64,000 nucleotides of DNA from Amycolatopsis lurida (GTDB taxonomy: Bacteria > Actinomycetota > Actinomycetes > Mycobacteriales > Pseudonocardiaceae): positions 930,001 through 994,000 of the forward strand of contig NZ_FNTA01000004.1 of assembly GCF_900105055.1 (NCBI RefSeq), read 5' to 3'. A program made the translations under genes and the position numbers. Position 1 is the first letter of the stretch, and every line of letters begins with the position of its first letter. Shown one piece after another: positions 1 to 64,000 of the stretch. Below the pieces are notes generated by a model. That model was not told the origin of the DNA, did no database searches, and saw nothing but the letters and a program-made list of their open reading frames with translations.

Positions 1-250
1 CGTGTCGTCCGTCTGATCACACCCGCCGTCCGCCCAATCACGTGAAGCTCCCGGTTCGTTCCCCGAGAGGTGAGGCGAATGTGCCTGGCGGGCAGGCAGT
101 CCGGTCGTGGTCTTTCGTCGGCGCTCATGTCGCGAAAGCCACTTCGGGACATCACACGTCTCGAAAGTGGCTTTCGCGACACGTCAACTTCGCCCCACCC
201 CACGGAACCGAACCGGACGACACGCGTGATCGGACAGCCGGCACGCGTAA
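1..250. repeat. Composite intergenic repeat: 21-bp-period units around a double palindrome
   Basis: This gene-free left edge holds no ORF I would call. Positions 1-50 carry 21-bp-spaced units of the kind seen at 7898-8110 (for example CGTGTCGTCCGTCTG followed by ATCAC at a 21-bp step). Positions 129-180 are a 22-7-23 double palindrome with core GCGAAAGCCACTT and its reverse complement. Positions 209-250 hold the 21-bp units in inverted orientation. The oxidoreductase gene at 275 ends towards it, so it lies at that gene's 3' end and may act as its terminator. The upstream part is cut by the window edge. Confidence 0.75.
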
Positions 251-274
251 CCCGGAAGCACCTCAAGACACGCT

Positions 275-1135
275 CTACTCCCCCGCCCGCTCGAATTCCC
301 GGATCAGCACCGGGTACTGCTCCCCGCCGTGCCCGGCGGCGATCGCACGGTCGGCCATCGCCTTGATCAGCTTCGGCAGTTCGGCGTTGACGCCCAGCGC
401 CTCGCTCTCCTCGACCATGTGCGCCATCGCCCGCGCGTCGGTCTCCAGCGCCGACACCTCGGCCGGGAAGGAATCCTTGTCGACCTGTTCGGCGTACCCG
501 GGCAACCAGCCCGCCACCCCGACGGCGATCTGCTGCGCGAAGGGCGCGTACGTCGCGGCGTCGATACCGGCCGTCTTGAGCATCGCGGTGCCGTGGAGCC
601 ACGCGTTCAGGACGCTCCACATCATCGTCAGGCCGGCGACGTCGTACAGGGACGCCAGGCCGGGGTCCTCGCCGAGGTAGCTGATCGTGCCGAGAGCGCC
701 GATCTCGAAATCCGGCCGCGGCCCGCTCAGCAGGATCACCGCGTCGGCGGTCCCGATCGCCGACGGGATGGCCATGATCGCGCCGTCGACGTACCGGGCA
801 CCCCGTTTCTCGGCCCAGGCGGCGGTTTCCCGCGCTTGGGCGGAGTCGCCCGAGGTCAGGTTGACCAGTTTCGTGCCTTCCAGCCCGGCGTCGCCGAGCA
901 GTTCACGCACGGCGGAGTAGTCGGTGAGGCACAGGATCGTCACGCCGCCCGGGCCGAGCGCGTCGCCGATCGTGGGCGCGAGCCGCGCGCCTTCGGCCAC
1001 GAGCGCGTTCGCCTTGGCTGCTGTCCGGTTCCACACGGTCGTGGGATGCCCCGCCTTCAGGAACGCGCGGGCGAGCGCGGTGCCCATGAGACCGAGGCCG
1101 ACGACCGATACCGGGGTGTTCTCGTTGTCCGTCAT
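275..1135 (-). CDS. NAD(P)-dependent oxidoreductase, imine-reductase / 6PGDH-like
   Basis: 286 aa. The N-terminus has a Rossmann dinucleotide motif (VGLGLMGTALA, residues about 12-22) and the VWNRT strand-loop that favours NADP(H). The C-terminal half is the all-helical domain of the beta-hydroxyacid dehydrogenase / imine reductase superfamily. The usual catalytic Lys of hydroxyacid dehydrogenases is not evident, which favours the imine-reductase-like subgroup. The substrate cannot be predicted. It is divergent from the merR gene, with only 50 bp between the starts and a MerR-type dyad in the gap, so it is the likely target of that regulator. The promoter places its transcription start close to the ATG, so the mRNA may be leaderless. 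Confidence 0.85.
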   Translation of the reverse strand: MTDNENTPVSVVGLGLMGTALARAFLKAGHPTTVWNRTAAKANALVAEGARLAPTIGDALGPGGVTILCLTDYSAVRELLGDAGLEGTKLVNLTSGDSAQARETAAWAEKRGARYVDGAIMAIPSAIGTADAVILLSGPRPDFEIGALGTISYLGEDPGLASLYDVAGLTMMWSVLNAWLHGTAMLKTAGIDAATYAPFAQQIAVGVAGWLPGYAEQVDKDSFPAEVSALETDARAMAHMVEESEALGVNAELPKLIKAMADRAIAAGHGGEQYPVLIREFERAGE

Positions 1136-1148
1136 GGCACGATCGTCA

Positions 1149-1170
1149 ACGTTGATACCGGTATGAAGGT
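1149..1170. promoter_or_regulatory. MerR-type operator in the divergent promoter
   Basis: A 22-bp imperfect dyad, centred on the perfect palindrome ATACCGGTAT with flanking TT/AA pairs; 9 of 11 base pairs are symmetric. On the minus strand it fills the spacer between TTGACC (1169-1174) and a weak -10 (GACGAT, 1142-1147). An over-long spacer of about 20 bp with a central dyad is the hallmark of MerR-activated promoters. The -10 sits about 7 bp before the oxidoreductase ATG. Confidence 0.6.
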
Positions 1171-1185
1171 CAAGTGGGGAATGCG

Positions 1186-1578
1186 ATGAAGATCGGTGAA
1201 CTGAGTCACCGGACGGGCGTCAACGCCCACCAGCTGCGCTACTACGAAGCCCAAGGCCTCCTGGAGGCGAGCCGCGGCTCGAACGGCTATCGCGAGTACG
1301 ACGAGACGGCTTTGCTGCGGGTGAAGCAGATCCGCCATCTGCTCGCCGCCGGCCTGTCGTCCGAAGACATCGCGTACCTGCTCCCCTGCGCGATCGGCGA
1401 GGAGCCCGAGCTGATCGGCTGTCCCGAACTGCTGGCCGCGATGCGCGAACGGCTCGGCCGCCTGGACGAGCAGATGGCCAAGCTGGCACGTTCGCGCGAC
1501 GCGCTGGCCGACTACATCGCCGTGGCCGAGCGTGTCGGCGGCGAGACCTACCCGCCCTTCGACGGCGCCGCCGCGTGA
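1186..1578 (+). CDS. MerR family transcriptional regulator
   Basis: 130 aa from the ATG at 1186, chosen because it begins MKIGELS as MerR proteins do and has GGGGA just upstream; a GTG at 1174 would add four residues. The N-terminal winged HTH runs over residues about 1-70 (TGVNAHQLRYYEAQGLL, then the wing NGYREYDE). A coiled-coil dimerisation helix follows. The effector-binding part is short, with one Cys in LLPCA and one in GCPELLA, so metal or redox sensing is possible but unproven. It probably controls the divergent oxidoreductase through the dyad at 1149-1170. Its stop overlaps the next start, so the two genes are co-translated. Confidence 0.9.
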   Translation: MKIGELSHRTGVNAHQLRYYEAQGLLEASRGSNGYREYDETALLRVKQIRHLLAAGLSSEDIAYLLPCAIGEEPELIGCPELLAAMRERLGRLDEQMAKLARSRDALADYIAVAERVGGETYPPFDGAAA

Positions 1579-2045
1579 ACGAGGCGATCCGGCTGCGGGA
1601 GCAGGGCACCGGCGAGGCACGCCGGCGGTTGATCGAATTGGCCGAGGAGAACCCACGAAACGCCGTGATCGCCTACCAGACGGCCTGGGCCCACGATTCC
1701 GCCGGACTGGAAGCCGAAGCGGCCCCGTTCTACGAACAGGCGCTCGCGGGCGAAGGTCTGTCCACAGAGGACAGGCATGGGGTGTTCGTCGGCCTCGGCA
1801 GCACGTATCGCGTTCTCGGCCGGTACGACGAGTCGCTCGCGACCTTGCGGCGCGGTCTCGGCGAGTTCCCGGACGACGCGGCGCTGAGGACGTTCCTCGC
1901 GATGGCGCTCTACAACGTCGGCGAGGCGCGCGAGGCGGCGGGAACCCTGCTGAAGGTGCTCGCGGCGACCAGCGCCGACGACGGCGTCCAGCGGTACCGG
2001 CGAGCGGTCGAGTACTACGCGGACCATCTGGACGACGTCGAATGA
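1575..2045 (+). CDS. Tetratricopeptide-repeat protein
   Basis: 156 aa, soluble, with no signal peptide. It consists of about three to four TPR-like helical hairpins (for example AYQTAWAHDSAG, GLGSTYRVLGRYDESLATLRRGL, FLAMALYNVGEAREAAGTL). TPR proteins are protein-interaction scaffolds; no enzymatic motif is visible. The GTG start lies inside the merR stop (GTGA overlap at 1575-1578), which indicates translational coupling with the regulator. The partner is unknown. Confidence 0.75.
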   Translation: MNEAIRLREQGTGEARRRLIELAEENPRNAVIAYQTAWAHDSAGLEAEAAPFYEQALAGEGLSTEDRHGVFVGLGSTYRVLGRYDESLATLRRGLGEFPDDAALRTFLAMALYNVGEAREAAGTLLKVLAATSADDGVQRYRRAVEYYADHLDDVE

Positions 2046-2051
2046 CCCTTA

Positions 2052-2080
2052 TTGACACCTTGTCAACGTAGCCTTACTTT
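2052..2080 (+). promoter_or_regulatory. Promoter with perfect operator dyad for the crotonase operon
   Basis: TTGACA (2052-2057), 17-bp spacer, TACTTT (2075-2080). The -35 is one arm of a perfect inverted repeat TTGACA-CCT-TGTCAA (2052-2066). The -10 ends 6 bp before the ATG at 2087, so the transcript should be leaderless. A repressor bound to the dyad would block sigma factor; the regulator is unidentified. Confidence 0.65.
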
Positions 2081-2086
2081 CACGTC

Positions 2087-2926
2087 ATGAGCGCGTACGC
2101 CGAAATCACCTACGAGGTCGCCGACCGCATCGCGACCGTCACGCTCAACCGGCCCGAGGCCCGCAACGGCTACACCATCCGCATGGCCGACGAACTCGGC
2201 GACGCGATGGACCGGGCCGACCGCGACGAAGAGGTCCGGGTGGTGATCCTGACCGGAAACGGCAAGGACTTCTCGGTGGGCGCCGACCTCTCGCAGGGCG
2301 GTTTCGACTTCGACCCCGAGTCCGGGCCGGACGCGGCGTGGCAGGAGCCGGCGGGACGCTGCTCGAAACGGATCTTCACGATGAACAAGCCGGTGATCGC
2401 GGCCCTGCGGGGCGCGGCCGTCGGCGGCGGCATCACGATCACGCTGTCCTGCGACTACCGGCTGGCGTCCACGGATTCCCGGTTCGGTTTCGTCTTCGTC
2501 CGCCGCGGGATCTACCCCGAAGGCGCGTCCGCGTGGTTCCTCCCGCGGCTCGTCGGGATGGGAACGGCACTCGACTGGATGGTCAGTGGGCGTGTCTTCG
2601 GCGCCGAGGAAGCGAAAACCGCCGGATTGGTCCACAGTGTCCACGAGCCCGGGGAAGTGCTCGGCAAGGCGCGCGAACTGGCGGTCGAAATCGCCACGAC
2701 CACGTCGCCGGTGTCGGTCGCGGTGACCCGGCAACTGCTGTACCGGATGGCGAGCGCGGAATCGCCGTTCCCCGTGCACGAACTGGACTCCAAGCTGATC
2801 GGCGGCCTCGGCTCCAGCCCGGACGCCGTCGAAGGCGTCATGTCCTTCCTGCAGAAACGACCACCGGAGTTCTCCATGCGCGTCGACACCGACCAGCCCG
2901 CCTACCTGCCCTGGCGGAACTCGTGA
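2087..2926 (+). CDS. Enoyl-CoA hydratase/isomerase (crotonase) family protein
   Basis: 279 aa, normal for a crotonase. The CoA-binding / oxyanion region is present (ADLSQGGFDF, then RGAAVGGGITITLSCDYRLAS). The two glutamates of classical enoyl-CoA hydratases are not conserved: the GGGCE position reads GGGIT and the FGQPE position reads FGFVF. An RRGIYPEG motif follows. It is therefore unlikely to be a plain hydratase and could be an isomerase, hydrolase or another crotonase reaction on an acyl-CoA. It starts an operon with the decarboxylase-like gene (4-bp overlap) from a strong leaderless promoter with a dyad. Confidence 0.85.
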   Translation: MSAYAEITYEVADRIATVTLNRPEARNGYTIRMADELGDAMDRADRDEEVRVVILTGNGKDFSVGADLSQGGFDFDPESGPDAAWQEPAGRCSKRIFTMNKPVIAALRGAAVGGGITITLSCDYRLASTDSRFGFVFVRRGIYPEGASAWFLPRLVGMGTALDWMVSGRVFGAEEAKTAGLVHSVHEPGEVLGKARELAVEIATTTSPVSVAVTRQLLYRMASAESPFPVHELDSKLIGGLGSSPDAVEGVMSFLQKRPPEFSMRVDTDQPAYLPWRNS

Positions 2927-3531
2927 CGGCCTATCCCCCGGAGCCCTGGAACCTGGCGGGCCAGGCCTACCTGTCGATCTGGCGTGTCCCGGTGAGCGAA
3001 CTGCCCGAACTGCCCGGCGGCGCCGAGCCGATCACGCTGGGCGGCCGCGCCCACGTGTTCACCGCCTGGATCGACTACCAGGAGCCCGGGCAGCTCCAGT
3101 ACCACGAGCTGCTGGCGACCGTCGCGGTCCGCGGCGAACGCCTCTCCAGCTCCATCACCGACATCTGGGTCGACAGCGAAGTCTCCCTCGCCGGCGGACG
3201 GGAATTGTGGGGGATCCCCAAGGATCTCGCCGCGCTCGACTTCGCCCACGGGCGGACCTTCACCGCCTCGGCGGCCACCCACGAGGACTGGATCGCGACG
3301 GCGGCCTTCACCGCCCGCCCGAGTCTCCCGGTGCGGATGCCCGCGGCCTTCGACGTCGTCCAAATGTTGGACGGCCGTCTCAAAAGAAGCCCCGTCCGAG
3401 CGACGGCGAACCCGCGCCCCGCGTCCGCGGACTGGCGGATCAACGAAGCCGGCCCGTTCGGCTTCCTCGCCGGTCAGCGGCCCGTGCTGAGCGCCTGCCT
3501 GCGCGACTTCAAGATCGTTTTCGGCGGTTGA
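2923..3531 (+). CDS. Acetoacetate-decarboxylase-like protein
   Basis: 202 aa from a GTG that overlaps the crotonase stop. The fold signature of the acetoacetate decarboxylase superfamily is clear: GGRELWGIPKDLA (residues about 88-100), in which the Lys would be the Schiff-base lysine. The protein is shorter than clostridial ADC (about 245 aa), and many actinobacterial homologues have other or unknown reactions. Its pairing with a crotonase suggests a step in degradation of a beta-keto or unsaturated acid. No signal peptide or membrane segment is seen. Confidence 0.75.
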   Translation: MTAYPPEPWNLAGQAYLSIWRVPVSELPELPGGAEPITLGGRAHVFTAWIDYQEPGQLQYHELLATVAVRGERLSSSITDIWVDSEVSLAGGRELWGIPKDLAALDFAHGRTFTASAATHEDWIATAAFTARPSLPVRMPAAFDVVQMLDGRLKRSPVRATANPRPASADWRINEAGPFGFLAGQRPVLSACLRDFKIVFGG

Positions 3532-3610
3532 CCAGCCGCTCAGTGTGATCGTCTAACCCGCCAGGGTGAGCCGACGACACGCCACCCATTGGGGCACGTG
3601 CAGCCTCCGA

Positions 3611-3626
3611 CCCCTACATGTAGTCT
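3611..3626. promoter_or_regulatory. Candidate NrdR box and structured leader of nrdA
   Basis: CTACATGTAG (3614-3623) is a perfect palindrome that matches 8 of 10 positions of the NrdR core CWATATATWG. It overlaps a possible -10 (TAGTCT, 3621-3626). The usual second box about 30 bp away is not convincing. The following leader has two hairpins, ACCGCT/AGCGGT (3658-3673) and GGCCT/AGGCC (3705-3718). The rest of 3532-3753 shows nothing else. Confidence 0.4.
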
Positions 3627-3753
3627 CTGGGAACCGGTACCGCCCAGCGACGGGGAGACCGCTCGGGAGCGGTTGCCGGACAGCTTTGTGAACGTGCAGC
3701 GCACGGCCTTGTGAGGCCTTGTGGTGCTTCAACGCGCCCTTTTGGAGTGACGC

Positions 3754-6738
3754 ATGTCAGTGCTCGATTCGGAAACCGGTCAGCGGCCGCCCTCGTCCTC
3801 GGACACCAAGCCCGCGACCGTGCGAGTCATCCGGCGGGACGGCAGCGTGTCCCCCTTCGACGCGAACAAGATCTCGGTCGCCGTGACCAAGGCCTTCCTC
3901 GCCGTCGAGGGCGGTGACGCGGCCGCCTCGTCGCGGATCCACCACCTGGTCAAGGAATTGACGGAGCAGATCGAGACCACCCTGCTCCGCCACGCCGGTC
4001 CCGAGACCGCGCTGCACATCGAGCAGATCCAGGACATCGTCGAGCTCGCACTGATGCGCGGCGAGCACCACAAGGTCGCCCGCGCGTACGTCCTGTACCG
4101 CGATGAGCGCGCGAAGGCCCGCGAGGCCGAGAAGCCCGCGTCGTCCGACGTCGCCATCAGCGTCAAGACCGCCGACGGCTCGCTCCGCCCGCTCGACTGG
4201 GCCCGCGTCTCGCACGTGGTCGGCGAAGCCGTCGCCGACCTCGAGGACGTCTCGGCGGAGCCGGTCCTCGCCGAGGCCAAGCGCAACCTTTACGACGGCA
4301 TCAGCGCCGACGAACTCGCCCTCGCCCAGATCATGGCCGCGCGCGTGCTCGTCGAGCAGGAGCCGAACTACTCCTACGTCAGTGCCCGGCTGCTCGCGGA
4401 CAAGCTCCGCGGCGAGGCGCTCAGCTACCTCGCGGGCGTGCCGCAGCAGGCCAGCCAGGACGAGATGACCGCCCGGTACCCGCAGTACTTCCGGGACTAC
4501 CTCAAGCGCGCCATCGAGCTGGAGCTGGTCAACCCCGAGCTCCAGACCTTCGACCTGGACAAGATCACCGCGGCCATCCGCGCCGAGCGCGACCTCGACT
4601 TCGGCTTCCTCGGCCTGCAGACCCTGTACGACCGGTACTTCCAGCACCACGACGGTGTCCGCTTCGAGCTGCCGCAGGCGTTCTTCATGCGCGTCGCGAT
4701 GGGCCTGGCGATCCGCGAGGACGACCGGGAAGCCCGCGCCATCGAGTTCTACGAGCTGCTCTCGACGTTCCACTTCATGGCGTCCACCCCGACGCTGTTC
4801 AACTCGGGCACCACGCGTCCGCAGCTGTCGTCCTGCTTCCTGACCACGGTCGACGACGACCTGGACTCGATCTTCCAGGCCTACAAGAACAACGCGCTGC
4901 TGGCGAAGTACTCGGGCGGCCTCGGCAACGACTGGACCCCGGTCCGCGGTCTCGGCGCGCACATCAAGGGCACCAACGGCCAGTCGCAGGGTGTCGTGCC
5001 GTTCCTCAAGATCGCCAACGACACCGCGGTCGCGGTGAACCAGGGCGGCAAGCGCAAGGGCGCCGCCTGCGCATACCTCGAGACCTGGCACGTGGACATC
5101 GAGGAATTCCTCGACCTGCGCAAGAACACCGGTGACGACCGTCGCCGCACGCACGACATGAACACCGCGAACTGGGTGCCGGACGAGTTCCTGCGCCGCG
5201 TCGAGGCCGACGCGCAGTGGACGCTGTTCTCGCCGAACGAGACCCCGGACCTGCACGACCTCTACGGCAACGCGTTCGCCGAGCGCTACCGCGAGTACGA
5301 GGCCGCCGCCGAGCGCGGTGAGCTGAAGGTGTTCCGCAAGGTCCGCGCGGTCGACCTGTGGCGCCGCATGCTGACCATGCTGTTCGAGACCGGCCACCCG
5401 TGGATCACCTTCAAGGACCCGTGCAACCTGCGCTCGCCGCAGCAGCACGTGGGTGTCGTGCACTCGTCCAACCTGTGCACCGAGATCACGCTGAACACCA
5501 CCACCGACGAGGTCGCGGTCTGCAACCTCGGCTCGGTGAACCTGCTCAAGCACGTCACCCCCGACGGCTTGGACACCAAGCGGCTCGAGAAGACCGTGCG
5601 CACCGCGGTCCGCATGCTCGACAACGTGATCGACATCAACTTCTACACGATCCCGGAGGCGCGGCGCTCCAACCTGCGGCACCGCCCGATCGGCCTCGGC
5701 CTGATGGGCTTCCAGGACGCGCTGTTCGAGATCGGTGTGCCGCTGTCCTCGGAAGAGGCCGTCCAGTTCGCGGACACCAGCATGGAGCACATCAGCTACT
5801 ACGCGATCTCGGCGTCGACCGACCTCGCCGAGGAGCGCGGCCAGTACCAGACGTTCGAGGGTTCCTTGTGGAGCAAGGGAATCCTGCCGATCGACTCGCT
5901 GCAGCTCCTGATCGACGCCCGGCAGGGCGACGCGCTCGACGTCGACACCTCGTCCACTTTGGACTGGGCGCCGCTGCGCGAGCGGGTCAAGACCGTCGGT
6001 ATGCGCAACTCCAACGTGATGGCGATCGCGCCGACCGCGACGATCTCCAACATCTGCGGCGTCGGGCAGTCGATCGAGCCGCTGTTCCAGAACCTGTTCG
6101 TCAAGTCGAACATGTCCGGTGACTTCACCGTGGTGAACCCGCACCTGGTCCGCTCGCTCAAGGAGCGCGGGCTGTGGGACGAGGTCATGGTGTCGGACCT
6201 GAAGTACTTCGACGGCAGCCTCGGCCAGATCGACCGCGTGCCGGACGACCTGAAGGCGCTGTACGCCACCGCGTTCGAGATCGAGTCCAAGTGGCTGGTG
6301 GACGCCGGTTCGCGTCGTCAGAAGTGGATCGACCAGGCGCAGTCGCTGAACCTGTACATCGCGGCGCCCAGCGGCCGCAAGCTCGACGAGCTGTACCGCT
6401 ACGCCTGGCACAAGGGCCTCAAGACCACGTACTACCTGCGGGCGCGGTCCGCGACGCACGTGGAGAAGAGCACCCTGCGCGGCACCGACGGCAAGCTGAA
6501 CGCGGTCTCGGCCACCCCGGCCCCGGCCACACCCAAGCCTGCCGCCCCGGCTCCGGCTCCCGCCGCTTCGCCCGCCCCATCGGCTTCCGCCGCGGTCCCG
6601 GCCGTCCCGGTGACCGCCCCCGCCCCGGCCGCCAAGCCGGAGCCGAAGGAGATGCCGCAGGTCTCGGACGTCGACTTCGTCGCCACCGACGGCGCAGCCT
6701 GCCGGATCGACGACCCCGACTGCGAAGCCTGCCAGTAA
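3754..6738 (+). CDS. nrdA: Ribonucleoside-diphosphate reductase alpha subunit, class I
   Basis: 994 aa; makes dNDPs from NDPs together with NrdB. Two ATP-cone modules stand at the N-terminus (about 21-118 and 133-225), giving dATP feedback. The catalytic barrel follows, with the NLCTE loop giving thiyl Cys575 with Asn573 and Glu577, and the redox Cys pair Cys361 (QLSSCFL) and Cys590 (VAVCNLGS). An Ala/Pro-rich linker (about 905-965) leads to the C-terminal CEAC swinging dithiol (Cys990, Cys993). The ATG follows GGAG at 3744. The motif CGCCCTYTTGGAGTGA precedes both nrdA and nrdB. The double-cone, long architecture fits alphas that pair with class Ic betas. Confidence 0.95.
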   Translation: MSVLDSETGQRPPSSSDTKPATVRVIRRDGSVSPFDANKISVAVTKAFLAVEGGDAAASSRIHHLVKELTEQIETTLLRHAGPETALHIEQIQDIVELALMRGEHHKVARAYVLYRDERAKAREAEKPASSDVAISVKTADGSLRPLDWARVSHVVGEAVADLEDVSAEPVLAEAKRNLYDGISADELALAQIMAARVLVEQEPNYSYVSARLLADKLRGEALSYLAGVPQQASQDEMTARYPQYFRDYLKRAIELELVNPELQTFDLDKITAAIRAERDLDFGFLGLQTLYDRYFQHHDGVRFELPQAFFMRVAMGLAIREDDREARAIEFYELLSTFHFMASTPTLFNSGTTRPQLSSCFLTTVDDDLDSIFQAYKNNALLAKYSGGLGNDWTPVRGLGAHIKGTNGQSQGVVPFLKIANDTAVAVNQGGKRKGAACAYLETWHVDIEEFLDLRKNTGDDRRRTHDMNTANWVPDEFLRRVEADAQWTLFSPNETPDLHDLYGNAFAERYREYEAAAERGELKVFRKVRAVDLWRRMLTMLFETGHPWITFKDPCNLRSPQQHVGVVHSSNLCTEITLNTTTDEVAVCNLGSVNLLKHVTPDGLDTKRLEKTVRTAVRMLDNVIDINFYTIPEARRSNLRHRPIGLGLMGFQDALFEIGVPLSSEEAVQFADTSMEHISYYAISASTDLAEERGQYQTFEGSLWSKGILPIDSLQLLIDARQGDALDVDTSSTLDWAPLRERVKTVGMRNSNVMAIAPTATISNICGVGQSIEPLFQNLFVKSNMSGDFTVVNPHLVRSLKERGLWDEVMVSDLKYFDGSLGQIDRVPDDLKALYATAFEIESKWLVDAGSRRQKWIDQAQSLNLYIAAPSGRKLDELYRYAWHKGLKTTYYLRARSATHVEKSTLRGTDGKLNAVSATPAPATPKPAAPAPAPAASPAPSASAAVPAVPVTAPAPAAKPEPKEMPQVSDVDFVATDGAACRIDDPDCEACQ

Positions 6739-6746
6739 TACGTCCT

Positions 6747-6788
6747 CGTGAGTGGTAAGGGCGGTTCTAACCGTCCTTACCACTCACG
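6747..6788. repeat. GTGAGTGGTAAGG palindrome, copy 1 (nrdA-nrdB intercistronic)
   Basis: A 20-bp inverted repeat (one G-U pair in RNA) with a 2-nt centre; left arm CGTGAGTGGTAAGGGCGGTT. It fills most of the 73-bp gap between nrdA and nrdB. A second copy lies at 15557-15604. Being inside an operon, it may attenuate or stabilise transcripts rather than simply end them. Confidence 0.85.
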
Positions 6789-6811
6789 ACGCCCTCTTGG
6801 AGTGAGCCTCT

Positions 6812-7888
6812 ATGACCACCTTTGACGCCTCCACCGACGCCACCGGCCTCGGTGAGATCGAAGTCGGCGCCGCCCGCATCAACGTCGACGACAAGCGCAT
6901 GATCAACGCCCGCGCCGACGTCAACCAGCTGCTGCCGATGAAGTACACCTGGGCGTGGGAGAAGTACCTCGCCGGCTGCAACAACCACTGGATGCCGACC
7001 GAGGTCGCCATGCAGGCCGACATCGCGCTGTGGAAGTCGCCCGACGGTCTCACCGAGGACGAGCGCACCATGCTCAAGCGCAACCTCGGCTTCTTCGCCA
7101 CCGCGGAATCCCTGGTGGCCAACAACATCGTGCTCGCGGTGTACCGGCAGATCACCAACCCCGAATGCCGCCAGTACCTGCTGCGCCAGGCGTTCGAGGA
7201 GGCCGTGCACACGCACACCTTCCAGTACATCTGCGAGAGCCTCGGCCTGGTCGAGGGCGAGCTGTTCAACATGTACCGCGAGGTCCCGTCCATCTCGGAC
7301 AAGGACGCGTGGGCGCTGAAGTACACGCAGAACCTGGAGAACCCGGACTTCGAGACCGGTACCCCGGAAGCCGACCAGAACTTCCTGCGTGACCTCGTCG
7401 CGTTCTACGTGATCTTCGAAGGCATGTGGTTCTACACCGGTTTCGCGCAGATCCTCTCGCTCGGCCGCCGGAACAAGATGGTCGGCATCGCCGAGCAGTA
7501 CCAGTACATCCTGCGCGACGAGTCGATCCACCTGAACTTCGGCATCGACTGCATCAACCAGATCAAGATCGAGAACCCGCACCTGTGGACCGAGGAGTTC
7601 CAGGCCGAGGTCCGCACCATGCTCACCGAGGCGTGCGAACTCGAGGTCGCCTACGCCCGCGACACCATGCCGCGCGGCATGCTCGGGCTCTCGGCCGAAC
7701 TGATCGAGCAGTACATGCACTTCATCACCGACCGGCGGGCGCAGCAGATCGGTCTCGCGCCGATCTTCGGCGAGACGGAGAACCCGTTCCCGTGGATGTC
7801 GGAGGCGATGGACCTCAAGAAGGAGAAGAACTTCTTCGAGACCCGCGTCATCGAGTACCAGTCGGGCGGCGCCCTCGACTGGGACTGA
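6812..7888 (+). CDS. nrdB: Ribonucleotide reductase beta subunit, class Ic (Mn/Fe) type
   Basis: 358 aa ferritin-like radical-generating subunit. The metal ligands are Glu99, Glu130, His133, Glu203, Glu237 and His240. The tyrosyl-radical position is Phe137 (EAVHTHTF), and the first ligand is Glu rather than Asp. Both features are those of Chlamydia class Ic NrdB, whose ligands as I recall them (89, 120, 123, 127, 193, 227, 230) match at a constant offset of 10. A Mn(IV)/Fe(III) cofactor without a tyrosyl radical is therefore predicted. The C-terminal radical-relay Tyr (VIEYQ, about 349) is present. It follows nrdA after 73 bp that contain a long hairpin. Confidence 0.93.
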
Positions 7889-7897
7889 CCCCGACCT

Positions 7898-8110
7898 CGC
7901 GACTCGCGTGCTCGAACACGTAACTCGCGTGATCAGACGCGTAACTCGCGTGATCAGACGGACGACACGCCGGGCGGCCTCCGCCCGGCGTGTTCCGTTT
8001 CCAGACACGCGAGTTACGCCCCCGATCACGCGAGTTCGCCGTTCAATCACGCGTGTCGTCCGTCTGATCACGTGTGTCGTCCATCTGATCACGCGTGGCG
8101 TCCGGTTCGT
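7898..8110. repeat. 21-bp-period inverted array around the nrdB terminator
   Basis: To the right of a central hairpin, five units step at exactly 21 bp, for example ATCACGCGTGTCGTCC plus GTCTG. To the left, the same units run in the opposite direction (GTAACTCGCGTGATCAGACG twice in tandem at 7920-7960). The whole block is a giant imperfect inverted repeat. Related units occur at 1-250 and 39598-39715. It has no spacers of the CRISPR kind. Translation in any frame gives a 7-residue periodicity (TRVIRRT), which is an artefact of the repeat. Confidence 0.85.
7965..7993 (+). terminator. Intrinsic terminator hairpin after nrdB
   Basis: ACACGCCGGGCGG pairs perfectly with its complement (7981-7993) across a 3-nt CCT loop: a 13-bp, very GC-rich stem followed by TTCCGTTT. 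It lies 77 bp after the nrdB stop, at the symmetry centre of the 21-bp array. Confidence 0.8.
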
Positions 8111-8133
8111 CACATGTCCAGCGGGCCACTAGC

Positions 8134-8464
8134 GCGCCTCGGTACGCTCCGGAGTGCTACTGGTTCGCCCGGCCACCCCGGCCGGTCGAGGTAACAGGGA
8201 ACCCGGTGCGAATCCGGGACTGCCCCGCAGCGGTATGTGGGAACGAAAGCCGTCACCGTGCGAGACACGGTAAAGCACTGGGACATGGCGCCCCGGGAAG
8301 CGACGGCCGGTAGGAACGAGCGAGTCGCCCACGAGTCCGAAGACCTGCCCGTGGTACGCGCGCCGACGGCGTGCGTGAGTCCGGGCCTCGTGGGATGGGC
8401 ACGACCGAACGGCGGTCACTCCTGCGCGCTCCTGGCTCTCACGACAAGCTCGCGAGGAGAGAGC
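8134..8464 (+). promoter_or_regulatory. Cobalamin riboswitch and expression platform of metE
   Basis: The conserved core is present: GGTAACAGGGAA, CGGTGCGAATCCGGGACTG, CCCCGCAGCGGTA, and the B12-box-like segment ending GAAGACCTGCC (about 8339-8350). Right after it a 9-bp hairpin (8356-8376) forms. Near the start codon GCTCTC (8435-8440) can pair with GAGAGC (8459-8464) over the ribosome-binding site. Adenosylcobalamin binding would be expected to shut off metE, as is known for B12-repressed methionine synthases. The exact switching helices are inferred. Confidence 0.9.
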
Positions 8465-8465
8465 T

Positions 8466-10739
8466 GTGACCGAAATCGGCACGACAGTGCTGGGCTACCC
8501 CCGGATCGGACCGGACCGGGAACTCAAGCGTTCACTCGAACGCTATTGGGCAGGCAAGATCGACGAGGCCGAACTGCTGGGCACCGGCCGCGCGCTGCGT
8601 ACCCGGACCTGGCGGGAGCTCAAGGACGCGGGGCTGGATTCCGTCCCCTCCAACACCTTCTCCCATTACGACCAGGTGCTCGACACCTCCGAGCTGTTCG
8701 GTGCGCTGCCGGAGCGCTTCACGACGCTCGGTCTCTCACCGCTCGACACCTACTTCGCCGCCGCACGCGGGGTGCAGGACGCGCCCGCGATGGAGATGAC
8801 GAAGTGGTTCGACACGAACTACCACTACATCGTCCCCGAACTCGGCCCGGACACGACGTTCTCGCTCACCGGAACCAAACCGCTCGACGAGTACCGCGAG
8901 GCCCGCGCGGCCGGCGTCGAGACCCGGCCGGTGCTGGTGGGCCCGGTGACGTTCCTGCTGCTCGCGAAGCCGTCGGAGACGGCCCCGGAGGGCTTCCGCC
9001 CGCTGGATCTGCTCGACGGCCTCCTCGACGGCTACGTCGAGCTGCTGCGCCGTCTGCACGACGAAGGCGTCGAATGGGTCCAGTTCGACGAGCCCGCCTT
9101 CGCCGCCGACCGCACCGAGCGGGAGCTCAACGCGCTCATCCGCGCCTACCATCGGCTCGCGAAGGAGACCGCGCGGCCGAAGCTCCTGGTCGCGGGCTAC
9201 TTCGGCGGGCTCGGTCGCGGCTTGGGCGTGCTCGCCCGCTCCCCGATCGACGCGATCGCCGTCGACCTCATCACCGATGAGTCCTTTGTGGACGCCGTCG
9301 CCGCCGAGCCCGCCTTGCGGGACAAGGAGGTTCTGGCCGGTGTCGTGGACGGGCGCAATGTCTGGCGCACGGATCCGACCCGCGCGCTCAGCCGGGCGGC
9401 GACCCTGCTCGGCATCGCGAAGTCGGTCAGCGTGTCGACGTCCTGCTCGCTAATGCACGTGCCCTACGACGTCGAGCGGGAGAACGGGCTCCACCCGCGC
9501 CTCAAAGGCTGGCTCGCCTTCGCCAAGCAGAAGGTCGACGAGGTCGTCCTGCTCGGGCGCGCGGTGAAGGAAGAGGGGGTCGACCTCGCCGCCGCCCGTG
9601 CCGCGGCCGCGGATCGCGCGACGGCGGCCGATCTGGCCGACAGCGGGGTGCGCGCCCGGCTGGAGGCACTGCGGCCGGAAGACACCGTCCGCTCCCCCTA
9701 CGCCCGGCGCGCGGCGGCTCAGCAGGCGGCGCTGGATCTGCCGCCGTTGCCGAGCACGACGATCGGCTCGTTCCCGCAGACCACCGATGTCCGCAAGGCG
9801 CGCGCCGCGCACAAGGCGGGTTCACTGGACGACGCGGGCTACGAGGCCGCGATGAAGGCCGAGATCGAGCGCGTCATCCGGCTGCAGGAAGACCTCGGCC
9901 TGGACGTGCTGGTGCACGGCGAGCCCGAGCGCAACGACATGGTGCAGTACTTCGCCGAGCGGCTGGCCGGGTTCGCGGCCACCGACTTCGGCTGGGTGCA
10001 GTCCTACGGTTCGCGCTGTGTCCGGCCGCCGATCCTGTACGGCGACGTCTCGCGTCCGGAGCCGATGACCGTCGAGTGGGCGCGCTACGCGCAGAGCCTG
10101 ACCGGCAAGCCCGTCAAGGGGATGCTGACCGGGCCGGTGACGATCCTGGCGTGGTCGTTCGTCCGGGACGATCAGCCCCTGGGCGAGACCGCCCGCCAGG
10201 TGGCGCTGGCCATCCGCGACGAGGTGCACGACCTGCAGGAAGCGGGCATCCGCGTCATCCAGGTGGATGAACCGGCGCTGCGAGAACTGCTCCCGCTGCG
10301 TGCGGCGGCGCATGAGGCGTACTTCGCGTGGGCGGTTTCGTCGTTCCGGCTCGCGACGTCGGGGATCGACGACGCGACGCAGATCCACACGCATATGTGC
10401 TACTCGGAATTCGGCGACGTGGTCAGGGCGATCGACGCGCTCGACGCCGACGTCACCAGCATCGAGGCCGCGCGGTCGAAGATGGAGGTCGTCACGGACC
10501 TCGGCACGGCGGGCTTCGGCCGCGGCGTCGGGCCGGGCGTGTACGACATCCACTCGCCGCGTGTCCCCGGCGTCGATGAGGTCAGCGGACTGCTGCGGAC
10601 CGCCGTCGGCGCCGTGCCCGCCGAGCGGATCTGGGTCAACCCGGACTGCGGCCTGAAGACGCGCGGGTACGCCGAGGTCGAACCGGCCCTGCGGAACCTG
10701 GTGGCGGCCGCCCTCGCGGTCCGCTCCGAACTGGCCTGA
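8466..10739 (+). CDS. metE: Cobalamin-independent methionine synthase
   Basis: 757 aa; transfers the methyl of 5-methyltetrahydropteroyl-polyglutamate to homocysteine. It has the typical double-barrel length. The zinc ligands are His643 and Cys645 (THMCYSEF), Glu667 (TSIEAARS) and Cys728 (NPDCGLKTR), which equal the E. coli ligands plus two. The N-terminus [18 protein letters not shown] is characteristic. The start is the GTG at 8466 after GAGGAGAGAG. A B12 riboswitch fills the leader, implying that the genome also has B12-dependent MetH elsewhere. A long palindrome follows the stop. Confidence 0.97.
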
Positions 10740-10743
10740 CCGG

Positions 10744-10796
10744 TCCGTGAAGGCCTCCTTCCCTACCCCAAAGGTAGCGAAGGAGGCCTTCACGGA
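10744..10796. repeat. AAGGCCTCCTT palindrome, copy 1; likely metE terminator
   Basis: 24-bp arms with a single mismatch (left arm begins TCCGTGAAGGCCTCCTTC) and a 5-nt loop, 5 bp after the metE stop. It belongs to the same family as 21031-21089, 27781-27821 and 50084-50138. Confidence 0.85.
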
Positions 10797-10877
10797 ACTT
10801 CCATCGAGGTATTGTCAGGACGTCAACAAGGGTGCGATGGTGGACCGGTAACCGATCTCAGCGGGGAGATGGTCGCC

Positions 10878-12323
10878 ATGGCGAACGCCGTCGAAAAGGT
10901 CACCGGGGCACTGCGCGAGCGGGTCCCGCCGCTCACCTCGATCCCCCTGCCGCGTTCGGTCGACCAGCGCTGGCTCGGCGCGACGTGGCCGGTCCGTGAA
11001 CTCGCGCCCGCCCCGCCTGGCCTCAAACCCGTCCTCGGCGACGAAGGCCCGCCGGTCATCGGGCACGCGCTGGACTTCATGCGGTTCGGCATCGAATTCG
11101 GCCTGAAACGCTACGAGACCTACGGCCCGGTGTCGTGGATGGGCGCGTTCGGCCGCCGCATCGTCGCGCTCACGGGCCCGGAGGCCACGCAGATCGCGCT
11201 GGTGAACAAGGACAAGGCCTTCTCGCAGGAGGGCTGGAAGTTCTTCATCGAGCAGTTCTTCGACCGCGGCCTGATGCTGCTCGACTTCGGCGAGCACCAC
11301 CTGCACCGCCGGATCATGCAGGCGGCGTTCACCCGCCAACGGCTCACCGGGTACGTCGACCAGATGGGACCCGCCCTGCGTGAGGGCGTCGCCGCGTGGG
11401 CGGACCGGCCGAACCCGCGGATCTACTGGTCCCTCAAGCAACTCACGCTCGACGTCGCGACGCGCGTGTTCATGGGCATGCGTTCCGGCGACGACGCGGC
11501 CGCGATCAACCGCGCGTTCGTGAACTCCGTGCGCGCGGGCACGGCCATCGTGCGCTTTCCCGTGCCCGGTGGCCGCTGGGCGGCCGGCCTGCACGGCCGC
11601 AAGGTCCTCGAGCGCTACTTTTCGGCGAACCTGCCGTCGAAACGGGCGAGCGACGGCGACGACCTCTTCACCGCGTTGTGCCACGCCACCACCGAAGACG
11701 GCGACCGCTTCACCGACGCCGACGTCGTCAACCACATGATCTTCCTGATGATGGCCGCGCACGACACGTCGACCATCACCAGCGCCGCCGCCGTCTACCA
11801 CCTCGCCAAGAACCCCGAGTGGCAGGAACGCGCACGGCGGGAGTCCCTCGCGCTCGGCGACGCCGTGCCGGACATCGAGGCGCTGGAGACGCTGACGACG
11901 CTCGACCTGGTGATCAAGGAATCCCTGCGGCTGGTGGCCCCGGTTCCTTCCCTGACAAGGAAGACCGTGAAGGACACCGAGGTTCTCGGGCACTTCATTC
12001 CCGAAGGGACACTCGTCGGGGTTTCGCCCACCGTCAACCATTTCTCGCCGGAGCACTGGACCGACCCGATGCGGTTCGATCCGGACCGCTTCGGCGAGGC
12101 ACGCCGCGAGGACAAGTCGCACCGCTACGCGTGGATGCCGTTCGGCGGCGGCGCGCACAAGTGCATCGGCCTGCATTTCGGGACGTTCGAGGTGAAGGCG
12201 CTGCTGCACGAGATGCTGCGGGCGTATCGGTGGTCGGTACCGGAGAACTACACCGCGCGCTGGGACTATGTCTCGCTGCCCGTGCCGGCCGACGGCCTGC
12301 CGATCCACCTGACGGCCCGCTGA
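10878..12323 (+). CDS. Cytochrome P450
   Basis: 481 aa from the ATG at 10878, which has GGGGAG nine bases upstream; a TTG at 10812 would add 22 non-conserved residues. It has the P450 landmarks in order: the I-helix oxygen-activation motif AAHDTST, the K-helix KESLR (ExxR), and the heme loop FGGGAHKCIG with the axial Cys at about residue 429. There is no membrane anchor and no fused reductase domain, so it needs external ferredoxin partners, none of which is adjacent. The neighbours give no clue to the substrate. It appears to be transcribed alone, between the metE terminator and the GGDEF gene. Confidence 0.92.
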   Translation: MANAVEKVTGALRERVPPLTSIPLPRSVDQRWLGATWPVRELAPAPPGLKPVLGDEGPPVIGHALDFMRFGIEFGLKRYETYGPVSWMGAFGRRIVALTGPEATQIALVNKDKAFSQEGWKFFIEQFFDRGLMLLDFGEHHLHRRIMQAAFTRQRLTGYVDQMGPALREGVAAWADRPNPRIYWSLKQLTLDVATRVFMGMRSGDDAAAINRAFVNSVRAGTAIVRFPVPGGRWAAGLHGRKVLERYFSANLPSKRASDGDDLFTALCHATTEDGDRFTDADVVNHMIFLMMAAHDTSTITSAAAVYHLAKNPEWQERARRESLALGDAVPDIEALETLTTLDLVIKESLRLVAPVPSLTRKTVKDTEVLGHFIPEGTLVGVSPTVNHFSPEHWTDPMRFDPDRFGEARREDKSHRYAWMPFGGGAHKCIGLHFGTFEVKALLHEMLRAYRWSVPENYTARWDYVSLPVPADGLPIHLTAR

Positions 12324-12532
12324 AGCCGGACCGAACGGACACCCACTATCGAGTACTCTTGGTAACTTCCGGTCACCACTCGTGTAGCAGCGATCACCCT
12401 TTCAGCCGGTAGACACCCCGGATCGCGCATGATGCCGTGGCACTACACCCGGCCGGCTCATACCTAGTGTGGGCCCATGGGCTCGGACACCCGGTCTGAG
12501 CTGGCCATCGACCGCGCATGAAGAGGTGAAGT

Positions 12533-14380
12533 GTGCCCGAACCTGGTTCCGCGCCAGGGTTGGTGGACGTCGCTCGGAGATGGGCCGAGACGCTCGCTGA
12601 CACTAAAGGAGTATCGCTTCCCAAGGAGCAACTCGAACAGCTGCTGCTCGGTGTCGCCAAGGACGCCGTCTTGGCCGAGCCCGACCATCAGCCCGCCGTC
12701 CTGCGCTTCTCCAAGCTCTACTCCGCCTCTCCCGTCGGGATCGCCCTCGCCGACGCCAACGGCGTGATCGTGGAGGCGAACGCCGCGCTCGGCCGTCTCC
12801 TCGGCTGCCGTCCGGCCTCGCTGCGTGGCCGGGAAATCCCCGAGCTCGGCTCCGCCGAACACGACGTCGCCCGCCTGCGGAACGCGCTCGCCCAGCTCAT
12901 GACGCACGGCCAGCCGACGCAGGAGGAACGCCTGCTGCTGGATCACAGCGAGGAAGGCCCGCTCTGGGTCGACGTGACCCTGACCGATCTGCCCGGCGAC
13001 CGGCCCGGCTCGACCTATCCGGTGCTGATGGTCTCGGACGCCAACGAGATCCACCTGCTGCAGGAACGGCTGCTGCACCAGAACGTGCACGACCCGCTGA
13101 CCGGCCTGCCCAACGGCACCGCCTTCGGCAACGCCCTCGAAACCGCGCTGGCCGGGTCCGGTAGCGAACAGGTCGCGCTCGTCTACCTCGACATCGACGG
13201 CTTCAAGGTGATCAACGACGGCCTCGGGGCCGGCGTCGGCGACCAGGTGCTGCGCGGAGTCGCGAAGAAACTCACGTCCGTCTTCACCGGCAGGCACAAC
13301 GGTTCGGTCGCCCGGCTGTCCGGCGACGGGTTCGCCGTCCTGCTGCGCGGCGACTTCACCCCGCCCGAGGTGATCTCGCTGGTCGAGCAGGCCCTGGAGG
13401 AACTGGTCGAGCCGATCTACGTCGGCGGGCACGGGATCGGCGTCAGCGCGAGCGCGGGCATCGTCGTCCGCCCGGTCACCGACGGCGGGCCCGAAGATCT
13501 GCTTCGCGCCGCGGAAATCGCGCTGCACCGCGCCAAGGAAGCGGGCAAGGCGCAGTGGATGCTGTTCGATCCGGAACTCGACGCGCGTGACCGGGGCCGC
13601 TACCAGCTCGGCGCGGTCATCGCGGGCGCGCTGGAGAACGGCGAGTTCTCGCTGATCTACCAGCCGACGGTGAAGCTCGCGAATCCCGAGCAGCTGGCCG
13701 CCGTCAACGCCGGGCTGCGCTGGAGCCATCCGGACAAGGGCGAACTCGACTCGGACGAGTTCTACCCGCTCGCGCAGATCACCGGGATGACCATCCCGCT
13801 CGGCCGGTGGCTGCTGGCCGAATCGCTGGCCGCCACCGCGAGGTGGCGGAACAGGTTCGGCGAGGCCGCGCCCGACGTCTGTGTGCGGCTGCCGAACCGG
13901 CTGGCCATCGAGCCCGACCTGGTCCTGCTGGTCAAGGAACAGCTCGACCGGCACAACCTGCCCGCCCAGGCGCTGCGGCTGTGCACGGACCGCGAATCCA
14001 TCCTCGACGGCGGCGGGGAGGTGCTCGACTCCTTCGCCGTACTGGCCGATCTGGGCGCCCAGCTGGTGCTGACCATCTCCGGTTCGGACGATCTGGAGCT
14101 GATCCCCCGGCACGGGCTGCCGGTCCGCCACGTGATCCTGTCCGGTGCCGTCGTCGACGCCCTGGCCGAGCGCGAAGACGAGGCCGACGTCCGTCATCTC
14201 TGCCAGCTGGTCGCCAGGGCCAAGGAGCTGAAACTGCGCATCGGCGCGGAAGGCGTCCGGAGTCACGAACAGGCCGAACGGCTGCGGCGGTACGGCGTAC
14301 TCGCGGCGCGCGGTTCGTTCGTGGCGGATTCGGCGACCGGGGACGAGGTCGACGAGCTCATCGAACGGCACGCACACTGA
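12533..14380 (+). CDS. PAS-GGDEF-EAL protein with degenerate catalytic motifs
   Basis: 615 aa. A PAS domain (about 57-165) is followed by a GGDEF domain (about 190-345; HDPLTGLPNG and YLDIDGFKVINDG are well kept) and an EAL domain (about 350-605). The cyclase signature reads SGDGF instead of GGDEF, and the EAL position reads NAG. Both enzymatic activities are therefore doubtful. It may instead bind c-di-GMP or GTP, or act through partners, with the PAS domain sensing. It has no membrane segment. The start is the GTG at 12533 after GAGGTGAA; the 209-bp upstream gap shows no clear motif. Confidence 0.88.
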   Translation: MPEPGSAPGLVDVARRWAETLADTKGVSLPKEQLEQLLLGVAKDAVLAEPDHQPAVLRFSKLYSASPVGIALADANGVIVEANAALGRLLGCRPASLRGREIPELGSAEHDVARLRNALAQLMTHGQPTQEERLLLDHSEEGPLWVDVTLTDLPGDRPGSTYPVLMVSDANEIHLLQERLLHQNVHDPLTGLPNGTAFGNALETALAGSGSEQVALVYLDIDGFKVINDGLGAGVGDQVLRGVAKKLTSVFTGRHNGSVARLSGDGFAVLLRGDFTPPEVISLVEQALEELVEPIYVGGHGIGVSASAGIVVRPVTDGGPEDLLRAAEIALHRAKEAGKAQWMLFDPELDARDRGRYQLGAVIAGALENGEFSLIYQPTVKLANPEQLAAVNAGLRWSHPDKGELDSDEFYPLAQITGMTIPLGRWLLAESLAATARWRNRFGEAAPDVCVRLPNRLAIEPDLVLLVKEQLDRHNLPAQALRLCTDRESILDGGGEVLDSFAVLADLGAQLVLTISGSDDLELIPRHGLPVRHVILSGAVVDALAEREDEADVRHLCQLVARAKELKLRIGAEGVRSHEQAERLRRYGVLAARGSFVADSATGDEVDELIERHAH

Positions 14381-14495
14381 GCTGTGTTCTCCGGTGAACC
14401 CGCGGCCGCGATCGACGTCGGCAGGGCGCCGCTCGGCCTTCCACCCTCAGGTTGTGGTCGGGCCGCCCTGCCACCGCGGTAGCGGAGGCCTTCGG

Positions 14496-14515
14496 CCGGG
14501 CGGGTTCGCGCCCGG
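14496..14515 (+). terminator. GC-rich hairpin after the GGDEF-EAL gene
   Basis: CCGGGCG-GGTTCG-CGCCCGG, a perfect 7-bp stem with a 6-nt loop and no U-tract. A further long-range pairing, GGCAGGGCG with its complement, lies at about 14421-14473. Probably the terminator region for the upstream gene. It superficially resembles a tRNA T-arm but no cloverleaf forms. Confidence 0.4.
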
Positions 14516-14568
14516 TCACTTCCCCGGGCAGACCCCAGCTCCGCCCACCGACGTGACAGGATCGGTCC

Positions 14569-15033
14569 ATGGACCAAGGTGACATCGCCCCGGACTTCAC
14601 CCTGCCCGACGACAAGGGCGAGGAGCGCACGCTGTCGGACTTCCTCTCGTCCGGGCCGGTCGTGCTCTTCTTCTACCCCGCCGCGATGACCAGTGGCTGC
14701 ACCGCGGAAAGCTGCCACTTCCGCGATCTCGCCGCCGAATTCGCCGAAGTGGGCGCGCACCGCGTCGGCATCAGCCCGGACGCCGTCGCCAAGCAGCAGG
14801 AATTCTCGGCCAAACACGGTTTCGACTATCCCCTGCTGTCCGATGTGGACGGTGTGGTGGCGAAACAGTTCGGTGTATGGCGCAAATTCAGCCCGCTGCA
14901 CGCCAAACGGCACACCTTCGTCATCGACACCGACCGCAAGGTGCTCGAAGTGATCAAGAGCGAGCTGAAGTTCACCGTGCACGCCGACAAGGCGCTCGCG
15001 GCCTTGCGCGAGCGCAAGACTAAGGACGCTTGA
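14569..15033 (+). CDS. bcp: Thiol peroxidase, Bcp/PrxQ-type peroxiredoxin
   Basis: 154 aa, normal for the family. It reduces H2O2 and organic hydroperoxides using thioredoxin-type electron donors. The peroxidatic Cys44 and resolving Cys49 (SGCTAESC) are five residues apart, the arrangement of atypical 2-Cys PrxQ proteins. APDFTLPD and LLSDVDG are typical. It is cytosolic with no signal peptide. Its last 14 bases overlap the end of the convergent acetyltransferase gene. Confidence 0.93.
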   Translation: MDQGDIAPDFTLPDDKGEERTLSDFLSSGPVVLFFYPAAMTSGCTAESCHFRDLAAEFAEVGAHRVGISPDAVAKQQEFSAKHGFDYPLLSDVDGVVAKQFGVWRKFSPLHAKRHTFVIDTDRKVLEVIKSELKFTVHADKALAALRERKTKDA

Positions 15034-15550
15034 GCCGCCAGATCCTGGTGACACCCGCGCAGGCGGGGGCGAGCGGCGGTTCGGTGACCTCTTCGCCGAC
15101 CATCGTGAACCCCAGCCGCGCGGGCACGGCTCCGCTAGCGCGGTTCTTCTCGTCGTGCCGGATCTCGACCTCCGGAGCGCCGAGCCGGAAGGCCTCGGCG
15201 GTCAAGAGCCGCGCCGCCCTGGTGACGTAGCCGCGGCCGGTGTGGTGGCGGCCGAGCCAGTAGCCGATCTCGATCCGGCCGGGACGGGTGATCATGCCCG
15301 TGCCGCCCGCGAGTTCGTCCTCGACGAAGATCGCGAAGTCGTAGGTCTTGCCCTCGGCCCAGTTCTTCGCGGTGTTCTCCAGGAAGTCCGCCGCTTCGCG
15401 ACGGCCGTAACCGTGGGTGGCCCAGATCATCCACGCGCCGAGATGTGCGGCCGAATCCCCCGCGACGGCGGCGAGGGTTTCGAGCTGCTCCGGCTTCCAG
15501 CGGCGCAGGGTGACGACTTCGTCGGCGAGGGTCTCGGCGGGCGTTTCCAT
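15020..15550 (-). CDS. GNAT N-acetyltransferase, RimJ/RimL type
   Basis: 176 aa. GNAT fold: VVTLRRWKPEQLE at the start, FAIFVEDELAGGTGMI for the central strands, then EIGYWLGRHHTGRGYVTRAARL, whose GRHHTGRG takes the place of the acetyl-CoA pyrophosphate-binding Q/RxxGxG/A. RimL-like members acetylate N-termini or small amines, but this substrate is unknown. The gene converges on bcp with a 14-bp overlap. A long palindrome lies just upstream (15557-15604), leaving little room for a promoter, so it may be read through from the LCP gene. Confidence 0.85.
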   Translation of the reverse strand: METPAETLADEVVTLRRWKPEQLETLAAVAGDSAAHLGAWMIWATHGYGRREAADFLENTAKNWAEGKTYDFAIFVEDELAGGTGMITRPGRIEIGYWLGRHHTGRGYVTRAARLLTAEAFRLGAPEVEIRHDEKNRASGAVPARLGFTMVGEEVTEPPLAPACAGVTRIWRLKRP

Positions 15551-15556
15551 CAGTCT

Positions 15557-15604
15557 CCTCGTGAGTGGTAAGGACGGTTAGAACCGTCCTTACCACTCAC
15601 GAGG
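15557..15604. repeat. GTGAGTGGTAAGG palindrome, copy 2
   Basis: 23-bp perfect arms (CCTCGTGAGTGGTAAGG plus ACGGTT) separated by AG. It sits between the stop of the LCP gene (15612) and the start of the acetyltransferase (15550), both on the minus strand. Compared with copy 1 at 6747-6788 only the centre and one arm base differ. Confidence 0.88.
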
Positions 15605-15611
15605 CCGACGA

Positions 15612-16826
15612 TCAGGTCAAAATCGCGCTGTCCGGGATCTCCGTGTCGTTCTTCAAGGCGTCGAACAGCAGCTTCGACTTCGTCTTGTCCCAGTTCTCCG
15701 CCGAACCACTGGTCACCGGCACCGTCGTGGTGACGACGCCGCCCGAGGAGATCCCGCGCATCGCCAGCGCCAGCCCCACCAGGTTGTGCACGTGGTCGCC
15801 GGTGTCCATCGTCAGCGCGTCGGGTCCCGTGGACAACAGCGGGAACAGCGAGAACGGGTTCAGCAGGGTGCCGGGGCTGCCGATCTCGCTGACCAGCGCG
15901 CCGATGAACTTACGCTGGTTGGCGACACGGTCGAGGTCCGAACGCGGGGTGGCCTCGCTGTGCCGCATGCGGACGAAGCCGAGCGCCTGCGGCCCCTGGA
16001 GGTCCTGGCAACCCGCCGGGATCTTGATTCCGGTGAGGGTGTCCTCCATCGGCTTCTCGACGCACATGTGGACCCCGCCGATCGCGTCGACGATCTTGGC
16101 GAACCCGCCGAAGCCGATCTCGGCGTAGTGGTCCATGCGCAGGCCGGTGGCGCCTTCGACGGTCTGCGCGAGCAGCGCCGGGCCACCGATCGAGAACGCG
16201 GCGTTGATCTTGTTCTTGCCGTGCCCGGGGATGGTCACCTGCGAGTCGCGCGGGAGGCTCAGCAGGGTCGGCTTGGTGCTGTTGGACGGGACGTGCGCGA
16301 TCATGATGGTGTCGGTCCGCTTGCCGCCGCCTGCGGCCTTGGAGTCACCTGTGACCAGCTTCTCCTGCTCTTCGGGGGTCAGCCCGTCCCGGCTGTCGGA
16401 GCCCACGATCAGCCAGTTGGTGCCTTCGGCCGAGACGGGGCGGCCGGAGTAGTCGGCCAGCGCGTCGACGCGGTTGATGGAGAACTCCAGGTACACCCAC
16501 ACGCCGGCGAGGAACACCACGAACACGGTCAGCAGGGTGAGCAGCACCTTGCCGAAACCCCAGCGCTTCCGGCGCCGCGGCGGCCGCGCACCGTCGTCCG
16601 CCGGACGGCCGGGAGGGGGCTGCGGCGGGCCTGGGCGGCGCGGTGGCGGGCCGGCGGGCCGTTCCTGGCCGCCGTGCCCCATGGGCCTCGTCCGCTCGTC
16701 GTACGGGCTGCTCCCCCGGCCCGGCAGCGGCATCATCTGCGCGGGCTGATGCCGCCGGGGGCGGCCGGACGGCGGCCGTTGCGGCGGCGGCATCCGTCGC
16801 CCTCGGTCGTCGCCTCCATACGTCAT
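15612..16826 (-). CDS. LytR-CpsA-Psr (LCP) family cell-wall ligase
   Basis: 404 aa. A Pro/Arg-rich cytoplasmic tail (about 1-88) precedes one transmembrane helix (VLLTLLTVFVVFLAGVWVYL, about 94-113) and an extracellular LCP domain: NWLIVGSDSRDG, KRTDTIMIAHV, LSLPRDSQVTIPG, KINAAFSIGG, and FVRMRHS. LCP enzymes transfer polyprenyl-phosphate-linked glycopolymers to peptidoglycan; in mycolata-type relatives this is arabinogalactan. The Asp and Arg residues that bind pyrophosphate are present. No LytR_C domain follows. It stands alone between a hairpin and the cyclopropane synthase gene. Confidence 0.92.
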   Translation of the reverse strand: MTYGGDDRGRRMPPPQRPPSGRPRRHQPAQMMPLPGRGSSPYDERTRPMGHGGQERPAGPPPRRPGPPQPPPGRPADDGARPPRRRKRWGFGKVLLTLLTVFVVFLAGVWVYLEFSINRVDALADYSGRPVSAEGTNWLIVGSDSRDGLTPEEQEKLVTGDSKAAGGGKRTDTIMIAHVPSNSTKPTLLSLPRDSQVTIPGHGKNKINAAFSIGGPALLAQTVEGATGLRMDHYAEIGFGGFAKIVDAIGGVHMCVEKPMEDTLTGIKIPAGCQDLQGPQALGFVRMRHSEATPRSDLDRVANQRKFIGALVSEIGSPGTLLNPFSLFPLLSTGPDALTMDTGDHVHNLVGLALAMRGISSGGVVTTTVPVTSGSAENWDKTKSKLLFDALKNDTEIPDSAILT

Positions 16827-16920
16827 GCCGAATCACCCGTCCCGATCTCGCGTGTAGGGCCCAGTCAACCGCAGACCCTAGGTGAAGGACGTCCGGCACC
16901 CCGCATCGGTTGGGTGGAGC

Positions 16921-18183
16921 TCACTGTCCGTTTTCGGCGAATCCGAACTGGTGGACCTTGAGATACCCCGAACGGAACCCCGCTTCGGAGTACGCCAGGT
17001 AGAACTCCCACATCCGCTTGAAGACGTCGTCGAAGCCCAGTTCGGTGATTTCGCCCCACCGCTGGGTGAACTTCTCCCGCCACAGCCGCAATGTGCGGGC
17101 GTAGTCCTGGCCGAACTCGCGCACCCCCTGCAGTTTCAGCCTGGTGTGCGCCAGCACGCCCTGCTCGACCGACGTCGTGGACGGGATGAGCCCACCGGGG
17201 AAGATGTACTTGTGCATCCAGGTGTAGGACCGGGCCGCGGCGAGCATGCGTTCGTGGTCCATGGTGATGGCCTGGAGCCCGAACCTGCCGCCCGGCTTCA
17301 GCCGCTTCCCGATGGTCCCGAAGAACGTGGGCCAGTAGGACTCGCCGACGGCCTCGATCATCTCGACGCTGACCACGGCGTCGTACTCGCCGGCCGAGTC
17401 GCGGTAGTCGCACAGCCGGACATCGACGCGGTCGGCGAAGCCCGCCGCCGCGATGCGCTCGGTCGCCAGCTTCGCCTGCTCCTCGGAGATGGTCAGTGAC
17501 GTGACCCTGGCCCCGCGCGCGGCGGCCCGGATCGAGAGTTCACCCCAGCCGGTGCCGATCTCGAGCACGGTGCTGCCTTCGCGGACCCCGGCGTAGTCGA
17601 GGACGCTGTCGATCTTGCGGTGCTGGGCGGTGGTGAGGTCGTCGTCGGGGCCGAACAACGCCGACGAGTACATCATCGACGGGTCCAGGAACGCGCCGAA
17701 CAGTTCGTTGGACAGGTCGTAGTGGCGGTGGATGTTCGCCCGCGCGCCCTCGACGGTGTTCTCCTCGTCCGCGGGGTGGCCGCGGTCGACGAACCGGCGG
17801 AACCGTTGCAGCAGCGGCGGAACGAGCGTCGCCATCCGCTCCGCGAACGGCGTCAGCACCTCGGCGAGCGCGTCGCTCGTCCAGTCGCCGACCATGTAGG
17901 CCTCGCCGAAGCCGATCTTCGCGTCCACGCCGAGGCGGTGGAAGAACGCGGCGGGGCGGTTGAGCCGCATCTCGGGAGCCTCCGGCCCGCCCGAACCGAG
18001 CTGCGAGCCGTCGGGCATGCGCACGCGGACGTCCAGCGGGCGCACCGCGTGCCGGAACAACTGCTCGGCGATCCGCGCCCGGAACGGGGAATGCGGCGGG
18101 GTGGCCAGTCCCGGCCACCGGTTTTCGCCGGGGGCAGGCAGGCCGGACGAACCGGCCGCCCGATCGATGCTCGACGTGGACAT
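16921..18183 (-). CDS. cfa: Cyclopropane-fatty-acyl-phospholipid synthase family methyltransferase
   Basis: 420 aa. It uses S-adenosylmethionine to methylenate or methylate double bonds of membrane phospholipid acyl chains. The N-terminal lipid-binding part is followed by HYDLSNELFGAFLD, MMYSSALF and the SAM motif VLEIGTGWGELSIRAA, then VVSVEMIEAVGESYW. The ATG at 18183 follows GGGAGGGAG. The next gene upstream, a hydrolase, lies 21 bp away on the same strand, so the two are probably one transcript. Some homologues make branched 10-methyl fatty acids, so the product may not be cyclopropane. Confidence 0.93.
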   Translation of the reverse strand: MSTSSIDRAAGSSGLPAPGENRWPGLATPPHSPFRARIAEQLFRHAVRPLDVRVRMPDGSQLGSGGPEAPEMRLNRPAAFFHRLGVDAKIGFGEAYMVGDWTSDALAEVLTPFAERMATLVPPLLQRFRRFVDRGHPADEENTVEGARANIHRHYDLSNELFGAFLDPSMMYSSALFGPDDDLTTAQHRKIDSVLDYAGVREGSTVLEIGTGWGELSIRAAARGARVTSLTISEEQAKLATERIAAAGFADRVDVRLCDYRDSAGEYDAVVSVEMIEAVGESYWPTFFGTIGKRLKPGGRFGLQAITMDHERMLAAARSYTWMHKYIFPGGLIPSTTSVEQGVLAHTRLKLQGVREFGQDYARTLRLWREKFTQRWGEITELGFDDVFKRMWEFYLAYSEAGFRSGYLKVHQFGFAENGQ

Positions 18184-18204
18184 GAGTACTCCCTCCCGCC
18201 CGGT

Positions 18205-18900
18205 CTAGACCGGGATCCGCAGCCGTTCCGAGCTCGGCCGCCCCCAGGCGCCGCTCAGCGTTTCGTCACTTCCCCCGGCTTCGATCAGCTCGAGTGTGAA
18301 AGACCGTACGAGACGGTTCCAGACGCGAGACCTTCGTAGCATCGCGTGCCCTTCGCCGCCTATTTCGAATCGCGCGGACCGCGACGTCACCTTTTCGGCG
18401 CGTTCCGCGAAAGCGTGTGATGCCACCGGATCGGTCATCCGGTCCTTGGTCCCGTGCGCGATGAGCACGGCACGCCCGTCGACGGCGCCGATGGGTTCAC
18501 CCGGTGGTGTCCACGGTGCCAGCGCGCAGACGCCGATGACGGCCGGATCGTCGGCGACGCGCAGGGCGACCCGCCCGCCCATCGAGTGGCCGACGAGGAT
18601 CACCGGAACCCCCGGATGCTCTTCGCGGACGCGGTCGAGTGCCCAGCGCGCGTCGGCGAGCGCGTCGGTGCCGTGGTCGTTCCAGCCGTAGACCCGGTTG
18701 CGCAGGAGCCGCACCTCGGCCCCGTGCGCCCGGCCCGCCCGGTGGACGTCCCTCGCCAGCGGCACCATCCGCTGGTACGCCAGCCGCCACGGCGCCACGC
18801 GGGCATGACTGTGCTCCGCGCCGCCGTGCAGAACCAGCACCACGCCTTTCACCTGGCCGCGTGCTCGCCAAGTCCGCACCGCGGGATCAGCCTCGCTCAC
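18205..18900 (-). CDS. Alpha/beta hydrolase
   Basis: 231 aa from the GTG at 18900, preferred because GGAGG lies 7 bp upstream; an ATG at 18957 would add 19 residues. It has an alpha/beta-hydrolase fold with the oxyanion HGG (VLVLHGGAEHS), the nucleophile elbow GHSMGG (Ser about 102), a likely acid in GTKDRM, and the His in GEGHAML. There is no signal peptide. The substrate is unknown. Lying 21 bp before cfa, it may act in lipid turnover. It is divergent from the SIS-domain gene. Confidence 0.85.
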   Translation of the reverse strand: MSEADPAVRTWRARGQVKGVVLVLHGGAEHSHARVAPWRLAYQRMVPLARDVHRAGRAHGAEVRLLRNRVYGWNDHGTDALADARWALDRVREEHPGVPVILVGHSMGGRVALRVADDPAVIGVCALAPWTPPGEPIGAVDGRAVLIAHGTKDRMTDPVASHAFAERAEKVTSRSARFEIGGEGHAMLRRSRVWNRLVRSFTLELIEAGGSDETLSGAWGRPSSERLRIPV

Positions 18901-19031
18901 CCTGGACCCTCCAGTCTCCGAAACCCCGGCCGCAGTGATCGGGTCAACCTCGATCATGACCCGATGTATTCCACTTCGGCCATTGGTCCACGCGATACAT
19001 TCGTCGCTGATCTCCAGACGGAAGGGCGGAT

Positions 19032-19760
19032 GTGGTGAGCACCACCGAACGTTGTGCAGACGTCGCCGAACGGCTCGCTGAGGCCGAACGGGGCAACGCG
19101 GAGCAGATCCGGAAATCGGCCGAGCTGATCCTGGGGGTCATCCGGGCGGACGCCCTGGTGTTCACCGCCGGGGCCGGGCATTCACTGGCCGCGGTCGCCG
19201 AGACCTTCTACCGGGCGGGCGGGCTCGCCTGCGTGTACCCGGTCTACCACCCCGAACTGCTGCCGCTGCACGGCGCGCAGCACAGCACCAAGACCGAGCG
19301 CCGTTCCGGGCTGGCCGAAGAGGTGCTGGCCGAGCGCGCGCCGGGCCCGGACGACGTCCTGGTGGTGTTCTCGACCTCGGGGGTCAACCCGTACCCGGTC
19401 GAACTGGCCGCCGGGGCCAGGAAGCGCGGGGCGTCGGTCATCGCGGTGAGTTCGGCCGCGTCGGTGGCCAAGGCGCCCAAACGCGCGGCCACGACGCTGA
19501 TCGAAGAGGCGAGCATCGTGCTCGACTCGCACGTTCGTCCCGGGGACGCGAGCTACCCGCCGGACGCGCCGCGGACCGCGCCGCTGTCGACGGTGATCAA
19601 CGCGTTCCTGTGGAATCTGGTCCTCGCCGAGGTCGTCGACCTCGGCGCGGCGCAGGGCGTCGACATCCCGCTGTGGCGCAGTTCCAACGTGGACGGTGGC
19701 GACGAGGCCAACGCCGCGCTGCTGGCCAAATACGGCGAGCGGGTTCCCGCTCTCCGCTAG
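19032..19760 (+). CDS. SIS-domain sugar-phosphate-binding protein (UPF0309-like)
   Basis: 242 aa single SIS domain. Phosphosugar-binding features are FTAGAGHSLA, VVFSTSGVNPYPVELAAGA and HVRPGD near the end. The family includes N-acetylmuramate-6-phosphate-etherase-like and isomerase proteins. This subgroup often acts in amino-sugar metabolism, but no partner gene is adjacent. The start could be either of two consecutive GTG codons at 19032 and 19035. It is divergent from the hydrolase, with about 130 bp between likely starts. Confidence 0.82.
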   Translation: MVSTTERCADVAERLAEAERGNAEQIRKSAELILGVIRADALVFTAGAGHSLAAVAETFYRAGGLACVYPVYHPELLPLHGAQHSTKTERRSGLAEEVLAERAPGPDDVLVVFSTSGVNPYPVELAAGARKRGASVIAVSSAASVAKAPKRAATTLIEEASIVLDSHVRPGDASYPPDAPRTAPLSTVINAFLWNLVLAEVVDLGAAQGVDIPLWRSSNVDGGDEANAALLAKYGERVPALR

Positions 19761-19853
19761 CTCCTCCACCGCGCGGACGAGTTCCTTGACTCGTCCGCGC
19801 GGCGCTTCCACGGCCACATACCGACCGGTCGGTGTCCGCAGGAGGTCCGTGCC

Positions 19854-21031
19854 ATGACCGAGATCCACGGCGAGTGCGCGGCGGGCTTCGAACCCGTCCG
19901 CGCCGCCTTCGAAGAGAACTTCGCCGAACGCGGCGAGATCGGCGCCGCGTTCTCGGTGACCCGGCACGGCGAGACCGTGGTCGATCTCTGGGCGGGCTGG
20001 GCCGATCCGGACCGGACGACCCGTGGCGGGCGGACACGCTCACCAACGTCTGGTCGACCACCAAGGGCATGACCGCGCTCTGCGCGCACCATCTCGCCGA
20101 CGCCGGACTGCTCGACCTCGACGCGCCGGTCGCGAAATACTGGCCGGAGTTCGCGGCGGCGGGCAAGGGGGACATCCCGGTGCGCTGGCTGCTCTCGCAC
20201 CGCTCCGGGGTGACCGGGATCGGCATCGACCGGCCGGTGACGGTGACGGAACTGTACGACTGGGACCACATCACCGGACTGCTCGCCGCGCAGGCCCCAC
20301 TCTTCGAACCGGCCACAGCCAGCGGCTACCACGCACTGTCGTTCGGGTTCCTTGTCGGCGAGGTGATCCGCCGGGTGAGCGGACAGGACGTCCGCGCGTA
20401 CTTCGCCGGGCACATCACCGTCCCGCTGGACGCGGACTTCCGGATCGGCCTGGACTCCGAAGCTGATCTGGCGCGCTGCTCCACCCTCGTCGAACCCGTG
20501 CTCAGCGACGAGATGACGACCGCGCTGACCCAGGCGTTCGCCAACGCCGGCCCGGCCGCCCTCGCGGCGCTGGCGAACCCACGCGTACAAGGCCGTGACG
20601 CCAACGATCCCGAATGGCGGCGCGCGATCCTGCCCGCCCTGAACGGACACGGCACCGCCAGGGCCATCGCGACCATCTACGGCGCGCTCGCCTCCGGGCG
20701 GCTGCTCTCGGCCGAAGCACTCGCGACCGCCTGTGAAGGACAGGGCCGCGAGGCCGACGTCGTCGGCGGGCTGGGCAATGAATGGGCGCTGGGGTTCTAC
20801 CTCGGCAGCGAGGAACGCGGCTTCGGGCCGAACCCGCGCGCGTTCGGGCACGACGGGTTCGGCGGCTCGTCCGGCGGCGCGGATCCCGAAAGCGGGATCG
20901 CCTTCGGCTACACGATGAACCGGATGGGTCCGCTGATGCGGGACGATCCGCGGAAGATGGCGCTGGTGAACGCGACCTTCGCCTCCCCCGCGGTCATAAG
21001 TGGGCTCGGCACTGCGCCCGTGTCCGCCTGA
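19854..21031 (+). pseudogene. Beta-lactamase-family serine hydrolase with a 1-base frameshift
   Basis: The reading frame from the ATG at 19854 (after GGAGG) encodes MTEIHGECAAGFEP...GWADPDRTT and continues in a different frame as PWRADTLTNVWSTTKGMTAL to 21031. Adding one C to the CCC run at 20020-20022 restores a 392-aa esterase / class-C-beta-lactamase-like protein. The nucleophile motif STTK is intact just after the break, and YHALSFG and HDGFGGSSGG follow. Either the gene is inactivated, or the base was lost in sequencing or assembly. Codon use on both sides of the break looks normal, so any loss is recent. Confidence 0.8.
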
Positions 21032-21089
21032 AGTACATGAAGGCCCCCTTCCTTGCGCCTGACGCAAGGAAGGGGGCCTTCATGTACTT
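21031..21089. terminator. Very long palindrome after the serine hydrolase (AAGGCC family)
   Basis: 27-bp perfect arms (left arm AAGTACATGAAGGCCCCCTT plus CCTTGCG) around a 5-nt loop, overlapping the last base of the upstream stop codon. A degenerate relative follows at 21096-21146 with the inner palindrome CCTCGGC-TGA-GCCGAGG (21113-21129). A half copy, AAGGCCTCCTTCAC, lies at about 21204-21217. Together these fill the 225-bp gap between convergent genes and should stop transcription from both sides. Confidence 0.8.
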
Positions 21090-21255
21090 GCCAAGGTGTG
21101 AAGGCCGAGTTTCCTCGGCTGAGCCGAGGGAAGGCCTCCTGCACGCGCGCCCGCTGTGGTCGCTGGTGCACCTGGGACGAGAGCAGCGGCCCTGAACGTA
21201 GCGAAGGCCTCCTTCACCACCTGACCCGAATCGCCGCTCAAGACCCACCTGAGGG

Positions 21256-23121
21256 TCACGCGGCCGCAGGCTCCTCCGAGAACTGCGTCAGGTACAGCGT
21301 CGCGTAGCGCCCTTCCCGCGCGAGAAGCTCTTCGTGCGTCCCTCGCTCGACGATCTCCCCGTGCTCGATCACCAGGATCTGGTCCGCCGCCCGCACCGTC
21401 GACAACCGGTGCGCGATGACCAGCGCGGTCCGCCCGTCGAGCGCGTCGGTCAGCGCCTCGCCCACGGCGGCCTCGGACTGCGAGTCCAGATGCGCGGTCG
21501 CCTCGTCGAGGACGACGACCCTCGGCTGCGCCAGCAGGAGCCGCGCGATGGTCAGCCGCTGCCGCTCCCCGCCGGAGAGCCGGTACCCCCGCTCCCCCAC
21601 CACGGTCTCCAGCCCGTCCGGCAGCTCCCGGATCAGCTCGGCCAGCCGCGCCTTCTCCAAGGCCGACCAGATCTCGGCGTCGGTGACGCCGGGCCGCGCG
21701 TATTCGAGGTTCGACCGGATGGTGTCGTGGAAGAGGTGCCCGTCCTGGGTCACCACGCCGACGGTTTCCCGCAAGGTGGCGAACCCGAGGTCGCGAACGT
21801 CCACATCGGACAATCGGACCGAGCCCGCGTCGACGTCGTAGAGCCGCGGCAGCAGTGAGGCGATCGTCGACTTGCCCGCGCCGGACGAACCGACCAACGC
21901 CACCATCTGCCCCGGTTCGGCGCGGAAGCTGATGCCGTGCAACACCTCTTCGCCACCCCGGTGATCCAAAGTGGACACATCCTCCAGCGAAGCCAGCGAG
22001 TACCGGTCCGCCGCGGGGTAGCCGAACCGGACGTCCGAGAACTCCACCGAAACCGGGCCTTCGGGGAGACTGCGCGGGGAAGGCTTCTCTTCGATCATCG
22101 GCTTGAGGTCGAGCACCTCGAAGACCCGCTCGAACGACACCAGCGCGGTCATCACGTCCACCCGGACGTTCGCCAGCGCGGTGAGCGGCGAGTACAGCCT
22201 GGTCAGCAGCAACGCCAGCGCCACGACGGTGCCCGGCGCGAGCGCCCCGGTCAGCGCGAGGTAGCCACCCAGCCCGTAGACAAGTGCCTGCGCGAGCGCG
22301 GAGACCGTGGTCAAGCTGGTCAGGAACCAGCGCGTCAGCATCGCCGTCCGCACCCCGATGTCGCGCACCCGCCCGGCCCGCGCGCCGAACTCACCGGTCT
22401 CGCGCTCCGGGTCGCCGAACAGCTTCACCAGCGTCGCGCCCGGCGCGGAGAACCGTTCGGTCATCTGCGTGGTCATCGACGCGTTGAGCCCGCCGGCCTC
22501 CCGCTGCAGTTCGGCCATCCGCCGTCCGAGGCGCCGCGTCGGCAGGATGAAGACCGGCAGCAGCACCAGCGCCAGCAGGGTCACCTGCCAGGACAACGTC
22601 ACCATGACCACCAGCGACAGCACCAGCTGGATCACGTTGGTGACCAAACCGGACAGTGTCGCGGTGAACGTGCGCTGTGCGCCGATGACGTCGTTGTTGA
22701 GCCTGCTCACCAGCGCGCCGGTGCGGGTGCGCGTGAAGAACGCGACCGGCATCCGCTGCACGTGCCGGTACACCGCGAGCCGCAGGTCGAGGATGATCCC
22801 TTCACCGATCCTCGACGACTGGGCGCGTTCGGCCAGCCCGAGCCCGGCGTCGATCAGCGCCAGCACGGCGATCACCACGGCCAGCCACACCACCAGCGAG
22901 ACGTCGTGCCCGCCGACGATCGCGTCGACCACCTTTCCGGCCAGCACCGGCGTGCTGACCGCCAGCACCGCCGAAACGACGGTGAGCGCCAGGAATATCA
23001 GCAATCTCCGCCAGTGCGGCCTGGCGAACCGCGCGACGCGGCGGAGCGTCCCCTTGTGCAGCCCCTTCGGAACATCGGCGGACCTCATCGCCGAGTTCAT
23101 CAGCGCATACGTGTTGTCCAT
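21256..23121 (-). CDS. ABC transporter, fused permease-ATPase (multidrug/lipid exporter type)
   Basis: 621 aa half-transporter. Six transmembrane helices (about 35-330; RRLLIFLALTVVSAVLAV is the first) precede an ATPase domain with Walker A VGSSGAGKST (about 404-413), signature LSGGERQRL and Walker B VVVLDEATAHLDS. It should work as a homodimer; no second half-transporter gene is next to it. The substrate is unknown. Its upstream region has a perfect CTCGA-N6-TCGAG dyad. The 3' end points at the long palindromes at 21031-21146. Confidence 0.9.
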   Translation of the reverse strand: MDNTYALMNSAMRSADVPKGLHKGTLRRVARFARPHWRRLLIFLALTVVSAVLAVSTPVLAGKVVDAIVGGHDVSLVVWLAVVIAVLALIDAGLGLAERAQSSRIGEGIILDLRLAVYRHVQRMPVAFFTRTRTGALVSRLNNDVIGAQRTFTATLSGLVTNVIQLVLSLVVMVTLSWQVTLLALVLLPVFILPTRRLGRRMAELQREAGGLNASMTTQMTERFSAPGATLVKLFGDPERETGEFGARAGRVRDIGVRTAMLTRWFLTSLTTVSALAQALVYGLGGYLALTGALAPGTVVALALLLTRLYSPLTALANVRVDVMTALVSFERVFEVLDLKPMIEEKPSPRSLPEGPVSVEFSDVRFGYPAADRYSLASLEDVSTLDHRGGEEVLHGISFRAEPGQMVALVGSSGAGKSTIASLLPRLYDVDAGSVRLSDVDVRDLGFATLRETVGVVTQDGHLFHDTIRSNLEYARPGVTDAEIWSALEKARLAELIRELPDGLETVVGERGYRLSGGERQRLTIARLLLAQPRVVVLDEATAHLDSQSEAAVGEALTDALDGRTALVIAHRLSTVRAADQILVIEHGEIVERGTHEELLAREGRYATLYLTQFSEEPAAA

Positions 23122-23147
23122 GAGAACCCTCTCTTCGCCCCCAAAAC

Positions 23148-23163
23148 CTCGATATTAGTCGAG
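23148..23163. promoter_or_regulatory. Operator-like dyad upstream of the ABC exporter
   Basis: CTCGA-TATTAG-TCGAG, a perfect 5-bp-arm dyad in an AT-richer patch of the 146-bp divergent region (AT-rich words such as GATATAAGC lie next to it). It lies 27 bp upstream of the exporter start and about 105 bp from the divergent gene. The regulator is not identifiable. Confidence 0.4.
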
Positions 23164-23267
23164 AGTTTTCCCGGATATAAGCATGACCAACACCGCGGCA
23201 CACCGGATGCTTCCCGGTTTCCGCGTCCTCTTTCCAGCGGGTGCGGCCGCGTCGGTAGCCTGAGCCG

Positions 23268-24569
23268 GTGACCAAGGACCCAGACCGGCGACGACTGACC
23301 ATCGACCTGGTCTTCTACACGGGCTGCCTCGTCTACGCCGTCGTGAACACCGCCGTCGCGGAATTCTACGGTTATCGCGTGTGGGCGAACTTCGCTGTAG
23401 CGGGTTACGGCCTCGCCGTGGTCCACACCGGCTGGCTGACGCTCGCCGCCCGGCGCGGCAAGCCGTTGTCCGGCGCGCTCGGTTCGCGGTGGCTCGGTAT
23501 CGGCGCCATCGGCCTGTTCGCCATGATCCTTCCGTTGGGAATGCTCGTCATTCGCCGTCTGACCGGAGTGGACTGGCTCATCACGCCGGTGTCGTGGGCC
23601 GCCCAGCCCGAGGTCTGGGTGATCGAGCGGTCGGCGAAACTCCTTCTGGAGAACGGAACCCCGTACGTCGACGTCACCGCGCTCGGTCGCGCGGTGGAAG
23701 TAAACGATTACACGCCATACGGTCCGGTGATGACCGTCTTCGGCCTGCCGCGCGCCCTGTTCGGCGGCGGACCGGTCGCGGACGCCCTCACCGACGCGCG
23801 CTGGATGTTCGCGCTGGCGGCCGTCGCCTGCGTACTGCTGACGCTGCGACTGCTGAAGTGGCCGAAAATCCCGGTCAGTGCGGCACAACTCGCACTCGCC
23901 TGCCCGCTGACGGCGCTGACCTGGGCGGTCGCGGGCCCCGATCTGGCCATCGTCGGACTGCTGGTGCTGTCCTTCGCGCTGGCCACGACCGGCCGCGCGA
24001 TCCTGTCGGGTCTGGTGCTGGCGTTGGTGGTCAGCGCGAAACTCATCGTCGCGCCCGCGATAGTCGTGCTGGGTGTCCTCTTGATCACGCGACGTGGTCC
24101 TCGCGCACTGGGCGGATTCGCCGCGGCACTCGTGGTGACGACCCTCGTCCTGCACGTCCCCGTCTACCTGGCCGGCCCCAAGGCGTTCGTCGAGCATGTC
24201 TTCCGGTTCCCGCTGGGAATCGGCGTGATCAAGTCACCGGCGGCGAGCCCGCTGCCCGGCCACCTCATCGCCTCGCTCGGCCCGGTGGGCACGGCGGTTT
24301 CCTTCGCCCTGCTCGGGATCGCGGCCGTCGCGATCCTGGTCTGGCTGCTTCGCCGTCCTCCCACCACCGGATCGGACGCGCTGCTGCGCATGGCTGCCGG
24401 GCTCGTCGCGCTGATCATGCTCACTCCGGCGACGAGGTACGGCTACCTGGTGTATCCGCTGGTCCTGCTCGGTGCCAGGCTGGTCTTCCTGGCCGCGGAA
24501 ACCCGTGAAACAGCGGTCCCTGGAAAGGGAACTGCGCCCCCCGCGCAGCAGTCCGCTACTTCCTCGTGA
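23268..24569 (+). CDS. Multi-spanning membrane glycosyltransferase-like protein (GT87/DUF2029 type)
   Basis: 433 aa with about ten to eleven hydrophobic helices spread over the whole length. After the third helix there is a short loop carrying NGTPYVDV and YTPYGPV, which resembles the extracytoplasmic loop of polyprenyl-phosphate-sugar-dependent glycosyltransferases such as the alpha-mannosyl and arabinosyl GT-C enzymes. The family assignment is tentative. The GTG start lies 7 bp after TAGCCT, a possible -10, so it may be leaderless. The C-terminus is a short Pro/Ala tail that ends 1 bp before the stop of the convergent HTH gene. Confidence 0.7.
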   Translation: MTKDPDRRRLTIDLVFYTGCLVYAVVNTAVAEFYGYRVWANFAVAGYGLAVVHTGWLTLAARRGKPLSGALGSRWLGIGAIGLFAMILPLGMLVIRRLTGVDWLITPVSWAAQPEVWVIERSAKLLLENGTPYVDVTALGRAVEVNDYTPYGPVMTVFGLPRALFGGGPVADALTDARWMFALAAVACVLLTLRLLKWPKIPVSAAQLALACPLTALTWAVAGPDLAIVGLLVLSFALATTGRAILSGLVLALVVSAKLIVAPAIVVLGVLLITRRGPRALGGFAAALVVTTLVLHVPVYLAGPKAFVEHVFRFPLGIGVIKSPAASPLPGHLIASLGPVGTAVSFALLGIAAVAILVWLLRRPPTTGSDALLRMAAGLVALIMLTPATRYGYLVYPLVLLGARLVFLAAETRETAVPGKGTAPPAQQSATSS

Positions 24570-24815
24570 CTACTTCTTCTTGACCCTGGTGGCACCGCCA
24601 CGGCCGCGCAGCTGGACGCCGGACTCCGAGAGGACCCGGTGCACGAACCCGTACGAGCGACCCGTGGACTCCGCGAGAGCGCGGATGCTCGAGCCCTTCT
24701 CGTATTTCTTCTTCAGGTCAGCGGCCAGCTTGTCACGCGTGTTGCCGGTGATCCGCGCGCCTTTCTTGAGATCAGCCACGTCGATCGCCTTCCCGCCGAG
24801 AGTGTTCTGGGCCAC
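24570..24815 (-). CDS. Small HTH DNA-binding protein conserved in actinobacteria
   Basis: 81 aa from the GTG at 24815 (AGGGG upstream); a start at 24848 would add 11 residues that look non-conserved. It is highly basic: DLKKGARITG, LAADLKKKYEKG, then an HTH (SIRALAESTGRSYGFVHRVLSESG) and the tail RGRGGATRVKKK. I recognise it as a widespread small actinobacterial HTH protein of unknown role, possibly a nucleoid-associated or regulatory factor. It converges with the membrane protein gene with no gap, so the transcripts overlap. Confidence 0.75.
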   Translation of the reverse strand: MAQNTLGGKAIDVADLKKGARITGNTRDKLAADLKKKYEKGSSIRALAESTGRSYGFVHRVLSESGVQLRGRGGATRVKKK

Positions 24816-24957
24816 ATATCGGCCCCTGTCGCCGCAATGATCGAACACTGAGCGCCGGAATGCCAGACGACGAGCGCAAAACTGCTGAAACCGCGATCAC
24901 ATTGGGCCATTTCAGTGGCCGGATGGCATCGATCAAGCACCCGAACGGACGCAGACC

Positions 24958-26586
<1,629 letters not shown>

Positions 26587-26628
26587 GGGAACTCCCGGGA
26601 AAAGGGGTGGATGAGCGGACAGCTTCGA

Positions 26629-26652
26629 CTCGTCTGCCGGCGGGCAGACGAG
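26629..26652 (-). promoter_or_regulatory. Leader hairpin of the ABC-F gene
   Basis: CTCGTCTGCC-GGCG-GGCAGACGAG: a perfect 10-bp stem with a 4-nt loop, 42 bp before the ABC-F start. It begins 3 bp after the stop of the six-codon ORF at 26656-26676. It could act as an attenuator, or as a structure opened by a ribosome stalled on the short ORF. Confidence 0.55.
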
Positions 26653-26655
26653 GAG

Positions 26656-26676
26656 CTACTCCAAGAGGATGTCCAC
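26656..26676 (-). CDS. Putative leaderless leader peptide VDILLE
   Basis: A six-codon ORF (GTG GAC ATC CTC TTG GAG TAG) starts 6 bp downstream of TACACT (26683-26688), a good actinobacterial -10. The message would begin at its GTG. It directly precedes a strong hairpin and the ABC-F gene. Ribosome-targeting-antibiotic resistance genes are often controlled by stalling on such peptides. There is no evidence beyond position and geometry, and no good -35 is seen. Confidence 0.4.
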   Translation of the reverse strand: MDILLE

Positions 26677-26728
26677 GCGATCAGTGTACGGGCCGGTGTC
26701 GAACGGTTTTATCCGACCGTGCCCGACG

Positions 26729-27397
26729 TCACGGCCCGGTGAGGGTGATCTGGACCGCGACAGCCCGCTCCGCCGCGTCTTCCAGCACCGTGCGGCGCGG
26801 TTCGGCGATGTCGAGAACGCGGGCCTCGGCACGCTGGAACAACGGGGCGAGACGGTTGTCCTCGCGCAGGGACTCCAGGGCACGGCGGTCACCGCCGAGC
26901 ACGACGGCGTCCACTTCGGACAGTTGCGGGACGAGCACCTCGAACGCGTCGTCCGCGGCGGACCGAAGCGCCGAGCGCGCTTGTCCTTCCCGCCGCCGCG
27001 CGAACCGTTGCTGAGACCAGCCACCCGCCGCGGACCGGCCCTGGACGAGATGACGGTCCGTCCTGGACTGGACGACCACTCCCCCGCGCGCGATCCCGAC
27101 ACTGTGCCCGCCGCGGCGCACCAGCAGGAGCGCGATCCTCCGCGAGATCAGCGCGTGCTCGACGAGCGGGCCGACGGCGAGACCCGGCACGGTTCCTCCG
27201 GCGCTCAGCGGTCCGAAAGGGACGGTCGCGACGGCTACCACGCCATTGTCGGCGGTGACCGTGACGGTGTCCGGGCTCAGCTCGGTCTCGCGGACGCCTT
27301 CATTGCGGACGGCGAACCTGGCGTACCACCCTTCGAGGCGATCCGGCGCGACCTCGACCGCCCGTCCCCCGCCCGCTACCTGCCGTTCCCTCGCCAT
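26729..27397 (-). CDS. acVLRF1-type peptidyl-tRNA hydrolase (Vms1-like release factor)
   Basis: 222 aa. The stretch GGHSVGIARGGVVVQS, followed by GRSAAGGWSQQRFARRREGQ, is the signature of the actinobacterial VLRF1 family, which shares the eRF1-like catalytic domain of Vms1/ANKZF1. The glutamine of GGWSQQRF is the expected tRNA-cleaving residue. The C-terminal half (VLPQLSEVDAVVLGGDR) fits an eRF1 domain-3-like ending. It should release nascent chains from peptidyl-tRNA on stalled large subunits. It lies upstream of the ABC-F gene on the same strand, with 142 bp between them. The start MARERQ is the first reasonable ATG. Confidence 0.85.
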   Translation of the reverse strand: MARERQVAGGGRAVEVAPDRLEGWYARFAVRNEGVRETELSPDTVTVTADNGVVAVATVPFGPLSAGGTVPGLAVGPLVEHALISRRIALLLVRRGGHSVGIARGGVVVQSRTDRHLVQGRSAAGGWSQQRFARRREGQARSALRSAADDAFEVLVPQLSEVDAVVLGGDRRALESLREDNRLAPLFQRAEARVLDIAEPRRTVLEDAAERAVAVQITLTGP

Positions 27398-27477
27398 GGG
27401 TTCAACGTACGGGGCGTGGCGCGGATCGGCAGGGGTCGGACGTTGCCGTTTCGCGGCGACGCTCCGGCTGCGGCCGT

Positions 27478-27530
27478 GTTGCGAAAGCCACTTTCGCAAC
27501 GTTGAAGGTTGCGAAAGTGGCTTTCGCAAC
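27478..27530. repeat. Double-palindrome repeat (23-7-23), copy 2
   Basis: Two reverse-complementary 23-bp units separated by 7 bp. Each unit is itself a palindrome with 10-bp arms (core GCGAAAGCCACTTTCGC). It is the first of three copies in the 438-bp gene-free stretch 27398-27835, which otherwise holds only shorter repeated flanks (GCCGTTTCGCGGC at about 27447 and 27681). Confidence 0.9.
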
Positions 27531-27577
27531 GCACGCCGCGGCTGGGGCGAGTAGGCGCGACGCTCCCGATCGGAGGT

Positions 27578-27630
27578 GTCGCGAAAGCCACTTTCGGGAC
27601 ACCAGACGTCGCGAAAGTGGCTTTCGCGAC
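27578..27630. repeat. Double-palindrome repeat (23-7-23), copy 3
   Basis: Same geometry as 27478-27530. The outer bases read GTC/GAC instead of GTT/AAC on both arms of the second unit, so the change is compensated and pairing is kept. One arm of the first unit has a mismatch (CGGGAC). Confidence 0.9.
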
Positions 27631-27712
27631 ACCACCCGATCCGCCTGGCAAGCCAGAAGCCCCTACCCGTGCGACCGTCGCCGTTTCGCGGCAACGACAG
27701 ACGCGTGCGGGC

Positions 27713-27764
27713 GTTGCGAAGCCACTTTCGCAACGTTGAGGGTTGTGAAAGTGGCTTTCGCGAC
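27713..27764. repeat. Double-palindrome repeat, copy 4
   Basis: A 22-7-23 version: the first unit has lost one A (GCGAAGCCACTTTCGC). The second carries GTTGTG against CGCGAC, so its end pairing is weakened. Same orientation as the two copies before it. Confidence 0.88.
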
Positions 27765-27780
27765 ACCAGCCACCACGCGA

Positions 27781-27821
27781 AAGGTCCCCTTCTCTCGGTT
27801 CAGCCGAGAGAAGGGGACCTT
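27781..27821 (-). terminator. AAGG(T/C)CCCCTT palindrome after the S8 protease gene
   Basis: AAGGTCCCCTTCTCTCGG (27781-27798), a 5-nt loop and the perfect complement (27804-27821): an 18-bp stem starting 15 bp beyond the protease stop. A family member in which the inner sequence CTCTCGG/CCGAGAG differs from other copies but pairing is kept. Confidence 0.75.
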
Positions 27822-27835
27822 CACGAACAAGAGAG

Positions 27836-30742
27836 CTAGACCGGCTTCACCGGACCGCGCCCCACCGACTTCCCGACACCCGCGGGCCGCTCCGCCACCC
27901 CGGGCTGAACGAAACCGTTGATGTGCAAGGAGATGGAGCGGATCGACCCGGTGTCGCCACCGGCGACGTCCACCGCGGTGAACTTCCAGGTGCCGTCAGC
28001 CACACCGGCGGCCAGGCCGCCGAGCGCCTGCGCCGGCTTGTAGGTACCGGTGAACGGAGCGGCCACCGCGTTCACCGAACTGAACGCGGTGGCCGCGTTG
28101 TCGGCGAAGACGACCTGGCAAAGGTTGTTGCCCGAGCCGCCGCTGCGCTGGAACACGGTCGCCTTCGCACCCGAGGGCGACGTCAGCGTGCCGACCAGGT
28201 CACCGACGTACGAGTGGTTGATGCCCACCGTCGCCGAGGTCTGGTCCGCGTTGCAGGTCGCCCCGTCCACCGAGAACGTCAGCTTCGACGCACGCCCGAC
28301 GCCGCTCACCGTGATCGGCACGGTCACGCCGGTCGGGTCGCTGTCCGGGATCGCCACCGCGTCTCCGGCGTAGGCGAAGTCCCGCGACACCGGCGACGGG
28401 GTGCCGACCGGCAGCGAGAACGTGGACGTCGTCGGCGAGTACGAACCCGCGAAGGTCACGCGCGCGTTCAGCACCACCGGCACCCCGAGTTCCTGCGTGG
28501 CGGGAACGGTGATGGTGAAGTCGTTCACGCCGGTCTGCCCGGGGCTGATCGTGCCGTACGACTTCGACCGCGGCGCCACCGTGACACCCGGGGTCGGGCT
28601 GGAGAGCACGACGCTGGTGGACGTCGCGGTGCCGTCGCCGCGGTTGGTCACCGGCAGGGTCACCTTGGCGGTGTCGCCCGGGTCGAGCGCGGACCCGCCG
28701 TCGGCCGGGGTGACCGTCGGCTGGCCCGCGGACGCGAGCGGCTGCGGGCTGGCGCCGGTATAGGCGAGCACCTTGTCGGCGAGGATGACGCCCGCACCGC
28801 TGGAGTTGTCGCGTCCCGGGGCGAGGATGTCGACGGCGGTGTTGATCAGCGCCTCGCGCACGTCGGCCGGGGGCAGCCCCGGGTTGCCCGAGAGCACCAG
28901 GCCCGCGATCGCGGCGGCGTGCGGCGCGGCGGCCGACGTGCCGTAGAACGTGGTGAAGCCGGTGACGCTGGTCGAGACGCCGTCGGCCGCGGTGATGTCC
29001 GGCTTGGCGCGGACCTCACCACCGGTCGCGGACACGTTGCCCGGGGTGATCGGCGTTCCGTCGGCCTGGTAGAACATCCGCCGCGGACCGTCCGAAGTGA
29101 ACCGTTCGACCTTCGTGGTCGCGCCGAAGGCACCGGGGAACGGACCCGCCGGGTTGGCCGGGTCGCCCGGTTCGAGGGCACGGGGGAACGCCTTGGCCGC
29201 CGGTGCCGCCGCGACGCTGAACGCGTCCCGCGCGGCCGAGTGGCCGACGGTCACACCGGGGCTGGTGTAGGCCTTGAGGCCATCGGCCGAGTCGGAGAAC
29301 CGGCCGCGCAGCGCGGACAGCGAAAGGTAGCGGCCTTCCCCGGAGAACTTGACGATGGCCAGTCGCAGTCCGGCGACGCCCGTGGTGTCCACCCGTTCGT
29401 AAGCGTCCTGAGTGCCGCTCTGGACGTCCTGGCTGAAGTCGACGACGTTGCCCGCCGCGTTCAGCAGGTACAGGTCGTAGTCGTTGTTCGAGCGGCCCAG
29501 CGGGTCGGACCAGAACAGCGTGACCGGCACCCGGCCCGAAGCGCTCGAGAGCGGCTGGAAGATCTGGTTGCCCGCGGCCCCGGCGAAATTGTGCGCGGTA
29601 CCGGCGTATTTGCCGACGCTCTTGCCGGAGTCGACGAAGTCGCCTTCCCAGTGGCCCGAGGTGCCGTCGGTGACGTTGCCTTCGTTGCCGGCCGAGGAGA
29701 AGTACAGCGCGCCGTCGGCGGTCACGTCGTTGACGGCCTGCGCGATGATCCAGTCCTGGAACGGCGATTCCTTGAAGTACAGGACGTCGTCGACGATGAC
29801 GTCGCAGCCCGCGTCGAACCGCAGTTTGCGGATGTTGTCGGCGAAACTGGCGTCGGAGTTGAACGCGCTGGCGAAACCGAGCGCCGCGTTCGGTGCGAGA
29901 TCGTGGATGATCTCGAGCATCGCGGTGCCCTCGTCGCCCTCGCCTTCCTGGCCGGGGATCACGTCGACGCCCGCCGGGAGTTCGCCGCGCGCCTGCGAGG
30001 TCGCGAGCGAGTCGATCCCGTCGGACAGCGCGCAGATCTTCGTGCCGACGCCGGTGACGCCGAACTGCTGGCGCGCGGTGTCCGCGTTGTGCGCGCGGTC
30101 GCCCTCGCTGTTGATCGGTCCTGCGGCGATACCCGGCTGTCCCTTGGCGTCGACGGCCTTCTTCAGCTCATCCGCGATCCGGGCGGCCTTCTCCTCCTTG
30201 CTCTCCCGCTTGCCCGCGGTGGCGGGCTCGGCGAGCTGGCGGGCGGTGAACGCCTCGTTGGCGGTCTCGACCTTCTTGACGTCGGCGCGGGCCGCGATCG
30301 CCGAGACCGCGTTCAGCGGAACCTCGGCGCGCACGCTGCCGTACCGTTCGGACACCGCGCGAATCCCCGCACCGGATTCCCGCAGTCCCTTGAGGAGTTC
30401 TTCCGAGACCTGGCCCCGGATGTCCACGAGTACGGTGCCGGCCGCGGAGACATTCGCCCCAGACCCCAGTGCGGGAACCGCGGAGGCCGACATCCGCTGA
30501 GCGCGGAGTTTCTGTTCGACGAGCAGTCGGCTGTCCACTTTGGACTCGCCGGCGTTCTGGCTCTTCTTGATCGACTGCAGCGCTTCGATCTGCCGGACGG
30601 TGTTCGCCGAGAACGCGTCCGGGGATCCGCCGCTTTCGGCCGCCGCGACGGGCGGGCTCACCAGACCGAGCGCGGTGACGAGGGCCGCGGTGCCCGCGGT
30701 CAGGATCGTTCTTCTTCTCCTACTAGAACGGGTTGGACGCAC
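27836..30742 (-). CDS. Secreted S8 (subtilisin-like) serine protease with P-domain
   Basis: 968 aa. It has a basic Sec signal peptide (residues 1-35, ending VAAAESGG), a propeptide-like region to about 220, then the S8 domain with Asp241 (ALSDGID), oxyanion Asn353 (SSAGNEG) and Ser603 (YGTSAAAPHA). The position of the catalytic His (HGT) reads EGT (Glu271); His280 in IIHDLAP is nearby. A CARDB-like or Ig-like region (about 670-790) and a C-terminal proprotein-convertase P-domain follow. It is probably exported and processed. The His-to-Glu change makes its mechanism uncertain. Confidence 0.88.
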   Translation of the reverse strand: MRPTRSSRRRRTILTAGTAALVTALGLVSPPVAAAESGGSPDAFSANTVRQIEALQSIKKSQNAGESKVDSRLLVEQKLRAQRMSASAVPALGSGANVSAAGTVLVDIRGQVSEELLKGLRESGAGIRAVSERYGSVRAEVPLNAVSAIAARADVKKVETANEAFTARQLAEPATAGKRESKEEKAARIADELKKAVDAKGQPGIAAGPINSEGDRAHNADTARQQFGVTGVGTKICALSDGIDSLATSQARGELPAGVDVIPGQEGEGDEGTAMLEIIHDLAPNAALGFASAFNSDASFADNIRKLRFDAGCDVIVDDVLYFKESPFQDWIIAQAVNDVTADGALYFSSAGNEGNVTDGTSGHWEGDFVDSGKSVGKYAGTAHNFAGAAGNQIFQPLSSASGRVPVTLFWSDPLGRSNNDYDLYLLNAAGNVVDFSQDVQSGTQDAYERVDTTGVAGLRLAIVKFSGEGRYLSLSALRGRFSDSADGLKAYTSPGVTVGHSAARDAFSVAAAPAAKAFPRALEPGDPANPAGPFPGAFGATTKVERFTSDGPRRMFYQADGTPITPGNVSATGGEVRAKPDITAADGVSTSVTGFTTFYGTSAAAPHAAAIAGLVLSGNPGLPPADVREALINTAVDILAPGRDNSSGAGVILADKVLAYTGASPQPLASAGQPTVTPADGGSALDPGDTAKVTLPVTNRGDGTATSTSVVLSSPTPGVTVAPRSKSYGTISPGQTGVNDFTITVPATQELGVPVVLNARVTFAGSYSPTTSTFSLPVGTPSPVSRDFAYAGDAVAIPDSDPTGVTVPITVSGVGRASKLTFSVDGATCNADQTSATVGINHSYVGDLVGTLTSPSGAKATVFQRSGGSGNNLCQVVFADNAATAFSSVNAVAAPFTGTYKPAQALGGLAAGVADGTWKFTAVDVAGGDTGSIRSISLHINGFVQPGVAERPAGVGKSVGRGPVKPV

Positions 30743-30919
30743 GTGCGCCTCCGATTCCTGGGCGCGTGCCCCGACTCACGCTGACCGACGCCGGCGATCA
30801 CCGGCTCGATCAAGCTAAGTACCGGGCGCGCACCGGCGGCAGGAGCCGTTCGGGTGACGTCGGATGGAGATTTTCCGGATTCGGCCGCAGACCGTGGGCC
30901 GTTCAGGGTAATCGCGTCG

Positions 30920-32482
30920 TCACAGGACGAACGAGTCCGACCACGGCTGGGAAGCACGGCCCGACAAGCCGTCCAAAAGGGTCACCGCCTGCTTGTCCGT
31001 CAGCGACGCCACGAAGTCGACGACCGCCCGCCCTCGTGCCAGTCCGCGTACGGCGTCGGCACCGGTGACCGGTTCCCCCGTCGCTCCGATGAGCAGTTCC
31101 GGTGAGGTCCGCGCGAGCGCGGAGAACTCGGACTGCGCCAATTCCACCAAATCGTGCAGCCGTCGCGGGAGCCGGTAGAACTCGTCGCGGTCGAGCAGCC
31201 ACGCGTCGAGCGCGTCGACCAGCGTGGTCACCAGGCTGGCCTGTCCGCGTTGGTGCAGCGCGAGTTCCGGGCGCAGCAGCACGAACCGCCGGTGCACGAA
31301 TTTCAGCACCTGAACCTCGTGCCACTGGGCGGGGCGCAGCGTGAGATGCCCTGTCCGGGCCGAAGGCGAGGCCACCACCTGGACGCCGTCGACGAGCCGC
31401 GCCGTCCACTTCGAGGAGAAGGCGGCGGTGGCCTGCTCCGCCTCGATGGAACCGTCGAAGCCGGTGGCGAGCAGACCGTCGACGAGTTCGGCGCGGACAC
31501 GGGCGACGGCGCTGGTGAAGGCGTCGTCGTCGACGATCCAGCCGTCCTTGGCGTGCATCCGGCGGCGCAGCCGTTCCAGCGAACGGCCCGGCAGCCGCCG
31601 TTCCGCGGTCAAAGTCGCGTCGTCCAGCCCGGCCAGGTCCAGCGCGTGGTCGACCCAGCCGGAGAACTCGGCGGCGACCGGCGCGTGCTGCAGGACACCG
31701 ATCCGGTGGAAGTCTTGGAGGTCGTGGATGGCGTAGGCGATGTCGTCGGCGGTGTCCATCACGGACGCTTCGACGGTCTGCTGCCAGGGTTCGATCCGGC
31801 CGTCGAACGGGGCCCGCGCCTGGGTGAAGTCGTCGAGTTCGGTGCTGTAGGCGGAGAATTTGCTCGCACCGGTGCCCGGGGCGTCGGCGGGCTCGGCCGC
31901 GCCGCGCGGCTGGACGGGCATCGACGTCGGGTGCGGGTCGGGTACGTGCAACCGGGCCCACGGGTACTTCAGCACGGCGGCACGCACCGCCGTGGTGAGG
32001 TCGAGCCCGGAAGCCGACGGGCCGCGCACGTCGGTGGTGGTGATGATCCGGAACGACTGCGCGTTGCCTTCGAAACCGTCGGCGAGGCCGAAGCGGTGAC
32101 GGGCGATCCGGTCCAGGGTCTGCTCGCCGAGGTGCCCGAACGGCGGATGTCCCAGATCGTGCGCGAGCGAGGCGGCCTCGGCGACGTCCGGATCGCAGCC
32201 GCCCAGTTTCGCGGCGAGTTCGGCGGAATCGCTGCTCGCGTTGATCCGCTCGGCGATGGCGCGCGCGACCTGCGCGACCTTGAGGCTGTGCGTGAGCCGG
32301 TTGTGCAGCAGCCCAGCGCCTCCGGCGCTGACGACCTGGGTCACGCCGCCGAGCCGGGCGAAGAACGGCGAAGCGGCGATCCGGTCCCGGTCGATCCGGA
32401 ACGGGCTCGTGGCGAGGTCGCTGAACCCGGCGTTCGCGCTCTCCGGATCGCGCCGCCACGCCCTCGGGTCCGTCTGTTCCAT
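30920..32482 (-). CDS. dgt: Deoxyguanosinetriphosphate triphosphohydrolase-like protein
   Basis: 520 aa HD-domain enzyme that cleaves dNTPs to nucleoside and triphosphate. Metal-binding motifs in order are NRLTHSLKVAQ (His), LAHDLGHPPFGHLGE (HD) and MDTADDIAYAIHD (Asp). FRIDRDRI and the linker region are typical. It is the longer actinobacterial type with an Ala/Pro-rich insertion around 205-235. It could balance dNTP pools with the class Ic reductase, though that gene is 23 kb away. The ATG at 32482 overlaps, in antisense, a possible ATG of the divergent cyclase gene. Confidence 0.92.
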   Translation of the reverse strand: MEQTDPRAWRRDPESANAGFSDLATSPFRIDRDRIAASPFFARLGGVTQVVSAGGAGLLHNRLTHSLKVAQVARAIAERINASSDSAELAAKLGGCDPDVAEAASLAHDLGHPPFGHLGEQTLDRIARHRFGLADGFEGNAQSFRIITTTDVRGPSASGLDLTTAVRAAVLKYPWARLHVPDPHPTSMPVQPRGAAEPADAPGTGASKFSAYSTELDDFTQARAPFDGRIEPWQQTVEASVMDTADDIAYAIHDLQDFHRIGVLQHAPVAAEFSGWVDHALDLAGLDDATLTAERRLPGRSLERLRRRMHAKDGWIVDDDAFTSAVARVRAELVDGLLATGFDGSIEAEQATAAFSSKWTARLVDGVQVVASPSARTGHLTLRPAQWHEVQVLKFVHRRFVLLRPELALHQRGQASLVTTLVDALDAWLLDRDEFYRLPRRLHDLVELAQSEFSALARTSPELLIGATGEPVTGADAVRGLARGRAVVDFVASLTDKQAVTLLDGLSGRASQPWSDSFVL

Positions 32483-32525
32483 GCGTCACACGGTATCCGT
32501 CGGGGCTTTGAGAGACACTGCCCAG

Positions 32526-33653
32526 GTGGCGGACGTGGTGATCGCGGGCGGCGGCCCGGCCGGACGCGCGCTCGCGCGTGCCTGTGCCCGGCGCGGTCTG
32601 GAGACGACCCTGATCGACCCGGCGCCGGGCCGACGCTGGCGAGCGACCTACGGGTCGTTCGCCGACGAGCTGCCCGCGTTGCCCGGAACCGCCGTCGCGT
32701 GCGCGCCATCGACCACGCTCGCCTTCGGGACCAGGCCACACATCCTGGATCGGCGCTACCTGGTGCTGGACAACGGCGGCCTGCGCACGTGGCTCGACGG
32801 GGGCTACGACGTCGTCGCCGGGAAGGTGTCCGGTGTGGACCACGGCGGTCAAGGTTCGTCCGTGCGCCTCGAGGACGGACGAATCCTCGCGACCGGCCTG
32901 TACGTCGACGCGTCCGGTGTCCGGTTGCGAGGCGACCGGTACGAACAGACGGCGTTCGGCGCCGTCCTCCCGGCCGAGGACGCGTTGCGCCTGGTGGACG
33001 ACCCGGACACCGCGGTGTTCATGGACTGGCGCGAGACCGAGTCCGGATTCCTGTATGTACTGCCGCTCGGCGACGGCACCGTCCTGGTCGAGGAGACCTC
33101 ACTGGCCCGCCGGCCCGGCCTGCCGCTCGACGTCCTGGCGGCGCGGTTGCGAGCCCGTCTGAAGGCCGTCGGGCTGACGTCGCGCGGGCGCGAAGAACGC
33201 GTGCGCATCGTGCTCGACGCGCCGGTGCCGCGACGCGGCCGGACCGTGCCGTTCGGGACCGCCGCCGCCCTGGTGCATCCGGCGACCGGGTACAGCGTCG
33301 CGACGTCGATCCGGCTCGCGGAAACGGTGGCCGACGCCGTGGCCGCGGCTTGGGATCGAGGTCCCGCCGCGGCGGCGTCGGCGGCGCACCGGGCACTGTG
33401 GCCGTCTTCGGCGCGCGCCGTGCACGGATTGCGGCGGCACGGGCTGCGGGCACTGTGCGGAATGCCGCCCGAACTGGTCCCGGTGTTCTTCGATCTGTTC
33501 TTCACCTTGCCCACCGCGCTCCAGCGGGCATTCACCAGCGGTCGCGAAGATGTTTCGGGTAACGCCGAAGCGATGTCGACGCTTTTCCGGCTGTCACCAT
33601 GGGCAGTAAGAAAACACCTGATCGGGTGGCGTGCGTTACGCCGTTCTAGGTAA
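32526..33653 (+). CDS. FAD-dependent lycopene cyclase family protein
   Basis: 375 aa from the GTG at 32526, chosen because VADVVIAGGGPAGRALARAC starts the FAD Rossmann fold immediately; an ATG at 32481 would add 15 residues. Family features are the dinucleotide motif GGGPAG, TYGSFADEL, the mid-protein FMDWRE, FLYVLPLGDGTVLVEET, and HPATGYSVATSIRLA. Lycopene beta-cyclases (CrtY/CrtL) have this layout. No crtE, crtB or crtI gene is in the window, so it is an orphan here; it may belong to a dispersed carotenoid pathway or have another flavin-dependent substrate. Confidence 0.85.
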   Translation: MADVVIAGGGPAGRALARACARRGLETTLIDPAPGRRWRATYGSFADELPALPGTAVACAPSTTLAFGTRPHILDRRYLVLDNGGLRTWLDGGYDVVAGKVSGVDHGGQGSSVRLEDGRILATGLYVDASGVRLRGDRYEQTAFGAVLPAEDALRLVDDPDTAVFMDWRETESGFLYVLPLGDGTVLVEETSLARRPGLPLDVLAARLRARLKAVGLTSRGREERVRIVLDAPVPRRGRTVPFGTAAALVHPATGYSVATSIRLAETVADAVAAAWDRGPAAAASAAHRALWPSSARAVHGLRRHGLRALCGMPPELVPVFFDLFFTLPTALQRAFTSGREDVSGNAEAMSTLFRLSPWAVRKHLIGWRALRRSR

Positions 33654-33725
33654 CCCGGGTGCCTTCGCGATGAACATCAGTTGACACGTATTTCGTTTCC
33701 CGCCGCCAGCGGAGAACATGCGCTT

Positions 33726-35411
33726 GTGACGTTGCAGATCGCTGTCCGCTTCGCTTACCAGCCGTTGTACAGCCTGCACACCGGTGGCGTCGTCGCGTTC
33801 GAAGCACTGGCACGGCCAGGCCGCGGCACCGCCCACGAACTGCTCGCCGACGCCCGGCGCAGCGGCAGGCTGGCCGAGGTCGACGTCGGCCTGGCCGCAG
33901 AGGCCGTCCGGCAGCTGCGTGAACCGCAGGCCGCCCTCCCCCTGCACCTGAACCTGTCCGCACGGACGGTGGCGGCACCACCTGCGCATTTCGACCCGCT
34001 GACCGAGGCGCTCAGCCTGGTGGGCCGCCGGACCAGGGACGTCGTGCTGGAGATCGGGCCGCCGTTCACGCAGATCCCCGCCGACCTGCTGCTCACCGGG
34101 ATGCGACGGCTCACCGACCTCGGGTTCCGGCTCGCGCTCGACGGCCTCGGCCGCGGCGACCTCCCGCTCACGCTGCTCGCTTCGGCGCCCGTCGACCTGG
34201 TGAAACTGGACCGCAGCGTGCTGCGCGGCCTGCCGCGCGACCCGGCCGCCGTCGCGGTGGTCGAGGCGGTGCTGCACTTCGCGTCGCGCACCGACAACCG
34301 CCTGGTCGCGACCGGGCTCGAAACCACCGAGCAGCTGGAGTCCGCCCGGCGGCTCGGCGTGCGGATCGCGCAGGGCAACCTGCTCGCCCCGCCGGACGGC
34401 GACCACGCGCCGCTGCCCGCACCGGACGCGCCAGGGCCGTTCATCCCCGGTACCGCCCGCGCCCGCCGCGTCGGCGACTTCCTCCGGCCCGCGACCACGC
34501 TGCCGGAAGACGCGACCTGCGACGACGTGCGCGAGGTGCTGGCCGCCGCCGACGGGCCGAGCGGCATCGTCGGCATCGACGACCGGCACCGTCCACAGTG
34601 GTCGATCGACCGGACGCGGTTCCTGGTCGCGGTCACCGGGTTGTACGGCCACGCCCTGCACGCCAAGCGGCCGGCTTCGCGGCTCGCCGACCGGCCGCAC
34701 ACGATCCACGCCGACGCGAGCGCGCTCGAATTCCTCGAACTGGTCACCGACGCGGACTGGGGCCGGACCGGCGACGACGTCGTGGTGGTCGACGACCGCG
34801 GCCGGTGTGTCGGCGTGGTGCTGGTGAACGAGGTCGTCCGCGGGGTCGCGGAGGCGAAGGTCGAAGAGGCGGTCTCGCTGAGCCCGCTGACCCGCCTGCC
34901 CGGCAGCGACGCCGTCGCCAGGGACGTCGACCGCCGGATCAACGCGCGGGAGCCGTTCGTCGCGGCCTGGCTGGACGTCGACTCGTTCAAGACGGTCAAC
35001 GACACCGCCGGGTTCGCCGCGGGCGACGACCTGATCCGCGCGCTCGGCCGGACCCTCACCGACCTGGAGGCCCGGCTGCGCCGGATGCGCGTCAGCCACG
35101 TCGGCGGGGACGACTTCCTGATCGCCTGCGACGTCGACGAGATCGGCACGGTCGCCGCCGCGCTGCTGGACACGGCTTGGTCGGCCGACGGGCTGCCGGT
35201 GACGGTTTCGCTGGCGACCCTGGTGTGCGGGCACGGCGCGATCCGGTCCTACAAGGACGCTTCCCGGCTCTTGGCGCCGCTGAAGAAGCGGGCCAAAGAG
35301 GTTCCCGGGTCGAGCTGGGTGCTCGGGCGGCCGGGCTCGGACCGCGTCGAGGTCCTGCGCGGGATCACGACGCGCGGCCTGCCTTCCCAGCGCGCCGCCG
35401 CCGGCTTCTGA
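33726..35411 (+). CDS. EAL-CBS-GGDEF signalling protein
   Basis: 561 aa from the GTG at 33726 after GGAGAA; a TTG at 33681 would add 15 residues. Order: EAL domain (about 5-240), a CBS-like middle (about 255-385; DDVVVVDDRGRCVGVVLV), GGDEF domain (about 390-555). The EAL motif itself is kept (FEALAR), but DDFG reads LDGLG and the EGVE loop reads TGLE, so phosphodiesterase activity is doubtful. The cyclase side looks intact: WLDVDSFKTVND and GGDDF. There is no RxxD inhibitory site. It is probably a diguanylate cyclase regulated by its N-terminal domains. Confidence 0.88.
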   Translation: MTLQIAVRFAYQPLYSLHTGGVVAFEALARPGRGTAHELLADARRSGRLAEVDVGLAAEAVRQLREPQAALPLHLNLSARTVAAPPAHFDPLTEALSLVGRRTRDVVLEIGPPFTQIPADLLLTGMRRLTDLGFRLALDGLGRGDLPLTLLASAPVDLVKLDRSVLRGLPRDPAAVAVVEAVLHFASRTDNRLVATGLETTEQLESARRLGVRIAQGNLLAPPDGDHAPLPAPDAPGPFIPGTARARRVGDFLRPATTLPEDATCDDVREVLAAADGPSGIVGIDDRHRPQWSIDRTRFLVAVTGLYGHALHAKRPASRLADRPHTIHADASALEFLELVTDADWGRTGDDVVVVDDRGRCVGVVLVNEVVRGVAEAKVEEAVSLSPLTRLPGSDAVARDVDRRINAREPFVAAWLDVDSFKTVNDTAGFAAGDDLIRALGRTLTDLEARLRRMRVSHVGGDDFLIACDVDEIGTVAAALLDTAWSADGLPVTVSLATLVCGHGAIRSYKDASRLLAPLKKRAKEVPGSSWVLGRPGSDRVEVLRGITTRGLPSQRAAAGF

Positions 35412-35419
35412 CCCCTCCC

Positions 35420-35484
35420 GCAATTCGTCATCTACTTGCGCTCCTTGCGCGGGCAAGGACCATCGCAAGTAGATGACGAATTGC
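35420..35484. repeat. CAATTCGTCATCTACTTG palindrome, full inverted copy
   Basis: 21-bp perfect arms (from CGCAAGTAGATGACGAATTG) around a 23-nt loop that has its own CCTTGC/GCAAGG stem. It lies between the convergent EAL-GGDEF and sulfotransferase genes and should terminate both. A run of ten G (35486-35495) follows directly. Single arms of this repeat are at 56641-56661 and 62244-62265. Confidence 0.88.
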
Positions 35485-35499
35485 AGGGGGGGGGGAGGT

Positions 35500-36660
35500 T
35501 CAGAGGGCGTAGGCGGCGCGGTAGGCCGAGAAGCGTTCGTCGACCTCACCGGCGGTGAGCCCGAAGTCCGCGAGGTCGTACCGGTGCACGGGTTTCCTTT
35601 CCCCGGAGCGGCTTTCGGCGTGCACCACGGCCATCGCGTCCCGGGCGGCGTCGCTCAGCGGCAGCCCGAAATGCCGGTAGACGCCTTCGACCGTGCCGAT
35701 CGGGTCGGCGACGAAATCCTCGTACCGGACATCACAGAACTGCGCCGGATCGTGGCGTTTCCTTGCCTCCAAAGACTTCTCCGCACCGCGCGCCCAGAGA
35801 TCCAGCTGGCTGCGGCCGATCACGTCGCCGCGGAAGACATCGGACCAGCCCGCTGAGGCCTGCTCGTTCAGGCTGCACACCGACGCGACGATCGTGCTCG
35901 GCGCGCGATGGGTCTGGACGATCAGCGCGTCCGGGTACACCTCCAGCAGCGCGTCGAGCGCGAAGAGATGGCTCGGGTTCTTGAGCACCCACCGCCGCCC
36001 GGCGTCGGGCAGGCCGATGAGCTGCAGGTTGCGCCGGTGCCTGCGATAGGCGTCGGTCCAGCTCTGCCCGTCCAGCCAGCGCGAGTACGAGGGCACGTGC
36101 GCGAGACATTCGTAGGACACCGATTTCAGCGACTGCCGCAGGAGCTGCCAGCATTCCTCCACCTGATCGGCGGACATATGGTGCAGGCCCATGAATTCGG
36201 GGTGTTCGACGTGGTGTTTCTCGTAACCCGCCTGTATCCCTTGGAAGACCGGGTTCTCCGCCCAGGTCTCGCGCGGCGGACGGGGTTGCGGCACTTCGGT
36301 CAGCCAGACTTCCAGCCCCTGGTGTGCCGGGTCCTCGGTGAGGAGCCGGTGCAGTGCGGTGGTCCCGGTGCGCGGGAGACCGGTGACGAAGATGGGGCGT
36401 TCGAGGGGAACGTCGGCATACTCGGGATTCCGCTTCCACGAGGCCTCGCTCAACGACCTCGCCACCAGTGCGCCGCGCAGGAACGCGCGATGGATCTTGT
36501 TGCCGTACGGGGTCAAACCCGCCTCGCCGGCGTACGAATCCAGCAGCACGCGGAGGCCTTCGAGATGGTCCTCGCCGCCGAAGTCGTCCAACCCGGTGAG
36601 TTTCGCCGCCGACGCGTGCAGATCCTCCACGGTGCCGACGTTTTCCCGCCCTGGCAGCAT
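35500..36660 (-). CDS. PAPS-dependent sulfotransferase
   Basis: 386 aa from the ATG at 36660, which follows GAGGGAG. It transfers sulfate from PAPS to an unknown acceptor. The 5'-phosphosulfate loop is PIFVTGLPRTGTTALHRLL (about 89-107). The 3'-phosphate site is in IVQTHRAPSTIVASVCSL. It is the last gene of a three-gene operon with an SDR dehydrogenase (10 bp upstream) and a DUF1214-type protein. I recall a similar trio (Rv3531c-Rv3530c-Rv3529c) in the cholesterol-catabolism region of M. tuberculosis. The PAPS genes cysD-cysNC lie 3.6 kb away, with a related operator. Confidence 0.88.
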   Translation of the reverse strand: MLPGRENVGTVEDLHASAAKLTGLDDFGGEDHLEGLRVLLDSYAGEAGLTPYGNKIHRAFLRGALVARSLSEASWKRNPEYADVPLERPIFVTGLPRTGTTALHRLLTEDPAHQGLEVWLTEVPQPRPPRETWAENPVFQGIQAGYEKHHVEHPEFMGLHHMSADQVEECWQLLRQSLKSVSYECLAHVPSYSRWLDGQSWTDAYRRHRRNLQLIGLPDAGRRWVLKNPSHLFALDALLEVYPDALIVQTHRAPSTIVASVCSLNEQASAGWSDVFRGDVIGRSQLDLWARGAEKSLEARKRHDPAQFCDVRYEDFVADPIGTVEGVYRHFGLPLSDAARDAMAVVHAESRSGERKPVHRYDLADFGLTAGEVDERFSAYRAAYAL

Positions 36661-36670
36661 GTTCTCCCTC

Positions 36671-37453
36671 TCAGTGGTGGTATTCGCCGGCGTTGACGTC
36701 GAGGCACTGACCGGTGACGCACCGGGCGAGCGACGAGGCCAGGAACACGACGGTGTCGGCGATCTCATCCGGTTCCGGCAGGCGGCGCAAGTCGATCGTC
36801 TCGGCCGTCTCGGCGTACACCTGCTCCGGCGGCACCCCGCGTTCCTTGGCCAGATAAGCGAAATACCACTTCAACGAATCCGCCCAGATGTAACCCGGCG
36901 CCACGGAATTGACCCGGATCCCCCGCGGCCCGAGTTCCGAGGCGAGACTCTGCGCGAGCGCGAGCAGGCTCGCCTTCGCCATCTTGTACGCGCCGAACGT
37001 CCGCCGGGAATGCCGCAGCACGGCCGAATTGATCATCACCACCGAACCGCCGCTCTCGGCGAGCGCGGGCGTGAACAGGCGCGTGAGCCGCAGTGCGGCG
37101 AGCACGTTGGTCTCGAAGCCCGCCCGCACGTCGGCGAGATCGACGTCGGCGAGATCCATGATCGGCGGGATGGCGAAGGCGTTGTTCACCAAGGCGTCCA
37201 CCCGGCCGAAGGCCTTCAGCACGGCCTCGGTGAGGTTCGCGGCCGAAGCGTCGTCGGTGATGTCGGCGGGCACGGCGACCGCGCGGCGGCCGAGCGCGTC
37301 GACCTCCCTGGCGACCTCGGCGAGCCGGGATTCGGTGCGGGCGGCGAGGACGACCTCCGCCCCCGCCGCGGCACAGCGCACGGCGATCGACCGGCCGAGC
37401 CCCGGCCCGACCCCGGAGATCACGATCACCTTGTCCTGCAAGAGATCCGTCAT
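36671..37453 (-). CDS. Short-chain dehydrogenase/reductase
   Basis: 260 aa classical SDR. The cofactor motif is VISGVGPGLGRS (about 10-21), with AARTE after strand 2 suggesting NADP(H) or NAD(H) ambiguity. The NNAF motif takes the place of NNAG. The catalytic Ser is in MINSAVLRHS, and Tyr and Lys are in AYKMAK. The C-terminal CVTGQCLDVNAGEYHH is typical. The ATG overlaps the stop of the DUF1214-type gene (ATGA). It probably oxidises or reduces a hydroxyl on the lipid or steroid-like substrate of this operon; that is inferred from context only. Confidence 0.9.
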   Translation of the reverse strand: MTDLLQDKVIVISGVGPGLGRSIAVRCAAAGAEVVLAARTESRLAEVAREVDALGRRAVAVPADITDDASAANLTEAVLKAFGRVDALVNNAFAIPPIMDLADVDLADVRAGFETNVLAALRLTRLFTPALAESGGSVVMINSAVLRHSRRTFGAYKMAKASLLALAQSLASELGPRGIRVNSVAPGYIWADSLKWYFAYLAKERGVPPEQVYAETAETIDLRRLPEPDEIADTVVFLASSLARCVTGQCLDVNAGEYHH

Positions 37454-38619
37454 CCGAGCATCCTCGCCGCGACGGCCTTCTGACGGGCCGAGATCCGGTC
37501 CGCCCACTCCTGCGGGGTCACCCGCGCCTCGTCGTGGAACGGCAACCGGTCGGCGAGTTCGCCGAACTTCACCACCTCGACCTCGGGACCGTCGGCCTTC
37601 TCCAGCGCGCGGGACAGGCGCTGCCACCGGATCTGGACGTACCCGCGGTCGTGCCCGGTGCGTTCGAGCCAGTTCGCCAGGCCGGGATCGCGTTCGCTGA
37701 TCACGAAGCGGATCTTGCCGTCCGGGTCGACCCGCGCCTGGTCGGCGGTGAGGCTCGTCTGGTGGTTGATGTAGTCCAGCGACAGATACCAGACGCTGCC
37801 GAGCTGGATGCCCTGATACGGCGCGTCCGATCGCGGCACCGTCACGATCATGACCTCTTCGTCGCCGAGTTCGTAGTGCCCGGCCGACGAGTACTGCGTG
37901 GTCAGGCCGCCCGGCGTTGGCCGCGGCTCGGTCATCGTGTTCACCGGCAGGTTCAGGTAGAACCACTTCGGGAAGGCGAGGAACGTGCGGAGCCTGCTCA
38001 ACAGGATCTTGCCGCTCACGCCGTAGCGTTTGGCCAGCCCGTCGCGGGTGAGCGGCGCGGGCGCGCCACCCGCGGTGTCGGCGCACTGGATCTGGATCGT
38101 GCCGCGGCGTTCGGTGGCCCAGTCGCTGTAGACCTCTCGCACCACGAGCATCGACGAACCCGGGCCGAGGACGAAGTAGTTCGGCCCGGGGTCGGGTTTC
38201 GCCGGCCCGAAGCGGAGTTCGAACGAGCCGTCCTCGGCGATCTCGATCTCGCGGTCGTCGAAGGCGGCGAGACTGTCCGGCACCTCGACGGGCGAGTAGT
38301 CGCCGTTGAGGACCTGGAAACTGACGTCGGCCGTGCTCCCCCGCGTCCCGGTGACGACGTATTCGCGGTCCTCGCGGATGTTCGCGTTGAAGTACAGCGT
38401 GTCCGGGTTGTCCAGGCCCATCTTCGTGTACGGGCCGGTGGACTGGGTGAAGAACGGATAGTCCCGTTCGTAGGCCCACGCCATCTGCAAGGAAGCGCGG
38501 ATGCTGCCGGCGAGGTAGTCGTACCCCTCGACCAGATCCTGTTCGGTCCGGATGTGCGGCGCCTCCGCGATGACCTTTTCGGCTTCGACGATCGCGTCCG
38601 CGAACGGTTGAGTGAGCAC
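37450..38619 (-). CDS. DUF1214/DUF1254-type conserved protein
   Basis: 389 aa from the GTG at 38619, chosen for GGGGAG at a good distance; an ATG at 38676 would overlap the operator region. It is soluble and Trp/Tyr-rich. Recognisable stretches are YTKMGLDNPDTLYFNANI, NYFVLGPGSSMLVVREVYSDW and WYLSLDYINHQTSLT, typical of the DUF1214 family. The reaction is unknown. It is the first gene of the operon with the SDR and sulfotransferase genes, and is translationally coupled to the SDR gene. Two different dyads lie upstream, between it and the divergent IclR gene. Confidence 0.8.
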   Translation of the reverse strand: MLTQPFADAIVEAEKVIAEAPHIRTEQDLVEGYDYLAGSIRASLQMAWAYERDYPFFTQSTGPYTKMGLDNPDTLYFNANIREDREYVVTGTRGSTADVSFQVLNGDYSPVEVPDSLAAFDDREIEIAEDGSFELRFGPAKPDPGPNYFVLGPGSSMLVVREVYSDWATERRGTIQIQCADTAGGAPAPLTRDGLAKRYGVSGKILLSRLRTFLAFPKWFYLNLPVNTMTEPRPTPGGLTTQYSSAGHYELGDEEVMIVTVPRSDAPYQGIQLGSVWYLSLDYINHQTSLTADQARVDPDGKIRFVISERDPGLANWLERTGHDRGYVQIRWQRLSRALEKADGPEVEVVKFGELADRLPFHDEARVTPQEWADRISARQKAVAARMLG

Positions 38620-38636
38620 CGGCGACTCCCCATACT

Positions 38637-38663
38637 GGTACAAATACGTACCGACTTGGTACG
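38637..38663. promoter_or_regulatory. Alternating GGTAC half-sites, candidate IclR operator
   Basis: GGTAC (38637-38641), GTACC (38648-38652) and GGTAC (38658-38662) make two overlapping dyads: GGTAC-N6-GTACC and CGTACC-GACTT-GGTACG (38647-38663). They lie 18-44 bp upstream of the DUF1214-type start. IclR regulators often bind such divergent promoters, so the IclR at 38707 is the first candidate. Confidence 0.5.
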
Positions 38664-38681
38664 TTCTTCGTATCATCAGAC

Positions 38682-38695
38682 TAGAACGCGTTCTA
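38682..38695. promoter_or_regulatory. KstR-like operator TAGAACGCGTTCTA
   Basis: A perfect 14-bp palindrome that matches every position of the KstR consensus as I recall it (TnnAACnnGTTnnA), the regulator of sterol catabolism in actinobacteria. It lies 12 bp before the iclR ATG and 63 bp from the DUF1214-type start. A variant of the same dyad is at the cysD promoter (40244-40257). Confidence 0.6.
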
Positions 38696-38706
38696 AGGAT
38701 GGGTCA

Positions 38707-39594
38707 ATGACCCGACGCTCACCGCCCACCGAGCGAGTCGTGCGGCTGCTCGACTTCTTCACCGCGCACCCAGGCCGCCGCTTCGGCCTCTCGGAACTCG
38801 CGCGCGAACTGGACCTGGCGAAACCCACCTGCCTCGGCATCGTGACCGAGCTGACGGCGGGCGGCTACCTGGTCCGGGACCCGCAGCCGGTCACGTACCG
38901 GCTCGGCCCGGCGATGGTCGCGGCCGGCCGCGTCGCGAGCGAAGGATTCGGCGCGAGCGAGGTCGCGCGCCGGCATCTGGAGGAGCTGAGCAGGCGATAT
39001 GGCGCCACGTGCACGGCGTCGGCCGTGGTCGGCGACCGGATCGTGATGGTGCAGAGCGCCGGTTCCGGCCGGGTCAAACTCGGCGAGACTTATCCGTTCG
39101 CGCCGCCGGTCGGCCTGATGTACGTGCTGTGGGACTCCGACGCGGCGTTCGACGCCTGGCTCGCCAAACCCCCGACGGTGCCGGTACGGCTGGACGAAGC
39201 GCATCTTCGCCGCGTGGTCGCCGAATGCCGGGAGCACGGTTACCTGGTGGAGAGCCTGACTTCCGCGGGGCGGCGGCTCTACGCGCTGATGGCGGGCGTC
39301 GACGCGGAGGAACTCCCGCCGGAAGTGCGCGGACTGGTGGGGGAACTCGTCTCGAGCCTCGGCGAGCGCGTCTACCTCGGCGCGGACCTGGAGCCCCGTC
39401 GCAAGCACGCGGTGAGCCTGCTCGCCGCGCCGACGTTCGACGCTTCGGGACGACAGGAGCTCGTGCTCACCCTTTCGGTCGGTGAACCGATCACCGGCGC
39501 GGAGATCGCGCGGCGGGGCGCGGCGCTGGTCGCCACCGCCGACGCCGTCACCGCCGAATCCGGCGGCCGTCACCCCCGCGTTCAGTCCTCTTAA
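38707..39594 (+). CDS. IclR family transcriptional regulator
   Basis: 295 aa. The N-terminal winged HTH covers about 5-70 (RVVRLLDFFTAHPGRRFGLSELARELDLAKPT). The C-terminal effector domain has the usual Cys-poor pocket (EELSRRYGATCTASAVVGD, GLMYVLW). It is slightly longer than average. It is divergent from the DUF1214-SDR-sulfotransferase operon, the likely regulated operon, and probably controls itself through the GGTAC half-sites. The effector may be a CoA thioester or steroid-like acid, but that is inference only. The ATG follows AAGGATGGG. Confidence 0.9.
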   Translation: MTRRSPPTERVVRLLDFFTAHPGRRFGLSELARELDLAKPTCLGIVTELTAGGYLVRDPQPVTYRLGPAMVAAGRVASEGFGASEVARRHLEELSRRYGATCTASAVVGDRIVMVQSAGSGRVKLGETYPFAPPVGLMYVLWDSDAAFDAWLAKPPTVPVRLDEAHLRRVVAECREHGYLVESLTSAGRRLYALMAGVDAEELPPEVRGLVGELVSSLGERVYLGADLEPRRKHAVSLLAAPTFDASGRQELVLTLSVGEPITGAEIARRGAALVATADAVTAESGGRHPRVQSS

Positions 39595-39597
39595 ATG

Positions 39598-39715
39598 CGT
39601 AGTCGCGCGGTCAGGGACGTAACACGTGTGAGGCCGGAATCGGCACTGTCTTCCGGCTCCGGACACGCGTGGTACGGCTTCAAGCACGCATGTTCCGGGT
39701 TCGCGCGAGCCCGAT
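39598..39715. repeat. Degenerate 21-bp-unit repeat with a central hairpin
   Basis: ACGTAACACGTGTG on the left and ACACGCGTGGTACG on the right are related to the 21-bp units at 7898-8110 and point in opposite directions. The centre GCCGGAA-N11-TTCCGGC forms a 7-bp stem. It lies between the convergent iclR and SnoaL-like genes and probably terminates both. Confidence 0.6.
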
Positions 39716-39742
39716 CGCCGCACTGAGAGGACTGAAGGCGGC

Positions 39743-40210
39743 TCAGGAAGACCAGCGGTTCGCGGTGAGCTTCAGGCTCGGCACGTCGTCCATCGACATC
39801 ATCGTCTCGTACAGCCGGTCGTACTGGGTCGAGGCGGTCAGCCACACGCCGTCCACCCGCCGGTAGGTGTCCTCGTAGTACGCCGCACCCTCGATCACCA
39901 CCCGATGTTCGGGCACGATCACCTTGTCCCGCATCAGCCAGGTGCCCGTCGCGGTGTCGCCGTCGACGTCGATCTCCGGCTGCCCGGCGAAGTGCACCGT
40001 CGTGATGCCGGGACCGACCGCGTTCCGGAAGAACTCGACGATGGCTTCACGGCTTTCGAAAGTCAGCGGTTTGCCGTACGACGGCGTGCCGTAGCGCGCG
40101 TGCGCGTCGGCGGTCAGGGTCTCGGCCATCTCGTCCCACAGCTTGAGGTCGAGACAGCGGAGGTAGCGGGCTTTGAGGCGACGGATCTCTTCGAGCGCGA
40201 CCAGGTCCAT
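39743..40210 (-). CDS. SnoaL-like / NTF2-fold protein
   Basis: 155 aa from the ATG at 40210. It has the cone-shaped SnoaL_4-type fold signature: EEIRRLKARYLRCLDLKLWDE, a short linker with EDTYRRVDGVWL near the end, and HFAGQPEIDVDGDTATGTW. Members include dehydratases, isomerases, polyketide cyclases and the small subunit relatives of ring-hydroxylating dioxygenases. No cofactor site is visible. It is divergent from cysD, with 77 bp between the starts. It could share the regulation of the sulfotransferase region. Confidence 0.82.
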   Translation of the reverse strand: MDLVALEEIRRLKARYLRCLDLKLWDEMAETLTADAHARYGTPSYGKPLTFESREAIVEFFRNAVGPGITTVHFAGQPEIDVDGDTATGTWLMRDKVIVPEHRVVIEGAAYYEDTYRRVDGVWLTASTQYDRLYETMMSMDDVPSLKLTANRWSS

Positions 40211-40231
40211 GCCGACAGCGTCCCCCAGCCC

Positions 40232-40261
40232 TTGACCAAGCACAAGAACTTGTTCTACTTT
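40232..40261 (+). promoter_or_regulatory. cysD promoter with AGAAC-TT-GTTCT dyad
   Basis: TTGACC (40232-40237) and TACTTT (40256-40261) are 18 bp apart. Between and over them lies AAGAACTTGTTCTA (40244-40257), a variant of the 14-bp palindrome at 38682-38695 with one outer mismatch and a non-palindromic centre. A repressor bound here would block cysD transcription. Confidence 0.5.
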
Positions 40262-40287
40262 TCTGATCTCGAACCACGGAGGTCACG

Positions 40288-41196
40288 ATGGCGTCCCCGG
40301 CATACGAGCTCACCCATCTCGAAGCACTGGAAGCCGAAGCCGTGCACATCTTCCGCGAGGTCGCGGCGACCTTCGAACGGCCGGTGCTGCTGTTCTCCGG
40401 CGGCAAGGACTCGATGGTGATGCTCCACGTGGCGGCCAAGGCGTTCTGGCCGTCGCCGCCGCCGTTCCCGGTGATGCACGTCGACACCGGGCACAACTTC
40501 GACGAGGTCATCGAGTTCCGGGACCGCACGGTCGACACCTACAGGCTCCGGCTCGTCGTCACCAGTGTCCAGGACGACATCGACGCGGGCCGGGTCGTCG
40601 AAGACCCGAAGGCGGGTCGCAACCGTCTCCAGACCGCCGCCCTGCTCCGGGGCATCCGCGAGCATTCCTTCGACGCGGTCTTCGGTGGAGCGCGGCGTGA
40701 CGAGGAGAAAGCCCGCGCGAAGGAGCGCGTGTTCAGCTTCCGCGACGAGTTCGGCCAATGGGACCCGCGCAACCAGCGCCCAGAACTCTGGGACCTCTAC
40801 AACGGCAGGCACCGCAAGGGCGAGCACATCCGTGTCTTCCCGCTGTCGAACTGGACCGAACTCGACATCTGGCAGTACATCGAAGCCGAGAACGTCGACC
40901 TGCCGTCGATCTACTACTCGCACCGGCGTCCGGTCGTCCAGCGGGACGGCATGCTGCTCGCGCACACCCGGTTCCTCACCCTGAGCGAAGGCGAAATCCC
41001 TTACGAGGCAACGGTTCGCTTCCGGACCGTCGGCGACGCGACCTGCACCGGCTGCGTCGAGTCGACGGCGACGTCGCCGGGTGAGGTGGTCGCCGAGGTG
41101 GCGGTCAGCAGGCTCACCGAACGCGGCGCCACCCGCGCCGACGACCGGATCTCCGAGGCGGGCATGGAAGACCGGAAGAAGGAAGGCTACTTCTGA
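40288..41196 (+). CDS. cysD: Sulfate adenylyltransferase subunit 2
   Basis: 302 aa, normal length. With CysN it makes adenosine 5'-phosphosulfate from ATP and sulfate. The PP-loop motif [14 protein letters not shown] (about 38-51) is clear, followed by [34 protein letters not shown] and [15 protein letters not shown]. The ATG follows GGAGGTCACG. The stop overlaps the cysNC start (TGATG), so the two subunits are translated together. The promoter at 40232-40261 has a regulatory dyad. Confidence 0.97.
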
Positions 41197-43022
41197 TGAG
41201 CGCTTCGCTGGTCCGCCTCGCGACCGCGGGCAGTGTCGACGACGGGAAGTCGACCCTGATCGGCCGTCTGCTGTTCGATTCGAAGACGGTGTTCACCGAC
41301 CAGCTCGAAGCCATCGAACGCGTCAGCCGCGACCGCGGCGAGGCGTACCCGAATCTCGCACTGCTGACCGATGGTCTCCGCGCGGAGCGCGAACAAGGCA
41401 TCACCATCGACGTCGCCCATCGCTACTTCGCCACGCCCCGGCGCAAGTTCATCATCGCCGACACGCCGGGGCACGTGCAGTACACCCGGAACATGGTCAC
41501 CGGCGCGTCCACCGCGGATCTCGCGCTGATCCTGATCGACGCCCGCAAAGGCGTGCTCGAACAGTCGCGGCGGCACGCGTTCCTGGCCAGCCTGCTGGGC
41601 ATCCCGCATCTGGTGCTGTGCGTCAACAAGATGGACCTGGTCGGCTGGTCTCAGGAACGCTTCGAGGAGATCCGCGAGGAGTTCCGCCGCTTCGCCATGA
41701 AACTCCAGGTGCACGATCTCACCTTCGTGCCGATGTCGGCACTGCACGGCGACAACGTCGTGCACCGGGGCGCCGGTATGCCTTGGTACGAAGGGACTTC
41801 CCTGCTGCACCACCTCGAGCAGGTGCATGTCGCCTCGGATCGCAACCTCATCGACGCGCGATTCCCGGTGCAGTACGTGATCCGGGAGCACAGCCGTGAT
41901 TTTCGCGGCTACGCGGGCACCGTCGCGGGCGGGGTGTTCAAACCCGGCGACGAGGTCGCCGTGCTGCCGTCCGGCTTCACCACGACGGTGCGCGCGATCT
42001 GGGGTCCGGGCGGCACCACCGTCACCGAAGCCTTCGCCTCGCAGGCCGTCACGATCGAACTCGAAGACGACCTCGACCTCGGGCGCGGTGACCTGATCTG
42101 CCGCCCCGGCAACCGGCCCCACACCAGCAGGGACGTCGACGCGATGGTGTGCTGGTTCTCGGAACAAGGAACTTTGAAAGCAGGGAACAACTACGTCGTG
42201 CGGCACACCACCAGGGAGACCAAGGCCGAGATCCGCGACCTGGACTACCGGCTGGACGTCACCACCCTGCACCGCGACGAGACCGCGGAATCGTTGTCAC
42301 TCAACGAGATCGGCCGGATCCGGCTGCGCGCACGACAGCCGCTGCTGTTCGATTCCTACCGCCGCAACCGCTCCACCGGCGGCTTCCTCCTCGTCGACGA
42401 GCATTCCGGGGCGACGGTCGCGGCGGGCATGATCACCGGCCCGAGCGTGACCGCGTCGAACGTGGTCTGGCATACCGCCGCGGTCAGCAGGGCGGAACGG
42501 GCGACACGCGGGCTCACCGTTTGGCTCACCGGGCTTTCCGCGTCCGGGAAGTCGAGTGTGGCCGTGGAACTGGAGCGGCGGCTGGTCGCGTCCGGCAGGC
42601 CCGCGTACCTGCTGGACGGCGACAACCTCCGGCACGGGCTGAACGGGAACCTCGGTTTCAGCCCCGCCGATCGTACCGAGAACGTCCGCCGTGTCGCCGA
42701 GGTCGCGAAGCTGTTCGCCGACGCCGGAGTGGTGTCGGTGGTCTCCCTGATCAGCCCGTACCGGACCGACCGCGAACTCGCCCGCGCCGCGCATGAGGCG
42801 GCCGGGCTGCCGTTCCTCGAAGTCTTCGTCGACACCCCGCTCGAAGTCTGTGAAGACCGCGACCCCAAGGGGATGTACGCGAAGGCGAGGGCGGGCGAGA
42901 TCAGCGGGTTCACCGGGGTCGACGCTCCCTACGAGCAGCCGGAGAACCCGGACCTGGTGCTGCGCCCGGAAAACGGCGATCCGGCCACGATGGCCGCGCT
43001 GATCCTCGCCGCCCTGGAGTAG
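41196..43022 (+). CDS. cysNC: Bifunctional sulfate adenylyltransferase subunit 1 / APS kinase
   Basis: 608 aa fusion. The EF-Tu-like GTPase CysN runs over about 1-420: G1 [16 protein letters not shown] (about 10-25), [15 protein letters not shown]. The APS kinase CysC domain (about 425-608) has P-loop [26 protein letters not shown] and [21 protein letters not shown]. The complex with CysD turns sulfate into PAPS, the donor for sulfotransferases and for sulfur assimilation. No cysH, sulfate transporter or sulfite reductase lies nearby, so here the cluster looks geared to PAPS for sulfation. It ends before a single GCGAAAGCCACTTTCGC palindrome. Confidence 0.95.
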
Positions 43023-43042
43023 CTGAACTCATGGTGCCCCGC

Positions 43043-43061
43043 TGCGAAAGCCACTTTCGCA
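43043..43061. repeat. Single GCGAAAGCCACTTTCGC palindrome (3' of cysNC)
   Basis: TGCGAAAG-CCA-CTTTCGCA, 8-bp arms. It is one half of the 23-7-23 element seen elsewhere. It lies 21 bp after the cysNC stop, between convergent genes, and may serve as their terminator. Confidence 0.8.
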
Positions 43062-43165
43062 CCATCGGCCGACGGTGAGGTCGGCACCTCCGCTTCCCCT
43101 TCAGCCACTGTTGGCCGCCCGATACGGAGCGGTCGCGTAGGTGCGGGCGGTGACCGCCGTCGGCT

Positions 43166-43819
43166 TCAGCCCGCCGGCGTGACGAATCCGGTGTCGTAGG
43201 CCTTGATCACCGCTTGGGTCCGGTCCCGCGCGCCGAGTTTCGCGAGCACGTTCCCGACATGTGTCTTGACCGTCTGCACGCCGAGGTACAGTTCGCCCGC
43301 TATCTCCACATTGGACAGTCCGCCCGCCATCAGCCGCAGCACCTCGCTTTCGCGTTCGGTGAGCCCGGCGCCGGCGAGGCCGTCCTGCGGGCCCCGGTTC
43401 GCCTGCTGCGCGGCCAGCCGCCGGATCGCGGCCGGGAACAGCAGCGACTCCCCCGCCGCCACCGTCCGGATCGCCGCGACGATCTCCTCGGGCCGCGCCC
43501 GCTTCAGCAGGAAGCCGCTCGCGCCCGCGAGCAAGGCGTCGTATACGTAGTCGTCGTTTTCGAAGGTGGTCACCACGATCACCTTCGGCGGCTTGTCCAT
43601 AGTGGACATCAGATGCGCGGTCGCGCGAATGCCGTCGACCGACGGCATCCGGACGTCCATCAGTACGACGTCGGGCCGGAACCGCGAGACCAGCCCCGGC
43701 ACCTCGGCGCCGTCGGACGCTTCGCCCACGACCTCCAGATCGGGCTCGGAGGCGACGATCGCCCGCAGCCCCGCCCGGATGAGCTGTTCGTCGTCGACCA
43801 GCAGTACCCCGATGCTCAT
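43166..43819 (-). CDS. LuxR/NarL-type response regulator
   Basis: 217 aa from the ATG at 43819, which overlaps the kinase stop (ATGA). The receiver domain covers about 1-120 with acidic pair Asp9/Asp10 and phospho-acceptor Asp55 (VVLMDVRMP). The output domain is a NarL-type HTH (about 152-215: LTERESEVLRLMAGGLSNVEIA). It pairs with the sensor kinase encoded just upstream. The regulated genes are unknown; the nearby cysNC gene converges on it and is not an obvious target. Confidence 0.95.
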   Translation of the reverse strand: MSIGVLLVDDEQLIRAGLRAIVASEPDLEVVGEASDGAEVPGLVSRFRPDVVLMDVRMPSVDGIRATAHLMSTMDKPPKVIVVTTFENDDYVYDALLAGASGFLLKRARPEEIVAAIRTVAAGESLLFPAAIRRLAAQQANRGPQDGLAGAGLTERESEVLRLMAGGLSNVEIAGELYLGVQTVKTHVGNVLAKLGARDRTQAVIKAYDTGFVTPAG

Positions 43820-45045
43820 CGCCGTTTCCCCCATGGCACCGCCACCTCGACCTTCCAGAATCCGTCCGCCCGGCCCGCGGTGATCGTGCCTCCGAGCACT
43901 TCCACCCGTTCCGTCATTCCCCGCAGCCCCCGGCCGCCCCCGTCGCGCGACGGCGACGCGGCGCCGAGCGGGTTGGACACCCGCAGGCGCAGCAGCTCCG
44001 TTCCGGCGTCGACGAGCACCGTCACCGGAACCTTACCGGCGTGCCGCAGCGCGTTCGTCAGGCATTCCTGCAAGATCCGGTACGCCTCGCGGGAGACGAC
44101 CGGCGGCACCGAGGACGGTTCTCCCCGCACCTCCGCCGCCACCTCGGCGCCCGCCAGCCGCGTCGCTTCGACCAGCGCGGGCAGCTCCGCCAGCCCTGAC
44201 TGCGGTGTCCGTGACGACGCCTCGTCACGCAGCAGCCCGAGCACGTGGTCGAGGTCGTCCAGCGCGGCACGGGCGGAGTCCTCGATGGCGGTGAGCGCCT
44301 GCTCGGTGAACTCGGGATCCGACCTCAGCGTCCGTCGCGCGGCCCCGGCCTGGATGGTCACGACGCTCAGCGCGTGCCCGACGGAGTCGTGCAGTTCGCG
44401 CGCGAGCCGGTTGCGTTCGGCGAGTTGTTCGGTGCGCTTCTCCAGCTGGGCGATCCGTTCCGCGGCCGAGACCCCCAGCAGGCTCTTGGCGCAGCGGGTC
44501 AGCACCGCGCCCGCTCCCCACACGACGTAGGCCAGCGCGACCACGCCGAGCAGGCACGCCAGCGGGATCCACGCGCTCGCCCAGCCCTTCGGCACCTCGA
44601 TCGGATCCTCGGTGGAGAGGGTGATCCGGCCGGTGAACGGGGCCGCGACCGTGAACCCGAACGCGACCGGGACGAGCAAGCTCACCAGGCTGACGACACA
44701 GCCGGTGCTCACGTGCAGCAGGAACATCGCGGTCGACCGCAACCGGACGGGCCAGCTCGACGCGGGCCCGAACGTCACACCGGGCACGGGATCGTCCAGG
44801 AGTTCCCGCACGGCCGCGCCCTCCAGCACCCGGACGGCGGGGATGAACGACGACGCGACCATCACCAGGACGACGGTGACCAGCGCGATGACGAGGCCGC
44901 GTTCCACCGTCACGACGAGGGGAAGCACCGACGGCACCACGATGGCGGCGAAGAGGATGTACGGCACGCTCAGCGCGCCGCCGAGGATGAAAAACACCCA
45001 ACGGCGGTAGGTCGCCCGGTCGACGAGCGGGCCGAAAAGTCGCAT
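43816..45045 (-). CDS. Sensor histidine kinase, HisKA_3 type
   Basis: 409 aa. Four N-terminal transmembrane helices lie in pairs (about 12-70 and 108-180), with only short loops outside, so it probably senses something in or at the membrane. The dimerisation helix carries the phospho-His in RLARELHDSVGHALSVV. The ATPase domain has EAYRILQECLTNALRHAG and a glycine-rich GGGRGLRGMTERV. This is the usual NarL/DesK-like layout. It is co-transcribed with the response regulator (4-bp overlap) and lies 9 bp from the TetR gene on the same strand. Confidence 0.93.
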   Translation of the reverse strand: MRLFGPLVDRATYRRWVFFILGGALSVPYILFAAIVVPSVLPLVVTVERGLVIALVTVVLVMVASSFIPAVRVLEGAAVRELLDDPVPGVTFGPASSWPVRLRSTAMFLLHVSTGCVVSLVSLLVPVAFGFTVAAPFTGRITLSTEDPIEVPKGWASAWIPLACLLGVVALAYVVWGAGAVLTRCAKSLLGVSAAERIAQLEKRTEQLAERNRLARELHDSVGHALSVVTIQAGAARRTLRSDPEFTEQALTAIEDSARAALDDLDHVLGLLRDEASSRTPQSGLAELPALVEATRLAGAEVAAEVRGEPSSVPPVVSREAYRILQECLTNALRHAGKVPVTVLVDAGTELLRLRVSNPLGAASPSRDGGGRGLRGMTERVEVLGGTITAGRADGFWKVEVAVPWGKRR

Positions 45046-45054
45046 GCGCTCTTT

Positions 45055-45624
45055 CTAGCGCGTGCCGGCCGGGCGCGGATCCCGCATCAGTACCTCCGCG
45101 ATCTCCCTCGCGAGGGTGACCCGATGGGCGTCCCCGTCGATCCCGGTGTGCGCGACAGCGCCCTCGACGAGGAGGAAGAGCTGCTCCGCGAGCCTTTCCG
45201 GATCGTCCGCGTACGGGGCGTCCTCCCGGATCAGTTCGGCGAACTTCGCCCGCACGGCCGCCTTGTGCCGCCGGATCACGTCGAGTCCGGGATGCCCCGC
45301 GGGCAGTTCGGCGGCCGCGTTGAGGAACGCGCACCCCCGGTCACTCCCGAGCCGGGGGTGGTCGATGTAGGAGTCGAAGACCACGAGTGCCCGGGGACGA
45401 TCGGCTTCGGCCAGCCGCTCTTCGAGGTACGCCCACCAGACGTCGTGACGACGTCGCAAGTACGCGACGGTGAGCTCCGTCTTCGACCCGAAGCACGCGT
45501 ACAGGGTCTTTTTCGTGACGCCGGCGGCTTCGGCCACGGCCGCGACGCCCACCGCGTTGAGGCCCTCTCGGTAGAAGAGCTCACTCGCGGCGCTCAGGAC
45601 ACGCTCGCCAGCTGGGGTCAGCAT
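45055..45624 (-). CDS. TetR family transcriptional regulator
   Basis: 189 aa from the ATG at 45624; a start further upstream would read through the operators. The HTH lies at about 8-53 (SAASELFYREGLNAVGVAAVAEAAGVTKKTLYACFGSK). The C-terminal ligand domain has CAFLNAAAELPAGHP, as in the YxaF/LmrA-like group. It is divergent from an MFS transporter gene. Two copies of its probable operator lie between them (45633-45650 and 45681-45698), so it should repress the transporter and itself. Confidence 0.92.
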   Translation of the reverse strand: MLTPAGERVLSAASELFYREGLNAVGVAAVAEAAGVTKKTLYACFGSKTELTVAYLRRRHDVWWAYLEERLAEADRPRALVVFDSYIDHPRLGSDRGCAFLNAAAELPAGHPGLDVIRRHKAAVRAKFAELIREDAPYADDPERLAEQLFLLVEGAVAHTGIDGDAHRVTLAREIAEVLMRDPRPAGTR

Positions 45625-45632
45625 GGCGCCGA

Positions 45633-45650
45633 GTATACCGATCGGTTGAC
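45633..45650. promoter_or_regulatory. TetR operator O1
   Basis: GTATACCGATCGGTTGAC, the same 18-mer as O2 with three changes at its right end, which breaks the symmetry. It starts 9 bp before the tetR ATG. The centres of O1 and O2 are 48 bp apart, so bound dimers lie at a spacing of about 4.5 turns. Confidence 0.75.
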
Positions 45651-45680
45651 CCGGCGGCGAAAAGCGGGAACACTCCCCAA

Positions 45681-45698
45681 GTATACCGATCGGTATAC
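45681..45698. promoter_or_regulatory. TetR operator O2
   Basis: GTATACCGATCGGTATAC, a perfect 18-bp palindrome 16 bp before the MFS start codon, next to the ribosome-binding site GAGAAGGAGA. Occupancy should block the transporter promoter or its early transcription. Confidence 0.85.
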
Positions 45699-45714
45699 AC
45701 GAGAAGGAGAGCTG

Positions 45715-46932
45715 ATGGTTTCTTCGCACAAGCGTGAACTGACCCTCACGGCGGCCGGGTTGTCGCTGATCGCGGTCTCCTACGGACTCGCGAGGTACGC
45801 GTACGGCCTCTTCGCGCCGACCCTCCGGACGGAGTTCGACCTCGACGGCGGCGCCCTCGGCGCCATCGCGGCGGGAAGTTACGTCGCGTACTGCCTCGCG
45901 GTCGTCGGCTCGACCGCCATCACGACCCGCTGGGGAGCGCGGGCGGGCGCGCTCGCCGCCGGAACGACGGCCACGGCGGGAACCGCCCTGATCGCGGCCG
46001 CGCCGAACGCCGGCGTGCTCGCGCTCGGGGTCGTCCTCGCCGGCGCCAGCACAGGCCTGGCCTCCCCTTCGCTCGCCGACGCGGTCTCACGCGTCGTCCG
46101 GGCGACCCGCCGTGACCGCGCCCAATCCGTGGTGAACGCCGGAACCGGACTCGGTGTGCTGATCTCCGGCCCGGTGTCCCTGCTCGCCATCGGTGACTGG
46201 CGAATGGCCTGGTGGGCCTTCGCCGCGGCCTCGGCGCTGGTGACCTTGTGGATCGTCCGGGTCGTGCCGCCGGTTAAGGAAGACCGCGCGCGTGGGCTGC
46301 CGGTGCCGCTGTTCCCGCCCGCCACCGGACGGCTGGTGCCCGCCGCCGCGACGCTCGGCCTGGCCAGCGCGGCGATCTGGACCTTCGGCCGGGACATCGC
46401 CGTGAGCGTCGGCGGCCTCGACGAGACCGCCTCGACGGTGGTGTGGATCGTGCTCGGCGCGGTCGGCCTGGCGGGCGCGTTCACCGCCGAACTGACCTCG
46501 CGGGCTGGACTGCGGCGTGCTTGGTCCGCGGGGATGGTCCTGTTCGCCGCCGCCACGGCACTCTTCGCCCTCGCCACCCGTTCGCTTCCCGCGCTCCTCA
46601 TCGCGGCCGCGGTCTTCGGAGCCGTCTACATCGGACTGACCGGCGTGCTGATCCTCTGGGGCACCAGGGCTTATCCGGCGGCACCCGCGTTCGGTGTCGG
46701 CGTGGCCTTCCTCGCGCTGGCGCTCGGCCAGGCCGCCGGGGCACCGCTCATCGGTCTCCTCGGCGATCTCCTCGACCTCCGCGCCGGCTTCCTCGCGGCG
46801 GCGGCGATCGCCGTACTCGGCGTCCTCTTCGCACCCCGGGAGGCGACCACGACGTACAACTTCGGGGTCCGTTCCCTCTCAAGGGTGAGTACCGTCCCGC
46901 CGGAGCGGGAATCCCCCGCGGACTGCGCGTGA
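45715..46932 (+). CDS. Major facilitator superfamily transporter
   Basis: 405 aa with about twelve hydrophobic helices and a central cytoplasmic loop ([14 protein letters not shown], about residues 183-196). Family features are [17 protein letters not shown] in the first helix and GAGTGL-like repeats ([15 protein letters not shown]). It resembles YbfB/CynX-like exporters of small molecules. Its gene is under TetR operators, so the substrate is probably the inducer or a related toxic compound. It has a good ribosome-binding site, and the stop lies just before the AarF gene. Confidence 0.88.
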
Positions 46933-46945
46933 TGTGCTCTCCGGC

Positions 46946-48910
46946 ATGAACCTGCTGCTCGGTCTGCTCACCCTGCCCGTCTACGCGCTGATGCTGTGGC
47001 CGCTCGTGGTCGCCGCCCGCCGCGTGCTGGGGGTGCGGATCGGCGTCGTCCGCGCGTTCTGCGCCGCCGGTTTCGGCTGGCTGGTCGCGGGCGGCATCCT
47101 CAGCGCGTTCCCCTCGCCGATGTACACGGGCGGAGCCTTCGCCGGGCTGGTCGTCCCGGTGGCGGGTGGCGCGTTCCTCGCGACGTTGATCTTCCTGTTC
47201 GTCGCGGAGTTCGTCCTGCCGTCCGGCTCGGGGCTCGGGCTGATCGGCAGGATCAGGTCGATGCGCCGCCGTGTCGCCCGGACGCGGCGTTACTCGCAGA
47301 TCACCCGGATCGCGATCAAGCACGGTCTCGGCCGGTACCTCACCGGCCGCCGCGAACCCGGCCTCGCCCGGGTCCGGCACGCCAAACTGGCGCGATCGCT
47401 GCGCCGCGCGCTGGAGGAGGGCGGCGTGACGTTCGTGAAACTCGGCCAGTTGCTCTCGACCCGGTCCGATCTGCTCCCGCAGGTGTTCGTCGACGAGCTC
47501 AGCAAACTCCAGGATCAGGTCGCCTTCGCCGACGCCGACGAGGTCGCGACGGTGCTGCGGGAGGAACTGGGCGGAAACCCGGACGAGATCTTCGCCGAGT
47601 TCGACCCGGAACCGATCGCGGCCGCGTCGATCGCGCAGGTCTACCGGGCGAAGCTGCGCGACGGGCAGGAAGTGGTCGTCAAGGTGCAGCGGCCCGGCGT
47701 GCAGGCGCTGGTCGACCGGGACCTCGACATCGTCCGCCGCGTGGCGGCCGCGCTGGACCAGCGCGCGGAATGGGCGGGGTCGCTCGGCGTCGTCGACCTC
47801 GCCGAAGGCTTCGCCGACGCACTCGTCGAGGAGCTCGATTTCCGCACCGAAGCCAGGAACATCGAAGCGGTCGCCGCGGCCTACTCCGGCACCGAGGTCG
47901 CCCTGCCGACCGTCCACAAAGAACTGTCCACCGAACGGGTCCTGGTGATGCGGCGCCTCGACGGCAAGCCGCTCGCCGCCGCGCGGGAGCAGGTCCCGGC
48001 CGCGGAACGGGCAGGTCTCGCGCGGTCCATGCTGCGGTGCGTGCTCGGCCAGGTGATGGGCAGCGGTGTCTTCCACGCCGACCCGCATCCCGGCAACGTC
48101 CTGCTGCTCACCGACGGCAGGCTCGGCCTGCTCGACTTCGGCTCCGTCGGACGGCTCGACTCGGGCCTGCGCGGCGGGCTGCAGAACCTCATCCTCGCCC
48201 TCGACCGCGGCGACCCGGCCGCGTTGCGCGACGGCCTGCTGGAGATCGTCGACCAACCGGACGAAATCGACGAGCGTCGCCTGGAGCGGGCACTGGGTTC
48301 CTTGGTGGCGAAGCATTTCAACCACGGGCAGGCGCCCGATCTCGACATGTTCACCGACCTGTTCCGGGTGATCGCCGACTTCCGGCTCAGCGTGCCCCCG
48401 CCGATCGCCGCGGTGTTCCGCGCACTGGCCACCTTGGAGGGAACACTGGCCGCGCTGGCGCCGGGGTTCAACATCGTCGTCGAATCCCGCGCCTACGCCG
48501 CCGAGCAGGTAGGTGCCGGATTGCGACCGGAGTCGCTGCGCTCCACCGCCACCAACGAACTGATGGCGCTGCTGCCGGTGCTGCGGCGGCTGCCGCGCCG
48601 CGTCGACCGGATCGGCAACGCGCTGGAACAGGGCAGGCTTTCGGTCAACGTCCGGCTGTTCTCCGACGAACGCGACCGCGACGTGGTCACCGGACTGGTG
48701 CACGAGATCCTGCTGGCGTTCGTCGGTGTGGCCACCGGGCTGATGGCCGTGCTGCTGCTGGGCAGCACGACCGGCCCGGAGGTCCTGGACGGGGTCACGC
48801 TGCACCAGATGTTCGGCTACAACCTGCTGGTGGTCAGTGCGCTGGTGGGATTGCGGCTGCTCTTCGTCGTTTTCCGGCGGAGCGGACAACGGTCACGATC
48901 GCCCCGATGA
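46946..48910 (+). CDS. AarF/UbiB (ABC1) family atypical kinase
   Basis: 654 aa from the ATG at 46946; a GTG at 46934 would add four residues. Membrane helices lie at the N-terminus (about 1-95, three) and two at the C-terminus (about 585-645). The central UbiB domain has KxGQ ([11 protein letters not shown]), the Ala-rich nucleotide loop [10 protein letters not shown], the ATP lysine in [18 protein letters not shown] and LLDFG. UbiB proteins act in quinone biosynthesis or lipid transport through an ATPase activity. The gene runs 77 bp into the convergent peptidase gene. Confidence 0.88.
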
Positions 48911-49622
48911 CACCGATCGCAACGAGGCTGATCCCGGCGAGCATGAAGTGGCGCGCGGCGAGAAATCCGGTGTCGGACACCGGTTCCCCTGGCAGGCCGG
49001 CGTCGACGAAAGCCGTTGTCTGCGGAAAGGGTTCCGCGTTGATGCTCCTGCCGATGCCGACGATGACCCCGTGCACCTTGTCCAGCGGAACGGCGCCATC
49101 ACCCGGTTTCCCCGCGTAAAGCTGCGAGTCGCGGGAATTGTTCCGCTGATCGCCCGCGAGGAACACGGTGCCCGGTGGGACTTTGACGTCGAAGCGCCTC
49201 CCGCTGGTGCCCCCGTAATCGACGTAGGTCTCCTTGACGGCTTTCCCGTTGACAGTGATCAGGCCGTCCTTCGTGCAGCAGACGACCTGATCATCACCGA
49301 CGGCGATCACCCGCTGGATGGCAAGGCCCTCACTGGGACTCGCGTCCGGATACGCGCTGAGATCCATGAGAACCACAGCGCCACGCGGAATGTCGCCGAC
49401 CTCGGACCACCGGTAGGTCACGATGGTGCCGGGTTCGAGCGTGGGACTCATCGCCGGGCTGGCAGCGGTCTTCATCGCGTAGTCCGACAAGCTCCAGAAG
49501 CCGTAGCCGCCGGCGCCCACGCCGACGACCGCCACCAGGATCATCACCCACAGGAGCGGGGGGAATCTTCGCTTCGGCCCGGCCTTTTCGGGAGGCGGGG
49601 CGGGGAAGTCCATTTCGGTCAC
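48834..49622 (-). CDS. Signal-peptidase-I-like (S26) membrane protein lacking the catalytic Lys
   Basis: 262 aa. One N-terminal transmembrane helix (about 23-45) is followed by an S26-type domain: [14 protein letters not shown] has the nucleophile Ser, [11 protein letters not shown] and [17 protein letters not shown] give the other boxes. The general-base lysine of the KRVIG motif is Gln here ([11 protein letters not shown]). A second helix near the C-terminus ([16 protein letters not shown]) and a basic tail end the protein. It may be an inactive or divergent peptidase, or use another lysine. Its end overlaps the AarF gene on the opposite strand by 77 bp. Confidence 0.82.
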
Positions 49623-49638
49623 AGCGCAGATTAGCGTC

Positions 49639-49968
49639 TCAACCTCGGGGCGCGTACATGATTACTCCGACCCCCGCCAGGCAGATCAGCGCGCCGATGA
49701 CGTCGTAGCGATCCGGCCGGTAGCCGTCGGCGACCATGCCCCACGCCAGCGATCCCGCGACGAACACTCCCCCGTACGCGGCGAGGATGCGGCCGAAGTT
49801 CGCGTCGGGTTGCAAGGTCGCCACGAAACCGTAGAGGCCGAGCGCGACGACGCCCGCGCCGATCCAGAGGTAGCCGCGATGTTCCCGCACCCCTTGCCAG
49901 ATCAGCCAGGCGCCGCCGATCTCCAGCAGGGCGGCGAGCGCGAACAGCGCTATGGAGCGGAAGACCAT
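49639..49968 (-). CDS. YnfA family small membrane protein (UPF0060)
   Basis: 109 aa from the ATG at 49968, which matches the 108-110 aa of the family. Four transmembrane helices: [60 protein letters not shown] and [17 protein letters not shown]. The family resembles small-multidrug-resistance transporters, and its function is not settled. A dyad CGTATA-N6-TATACG lies upstream (50007-50024). The peptidase-like gene lies 16 bp downstream on the same strand, so co-transcription is likely. Confidence 0.9.
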
Positions 49969-50006
49969 GCCGTCACCCAACCAGACGCACACGCCGTCAC
50001 CCGCGC

Positions 50007-50024
50007 CGTATAGGCCGTTATACG
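50007..50024. promoter_or_regulatory. Dyad upstream of the YnfA-like gene
   Basis: CGTATA-GGCCGT-TATACG, a perfect dyad with 6-bp arms, 38 bp before the start codon. It may be an operator or overlap the -10. No regulator gene is adjacent. Confidence 0.45.
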
Positions 50025-50083
50025 AAAGGGTGACCGTGTGGATTTTGGTGCATTGGATGTCACTCCAGCCACCCCGGCCCGAA

Positions 50084-50138
50084 GCGCGTGAAGGCCTCCT
50101 TCCCTCGGCTGAGCCGAGGGAAGGAGGCCTTCACGCGC
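50084..50138. terminator. AAGGCCTCCTT palindrome at the end of the suf operon
   Basis: 26-bp perfect arms (GCGCGTGAAGGCCTCCTTCC plus CTCGGC) with a TGA loop; the inner part CTCGGC-TGA-GCCGAG recurs at 21114-21128. It is 9 bp beyond the sufT stop, so it probably ends the suf transcript and shields the YnfA-like gene from read-through. Confidence 0.85.
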
Positions 50139-50147
50139 AAGCGAGAA

Positions 50148-50555
50148 TCAGACGGTGAAGCCGAGCGCCCGCAGCTGTTCGCGGCCGTCGTCGGTGATCT
50201 TCTCCGGGCCCCACGGCGGCATCCAGACCCAGTTGATCCGGAAGTCCTTGACCAGGCCCGTTCCCCCGCCGACGAGGGCGGCTCCGGTCTGGTCCTCGAT
50301 GACGTCGGTCAGCGGGCAGGCCGCCGAGGTCAGGGTCATGTCGATGGTGGCGGTGTTGTCCGCCTCGACGCGGATGTCGTAGACCAGCCCGAGGTCGACG
50401 ACGTTGATGCCGAGTTCGGGGTCGACGACGTCGCGCATCGCCTCTTCGACGTCCTCGACCTTCGCCACATCGGCGGCGTCCGGGGCGGCGGCGGTCTCGG
50501 CGTCGAGGTCGGCGGCCGTGCGCCCCTCGCGGGTTTCGGTCTGCTGTTCGGTCAT
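50148..50555 (-). CDS. sufT: Metal-sulfur cluster assembly factor, MIP18/DUF59 type
   Basis: 135 aa. An acidic, Ala-rich N-terminal tail (1-35) precedes the DUF59 domain: MRDVVDPELGINVVDLGLVYDI and MTLTSAACPLTDVIEDQ, with the conserved Cys, and MPPWGPEKITDDGREQL. It helps late maturation of Fe-S proteins. It is the last gene of the suf operon; its ATG overlaps the sufU stop by 4 bp. Confidence 0.93.
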   Translation of the reverse strand: MTEQQTETREGRTAADLDAETAAAPDAADVAKVEDVEEAMRDVVDPELGINVVDLGLVYDIRVEADNTATIDMTLTSAACPLTDVIEDQTGAALVGGGTGLVKDFRINWVWMPPWGPEKITDDGREQLRALGFTV

Positions 50556-51000
50556 GCCGTCTCAACTCCGTTGGTCGTGCGGGCGACGGCGTCCTTGAAC
50601 GCCATCCACCCGAGCAGGGCGCATTTCACGCGGGCCGGGTACTTGGCCACGCCGGCGAAGGCGATGCCGTCCTCCAGCACTTCCTCGTCGGGTTCGATCT
50701 GCCCTTTGCCCTGCATCAGCTCGACGAAGGCGTCCATGGTGGTGAACGCCTCCTCCACGGTGTGCCCGACGACGAGATCCGTCAAGACCGACGTGGAAGC
50801 CTGGCTGATCGAGCAGCCCTGTCCCTCGTAGGAGACGTCGGCGACCTTCCCGTCGTCGACCTTCACCCGCAGCGTCACCTCGTCGCCGCAGGTCGGGTTG
50901 ACCTGGAACGACTCGGCGTCGAACGGCTCGCGCAGGCCGCGGCCGTGCGGGTTCTTGTAGTGGTCCAGGATGATCTCCTGGTACATGCTCTCCAGGTTCA

Positions 51001-51001
<1 letters not shown>
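50552..51001 (-). CDS. sufU: Fe-S cluster assembly sulfur-transfer protein SufU
   Basis: 149 aa from the ATG that overlaps the sufS stop (TGATG); a GTG three bases earlier is possible. It accepts persulfide sulfur from SufS. Three conserved Cys lie in NPTCGDEV, YEGQGCSISQAS and VKCALLGW, with the Asp of CGD as the fourth zinc ligand. The insert typical of SufU rather than IscU is present (AFTTMDAFVELMQGKG). It is part of the tightly overlapped sufS-sufU-sufT segment. Confidence 0.95.
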
Positions 51002-52329
<1,328 letters not shown>

Positions 52330-53100
52330 TCAGACGGCGGCGGTCTCGGCGGAGCCGGTGTACTTGACGTACCCGTTCTCCTCCAGCTCGTCCGCGAGTT
52401 CACGGCCACCGGACTCGACGATCTTGCCGCCCGCGAAGACGTGCACGAAGTCAGGCGTGATGTGCCGCAGGATCCGCGTGTAGTGCGTGATCAGCATGAC
52501 GCCGGCGTCGTTGCCGGCCTTGAACTCGTTGACGCCCTCGGACACGACGCGCAGCGCGTCGACGTCGAGGCCGGAGTCGGTCTCGTCGAGGATGGCGATC
52601 TTCGGCTTGAGCAGCGCCAGCTGCAGGATCTCGTGGCGCTTCTTCTCACCGCCGGAGAAGCCCTCGTTCACCGAACGCTCGGCGAACTCGGACGAGATCT
52701 CCAGCTTGCCCATCTCCTCCTTGACCTCCTTGACCCAGTGGCGCAGCTTGGGGGCCTCGCCACGGACCGCGGTGGCCGCGGTGCGGAGGAAGTTGGACAT
52801 GGACACGCCCGGCACCTCGACCGGGTACTGCATGGCGAGGAACAGGCCCGCGCGGGCACGCTCGTCGACGCTCATCTCGAGCACGTCCTCACCGTCGAGC
52901 AGGACCTGCCCGGAGGTGACTTCGTACTTGGGGTGACCGGCGATGGCGTAGGACAGCGTGGACTTGCCCGAACCGTTGGGGCCCATGATCGCGTGGGTCT
53001 CGCCCGACTTGATGGTCAGGTTGACGCCCTTGAGGATCTCCTTGGGGCCTTCCTCGGTCGTGACCGAGGCGTGCAGATCCTTGATTTCCAGCGTAGGCAT
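52330..53100 (-). CDS. sufC: Fe-S assembly ATPase SufC
   Basis: 256 aa ABC-type ATPase without a membrane part. Walker A is GPNGSGKST (about 40-48), signature [12 protein letters not shown] and Walker [13 protein letters not shown]. It drives the SufB-SufD scaffold. The order sufB-sufD-sufC-sufS is the standard actinobacterial one. It is 36 bp after sufD. Confidence 0.97.
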
Positions 53101-53136
53101 TTCTTTCCTAAAAGTCTCTTGTGGACGGACGCGCGC

Positions 53137-54309
53137 TCAGGCGCCGACAGCTTCGAGTTCGGCTTCGATCGCGGCCTCGAGACGCTCGCGCACCTCGGGA
53201 ACGCCGATCTTGACCAGGATCTCGTGGAAGAACCCGCGGACGACCAGGCGGCGCGCGGCGTCTTCGCCGATTCCGCGCGACTGGAGGTAGAACAACTGCT
53301 CGTCGTCGAACCTTCCCGTCGCGCTCGCGTGGCCCGCGCCTTCGATCTCGCCGGTCTCGATCTCCAGGTTCGGGATCGAGTCCGCCCGGGCGCCCGGCGT
53401 CAGCACCAGGTTGCGGTTGAGCTCGTAGGTGTCGGTGGCCTCGGCGGCCGCCCGGATCAGCACGTCGCCGACCCACACGGTGTGCGCGCCCTCGCCCTGC
53501 AGCGCGCCCTTGTACATCACGCGGGACTTGCAGTTCGGCACCGCGTGGTCGACGAAGAGACGGTGTTCCTGGTGCTGTGCTTCGTCCGCGAAGTACAGGC
53601 CGAGCATCTCGACGTCGCCGCCCTTGTCGGCGAAGGTCGCCGTCGGCGAGACGCGGACGAGGTCACCGCCCAGGGTGATGACGATGTGCTTGAGCGTGGC
53701 GTCGCGGCCGAGCTTGAGGTGCTGCTCGGAGACGTGCACCGCGTCGTCGGCCCAGTCCTGGACGCTGACGACGGTCACGTTCGCCGAATCGCCGATGACG
53801 AACTCGACGTTGTCGGCGTAGGTGCCGGAGCCGGCGTGGTCGAGGACGATGACGGCCTCGGAGAACTGCTCGGCGCGCACCTGCACGTGCCCGTAGGCGA
53901 CCTTGCCCTCGCCCGGACCGGTGATCTTCACCGTCGACGGCTTCGACGTCTTCGTCTCCTTGGGCACCGTGATGACGGTGGCCTCGGTGAACGAGGAGTA
54001 CGCCTGCGCGGCGATCCGGTCGCTCGGGACACCGGCGGCGCCGAGGCGCTCGTCGTCCCGGCCGACCGTCTCGATCTTCAGTTCGGGCGCGGCGTCGGCG
54101 TCCACTGTGGCCGAACCCGAAGCGGCGGCGGACCCGTCGTGCAGGCCGCGCAGCCGCTTCATCGGAGTGAAGCGCCAGTTCTCCTCACGGCCGCCGGGAA
54201 CCTCGAAGGCCTCGACGTCGTAGGAGGTGAAGCGCTCCGCGCGGGACGTGGCCGGGATGACCACGCCCTCGCGCATCGCTTCGGAAACGTTGTTCTCGGT
54301 AACCGACAT
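53137..54309 (-). CDS. sufD: Fe-S assembly scaffold protein SufD
   Basis: 390 aa, mostly a right-handed beta-helix. FVDHAVPNCKSRVMYKGALQ, SIPNLEIETGEIEGAGHASA and FYLQSRGIGEDAARRLVVRGF are family hallmarks, including the conserved His region. It forms the SufBC2D complex. It starts 2 bp after sufB on the same strand, so their translation is tightly linked. Confidence 0.96.
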   Translation of the reverse strand: MSVTENNVSEAMREGVVIPATSRAERFTSYDVEAFEVPGGREENWRFTPMKRLRGLHDGSAAASGSATVDADAAPELKIETVGRDDERLGAAGVPSDRIAAQAYSSFTEATVITVPKETKTSKPSTVKITGPGEGKVAYGHVQVRAEQFSEAVIVLDHAGSGTYADNVEFVIGDSANVTVVSVQDWADDAVHVSEQHLKLGRDATLKHIVITLGGDLVRVSPTATFADKGGDVEMLGLYFADEAQHQEHRLFVDHAVPNCKSRVMYKGALQGEGAHTVWVGDVLIRAAAEATDTYELNRNLVLTPGARADSIPNLEIETGEIEGAGHASATGRFDDEQLFYLQSRGIGEDAARRLVVRGFFHEILVKIGVPEVRERLEAAIEAELEAVGA

Positions 54310-54311
54310 GA

Positions 54312-55760
54312 CTAGCCGACGGACCCTTCCATCTGAAGCTCGATCAGGCGGTTCAGCTCGAGCGCGTACTCCATCGGCAGCTCACGCGCGATGGGCTCGA
54401 CGAACCCGCGCACGATCATCGCCATGGCCTCGGCCTCGTCGAGACCGCGCGACATGAGGTAGAACATCTGGTCTTCGCTGACCTTCGAGACGGTCGCCTC
54501 GTGGCCCATGGAGACCTCGTCGTTGCGGATGTCGACGTACGGGTACGTGTCCGACCGCGAGATCGTGTCGACGAGCAGCGCGTCGCAGACGACGCTGGAC
54601 CGCGAGTGGTGCGCCCGCTTCGCGACCTTGACCAGGCCGCGGTACGAGGTGCGGCCACCGCCGCGCGCCACCGACTTCGACACGATGGTCGAGGAGGTGT
54701 GCGGCGCCAGGTGCTCCATCTTCGCGCCGGCGTCCTGGTGCTGGCCCTCGCCCGCGAAAGCGACCGAGAGGACCTCGCCCTTGGCGTGCTCGCCCATGAG
54801 GAACACGGACGGGTACTTCATCGTGACCTTGGAACCGATGTTGCCGTCGATCCACTCCATGGTCGCGCCCTCTTCGCACTTGGCGCGCTTGGTGACCAGG
54901 TTGTAGACGTTGTTCGACCAGTTCTGGATGGTCGTGTACCGGCAGCGGGCGCCCTTCTTCACGATGATCTCCACGACCGCCGAGTGCAGCGAGTCGGACT
55001 GGTAGATCGGCGCGGTGCAACCCTCGACGTAGTGCACGTAGGCGTCTTCGTCGACGATGATCAGGGTCCGCTCGAACTGACCCATGTTCTCGGTGTTGAT
55101 GCGGAAGTAGGCCTGCAGCGGGATGTCCACCTTGACGCCCTTGGGCACGTAGATGAACGAGCCGCCGGACCACACCGCGGTGTTCAGCGCGGAGAACTTG
55201 TTGTCCCCGGCCGGGATCACGGAGCCGAAGTACTCCTTGAAGATCTCCGGGTGCTCCTTGAGCGCGGTGTCGGTGTCCAGGAACAGGACGCCCTGTGCCT
55301 CCAGGTCCTCGCGGATCTGGTGGTAGACGACCTCGGACTCGTACTGTGCGGCGACACCGGCGACGAGGCGCTGCTTCTCCGCCTCGGGGATGCCGAGCCG
55401 GTCGTACGTGTTCTTGATGTCCTCGGGCAGGTCTTCCCAGGAAGTGGCCTGCTTCTCCGTGGACCGCACGAAGTACTTGATGTTGTCGAAGTCGATCCCG
55501 GAGAGGTCCGCACCCCAGTTGGGCATCGGCTTCAAGTCGAAGAGCTTGAGCGCCTTGAGTCGCGCTTCGCGCATCCACTCCGGCTCGGACTTCTTCGAGG
55601 AGATGTCGGTGACGACGTCCTCGTTCAGCCCGCGACGGGCCGTTGAGCCCGCCTCGTCGGAGTCCGCCCAGCCGAACGCGTACTTGCCAAGGGACTCGAT
55701 GGTCTCTTCCTGGCTCATGGGCGCGGTGGTGGGAGTGCGCTGCTCGGCAGCGGCAGTCAT
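54312..55760 (-). CDS. sufB: Fe-S assembly scaffold protein SufB
   Basis: 482 aa from the ATG at 55760, which follows GGAGGG and overlaps the sufR stop (ATGA). It is the main scaffold for cluster building. Recognisable parts are [12 protein letters not shown] near the start, [40 protein letters not shown] with the conserved Cys, and ILMSRGL-like [14 protein letters not shown]. No intein interrupts it, unlike M. tuberculosis SufB. Confidence 0.96.
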
Positions 55761-56557
55761 GCGGGTTTCCCTCCATTCGGGATCCGTGCTGTGCGCCCTG
55801 GGGAGGGCGCCGTGCTTCCCGGCCCGGGTGTGGCCGGGTGACCCGCCGAGACGGCGGGTACGTGTGTGGTGCACGCGTTGTCACCGCGTGCGATGGTCGC
55901 CAGCCGCTGGACGTGAGTACCCAGAAGTTCCGCGAAAGCCTCTGTCTCGGCTTCACACAACTGAGGGAACTCGGCGGCGACGTGGGCGACCGGGCAATGG
56001 TGCTGGCAGAGCTGTTCGCCGACACCGACCTGACGGGTCGACGCAGCGTAACCCTCCCTGGTCAGCGCCGCAGCGAGGGCCTCGGCGCGCGAGGCGGGGT
56101 CCGTGTGCTTGGTGATCGCGTCCTGGTGCGGGCCGACCAGCGAGGCGACCCGAGCCTCCGCGAAGGCCTTCACGGCGTCTTCCCCGGCGTGTTCGGCGAG
56201 GAACCGGATGGCCGAGGACGCGAGGTCGTCGTAGGCGTGCCCGAACCGGGCGCGGCCGGCTTCGGTGAGCAGGAAGTTCTTGGCGGGACGGCCGCGGCCG
56301 CGGGGGCCGCGGCGGGGCGCGTCCCGGGTTTCGGCCTCGCCGTCGGCGAGCAGGGCGTCGAGATGACGACGGACGGCGGCGGCGCTGATCCCCAGCTGCT
56401 CGGCCACCACGACGGCGGTCATCGGACCCTGTTCCAGCAGCAGACGGGCCACTTCATGCCTGGTCCGGCCCTCGGGGCCGACCTGCGCGGGGACAGGCTG
56501 GACCTCGGCGCGGAGCATGTCGCCACCGGCCTCGTCCTGCGTCCCCGTCTTTTTCAC
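55757..56557 (-). CDS. sufR: Fe-S-cluster-dependent repressor SufR
   Basis: 266 aa. The winged HTH runs over about 30-100 ([41 protein letters not shown]). Three Cys that can bind an Fe-S cluster are Cys184, Cys188 and Cys201 (CQHHC, then QLCEAE). The C-terminal tail is Pro/Gly-rich and longer than in most homologues. It represses the suf operon when the cluster is bound. A SufR-operator-like dyad covers its GTG start, giving autoregulation. Its stop overlaps sufB by 4 bp, so repressor and operon share one message. It is divergent from mptB. Confidence 0.93.
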
Positions 56558-56568
56558 AACATAAGTGT
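56554..56568. promoter_or_regulatory. Candidate SufR operator
   Basis: On the minus strand ACACT-TATGT-TGTGA, which equals the ACACT-N5-TGTGA site I recall for mycobacterial SufR. It includes the sufR GTG start codon, so a bound repressor would sit on the start of the message. The 5' end appears to be leaderless or nearly so. Confidence 0.65.
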
Positions 56569-56640
56569 GACGTATTTCCGGAGAGACGGCAAAGAGGGGT
56601 GCCTCACGGAGTGGCGTGGGTCACTTCACGCCGACACCGA

Positions 56641-56661
56641 CGCAAGTAGATGACGGATTGC
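56641..56661. repeat. CAATTCGTCATCTACTTG element, single arm (divergent region)
   Basis: CGCAAGTAGATGACGGATTG plus C: one arm of the repeat at 35420-35484 with one change (GGATT for GAATT). It lies between sufR and mptB, the only copy in a 5' region. No complementary arm is near. Confidence 0.75.
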
Positions 56662-56732
56662 GATCCTTGCACGCGCAACTACCGCAACCAGGTGCCGAGT
56701 TGCGTTGTTCCCGGCATCGCTACCCTTCCCGA

Positions 56733-58391
56733 GTGGCAGTGGGCGATCACCCGGCACAGCGGGACACGGACGGGGCGGAGCCGGAAGACCGGGCGGCAGG
56801 GCCGGTGGCGACGCTCGTCCCGGGGCGCCCGCACGAGCCGGAGCCGCTGGACGACAAGGAACTGCGCGGGCTGAACGTGGTCCGCCGGTTCGGCGCGGTC
56901 GGCTCCCTGTTCCTCGCGCTCGGCTCGCTCGGCGCGGGCGCCGCACCGGTGATCAACCCGGTGCAGGAGATCCCGGTCCTGCGGCTGTTCACCCGCATCC
57001 CCATGGTGTCGCTCGCGATGGGCCTGGCGGGCATGGCGATCATCGTGCTCAGCTGGCTGCTGCTCGGCCGGTTCGCGCAGCCCGCGCGCCGCCGCCTCGC
57101 CACCCAGGGCCAGCTCGCCCGCACCATCGCGCTCTGGTGCGCGCCGCTGCTGTTCATCCCGCCGCTGTTCTCCCGCGACGTCTATAGCTATCTCGCGCAG
57201 AGCGAGATCGTCGCCCGCGGGATGGACCCGTACTCCCTCGGCCCGGCCGAAGCCCTCGGCGTCTCCGACCCGCTGACCTCGGGTGTCTCCAACATGTGGC
57301 GCGAGACGCCGGCGCCCTACGGCCCGCTGCTGCTGCGCCTCGGCGGCTGGCTCGCCCCGCTGAGCAGCGGCAACATCGTCACCGGGGTCCTGCTGCAGCG
57401 CGGGCTCGCGCTGATCGGCGTCATCCTGATCATCTGGGCGCTGCCCCGGCTGGCCCGGCGGTTCGGCGTGCAGCCCGCCACCGCGCTGTGGCTCGGCGCC
57501 GCGAACCCGCTGCTGATCTTCCACTTCGTCGCGGGTGCCCACAACGACGCGCTCGCGATCGGGCTGATGGTGGCCGGGCTGGAGGTCGGCCTCCAGCGGA
57601 TGCCGGTGCGGTTCAAGAACGACGCGCCGCCCCCTCTGGCCAAGGGCGAACTGCTGTACATCGGACTCGGGGTCGTGCTCATCACCCTCGGCGTCGCGGT
57701 GAAGATCAACGCGATCCTGGCGCTGCCGTTCTTCACGGTGATGGTGGCCAGACGCTGGCACGGCCGGATCAAGGACCTGGTCACCGCCGCGGTCCCGATG
57801 GCGCTGCTGTTCGGCGTGACCCTGGTGGCGGTCTGTTACGGCACCGGCCTCGGCTTCGGCTGGGTCGGCGCGCTCGGCACGCCGGGCCTGGTCCGCTCGT
57901 GGATCTCGCCGACGTCGGAACTCGCCGCGCTCGGCGGCGTCCTCGGCATCGCGCTCGGCCTCGGTAACCACACCAACGCGATGGTGCCGATCCTCGGCAC
58001 GCTCGGCTACGCCGTCGCGGGCGCGGTGACGGTCAAGTTCCTTTGGGACAGCTTCAAATGGCGCTACCGGCCGATCATCGGCCTCGGGGTCTCCCTGGGC
58101 GCGGTGATGGTGCTGCACGTCGCGCTCCAGCCCTGGTACCTGCTGTGGGCGATCATCCCGCTCGCCGCGGCGGCGGGGACCTCGCGGTTCCGCATCGCCG
58201 CGACGATCGTCACCGCCGTCCTGCCGTTCCTGCTGCCGACGACGGGAAGCACCTTCGAGGGCCGCGGTTTCGTCCTGCCGTTCGCGTGGGCCGCCGCCGG
58301 GGTCGTCACGCTGCTGGGGCTGTTCATCGTCCACCGCCTCTCACCACTGCTGCTGTCCAGACCGTCCCCGGAGCATTCGGTCCCCGCGTGA
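56733..58391 (+). CDS. mptB: Polyprenyl-phosphomannose-dependent alpha-1,6-mannosyltransferase, MptB-like
   Basis: 552 aa from the GTG at 56733, 6 bp after TACCCT, so probably leaderless. It has about twelve to thirteen transmembrane helices. After the third helix the loop SRDVYSYLAQSEIVARGMDPY holds the acidic residues expected of GT-C mannosyltransferases, and NPLLIFHFVAGAHNDALAIG is a family stretch. In mycobacteria MptB starts the mannan core of lipomannan. The gene stands divergent from sufR and upstream of the ABC genes, as I recall for M. tuberculosis (Rv1459c). Confidence 0.88.
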   Translation: MAVGDHPAQRDTDGAEPEDRAAGPVATLVPGRPHEPEPLDDKELRGLNVVRRFGAVGSLFLALGSLGAGAAPVINPVQEIPVLRLFTRIPMVSLAMGLAGMAIIVLSWLLLGRFAQPARRRLATQGQLARTIALWCAPLLFIPPLFSRDVYSYLAQSEIVARGMDPYSLGPAEALGVSDPLTSGVSNMWRETPAPYGPLLLRLGGWLAPLSSGNIVTGVLLQRGLALIGVILIIWALPRLARRFGVQPATALWLGAANPLLIFHFVAGAHNDALAIGLMVAGLEVGLQRMPVRFKNDAPPPLAKGELLYIGLGVVLITLGVAVKINAILALPFFTVMVARRWHGRIKDLVTAAVPMALLFGVTLVAVCYGTGLGFGWVGALGTPGLVRSWISPTSELAALGGVLGIALGLGNHTNAMVPILGTLGYAVAGAVTVKFLWDSFKWRYRPIIGLGVSLGAVMVLHVALQPWYLLWAIIPLAAAAGTSRFRIAATIVTAVLPFLLPTTGSTFEGRGFVLPFAWAAAGVVTLLGLFIVHRLSPLLLSRPSPEHSVPA

Positions 58392-58410
58392 GGCCGTATC
58401 GTGACCTGTC

Positions 58411-59337
58411 GTGAACGCCCCCGCCGTCGAGATCACCGGGCTGGTGAAACGCTACGGATCCACCACCGCCGTCGATGGACTCGACCTGCGGATGGAACGT
58501 GGCGCACTGCTCGCTCTGCTCGGCCCGAACGGGGCCGGCAAGACCACCACCGTCGAGATCTGCGAAGGCTTCCTGCGGCCTGACGACGGCGAAGTCCGCG
58601 TGCTGGGCCTGGACCCGGCGCGCGACGGCGCCGCGCTGCGGCCCCGGATCGGCGTGATGCCCCAGGGCGGCGGCGCGTATCCCGGCGTCCGCGCCGACGA
58701 GATGCTCGGGCTGGTCGCCGCGTGTGCGGCGAACCCGCTCGACCCCGCCTGGCTGCTGGACGTCCTCGGCCTTTCCGGAGCGCGGAAGACGCCGTTCAAA
58801 CGGCTTTCCGGCGGGCAGCAGCAGCGGCTCTCGCTCGCCTGCGCGCTCGTCGGACGGCCCGAATTGCTCTTCCTCGACGAGCCGACGGCGGGCATGGACC
58901 CGCAGGCCCGCCGCCTGGTCTGGGATCTGCTCGGGGCGCTGCGTGCCGACGGGGTCAGCGTGCTGCTCACCACGCATCTGATGGAGGAGGCCGAAACGCT
59001 GGCCGACACCGTGGTGATCGTCGACCACGGCAAGGTCGTCGTCGAAGGTTCCCCGCAGTCGCTGACCGTCGAGGCAGGTGAGACGGCGCAGCTGCGGTTC
59101 AAGGCACGGACGCGGCTCGACACCGCGCTGCTGACCGCCGCCCTGCCCGAGGGCCACCTCGTCCACGAATCGGCGCCGGGGACGTATCTCGTCGAGGGCG
59201 CGATCGATCCGCAGGTGGTGTCGACGGTGACGGCGTGGTGCGCGCAGCAGGGTGTCATGCCCGAGGAACTGCAGGTCGGCAGGCGCACGCTGGAAGAGGT
59301 CTTCCTGGAGCTGACCGGACGGGAACTGCGCGCATGA
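58411..59337 (+). CDS. ABC-2-type transporter, ATP-binding subunit
   Basis: 308 aa. Walker A GPNGAGKTTTVE (about 36-47), signature RLSGGQQQRLSLA, Walker B LLFLDEPTAGMD, then TTHLMEEAETLAD, as in the drug-exporter DrrA-like group. The C-terminal extension (about 225-308) is typical of this group. It pairs with the permease encoded by the next gene (4-bp overlap). The export substrate is unknown; in mycobacteria the same pair sits between mptB and ctaA. Confidence 0.92.
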   Translation: MNAPAVEITGLVKRYGSTTAVDGLDLRMERGALLALLGPNGAGKTTTVEICEGFLRPDDGEVRVLGLDPARDGAALRPRIGVMPQGGGAYPGVRADEMLGLVAACAANPLDPAWLLDVLGLSGARKTPFKRLSGGQQQRLSLACALVGRPELLFLDEPTAGMDPQARRLVWDLLGALRADGVSVLLTTHLMEEAETLADTVVIVDHGKVVVEGSPQSLTVEAGETAQLRFKARTRLDTALLTAALPEGHLVHESAPGTYLVEGAIDPQVVSTVTAWCAQQGVMPEELQVGRRTLEEVFLELTGRELRA

Positions 59338-60134
59338 CCACGACGCCCACACCCCGATTCGCCCCTGGCACGTTCACCCCCGCCCCCGGCCGCGGTTCGC
59401 TCGGCAAGATGCTCCGCACGCACGCGAAGGTCGAAGCGAGCCTGACGCTGCGCCACGGCGAGCAGATCCTGCTGACCCTGCTGATCCCGCTCGCGCTGCT
59501 GATCGGCTTGTCGCTACTGGACATCCTGCCGTCGTCACAACTCGGCGACTCGTCCAAAGTGGACTGGATCACGCCGAGGATCCTGGCGCTGGCGGTGATG
59601 TCTTCGGCGTTCACCGGGCAGGCCATCGCGCTGGGCTTCGACCGCCGTTACGGGGTCCTCAAACGACTTTCCGCCACCGCGCTGCCCCGCTGGCTGCTCG
59701 TCGCGGGCCGGGTCGCCGCCGCGCTGGTCGTGGTCGCGCTGCAGGCGGTGATCCTCGGTGGCGTCGCCGCGCTGCTGGGCTGGTCGCCGTCACTCGGCGG
59801 GCTTGTCGGCGCGATCCCGTTCCTGATCGTCGGCACGCTCGCGTTCGGCGCGCTGGGCCTGTTGCTCGGCGGGGCGCTGCGCGCGGAGGCCGTGCTGGCG
59901 CTGGCGAACATCGTCTGGTTCGTGCTGCTGCTCGCCGGCGGCATCCTGCTGGCGCCATCGACCATGCCGTCCGGCGTCGCGTGGATCGTCGAACTGCTGC
60001 CCTCGGGCGCGCTCGCCGAAGGCCTGCGGTCGGTACTGCTGGACGGCTCGTTCGGCTGGGGCCCGTTCGCGGTGCTCGTCGGCTGGGGTGTCGTCGCGGG
60101 CGCACTGGCGAGCAAGACCACCAAGCTGACCTGA
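59334..60134 (+). CDS. ABC-2-type transporter, permease subunit
   Basis: 266 aa from the ATG that overlaps the stop of the ATPase gene. A cytoplasmic N-terminus (1-45) is followed by six transmembrane helices: ILLTLLIPLALLIGLSLLDI, the segment SAFTGQAIALGF, RVAAALVVVALQAVILGGVAALL, PFLIVGTLAFGALGLLLGG, NIVWFVLLLAGGILLAP and the last one VLVGWGVVAGALAS. It forms the pore of the exporter. A short inverted repeat GAACGC/GCGTTC lies downstream, before ctaA. Confidence 0.9.
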   Translation: MTTTPTPRFAPGTFTPAPGRGSLGKMLRTHAKVEASLTLRHGEQILLTLLIPLALLIGLSLLDILPSSQLGDSSKVDWITPRILALAVMSSAFTGQAIALGFDRRYGVLKRLSATALPRWLLVAGRVAAALVVVALQAVILGGVAALLGWSPSLGGLVGAIPFLIVGTLAFGALGLLLGGALRAEAVLALANIVWFVLLLAGGILLAPSTMPSGVAWIVELLPSGALAEGLRSVLLDGSFGWGPFAVLVGWGVVAGALASKTTKLT

Positions 60135-60198
60135 GGCGGCCGACACAGCGGGTCCGGCCGGTGGAACGCTCTCAGGAAGGGCGTTCTAGCATCGGACC

Positions 60199-61167
60199 GT
60201 GCCGTTCCAGAGCCTTGTAGCGCGTCTGCCGTATCCGTCGTTCGCGGTCCAGCGAGCGGTCGCGATAGCGGCGGTGATCGCACAGGCCGGAATCGGCGTC
60301 ACCGGCTCGGTCGTCCGGGTGACGGGTTCGGGCCTCGGCTGCCCGACCTGGCCGCAGTGCGTCGAAGGCAGCATCGTGCCCGTCGCGCATCCCGAGTTGG
60401 ACATGCTCACCCAGTGGATCGAGTTCAGCAACCGGTTGCTGACCGGGGTGGTCATCCTGGTCGCCGCGCTGTGCGTGATCACCGCGTGGCGCGTGCAGAT
60501 CGAGCACCCGAGCCGCCGCCGTCTGGTGAAACTGGCCTGGACGATGCCCGCCGGCGTGATGCTGCAGGCCGTCGTCGGCGGGATCACCGTGCTCGCGAAA
60601 CTCGAATGGTGGACCGTCGCGCTCCACTTCCTGGCCTCCACTCCCCTGGTCTGGCTCGCGGTCCTGCTGTTGCGCGCGTTCAAGGAGGGTGACGAGCCCG
60701 CCCGCTGGCTGATCCCGGACGCCGGCCGCAAGACGCTGATCGCCCTCGCCGTGTCCATGTGGGCCGTCCTCGCGGCGGGGACCACCGTGACCGGGGCGGG
60801 CCCGCACGGCGGCGACCCCGGCACCCACCGGCTCCAGGCCCCGATCGAGACGCTCACCCAGATCCACGGCGGACTGCTGGTGGTCTACCTGATCGTGCTG
60901 GCCGTCTTCGGGCTCCAGCTGATGCGTGGCGAGACGCCGAAGCAGCTGTGGAAGCGGTACACCATCGTGTGGGTCGTCGCGGTCCTCCAGGGCGTCGTGG
61001 GTTCGGTGCAGTACGCCCTCGGTGTGCCGGAGGCGCTGGTCTCGTTCCACGTCCTCGGCTCCGCGCTGGTGATCATCTCGACGGCGGCACTGTGGTGCGG
61101 ATCACGCGATCGTGGTTCCGCGCCGGTTTCGCCCGCCGCTGACCGGGAACTCGCCACTTCGAACTGA
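60199..61167 (+). CDS. ctaA: Heme A synthase
   Basis: 322 aa with eight transmembrane helices. It oxidises heme O to heme A for cytochrome aa3 oxidase. The extracellular Cys pair of Gram-positive CtaA is Cys48/Cys54 (GLGCPTWPQC), followed by the essential Glu56. Heme-ligand His are in LTQWIEFSNRLL-adjacent helices, LHFLASTPLVWL, QIHGGLLVVYL and FHVLGSALVI. The GTG lies 7 bp after TAGCAT, so it is probably leaderless. Confidence 0.94.
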   Translation: MPFQSLVARLPYPSFAVQRAVAIAAVIAQAGIGVTGSVVRVTGSGLGCPTWPQCVEGSIVPVAHPELDMLTQWIEFSNRLLTGVVILVAALCVITAWRVQIEHPSRRRLVKLAWTMPAGVMLQAVVGGITVLAKLEWWTVALHFLASTPLVWLAVLLLRAFKEGDEPARWLIPDAGRKTLIALAVSMWAVLAAGTTVTGAGPHGGDPGTHRLQAPIETLTQIHGGLLVVYLIVLAVFGLQLMRGETPKQLWKRYTIVWVVAVLQGVVGSVQYALGVPEALVSFHVLGSALVIISTAALWCGSRDRGSAPVSPAADRELATSN

Positions 61168-61280
61168 CCCCCTGGCAAACCGGACGTAACCCCCGGGCGG
61201 CGTGCTCGCCAGACACTGCCCTTACGCTGCGCTCGGTGCCCCGCACGGGGGTCACCACGAGTCGAGGCACGAGGTGTCGT

Positions 61281-62228
61281 ATGACCGCCAGCACCGAGCC
61301 GGACGCACCGGCCAGTCCGTCCAAACCCCTGATCTCCCACCGGCGAGGCTCCGGGGAGATGCTGATCCTCAAGACCTTCCTGCTGGTCCCGTTCGTCGCG
61401 CTGATCGCCGCCGTGCCGATCGTGTGGGGCTGGGGCATGACCTGGGTCGACCTGGCACTGGCGGCCGTGTTCTACACCGTCGGGACCCTCGGGGTGACGG
61501 TGGGATACCACCGCTACTTCACCCACGGCGCCTTCAAGGCCAATCGCCCGCTGCGCGTGGCTCTCGCCATCGCCGGGAGTTTCGCGGTGCAGGGTTCGGT
61601 CATCTTCTGGGTGGCCAGCCACCGCCGCCACCACGCCTTCGCGGACCGCGAGGGCGACCCGCACTCCCCCTGGCTGTTCGGGACGTCGCCCTCGGCGCTC
61701 CTGCGCGGCTTCTGGCACGCGCATATGGGTTGGATGTTCAGCCGCGAGGTGACCAACTACGACCGGTTCGCGCCGGACCTGGTGGCCGACAAGGACCTTC
61801 GCGTGGTGAACCGCTACTTCTGGCTGTGGATCACACTGAGCCTCGCGCTGCCCGCGGTGCTCGGCGGGCTGATCAGCTGGTCGTGGTGGGGTGTGGTGAC
61901 CGGGTTCTTCTGGGGAGGGCTGGTCCGGATCGCGTTCCTGCACCACGTCACGTGGTCGGTGAACTCGATCTGTCACCTGGTCGGCGAGCGCCCGTTCGCC
62001 AGCCGTGACAAGGCGGCGAACTTCTGGCCGCTGGCGATCCTGTCCATGGGCGAGTCGTGGCACAACTCCCACCACGCCGACCCGACCTGCGCGCGGCACG
62101 GTGTCCTGCGCGGACAGGTCGACGTGTCGGCGCGGGTGATCTGGCTGTTCGAGAAGTTCGGCTGGGCACGGGACGTGCGGTGGCCGAAGCCGGAGCGCTT
62201 GGCCGCCAAACTCGCGAAACCCGCCTGA
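61281..62228 (+). CDS. Fatty acid (acyl-CoA) delta-9-type desaturase
   Basis: 315 aa from the ATG at 61281 after GAGG; a GTG at 61236 is less likely. The membrane di-iron desaturase has all three His boxes: HRYFTH (about 78), HRRHH (about 114-118) and NSHH (about 256). Two helical hairpins flank them (LKTFLLVPFVALIAAVPIVW and the pair around residue 190). It introduces a double bond into acyl chains, with electrons from a ferredoxin or oxidoreductase that is not encoded nearby. The unsaturated lipids are also the substrate of the Cfa enzyme encoded at 16.9 kb. The gene stands between ctaA and a convergent ATP-grasp gene. Confidence 0.92.
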   Translation: MTASTEPDAPASPSKPLISHRRGSGEMLILKTFLLVPFVALIAAVPIVWGWGMTWVDLALAAVFYTVGTLGVTVGYHRYFTHGAFKANRPLRVALAIAGSFAVQGSVIFWVASHRRHHAFADREGDPHSPWLFGTSPSALLRGFWHAHMGWMFSREVTNYDRFAPDLVADKDLRVVNRYFWLWITLSLALPAVLGGLISWSWWGVVTGFFWGGLVRIAFLHHVTWSVNSICHLVGERPFASRDKAANFWPLAILSMGESWHNSHHADPTCARHGVLRGQVDVSARVIWLFEKFGWARDVRWPKPERLAAKLAKPA

Positions 62229-62243
62229 CCCCCGCTCCGCCAT

Positions 62244-62265
62244 CGCAATTCGTCATCTACTTGCG
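62244..62265. repeat. CAATTCGTCATCTACTTG element, single arm (between convergent genes)
   Basis: CGCAATTCGTCATCTACTTG plus CG; the ends CGCAA/TTGCG are complementary, so a weak stem can form. It fills the 49-bp gap between the desaturase and ATP-grasp genes. Confidence 0.8.
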
Positions 62266-62277
62266 ACGGCGGGCGGG

Positions 62278-63144
62278 TCAGGCGAGTTGCTGGCGGACGG
62301 CGGAGGCGAAACGCCAGGCCGCGGCGGCGTCGGTCTGCCGGAACCCGAGCGAAGGCTCGACGAGCTCCAGTTCCAGCAGCAGCGGCCTGCCGTCCGGCCC
62401 GGCGACGAGGTCGACGCGGGCGTAGAGCAGTTCCGCGCGCAGGATGCCGAGCAGCGCCGCGGTCGCGTCCAAAGCGTCTTCGGCCAGCGCCCGGAATCCC
62501 GCGGCGGGCTGCACGGGCGCGAGCTTCTCCGTCACGTACAGCCCGGATTCGTCGAGTTCCCGGCCCAGCATCGCGGCCTTCGAGAAGGCGTGCGAGTACA
62601 CGCCGCCGAAGTACACCAGTGCGATCTCGCCTTCACTGTCCACACTGGACTGGTACGGCTGGAGCAGCACGGTGTTCCCGTCGGCCTGCAGCCCGGAGAG
62701 ATGTGCGGCGGCCGCGTCGCCCGCCGTGAACCGGCCCGCGCCTCGCGAACCGGCACCGACCGCGGGCTTCAGCACGAACTCGCCCTTGGGCCAGCGCGGG
62801 GCCTTGTCGTCCGGCGCGATCAGGGTCGTCGGCACGACCGCGACCCCGGCGTCGCCGAGTTCGGCCAGGTAGGACTTGTCGGTGTTCCACCGCACGACAT
62901 CGGCCGAATTGGCCAGTGACGGCACGGATTCGGTCCAGGACAGGAACTCGTCGCGGCGCTCGGCGTAGTCCCAGGTGGCGCGCAGCACGACGATGTCCGC
63001 GGCGCCGAAATCGACGGTCGTGCCGTCCCAGGCGGCCCAGCGGGTCTTGAAGCCGAGGTCGGCCAGCGCCTCGGGTACCGCGTGCTCGTCGCCGTCGCCT
63101 TCCGGCAGGCTGGAGCAGGCGACGAAGATCGCGGAGCCGCTCAC
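62278..63144 (-). CDS. ATP-grasp domain protein
   Basis: 288 aa from the GTG that overlaps the stop of the upstream 102-aa gene. The N-terminal Rossmann-like part (AIFVACSSLPEGDGDEHAV, IVVLRATWDYAERRDEFL) and RWNTDKSYLAELGDAGVAVVPT lead to the ATP-grasp core: EFVLKPAVGAGSRGAGRF with the ATP lysine, and LLLELELVEPSLGF at the metal site. Such ligases form amide or peptide bonds, and this subgroup resembles glutathione-synthetase-like or RimK-like enzymes. The substrate is unknown. Confidence 0.87.
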   Translation of the reverse strand: MSGSAIFVACSSLPEGDGDEHAVPEALADLGFKTRWAAWDGTTVDFGAADIVVLRATWDYAERRDEFLSWTESVPSLANSADVVRWNTDKSYLAELGDAGVAVVPTTLIAPDDKAPRWPKGEFVLKPAVGAGSRGAGRFTAGDAAAAHLSGLQADGNTVLLQPYQSSVDSEGEIALVYFGGVYSHAFSKAAMLGRELDESGLYVTEKLAPVQPAAGFRALAEDALDATAALLGILRAELLYARVDLVAGPDGRPLLLELELVEPSLGFRQTDAAAAWRFASAVRQQLA

Positions 63145-63449
63145 TTCCCCGCCATCCGGCGGCGGTGCTCGGCGCCGATCTTGGTGGCCTTCACGGTCTC
63201 GCTGTCCCATTCGGCGGGCTCGAGGTCTTCGACGGCCTCGACCAGCGCCTCGCCCGCCTCGACGGAGGTGACGACGACGTCGCCCAGCGCGCCGTCGGCG
63301 CCCACGAGCACGACGCGCGCGCCGACCCGGCCGATGTTCTCCACCACCGCGCGCGACGGCTTCCCGTGCCGCTTCACGAAGTCGCGGGCGGCCGCGACCT
63401 GGCGCGACGTGGGGGCGGCGGTCTCGGTCTTCTCTTCGGTCTCAGCCAC
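63141..63449 (-). CDS. Conserved actinobacterial hypothetical protein
   Basis: 102 aa, acidic N-terminal tail (MAETEEKTETAAP), then RQVAAARDFVKRHGKPSRAVVENIGRVGARVVLVG, and the end MAGK. I recognise no domain; the basic helix and following strands could form a small nucleic-acid or protein-binding fold. It is translationally coupled to the ATP-grasp gene (GTGA overlap) and is divergent from the quinone oxidoreductase. Confidence 0.7.
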   Translation of the reverse strand: MAETEEKTETAAPTSRQVAAARDFVKRHGKPSRAVVENIGRVGARVVLVGADGALGDVVVTSVEAGEALVEAVEDLEPAEWDSETVKATKIGAEHRRRMAGK

Positions 63450-63544
63450 GCGCCGAGCTTAACCGCGAAAGGCCCGGGACGCGGAATAACCGTGGCGTCG
63501 GCCATAGTTGTGCCGGTCGGAACGACCTTGAACGAGGAGGATGT

Positions 63545-64000
63545 ATGCCCGCGGCAGTGCAGATCCGGCGAACCGGTGGCCCCGAAGTCCTTGAACTATC
63601 GGAAGTCGAGGTCGGTGAACCCGGTTCCGGCGAACTGCTCGTGGACGTCGCGGCGGCGGGCGTCAACTACATCGACACCTATCACCGCGAGGGCATCTAC
63701 CCGGTCGACACCCCGTTCATCCTGGGTATGGAGGGCGCCGGCACGGTGGCCGCGGTCGGCGCGGACATGACCGGTTTCGCCGTCGGCGACCGGGTCGCCT
63801 GGCAGGGTTCGCTGGGCAGCTACGCCCAGCGCCGCCTGGTGCCCGCCACGATCGCGGTGAAGATCCCGGATGGCGTCTCCGAGGAGACCGCCGCCGCCAC
63901 GATGCTCCAGGGGATCACCGCGCACGCGCTGATCGCCTCGACCTACGAGGTCAAGGCCGGTGACGACGTGCTGATCCACGCCGCGGCGGGCGGCATGGGC
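63545..64000 (+). CDS. NADPH:quinone oxidoreductase, partial (runs off the window)
   Basis: The first 152 codons are present from the ATG at 63545 after GAGGAGG. It is a medium-chain dehydrogenase of the zeta-crystallin / QOR group: VQIRRTGGPEVLEL, ELLVDVAAAGVNYIDTYHREGIYP, PFILGMEGAGTVAAVG, then the start of the Rossmann domain VLIHAAAGGMG. No structural or catalytic Zn ligands are seen at the usual sites, which fits the QOR type. In the recalled mycobacterial order a qor gene also follows ctaA. Confidence 0.92.
   Translation, partial: MPAAVQIRRTGGPEVLELSEVEVGEPGSGELLVDVAAAGVNYIDTYHREGIYPVDTPFILGMEGAGTVAAVGADMTGFAVGDRVAWQGSLGSYAQRRLVPATIAVKIPDGVSEETAAATMLQGITAHALIASTYEVKAGDDVLIHAAAGGMG

Follow-up and report, generated by a model that had tools for sequence, protein, structure and literature searches.

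A dispersed double-palindrome hairpin repeat of Amycolatopsis lurida with an architecture like that of REPIN and BIME elements

K repeats and related hairpins in the window

The window, by which we mean the whole 64-kb stretch of DNA analyzed here, lies within the 9.05-Mb genome of Amycolatopsis lurida; the relatives compared with it include A. roodepoortensis (G283), A. keratiniphila (G107), and A. azurea (G085). Between two genes on the minus strand, one of them encoding an S8 peptidase, the locus carries copies of a palindromic repeat that we call K, together with a related hairpin of the GAAGG class, and both kinds of sequence recur elsewhere in the window. The features, with window coordinates, are as follows.

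26729..27397, minus strand: neighboring gene, called with a home-made gene finder; 85 nt separate its start from the first K core
27478..27530, unstranded: K element of type I, 23-7-23, exact, loop GTTGAAG
27578..27630, unstranded: K element of type II, 23-7-23, exact, loop ACCAGAC
27713..27764, unstranded: K element of type I, 22-7-23, one A missing from the first unit
27776..27826, unstranded: GAAGG-class hairpin related to K, 13-17-13, core end 13 nt past the stop of the S8 peptidase gene
27836..30742, minus strand: neighboring gene, subtilase (PF00082) with a P-domain, its 3' end towards the K repeats
129..181, unstranded: degenerate type II K element, core spacing 29 bp rather than 30, a base having been lost
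43043..43061, unstranded: lone K unit with no partner
10744..10796, unstranded: GAAGG-class hairpin, 13-17-13, core 9 nt past a stop codon
21031..21089, unstranded: GAAGG-class hairpin, 13-17-13, core 7 nt past a stop codon
50084..50138, unstranded: GAAGG-class hairpin, 13-17-13, core 15 nt past a stop codon

The double-palindrome repeats are real: the K core GCGAAAGCCACTTTCGC matches the window 13 times at up to 3 mismatches, against a shuffle mean of 0.24 and a largest shuffle of 2, and the window has five perfect 5-3-5 palindromes followed 30 bp on by a partner that is their reverse complement with at most 1 mismatch, of which 100 Markov shuffles gave none. An earlier note on this DNA had described three tandem copies of a 23-7-23 element, with others at two further sites. 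That build is exact in the first two copies, whereas the third is 22-7-23; the three copies are there, but they run in the order I, II, I, are separated by 47 and 82 bp of unrelated sequence, and share no single repeated unit, so the reading as a classical tandem repeat was dropped. Both further sites do hold K sequence, one as a degenerate element and the other as a lone unit. The arm change from GTT/AAC to GTC/GAC, which the note had taken to be compensated, marks two dispersed subtypes of K. In a search of the window at the Rfam gathering score, nothing matched the K repeats, and the sole window match was a cobalamin riboswitch (RF00174, 83.5 bits) at 8144-8366. A comparison of 171 window bases with plasmids and phages gave no match, under a low-complexity filter that might mask some.

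Copy number, spacing, and subtypes of K

A genome-wide search for the core, as the earlier note had proposed, found 178 exact copies of the 13-mer GAAAGCCACTTTC in A. lurida (93 forward and 85 reverse) and none of the reversed control; among 26 genomes of the genus Amycolatopsis, copy number ranged from 0 to 258, with 258 perfect doublets in A. roodepoortensis; G085, G107, G278, and G141 are likewise K-rich. When a gap of 2 to 32 nt was allowed, 1032 inverted core pairs were found in 17 of the 297 genomes of the family, and in 1027 of these pairs, from the same 17 genomes, the gap was exactly 17 nt, which sets the core centers 30 bp apart. The spacer thus varies in sequence at a constant length, as had been claimed. 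The middle sequences of the Amycolatopsis copies are quite unlike those of the g5 and Pseudonocardia copies, and descent of one sequence by itself therefore does not readily account for the constant length. The two 13-bp palindromic cores have the order GAAAG-CCA-CTTTC ... GAAAG-TGG-CTTTC; in 864 kb of A. lurida, 52 runs were CCA-then-TGG and none was TGG-then-CCA. The same 864 kb held 52 inverted doublets, a count favored by the choice of 40 stretches of 20 kb for their exact 13-mers, nearly all of which are pairs. They also held three direct pairs, one four-unit run, and 27 single units, which were counted at up to 2 mismatches, so that some are probably chance matches and two are the degenerate pair at 134/163.

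The same spacing extends beyond K. In the A. lurida genome, 330 pairs fit the generic pattern GAARGNNNCYTTC-gap-GAARGNNNCYTTC, 314 of them with exactly 17 nt, and non-K pairs stood 30 bp apart in 27 of 34 cases in the 864 kb of A. lurida, in 31 of 36 from other Amycolatopsis-side loci, in 9 of 15 from G223 (parts of which were masked), and in none from Pseudonocardia loci. Three-unit GAARGNNNCYTTC ladders with exact 30-bp steps were found at L056 277-349, L059 8945-9017, L127 4815-4887, and L057 16772-16844; adjacent units of such ladders could form alternative pairings that exclude one another. One GAAGG subclass keeps to the ruler less strictly, with a different gap in 10 of 75 listed pairs from four genomes, and in G546, from another family of the order, 9 of 12 listed pairs have an 18-nt gap. 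Outside the family the generic pattern is rare, being present in 20 of 296 genomes of the class, A. lurida included. Eight genomes of family f18 (G366, G405, G437, G491, G501, G565, G608, and G624) each carry one nearly identical core pair whose order is reversed, with GAAAGTGGCTTTC leading and 20 nt between the cores, and G511 has a reversed-order pair with a 19-nt gap; the f18 pair looks like one conserved hairpin locus.

Type I is about threefold commoner than type II in the A. lurida set (47 against 16), and the two types tend to stand side by side. K neighbors within 200 bp were I-II in 13 of 13 cases in A. lurida, in 10 of 11 at further named Amycolatopsis loci, and in 6 of 6 in A. roodepoortensis stretches, a count that allowed mismatches and is biased towards the sampled places. 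Among the exact A. lurida matches listed (the best 50 of 63 places), 6 of 11 type II copies adjoin an exact type I copy, and no two adjoining type I copies occur. A whole-genome pattern for K neighbors 34 to 64 nt apart returned 47, 13, 9, and 8 clusters in four genomes; by their arms, 66 of the 75 clusters listed (of 77) were clearly I-II, 2 were II-II, and 7 had a variant arm. Two K-rich genomes, G141 with 101 doublets and G278 with 124, had no clusters at this spacing; among the matches listed, the copies were all type II in G141 (25 of 101) and all type I in G278 (7 of 124).

Twenty composites of type I, a spacer S, and type II, hand-picked for look-alike spacers, align over about 155 bp with the spacer consensus GTCGGCCGTGGCCGGGCCCGGTACCGCCCTGGCGATCAT. 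In two of the composites (L281 and L292) the type I half is down to one unit, and further modules beyond the composite recur in mosaic order; the I-II spacer of the window itself does not clearly match the S sequence. Four clusters in A. azurea share another recurrent composite spacer, about GCATCACGACCACCC...GGCATCGAG, and a similar spacer occurs in A. roodepoortensis (C4:1236664).

The edges of the element were read from 138 distinct Amycolatopsis copies (83 type I and 55 type II), whose arms pair at 91-100% through position 5. In type I, pairing of 92-99% over the first five arm positions drops to 31% at position 6, giving a sharp 53-bp edge, while type II still pairs at 64% at position 6; position 7 has a mild G/C preference. 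No consistent target-site duplication was found around the 138 copies at offsets of 3-10 and lengths of 2-9; the largest excesses of direct repeats over shuffles were small, 8 against 2.4 (4 nt, offset 4 from the core) and 21 against 13.1 (2 nt, offset 7). A consistent target-site duplication, the mark of a MITE of a DDE transposon, was thus missing in these copies, and that candidate was rejected.

Folding, gene context, and orthologous sites

As plus-strand RNA, the first two K copies of the window are predicted to fold into one long stem at -42.0 and -41.1 kcal/mol (z of -9.8 and -9.3), type I forming a single stem of 23 bp around a loop of 7 nt; for a lone unit the predicted energy is -9.1 kcal/mol. 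The earlier note had left the choice between one long stem and two hairpins, and had suggested looking for covariation across many aligned copies. Such covariation is present in the inner stem: in 193 Amycolatopsis copies its six pairs were paired at 0.826, against a shuffle mean of 0.656 and maximum of 0.679, and two-sided changes in these pairs numbered 218 against 72 in shuffles, both figures ignoring the relatedness of the copies. In the Amycolatopsis set, pairing within the two units (0.765 and 0.743) was likewise above that in shuffles (0.674 and 0.644), as it also was in the set from TRM90224, and covariation is therefore no arbiter between the two structures. The long stem is the minimum-energy fold, and the folding model would favor it over two hairpins. 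In 17 Pseudonocardia-side copies the outer long stem was paired at 0.765 (shuffle mean, 0.761) and the inner stem at 0.755 (mean, 0.639; maximum, 0.765), which is within the shuffle range; unit 1 stood at 0.50 (mean, 0.47) and unit 2 at 0.686 (mean, 0.613; maximum, 0.676).

Gene context was judged from 789 genes called by the home-made finder in the 864 kb of A. lurida, in stretches mostly picked for carrying K. At up to 2 mismatches, 31 K sites lay between co-directional genes, 19 between convergent genes, 2 between divergent genes, and 1 at an edge; divergent gene pairs are thus avoided (2 of 52, against 26% by random placement). Among non-K relatives, those no more than 40 nt from a stop codon numbered 23 of 26 in A. 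lurida, 6 of 7 in A. roodepoortensis stretches, 13 of 21 at other Amycolatopsis loci, and 3 of 8 in G223. For K, the corresponding figures were 15 of 48 in A. lurida (31%, against 24% under random placement), 15 of 80 at other Amycolatopsis loci, and 5 of 19 in a third set. In P. xinjiangensis and four g5 genomes, the K core pair lay 5-28 nt past a stop in all 16 non-divergent cases, and in Pseudonocardia sp. TRM90224, 12 of 26 K copies were within 40 nt of a stop, while 3 of 35 were called inside genes. No terminator-like site with a U-tract was found at window positions 27300-27950; given this and the 15 of 48 copies near stops, a simple intrinsic terminator was dropped as a reading of K.

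The intergenic region beside the S8 peptidase gene could be trimmed for comparison in 10 relatives, an eleventh (G183) being left out because no trimming was possible. K is present in 5 of the 10 and missing in 5. In 8 of them the peptidase end carries a GAAGG-type hairpin, which is degenerate in G171 and G054; its arm and loop families vary by species. The type I copy at 27478 is missing from A. roodepoortensis, where both flanks align, though with gaps, and where the type II copy and the last K copy are retained. This is one fairly clean empty site of the kind the earlier note had proposed to compare in relatives, but at the others additional bases differ as well; sequence identity to the relatives near the locus is 89-96%, and most empty sites are blurred accordingly. 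Blind stretches aligned over more than 1500 bases to A. lurida loci in 7 of 20 cases from G223 and 12 of 20 from A. roodepoortensis, and repeated rows for one site under other locus numbers were left uncounted. Two orthologous sites (L040/L257 and L045/L264) keep the same K copies, so turnover is not fast, and one lone unit of A. lurida (L070, 9961) corresponds to a full type II doublet in A. roodepoortensis. No excision or insertion event of K was seen in the species comparisons.

Relation to known repeats and possible origin of K

The spread of REP and REPIN sequences is attributed to RAYT transposases, and the BIMEs of Escherichia coli are mosaics of unlike REPs with conserved spacer motifs. 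K resembles BIMEs in that its unlike palindromic types I and II are joined through the conserved spacer S, and differs in that each half is itself a doublet and in that no RAYT was found; the likeness is one of architecture. The RAYT gene that the earlier note had proposed to look for did not appear: none of 29 genomes, A. lurida and the most K-rich one among them, had a match to Y1_Tnp (PF01797) at E 0.001, in a search whose control was positive in 5 of 14 control genomes. By column consensus, no conserved GTAG stands beside the 83 type I or the 55 type II copies. Type I has TTGC in place of a CGTC tag, the TGTC of type II is base-paired, and the loop of a unit is 3 nt. With neither a PF01797 match nor a GTAG or CGTC tag, the RAYT reading fails. 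What survives of the original proposal is the likeness to REP and BIME elements, which is supported by the doublets, the fixed spacer length, the compensated arms, the mosaics, the avoidance of divergent gene pairs, and the presence or absence of copies between species.

REPINs are described as inverted doublets whose intervening sequence is kept for its length and its capacity to form a hairpin, with compensatory changes (Bertels and Rainey 2011, PMC3116915). Measured against this account, K is alike in having more inverted doublets than singles, a spacer kept in length over letters, compensatory changes, and an extragenic location, and unlike in its core distance of 30 bp rather than the 71 bp of GI, the lack of a RAYT in the tested genomes, and its actinobacterial host. 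A classical REP or REPIN moved by a RAYT would match K in the architecture described in PMC3116915, but we find it scarcely credible, given the absence of PF01797 in 29 of 29 genomes with working positive controls and of the GTAG tag. CGTC REPs, according to Di Nocera et al. (2013, PMC3733652), have no dedicated transposase and consist of an unpaired CGTC or TGTC tag, a stem of 8-9 bp, a loop of 4-5 nt, and a CCA tail; they offer a precedent for a RAYT-free REP-like element, though among tagged REPs. Like the GTAG and CGTC REPs described there, K is palindromic, intergenic, found as dimers, and placed between co-directional and convergent genes; unlike them, it has no unpaired GTAG or CGTC tag, and the loop of its unit is shorter, 3 nt against 4-5 nt in CGTC REPs (PMC3733652). 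The main text of that paper makes no mention of Actinobacteria, Streptomyces, Mycobacterium, Actinomycet, or Frankia. None of the six core sequences was found in the literature, and the accessible literature on these genera yielded nothing about such repeats.

K also invites comparison with intrinsic or bidirectional terminators, since stable 13-17-13 hairpins stand right past stop codons in the same genome and the K core does likewise in P. xinjiangensis and four g5 genomes; it differs from them in that the Amycolatopsis copies are mostly farther from stops, have no U-tract in the window, and are far more uniform than such a function needs. K might accordingly be a host-owned set of 3'-end hairpins, terminators or RNA stabilizers, immobile and homogenized between sites by recombination. 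This explanation, which we hold to be doubtful, draws on the 16 of 16 non-divergent cases with the core 5-28 nt past a stop in those five genomes, on the stop-proximal non-K relatives (23/26 in A. lurida, 6/7, and 13/21), on the single slot that carries a hairpin of differing arm families in 8 of 10 relatives, and on a folding energy of about -40 kcal/mol. It fits poorly with the K copies of A. lurida (15/48 within 40 nt of a stop, against 24% at random) and of other Amycolatopsis loci (15/80), with window copies that lie beyond a hairpin already at the stop and have no U-tract terminator, with the G223 relatives (just 3/8 near a stop), and with a copy number of 0-258 inside one genus. The 30-bp geometry is common to stop-codon hairpins that look immobile, so geometry alone is no proof of transposition.

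Two other explanations start from that geometry. If template switching perfected quasi-palindromes and slippage multiplied 30-bp units, with neither selection nor transposition, K could be a mutational product; arms, inner stems, and three-unit ladders do hold one 30-bp symmetry across unrelated sequences, and loss of 30 bp can yield lone units. Near-identical copies at many unrelated loci, the sharp 53-bp edge, the I-S-II composites, and the constant 17-nt gap would all be left unexplained, and we judge this origin unlikely. Alternatively, a dimeric protein might bind the pairs as double sites in duplex DNA whose dyads lie some three helical turns from each other, in a nucleoid or supercoiling role comparable to that of gyrase at E. 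coli REPs; the two dyad-symmetric 13-bp cores at a 30-bp center distance in 1027 of 1032 pairs would allow this. Binding to duplex DNA, however, needs no pairing of the inner stem, which exceeds shuffles in the Amycolatopsis sets, and the fixed core order (52 CCA-then-TGG runs and none reversed in 864 kb of A. lurida) also speaks against such sites, making this account very unlikely.

The sharp 53-bp edge, the lack of a consistent target duplication, and the presence or absence of a copy at an orthologous site mean that K behaves like a REPIN or BIME, and from this we infer that it is mobile. We lean, if only slightly, toward the view that K makes up a family of miniature hairpin elements, dispersed and REPIN/BIME-like, that is spread by an enzyme other than a RAYT; our best reading is that it forms a REPIN-like branch of a 3'-end hairpin family, served by a putative non-RAYT process. 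The replicating unit would be the inverted doublet of the 13-bp palindromic core with exactly 17 nt between, and spacer S would link subtypes I and II in a composite some 155 bp long. Copies might spread as folded single-stranded or cruciform DNA, copied by a putative non-RAYT enzyme that gauges the 30 bp from core to core; slippage between the two near-direct-repeat units could give rise to lone units and to ladders with 30-bp steps. Transcribed copies may act on RNA 3' ends, stabilizing or ending transcripts, an effect that would be a by-product tolerated away from promoters. It is possible, more tentatively, that a whole, new actinobacterial hairpin superfamily is set by geometry rather than by sequence (two 13-bp 5-3-5 palindromes exactly 30 bp apart, some in 30-bp ladders) and copied by a putative non-RAYT enzyme, one branch providing 3'-end hairpins past stop codons and the K branch forming a mobile, BIME-like mosaic.

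A REPIN signature in genomes where a RAYT search came back empty implies either that another enzyme does the same job or that the signature arises without one. The 30-bp ruler, the I-II pairing rule, and the range from 0 to 258 copies in one genus should make the responsible factor findable by genome comparison, and the link to hairpins past stop codons hints at how a terminator could turn into a mobile repeat.

The window holds several further features. A second hairpin family, CGTGAGTGGTAAGGACGGTT with its complement, whose arms are not palindromic, is present at 15557-15604 and 6737-6798, and the similar GTGAGTGGTGAGGACGGTT occurs near K composites in A. roodepoortensis. A 29-nt inverted repeat containing CGTCATCTACTTGCG lies at 35412-35492, and at another A. 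lurida locus (L064) the similar GTCATCTACTTGCG adjoins a K copy. Nested palindromes with ACCGATCGGTATAC, operator-like in appearance, are found between divergent predicted genes at 45627-45701, and an ABC-F-like protein with two ABC domains and an ABC_tran_Xtn linker is encoded at 24958-26586.
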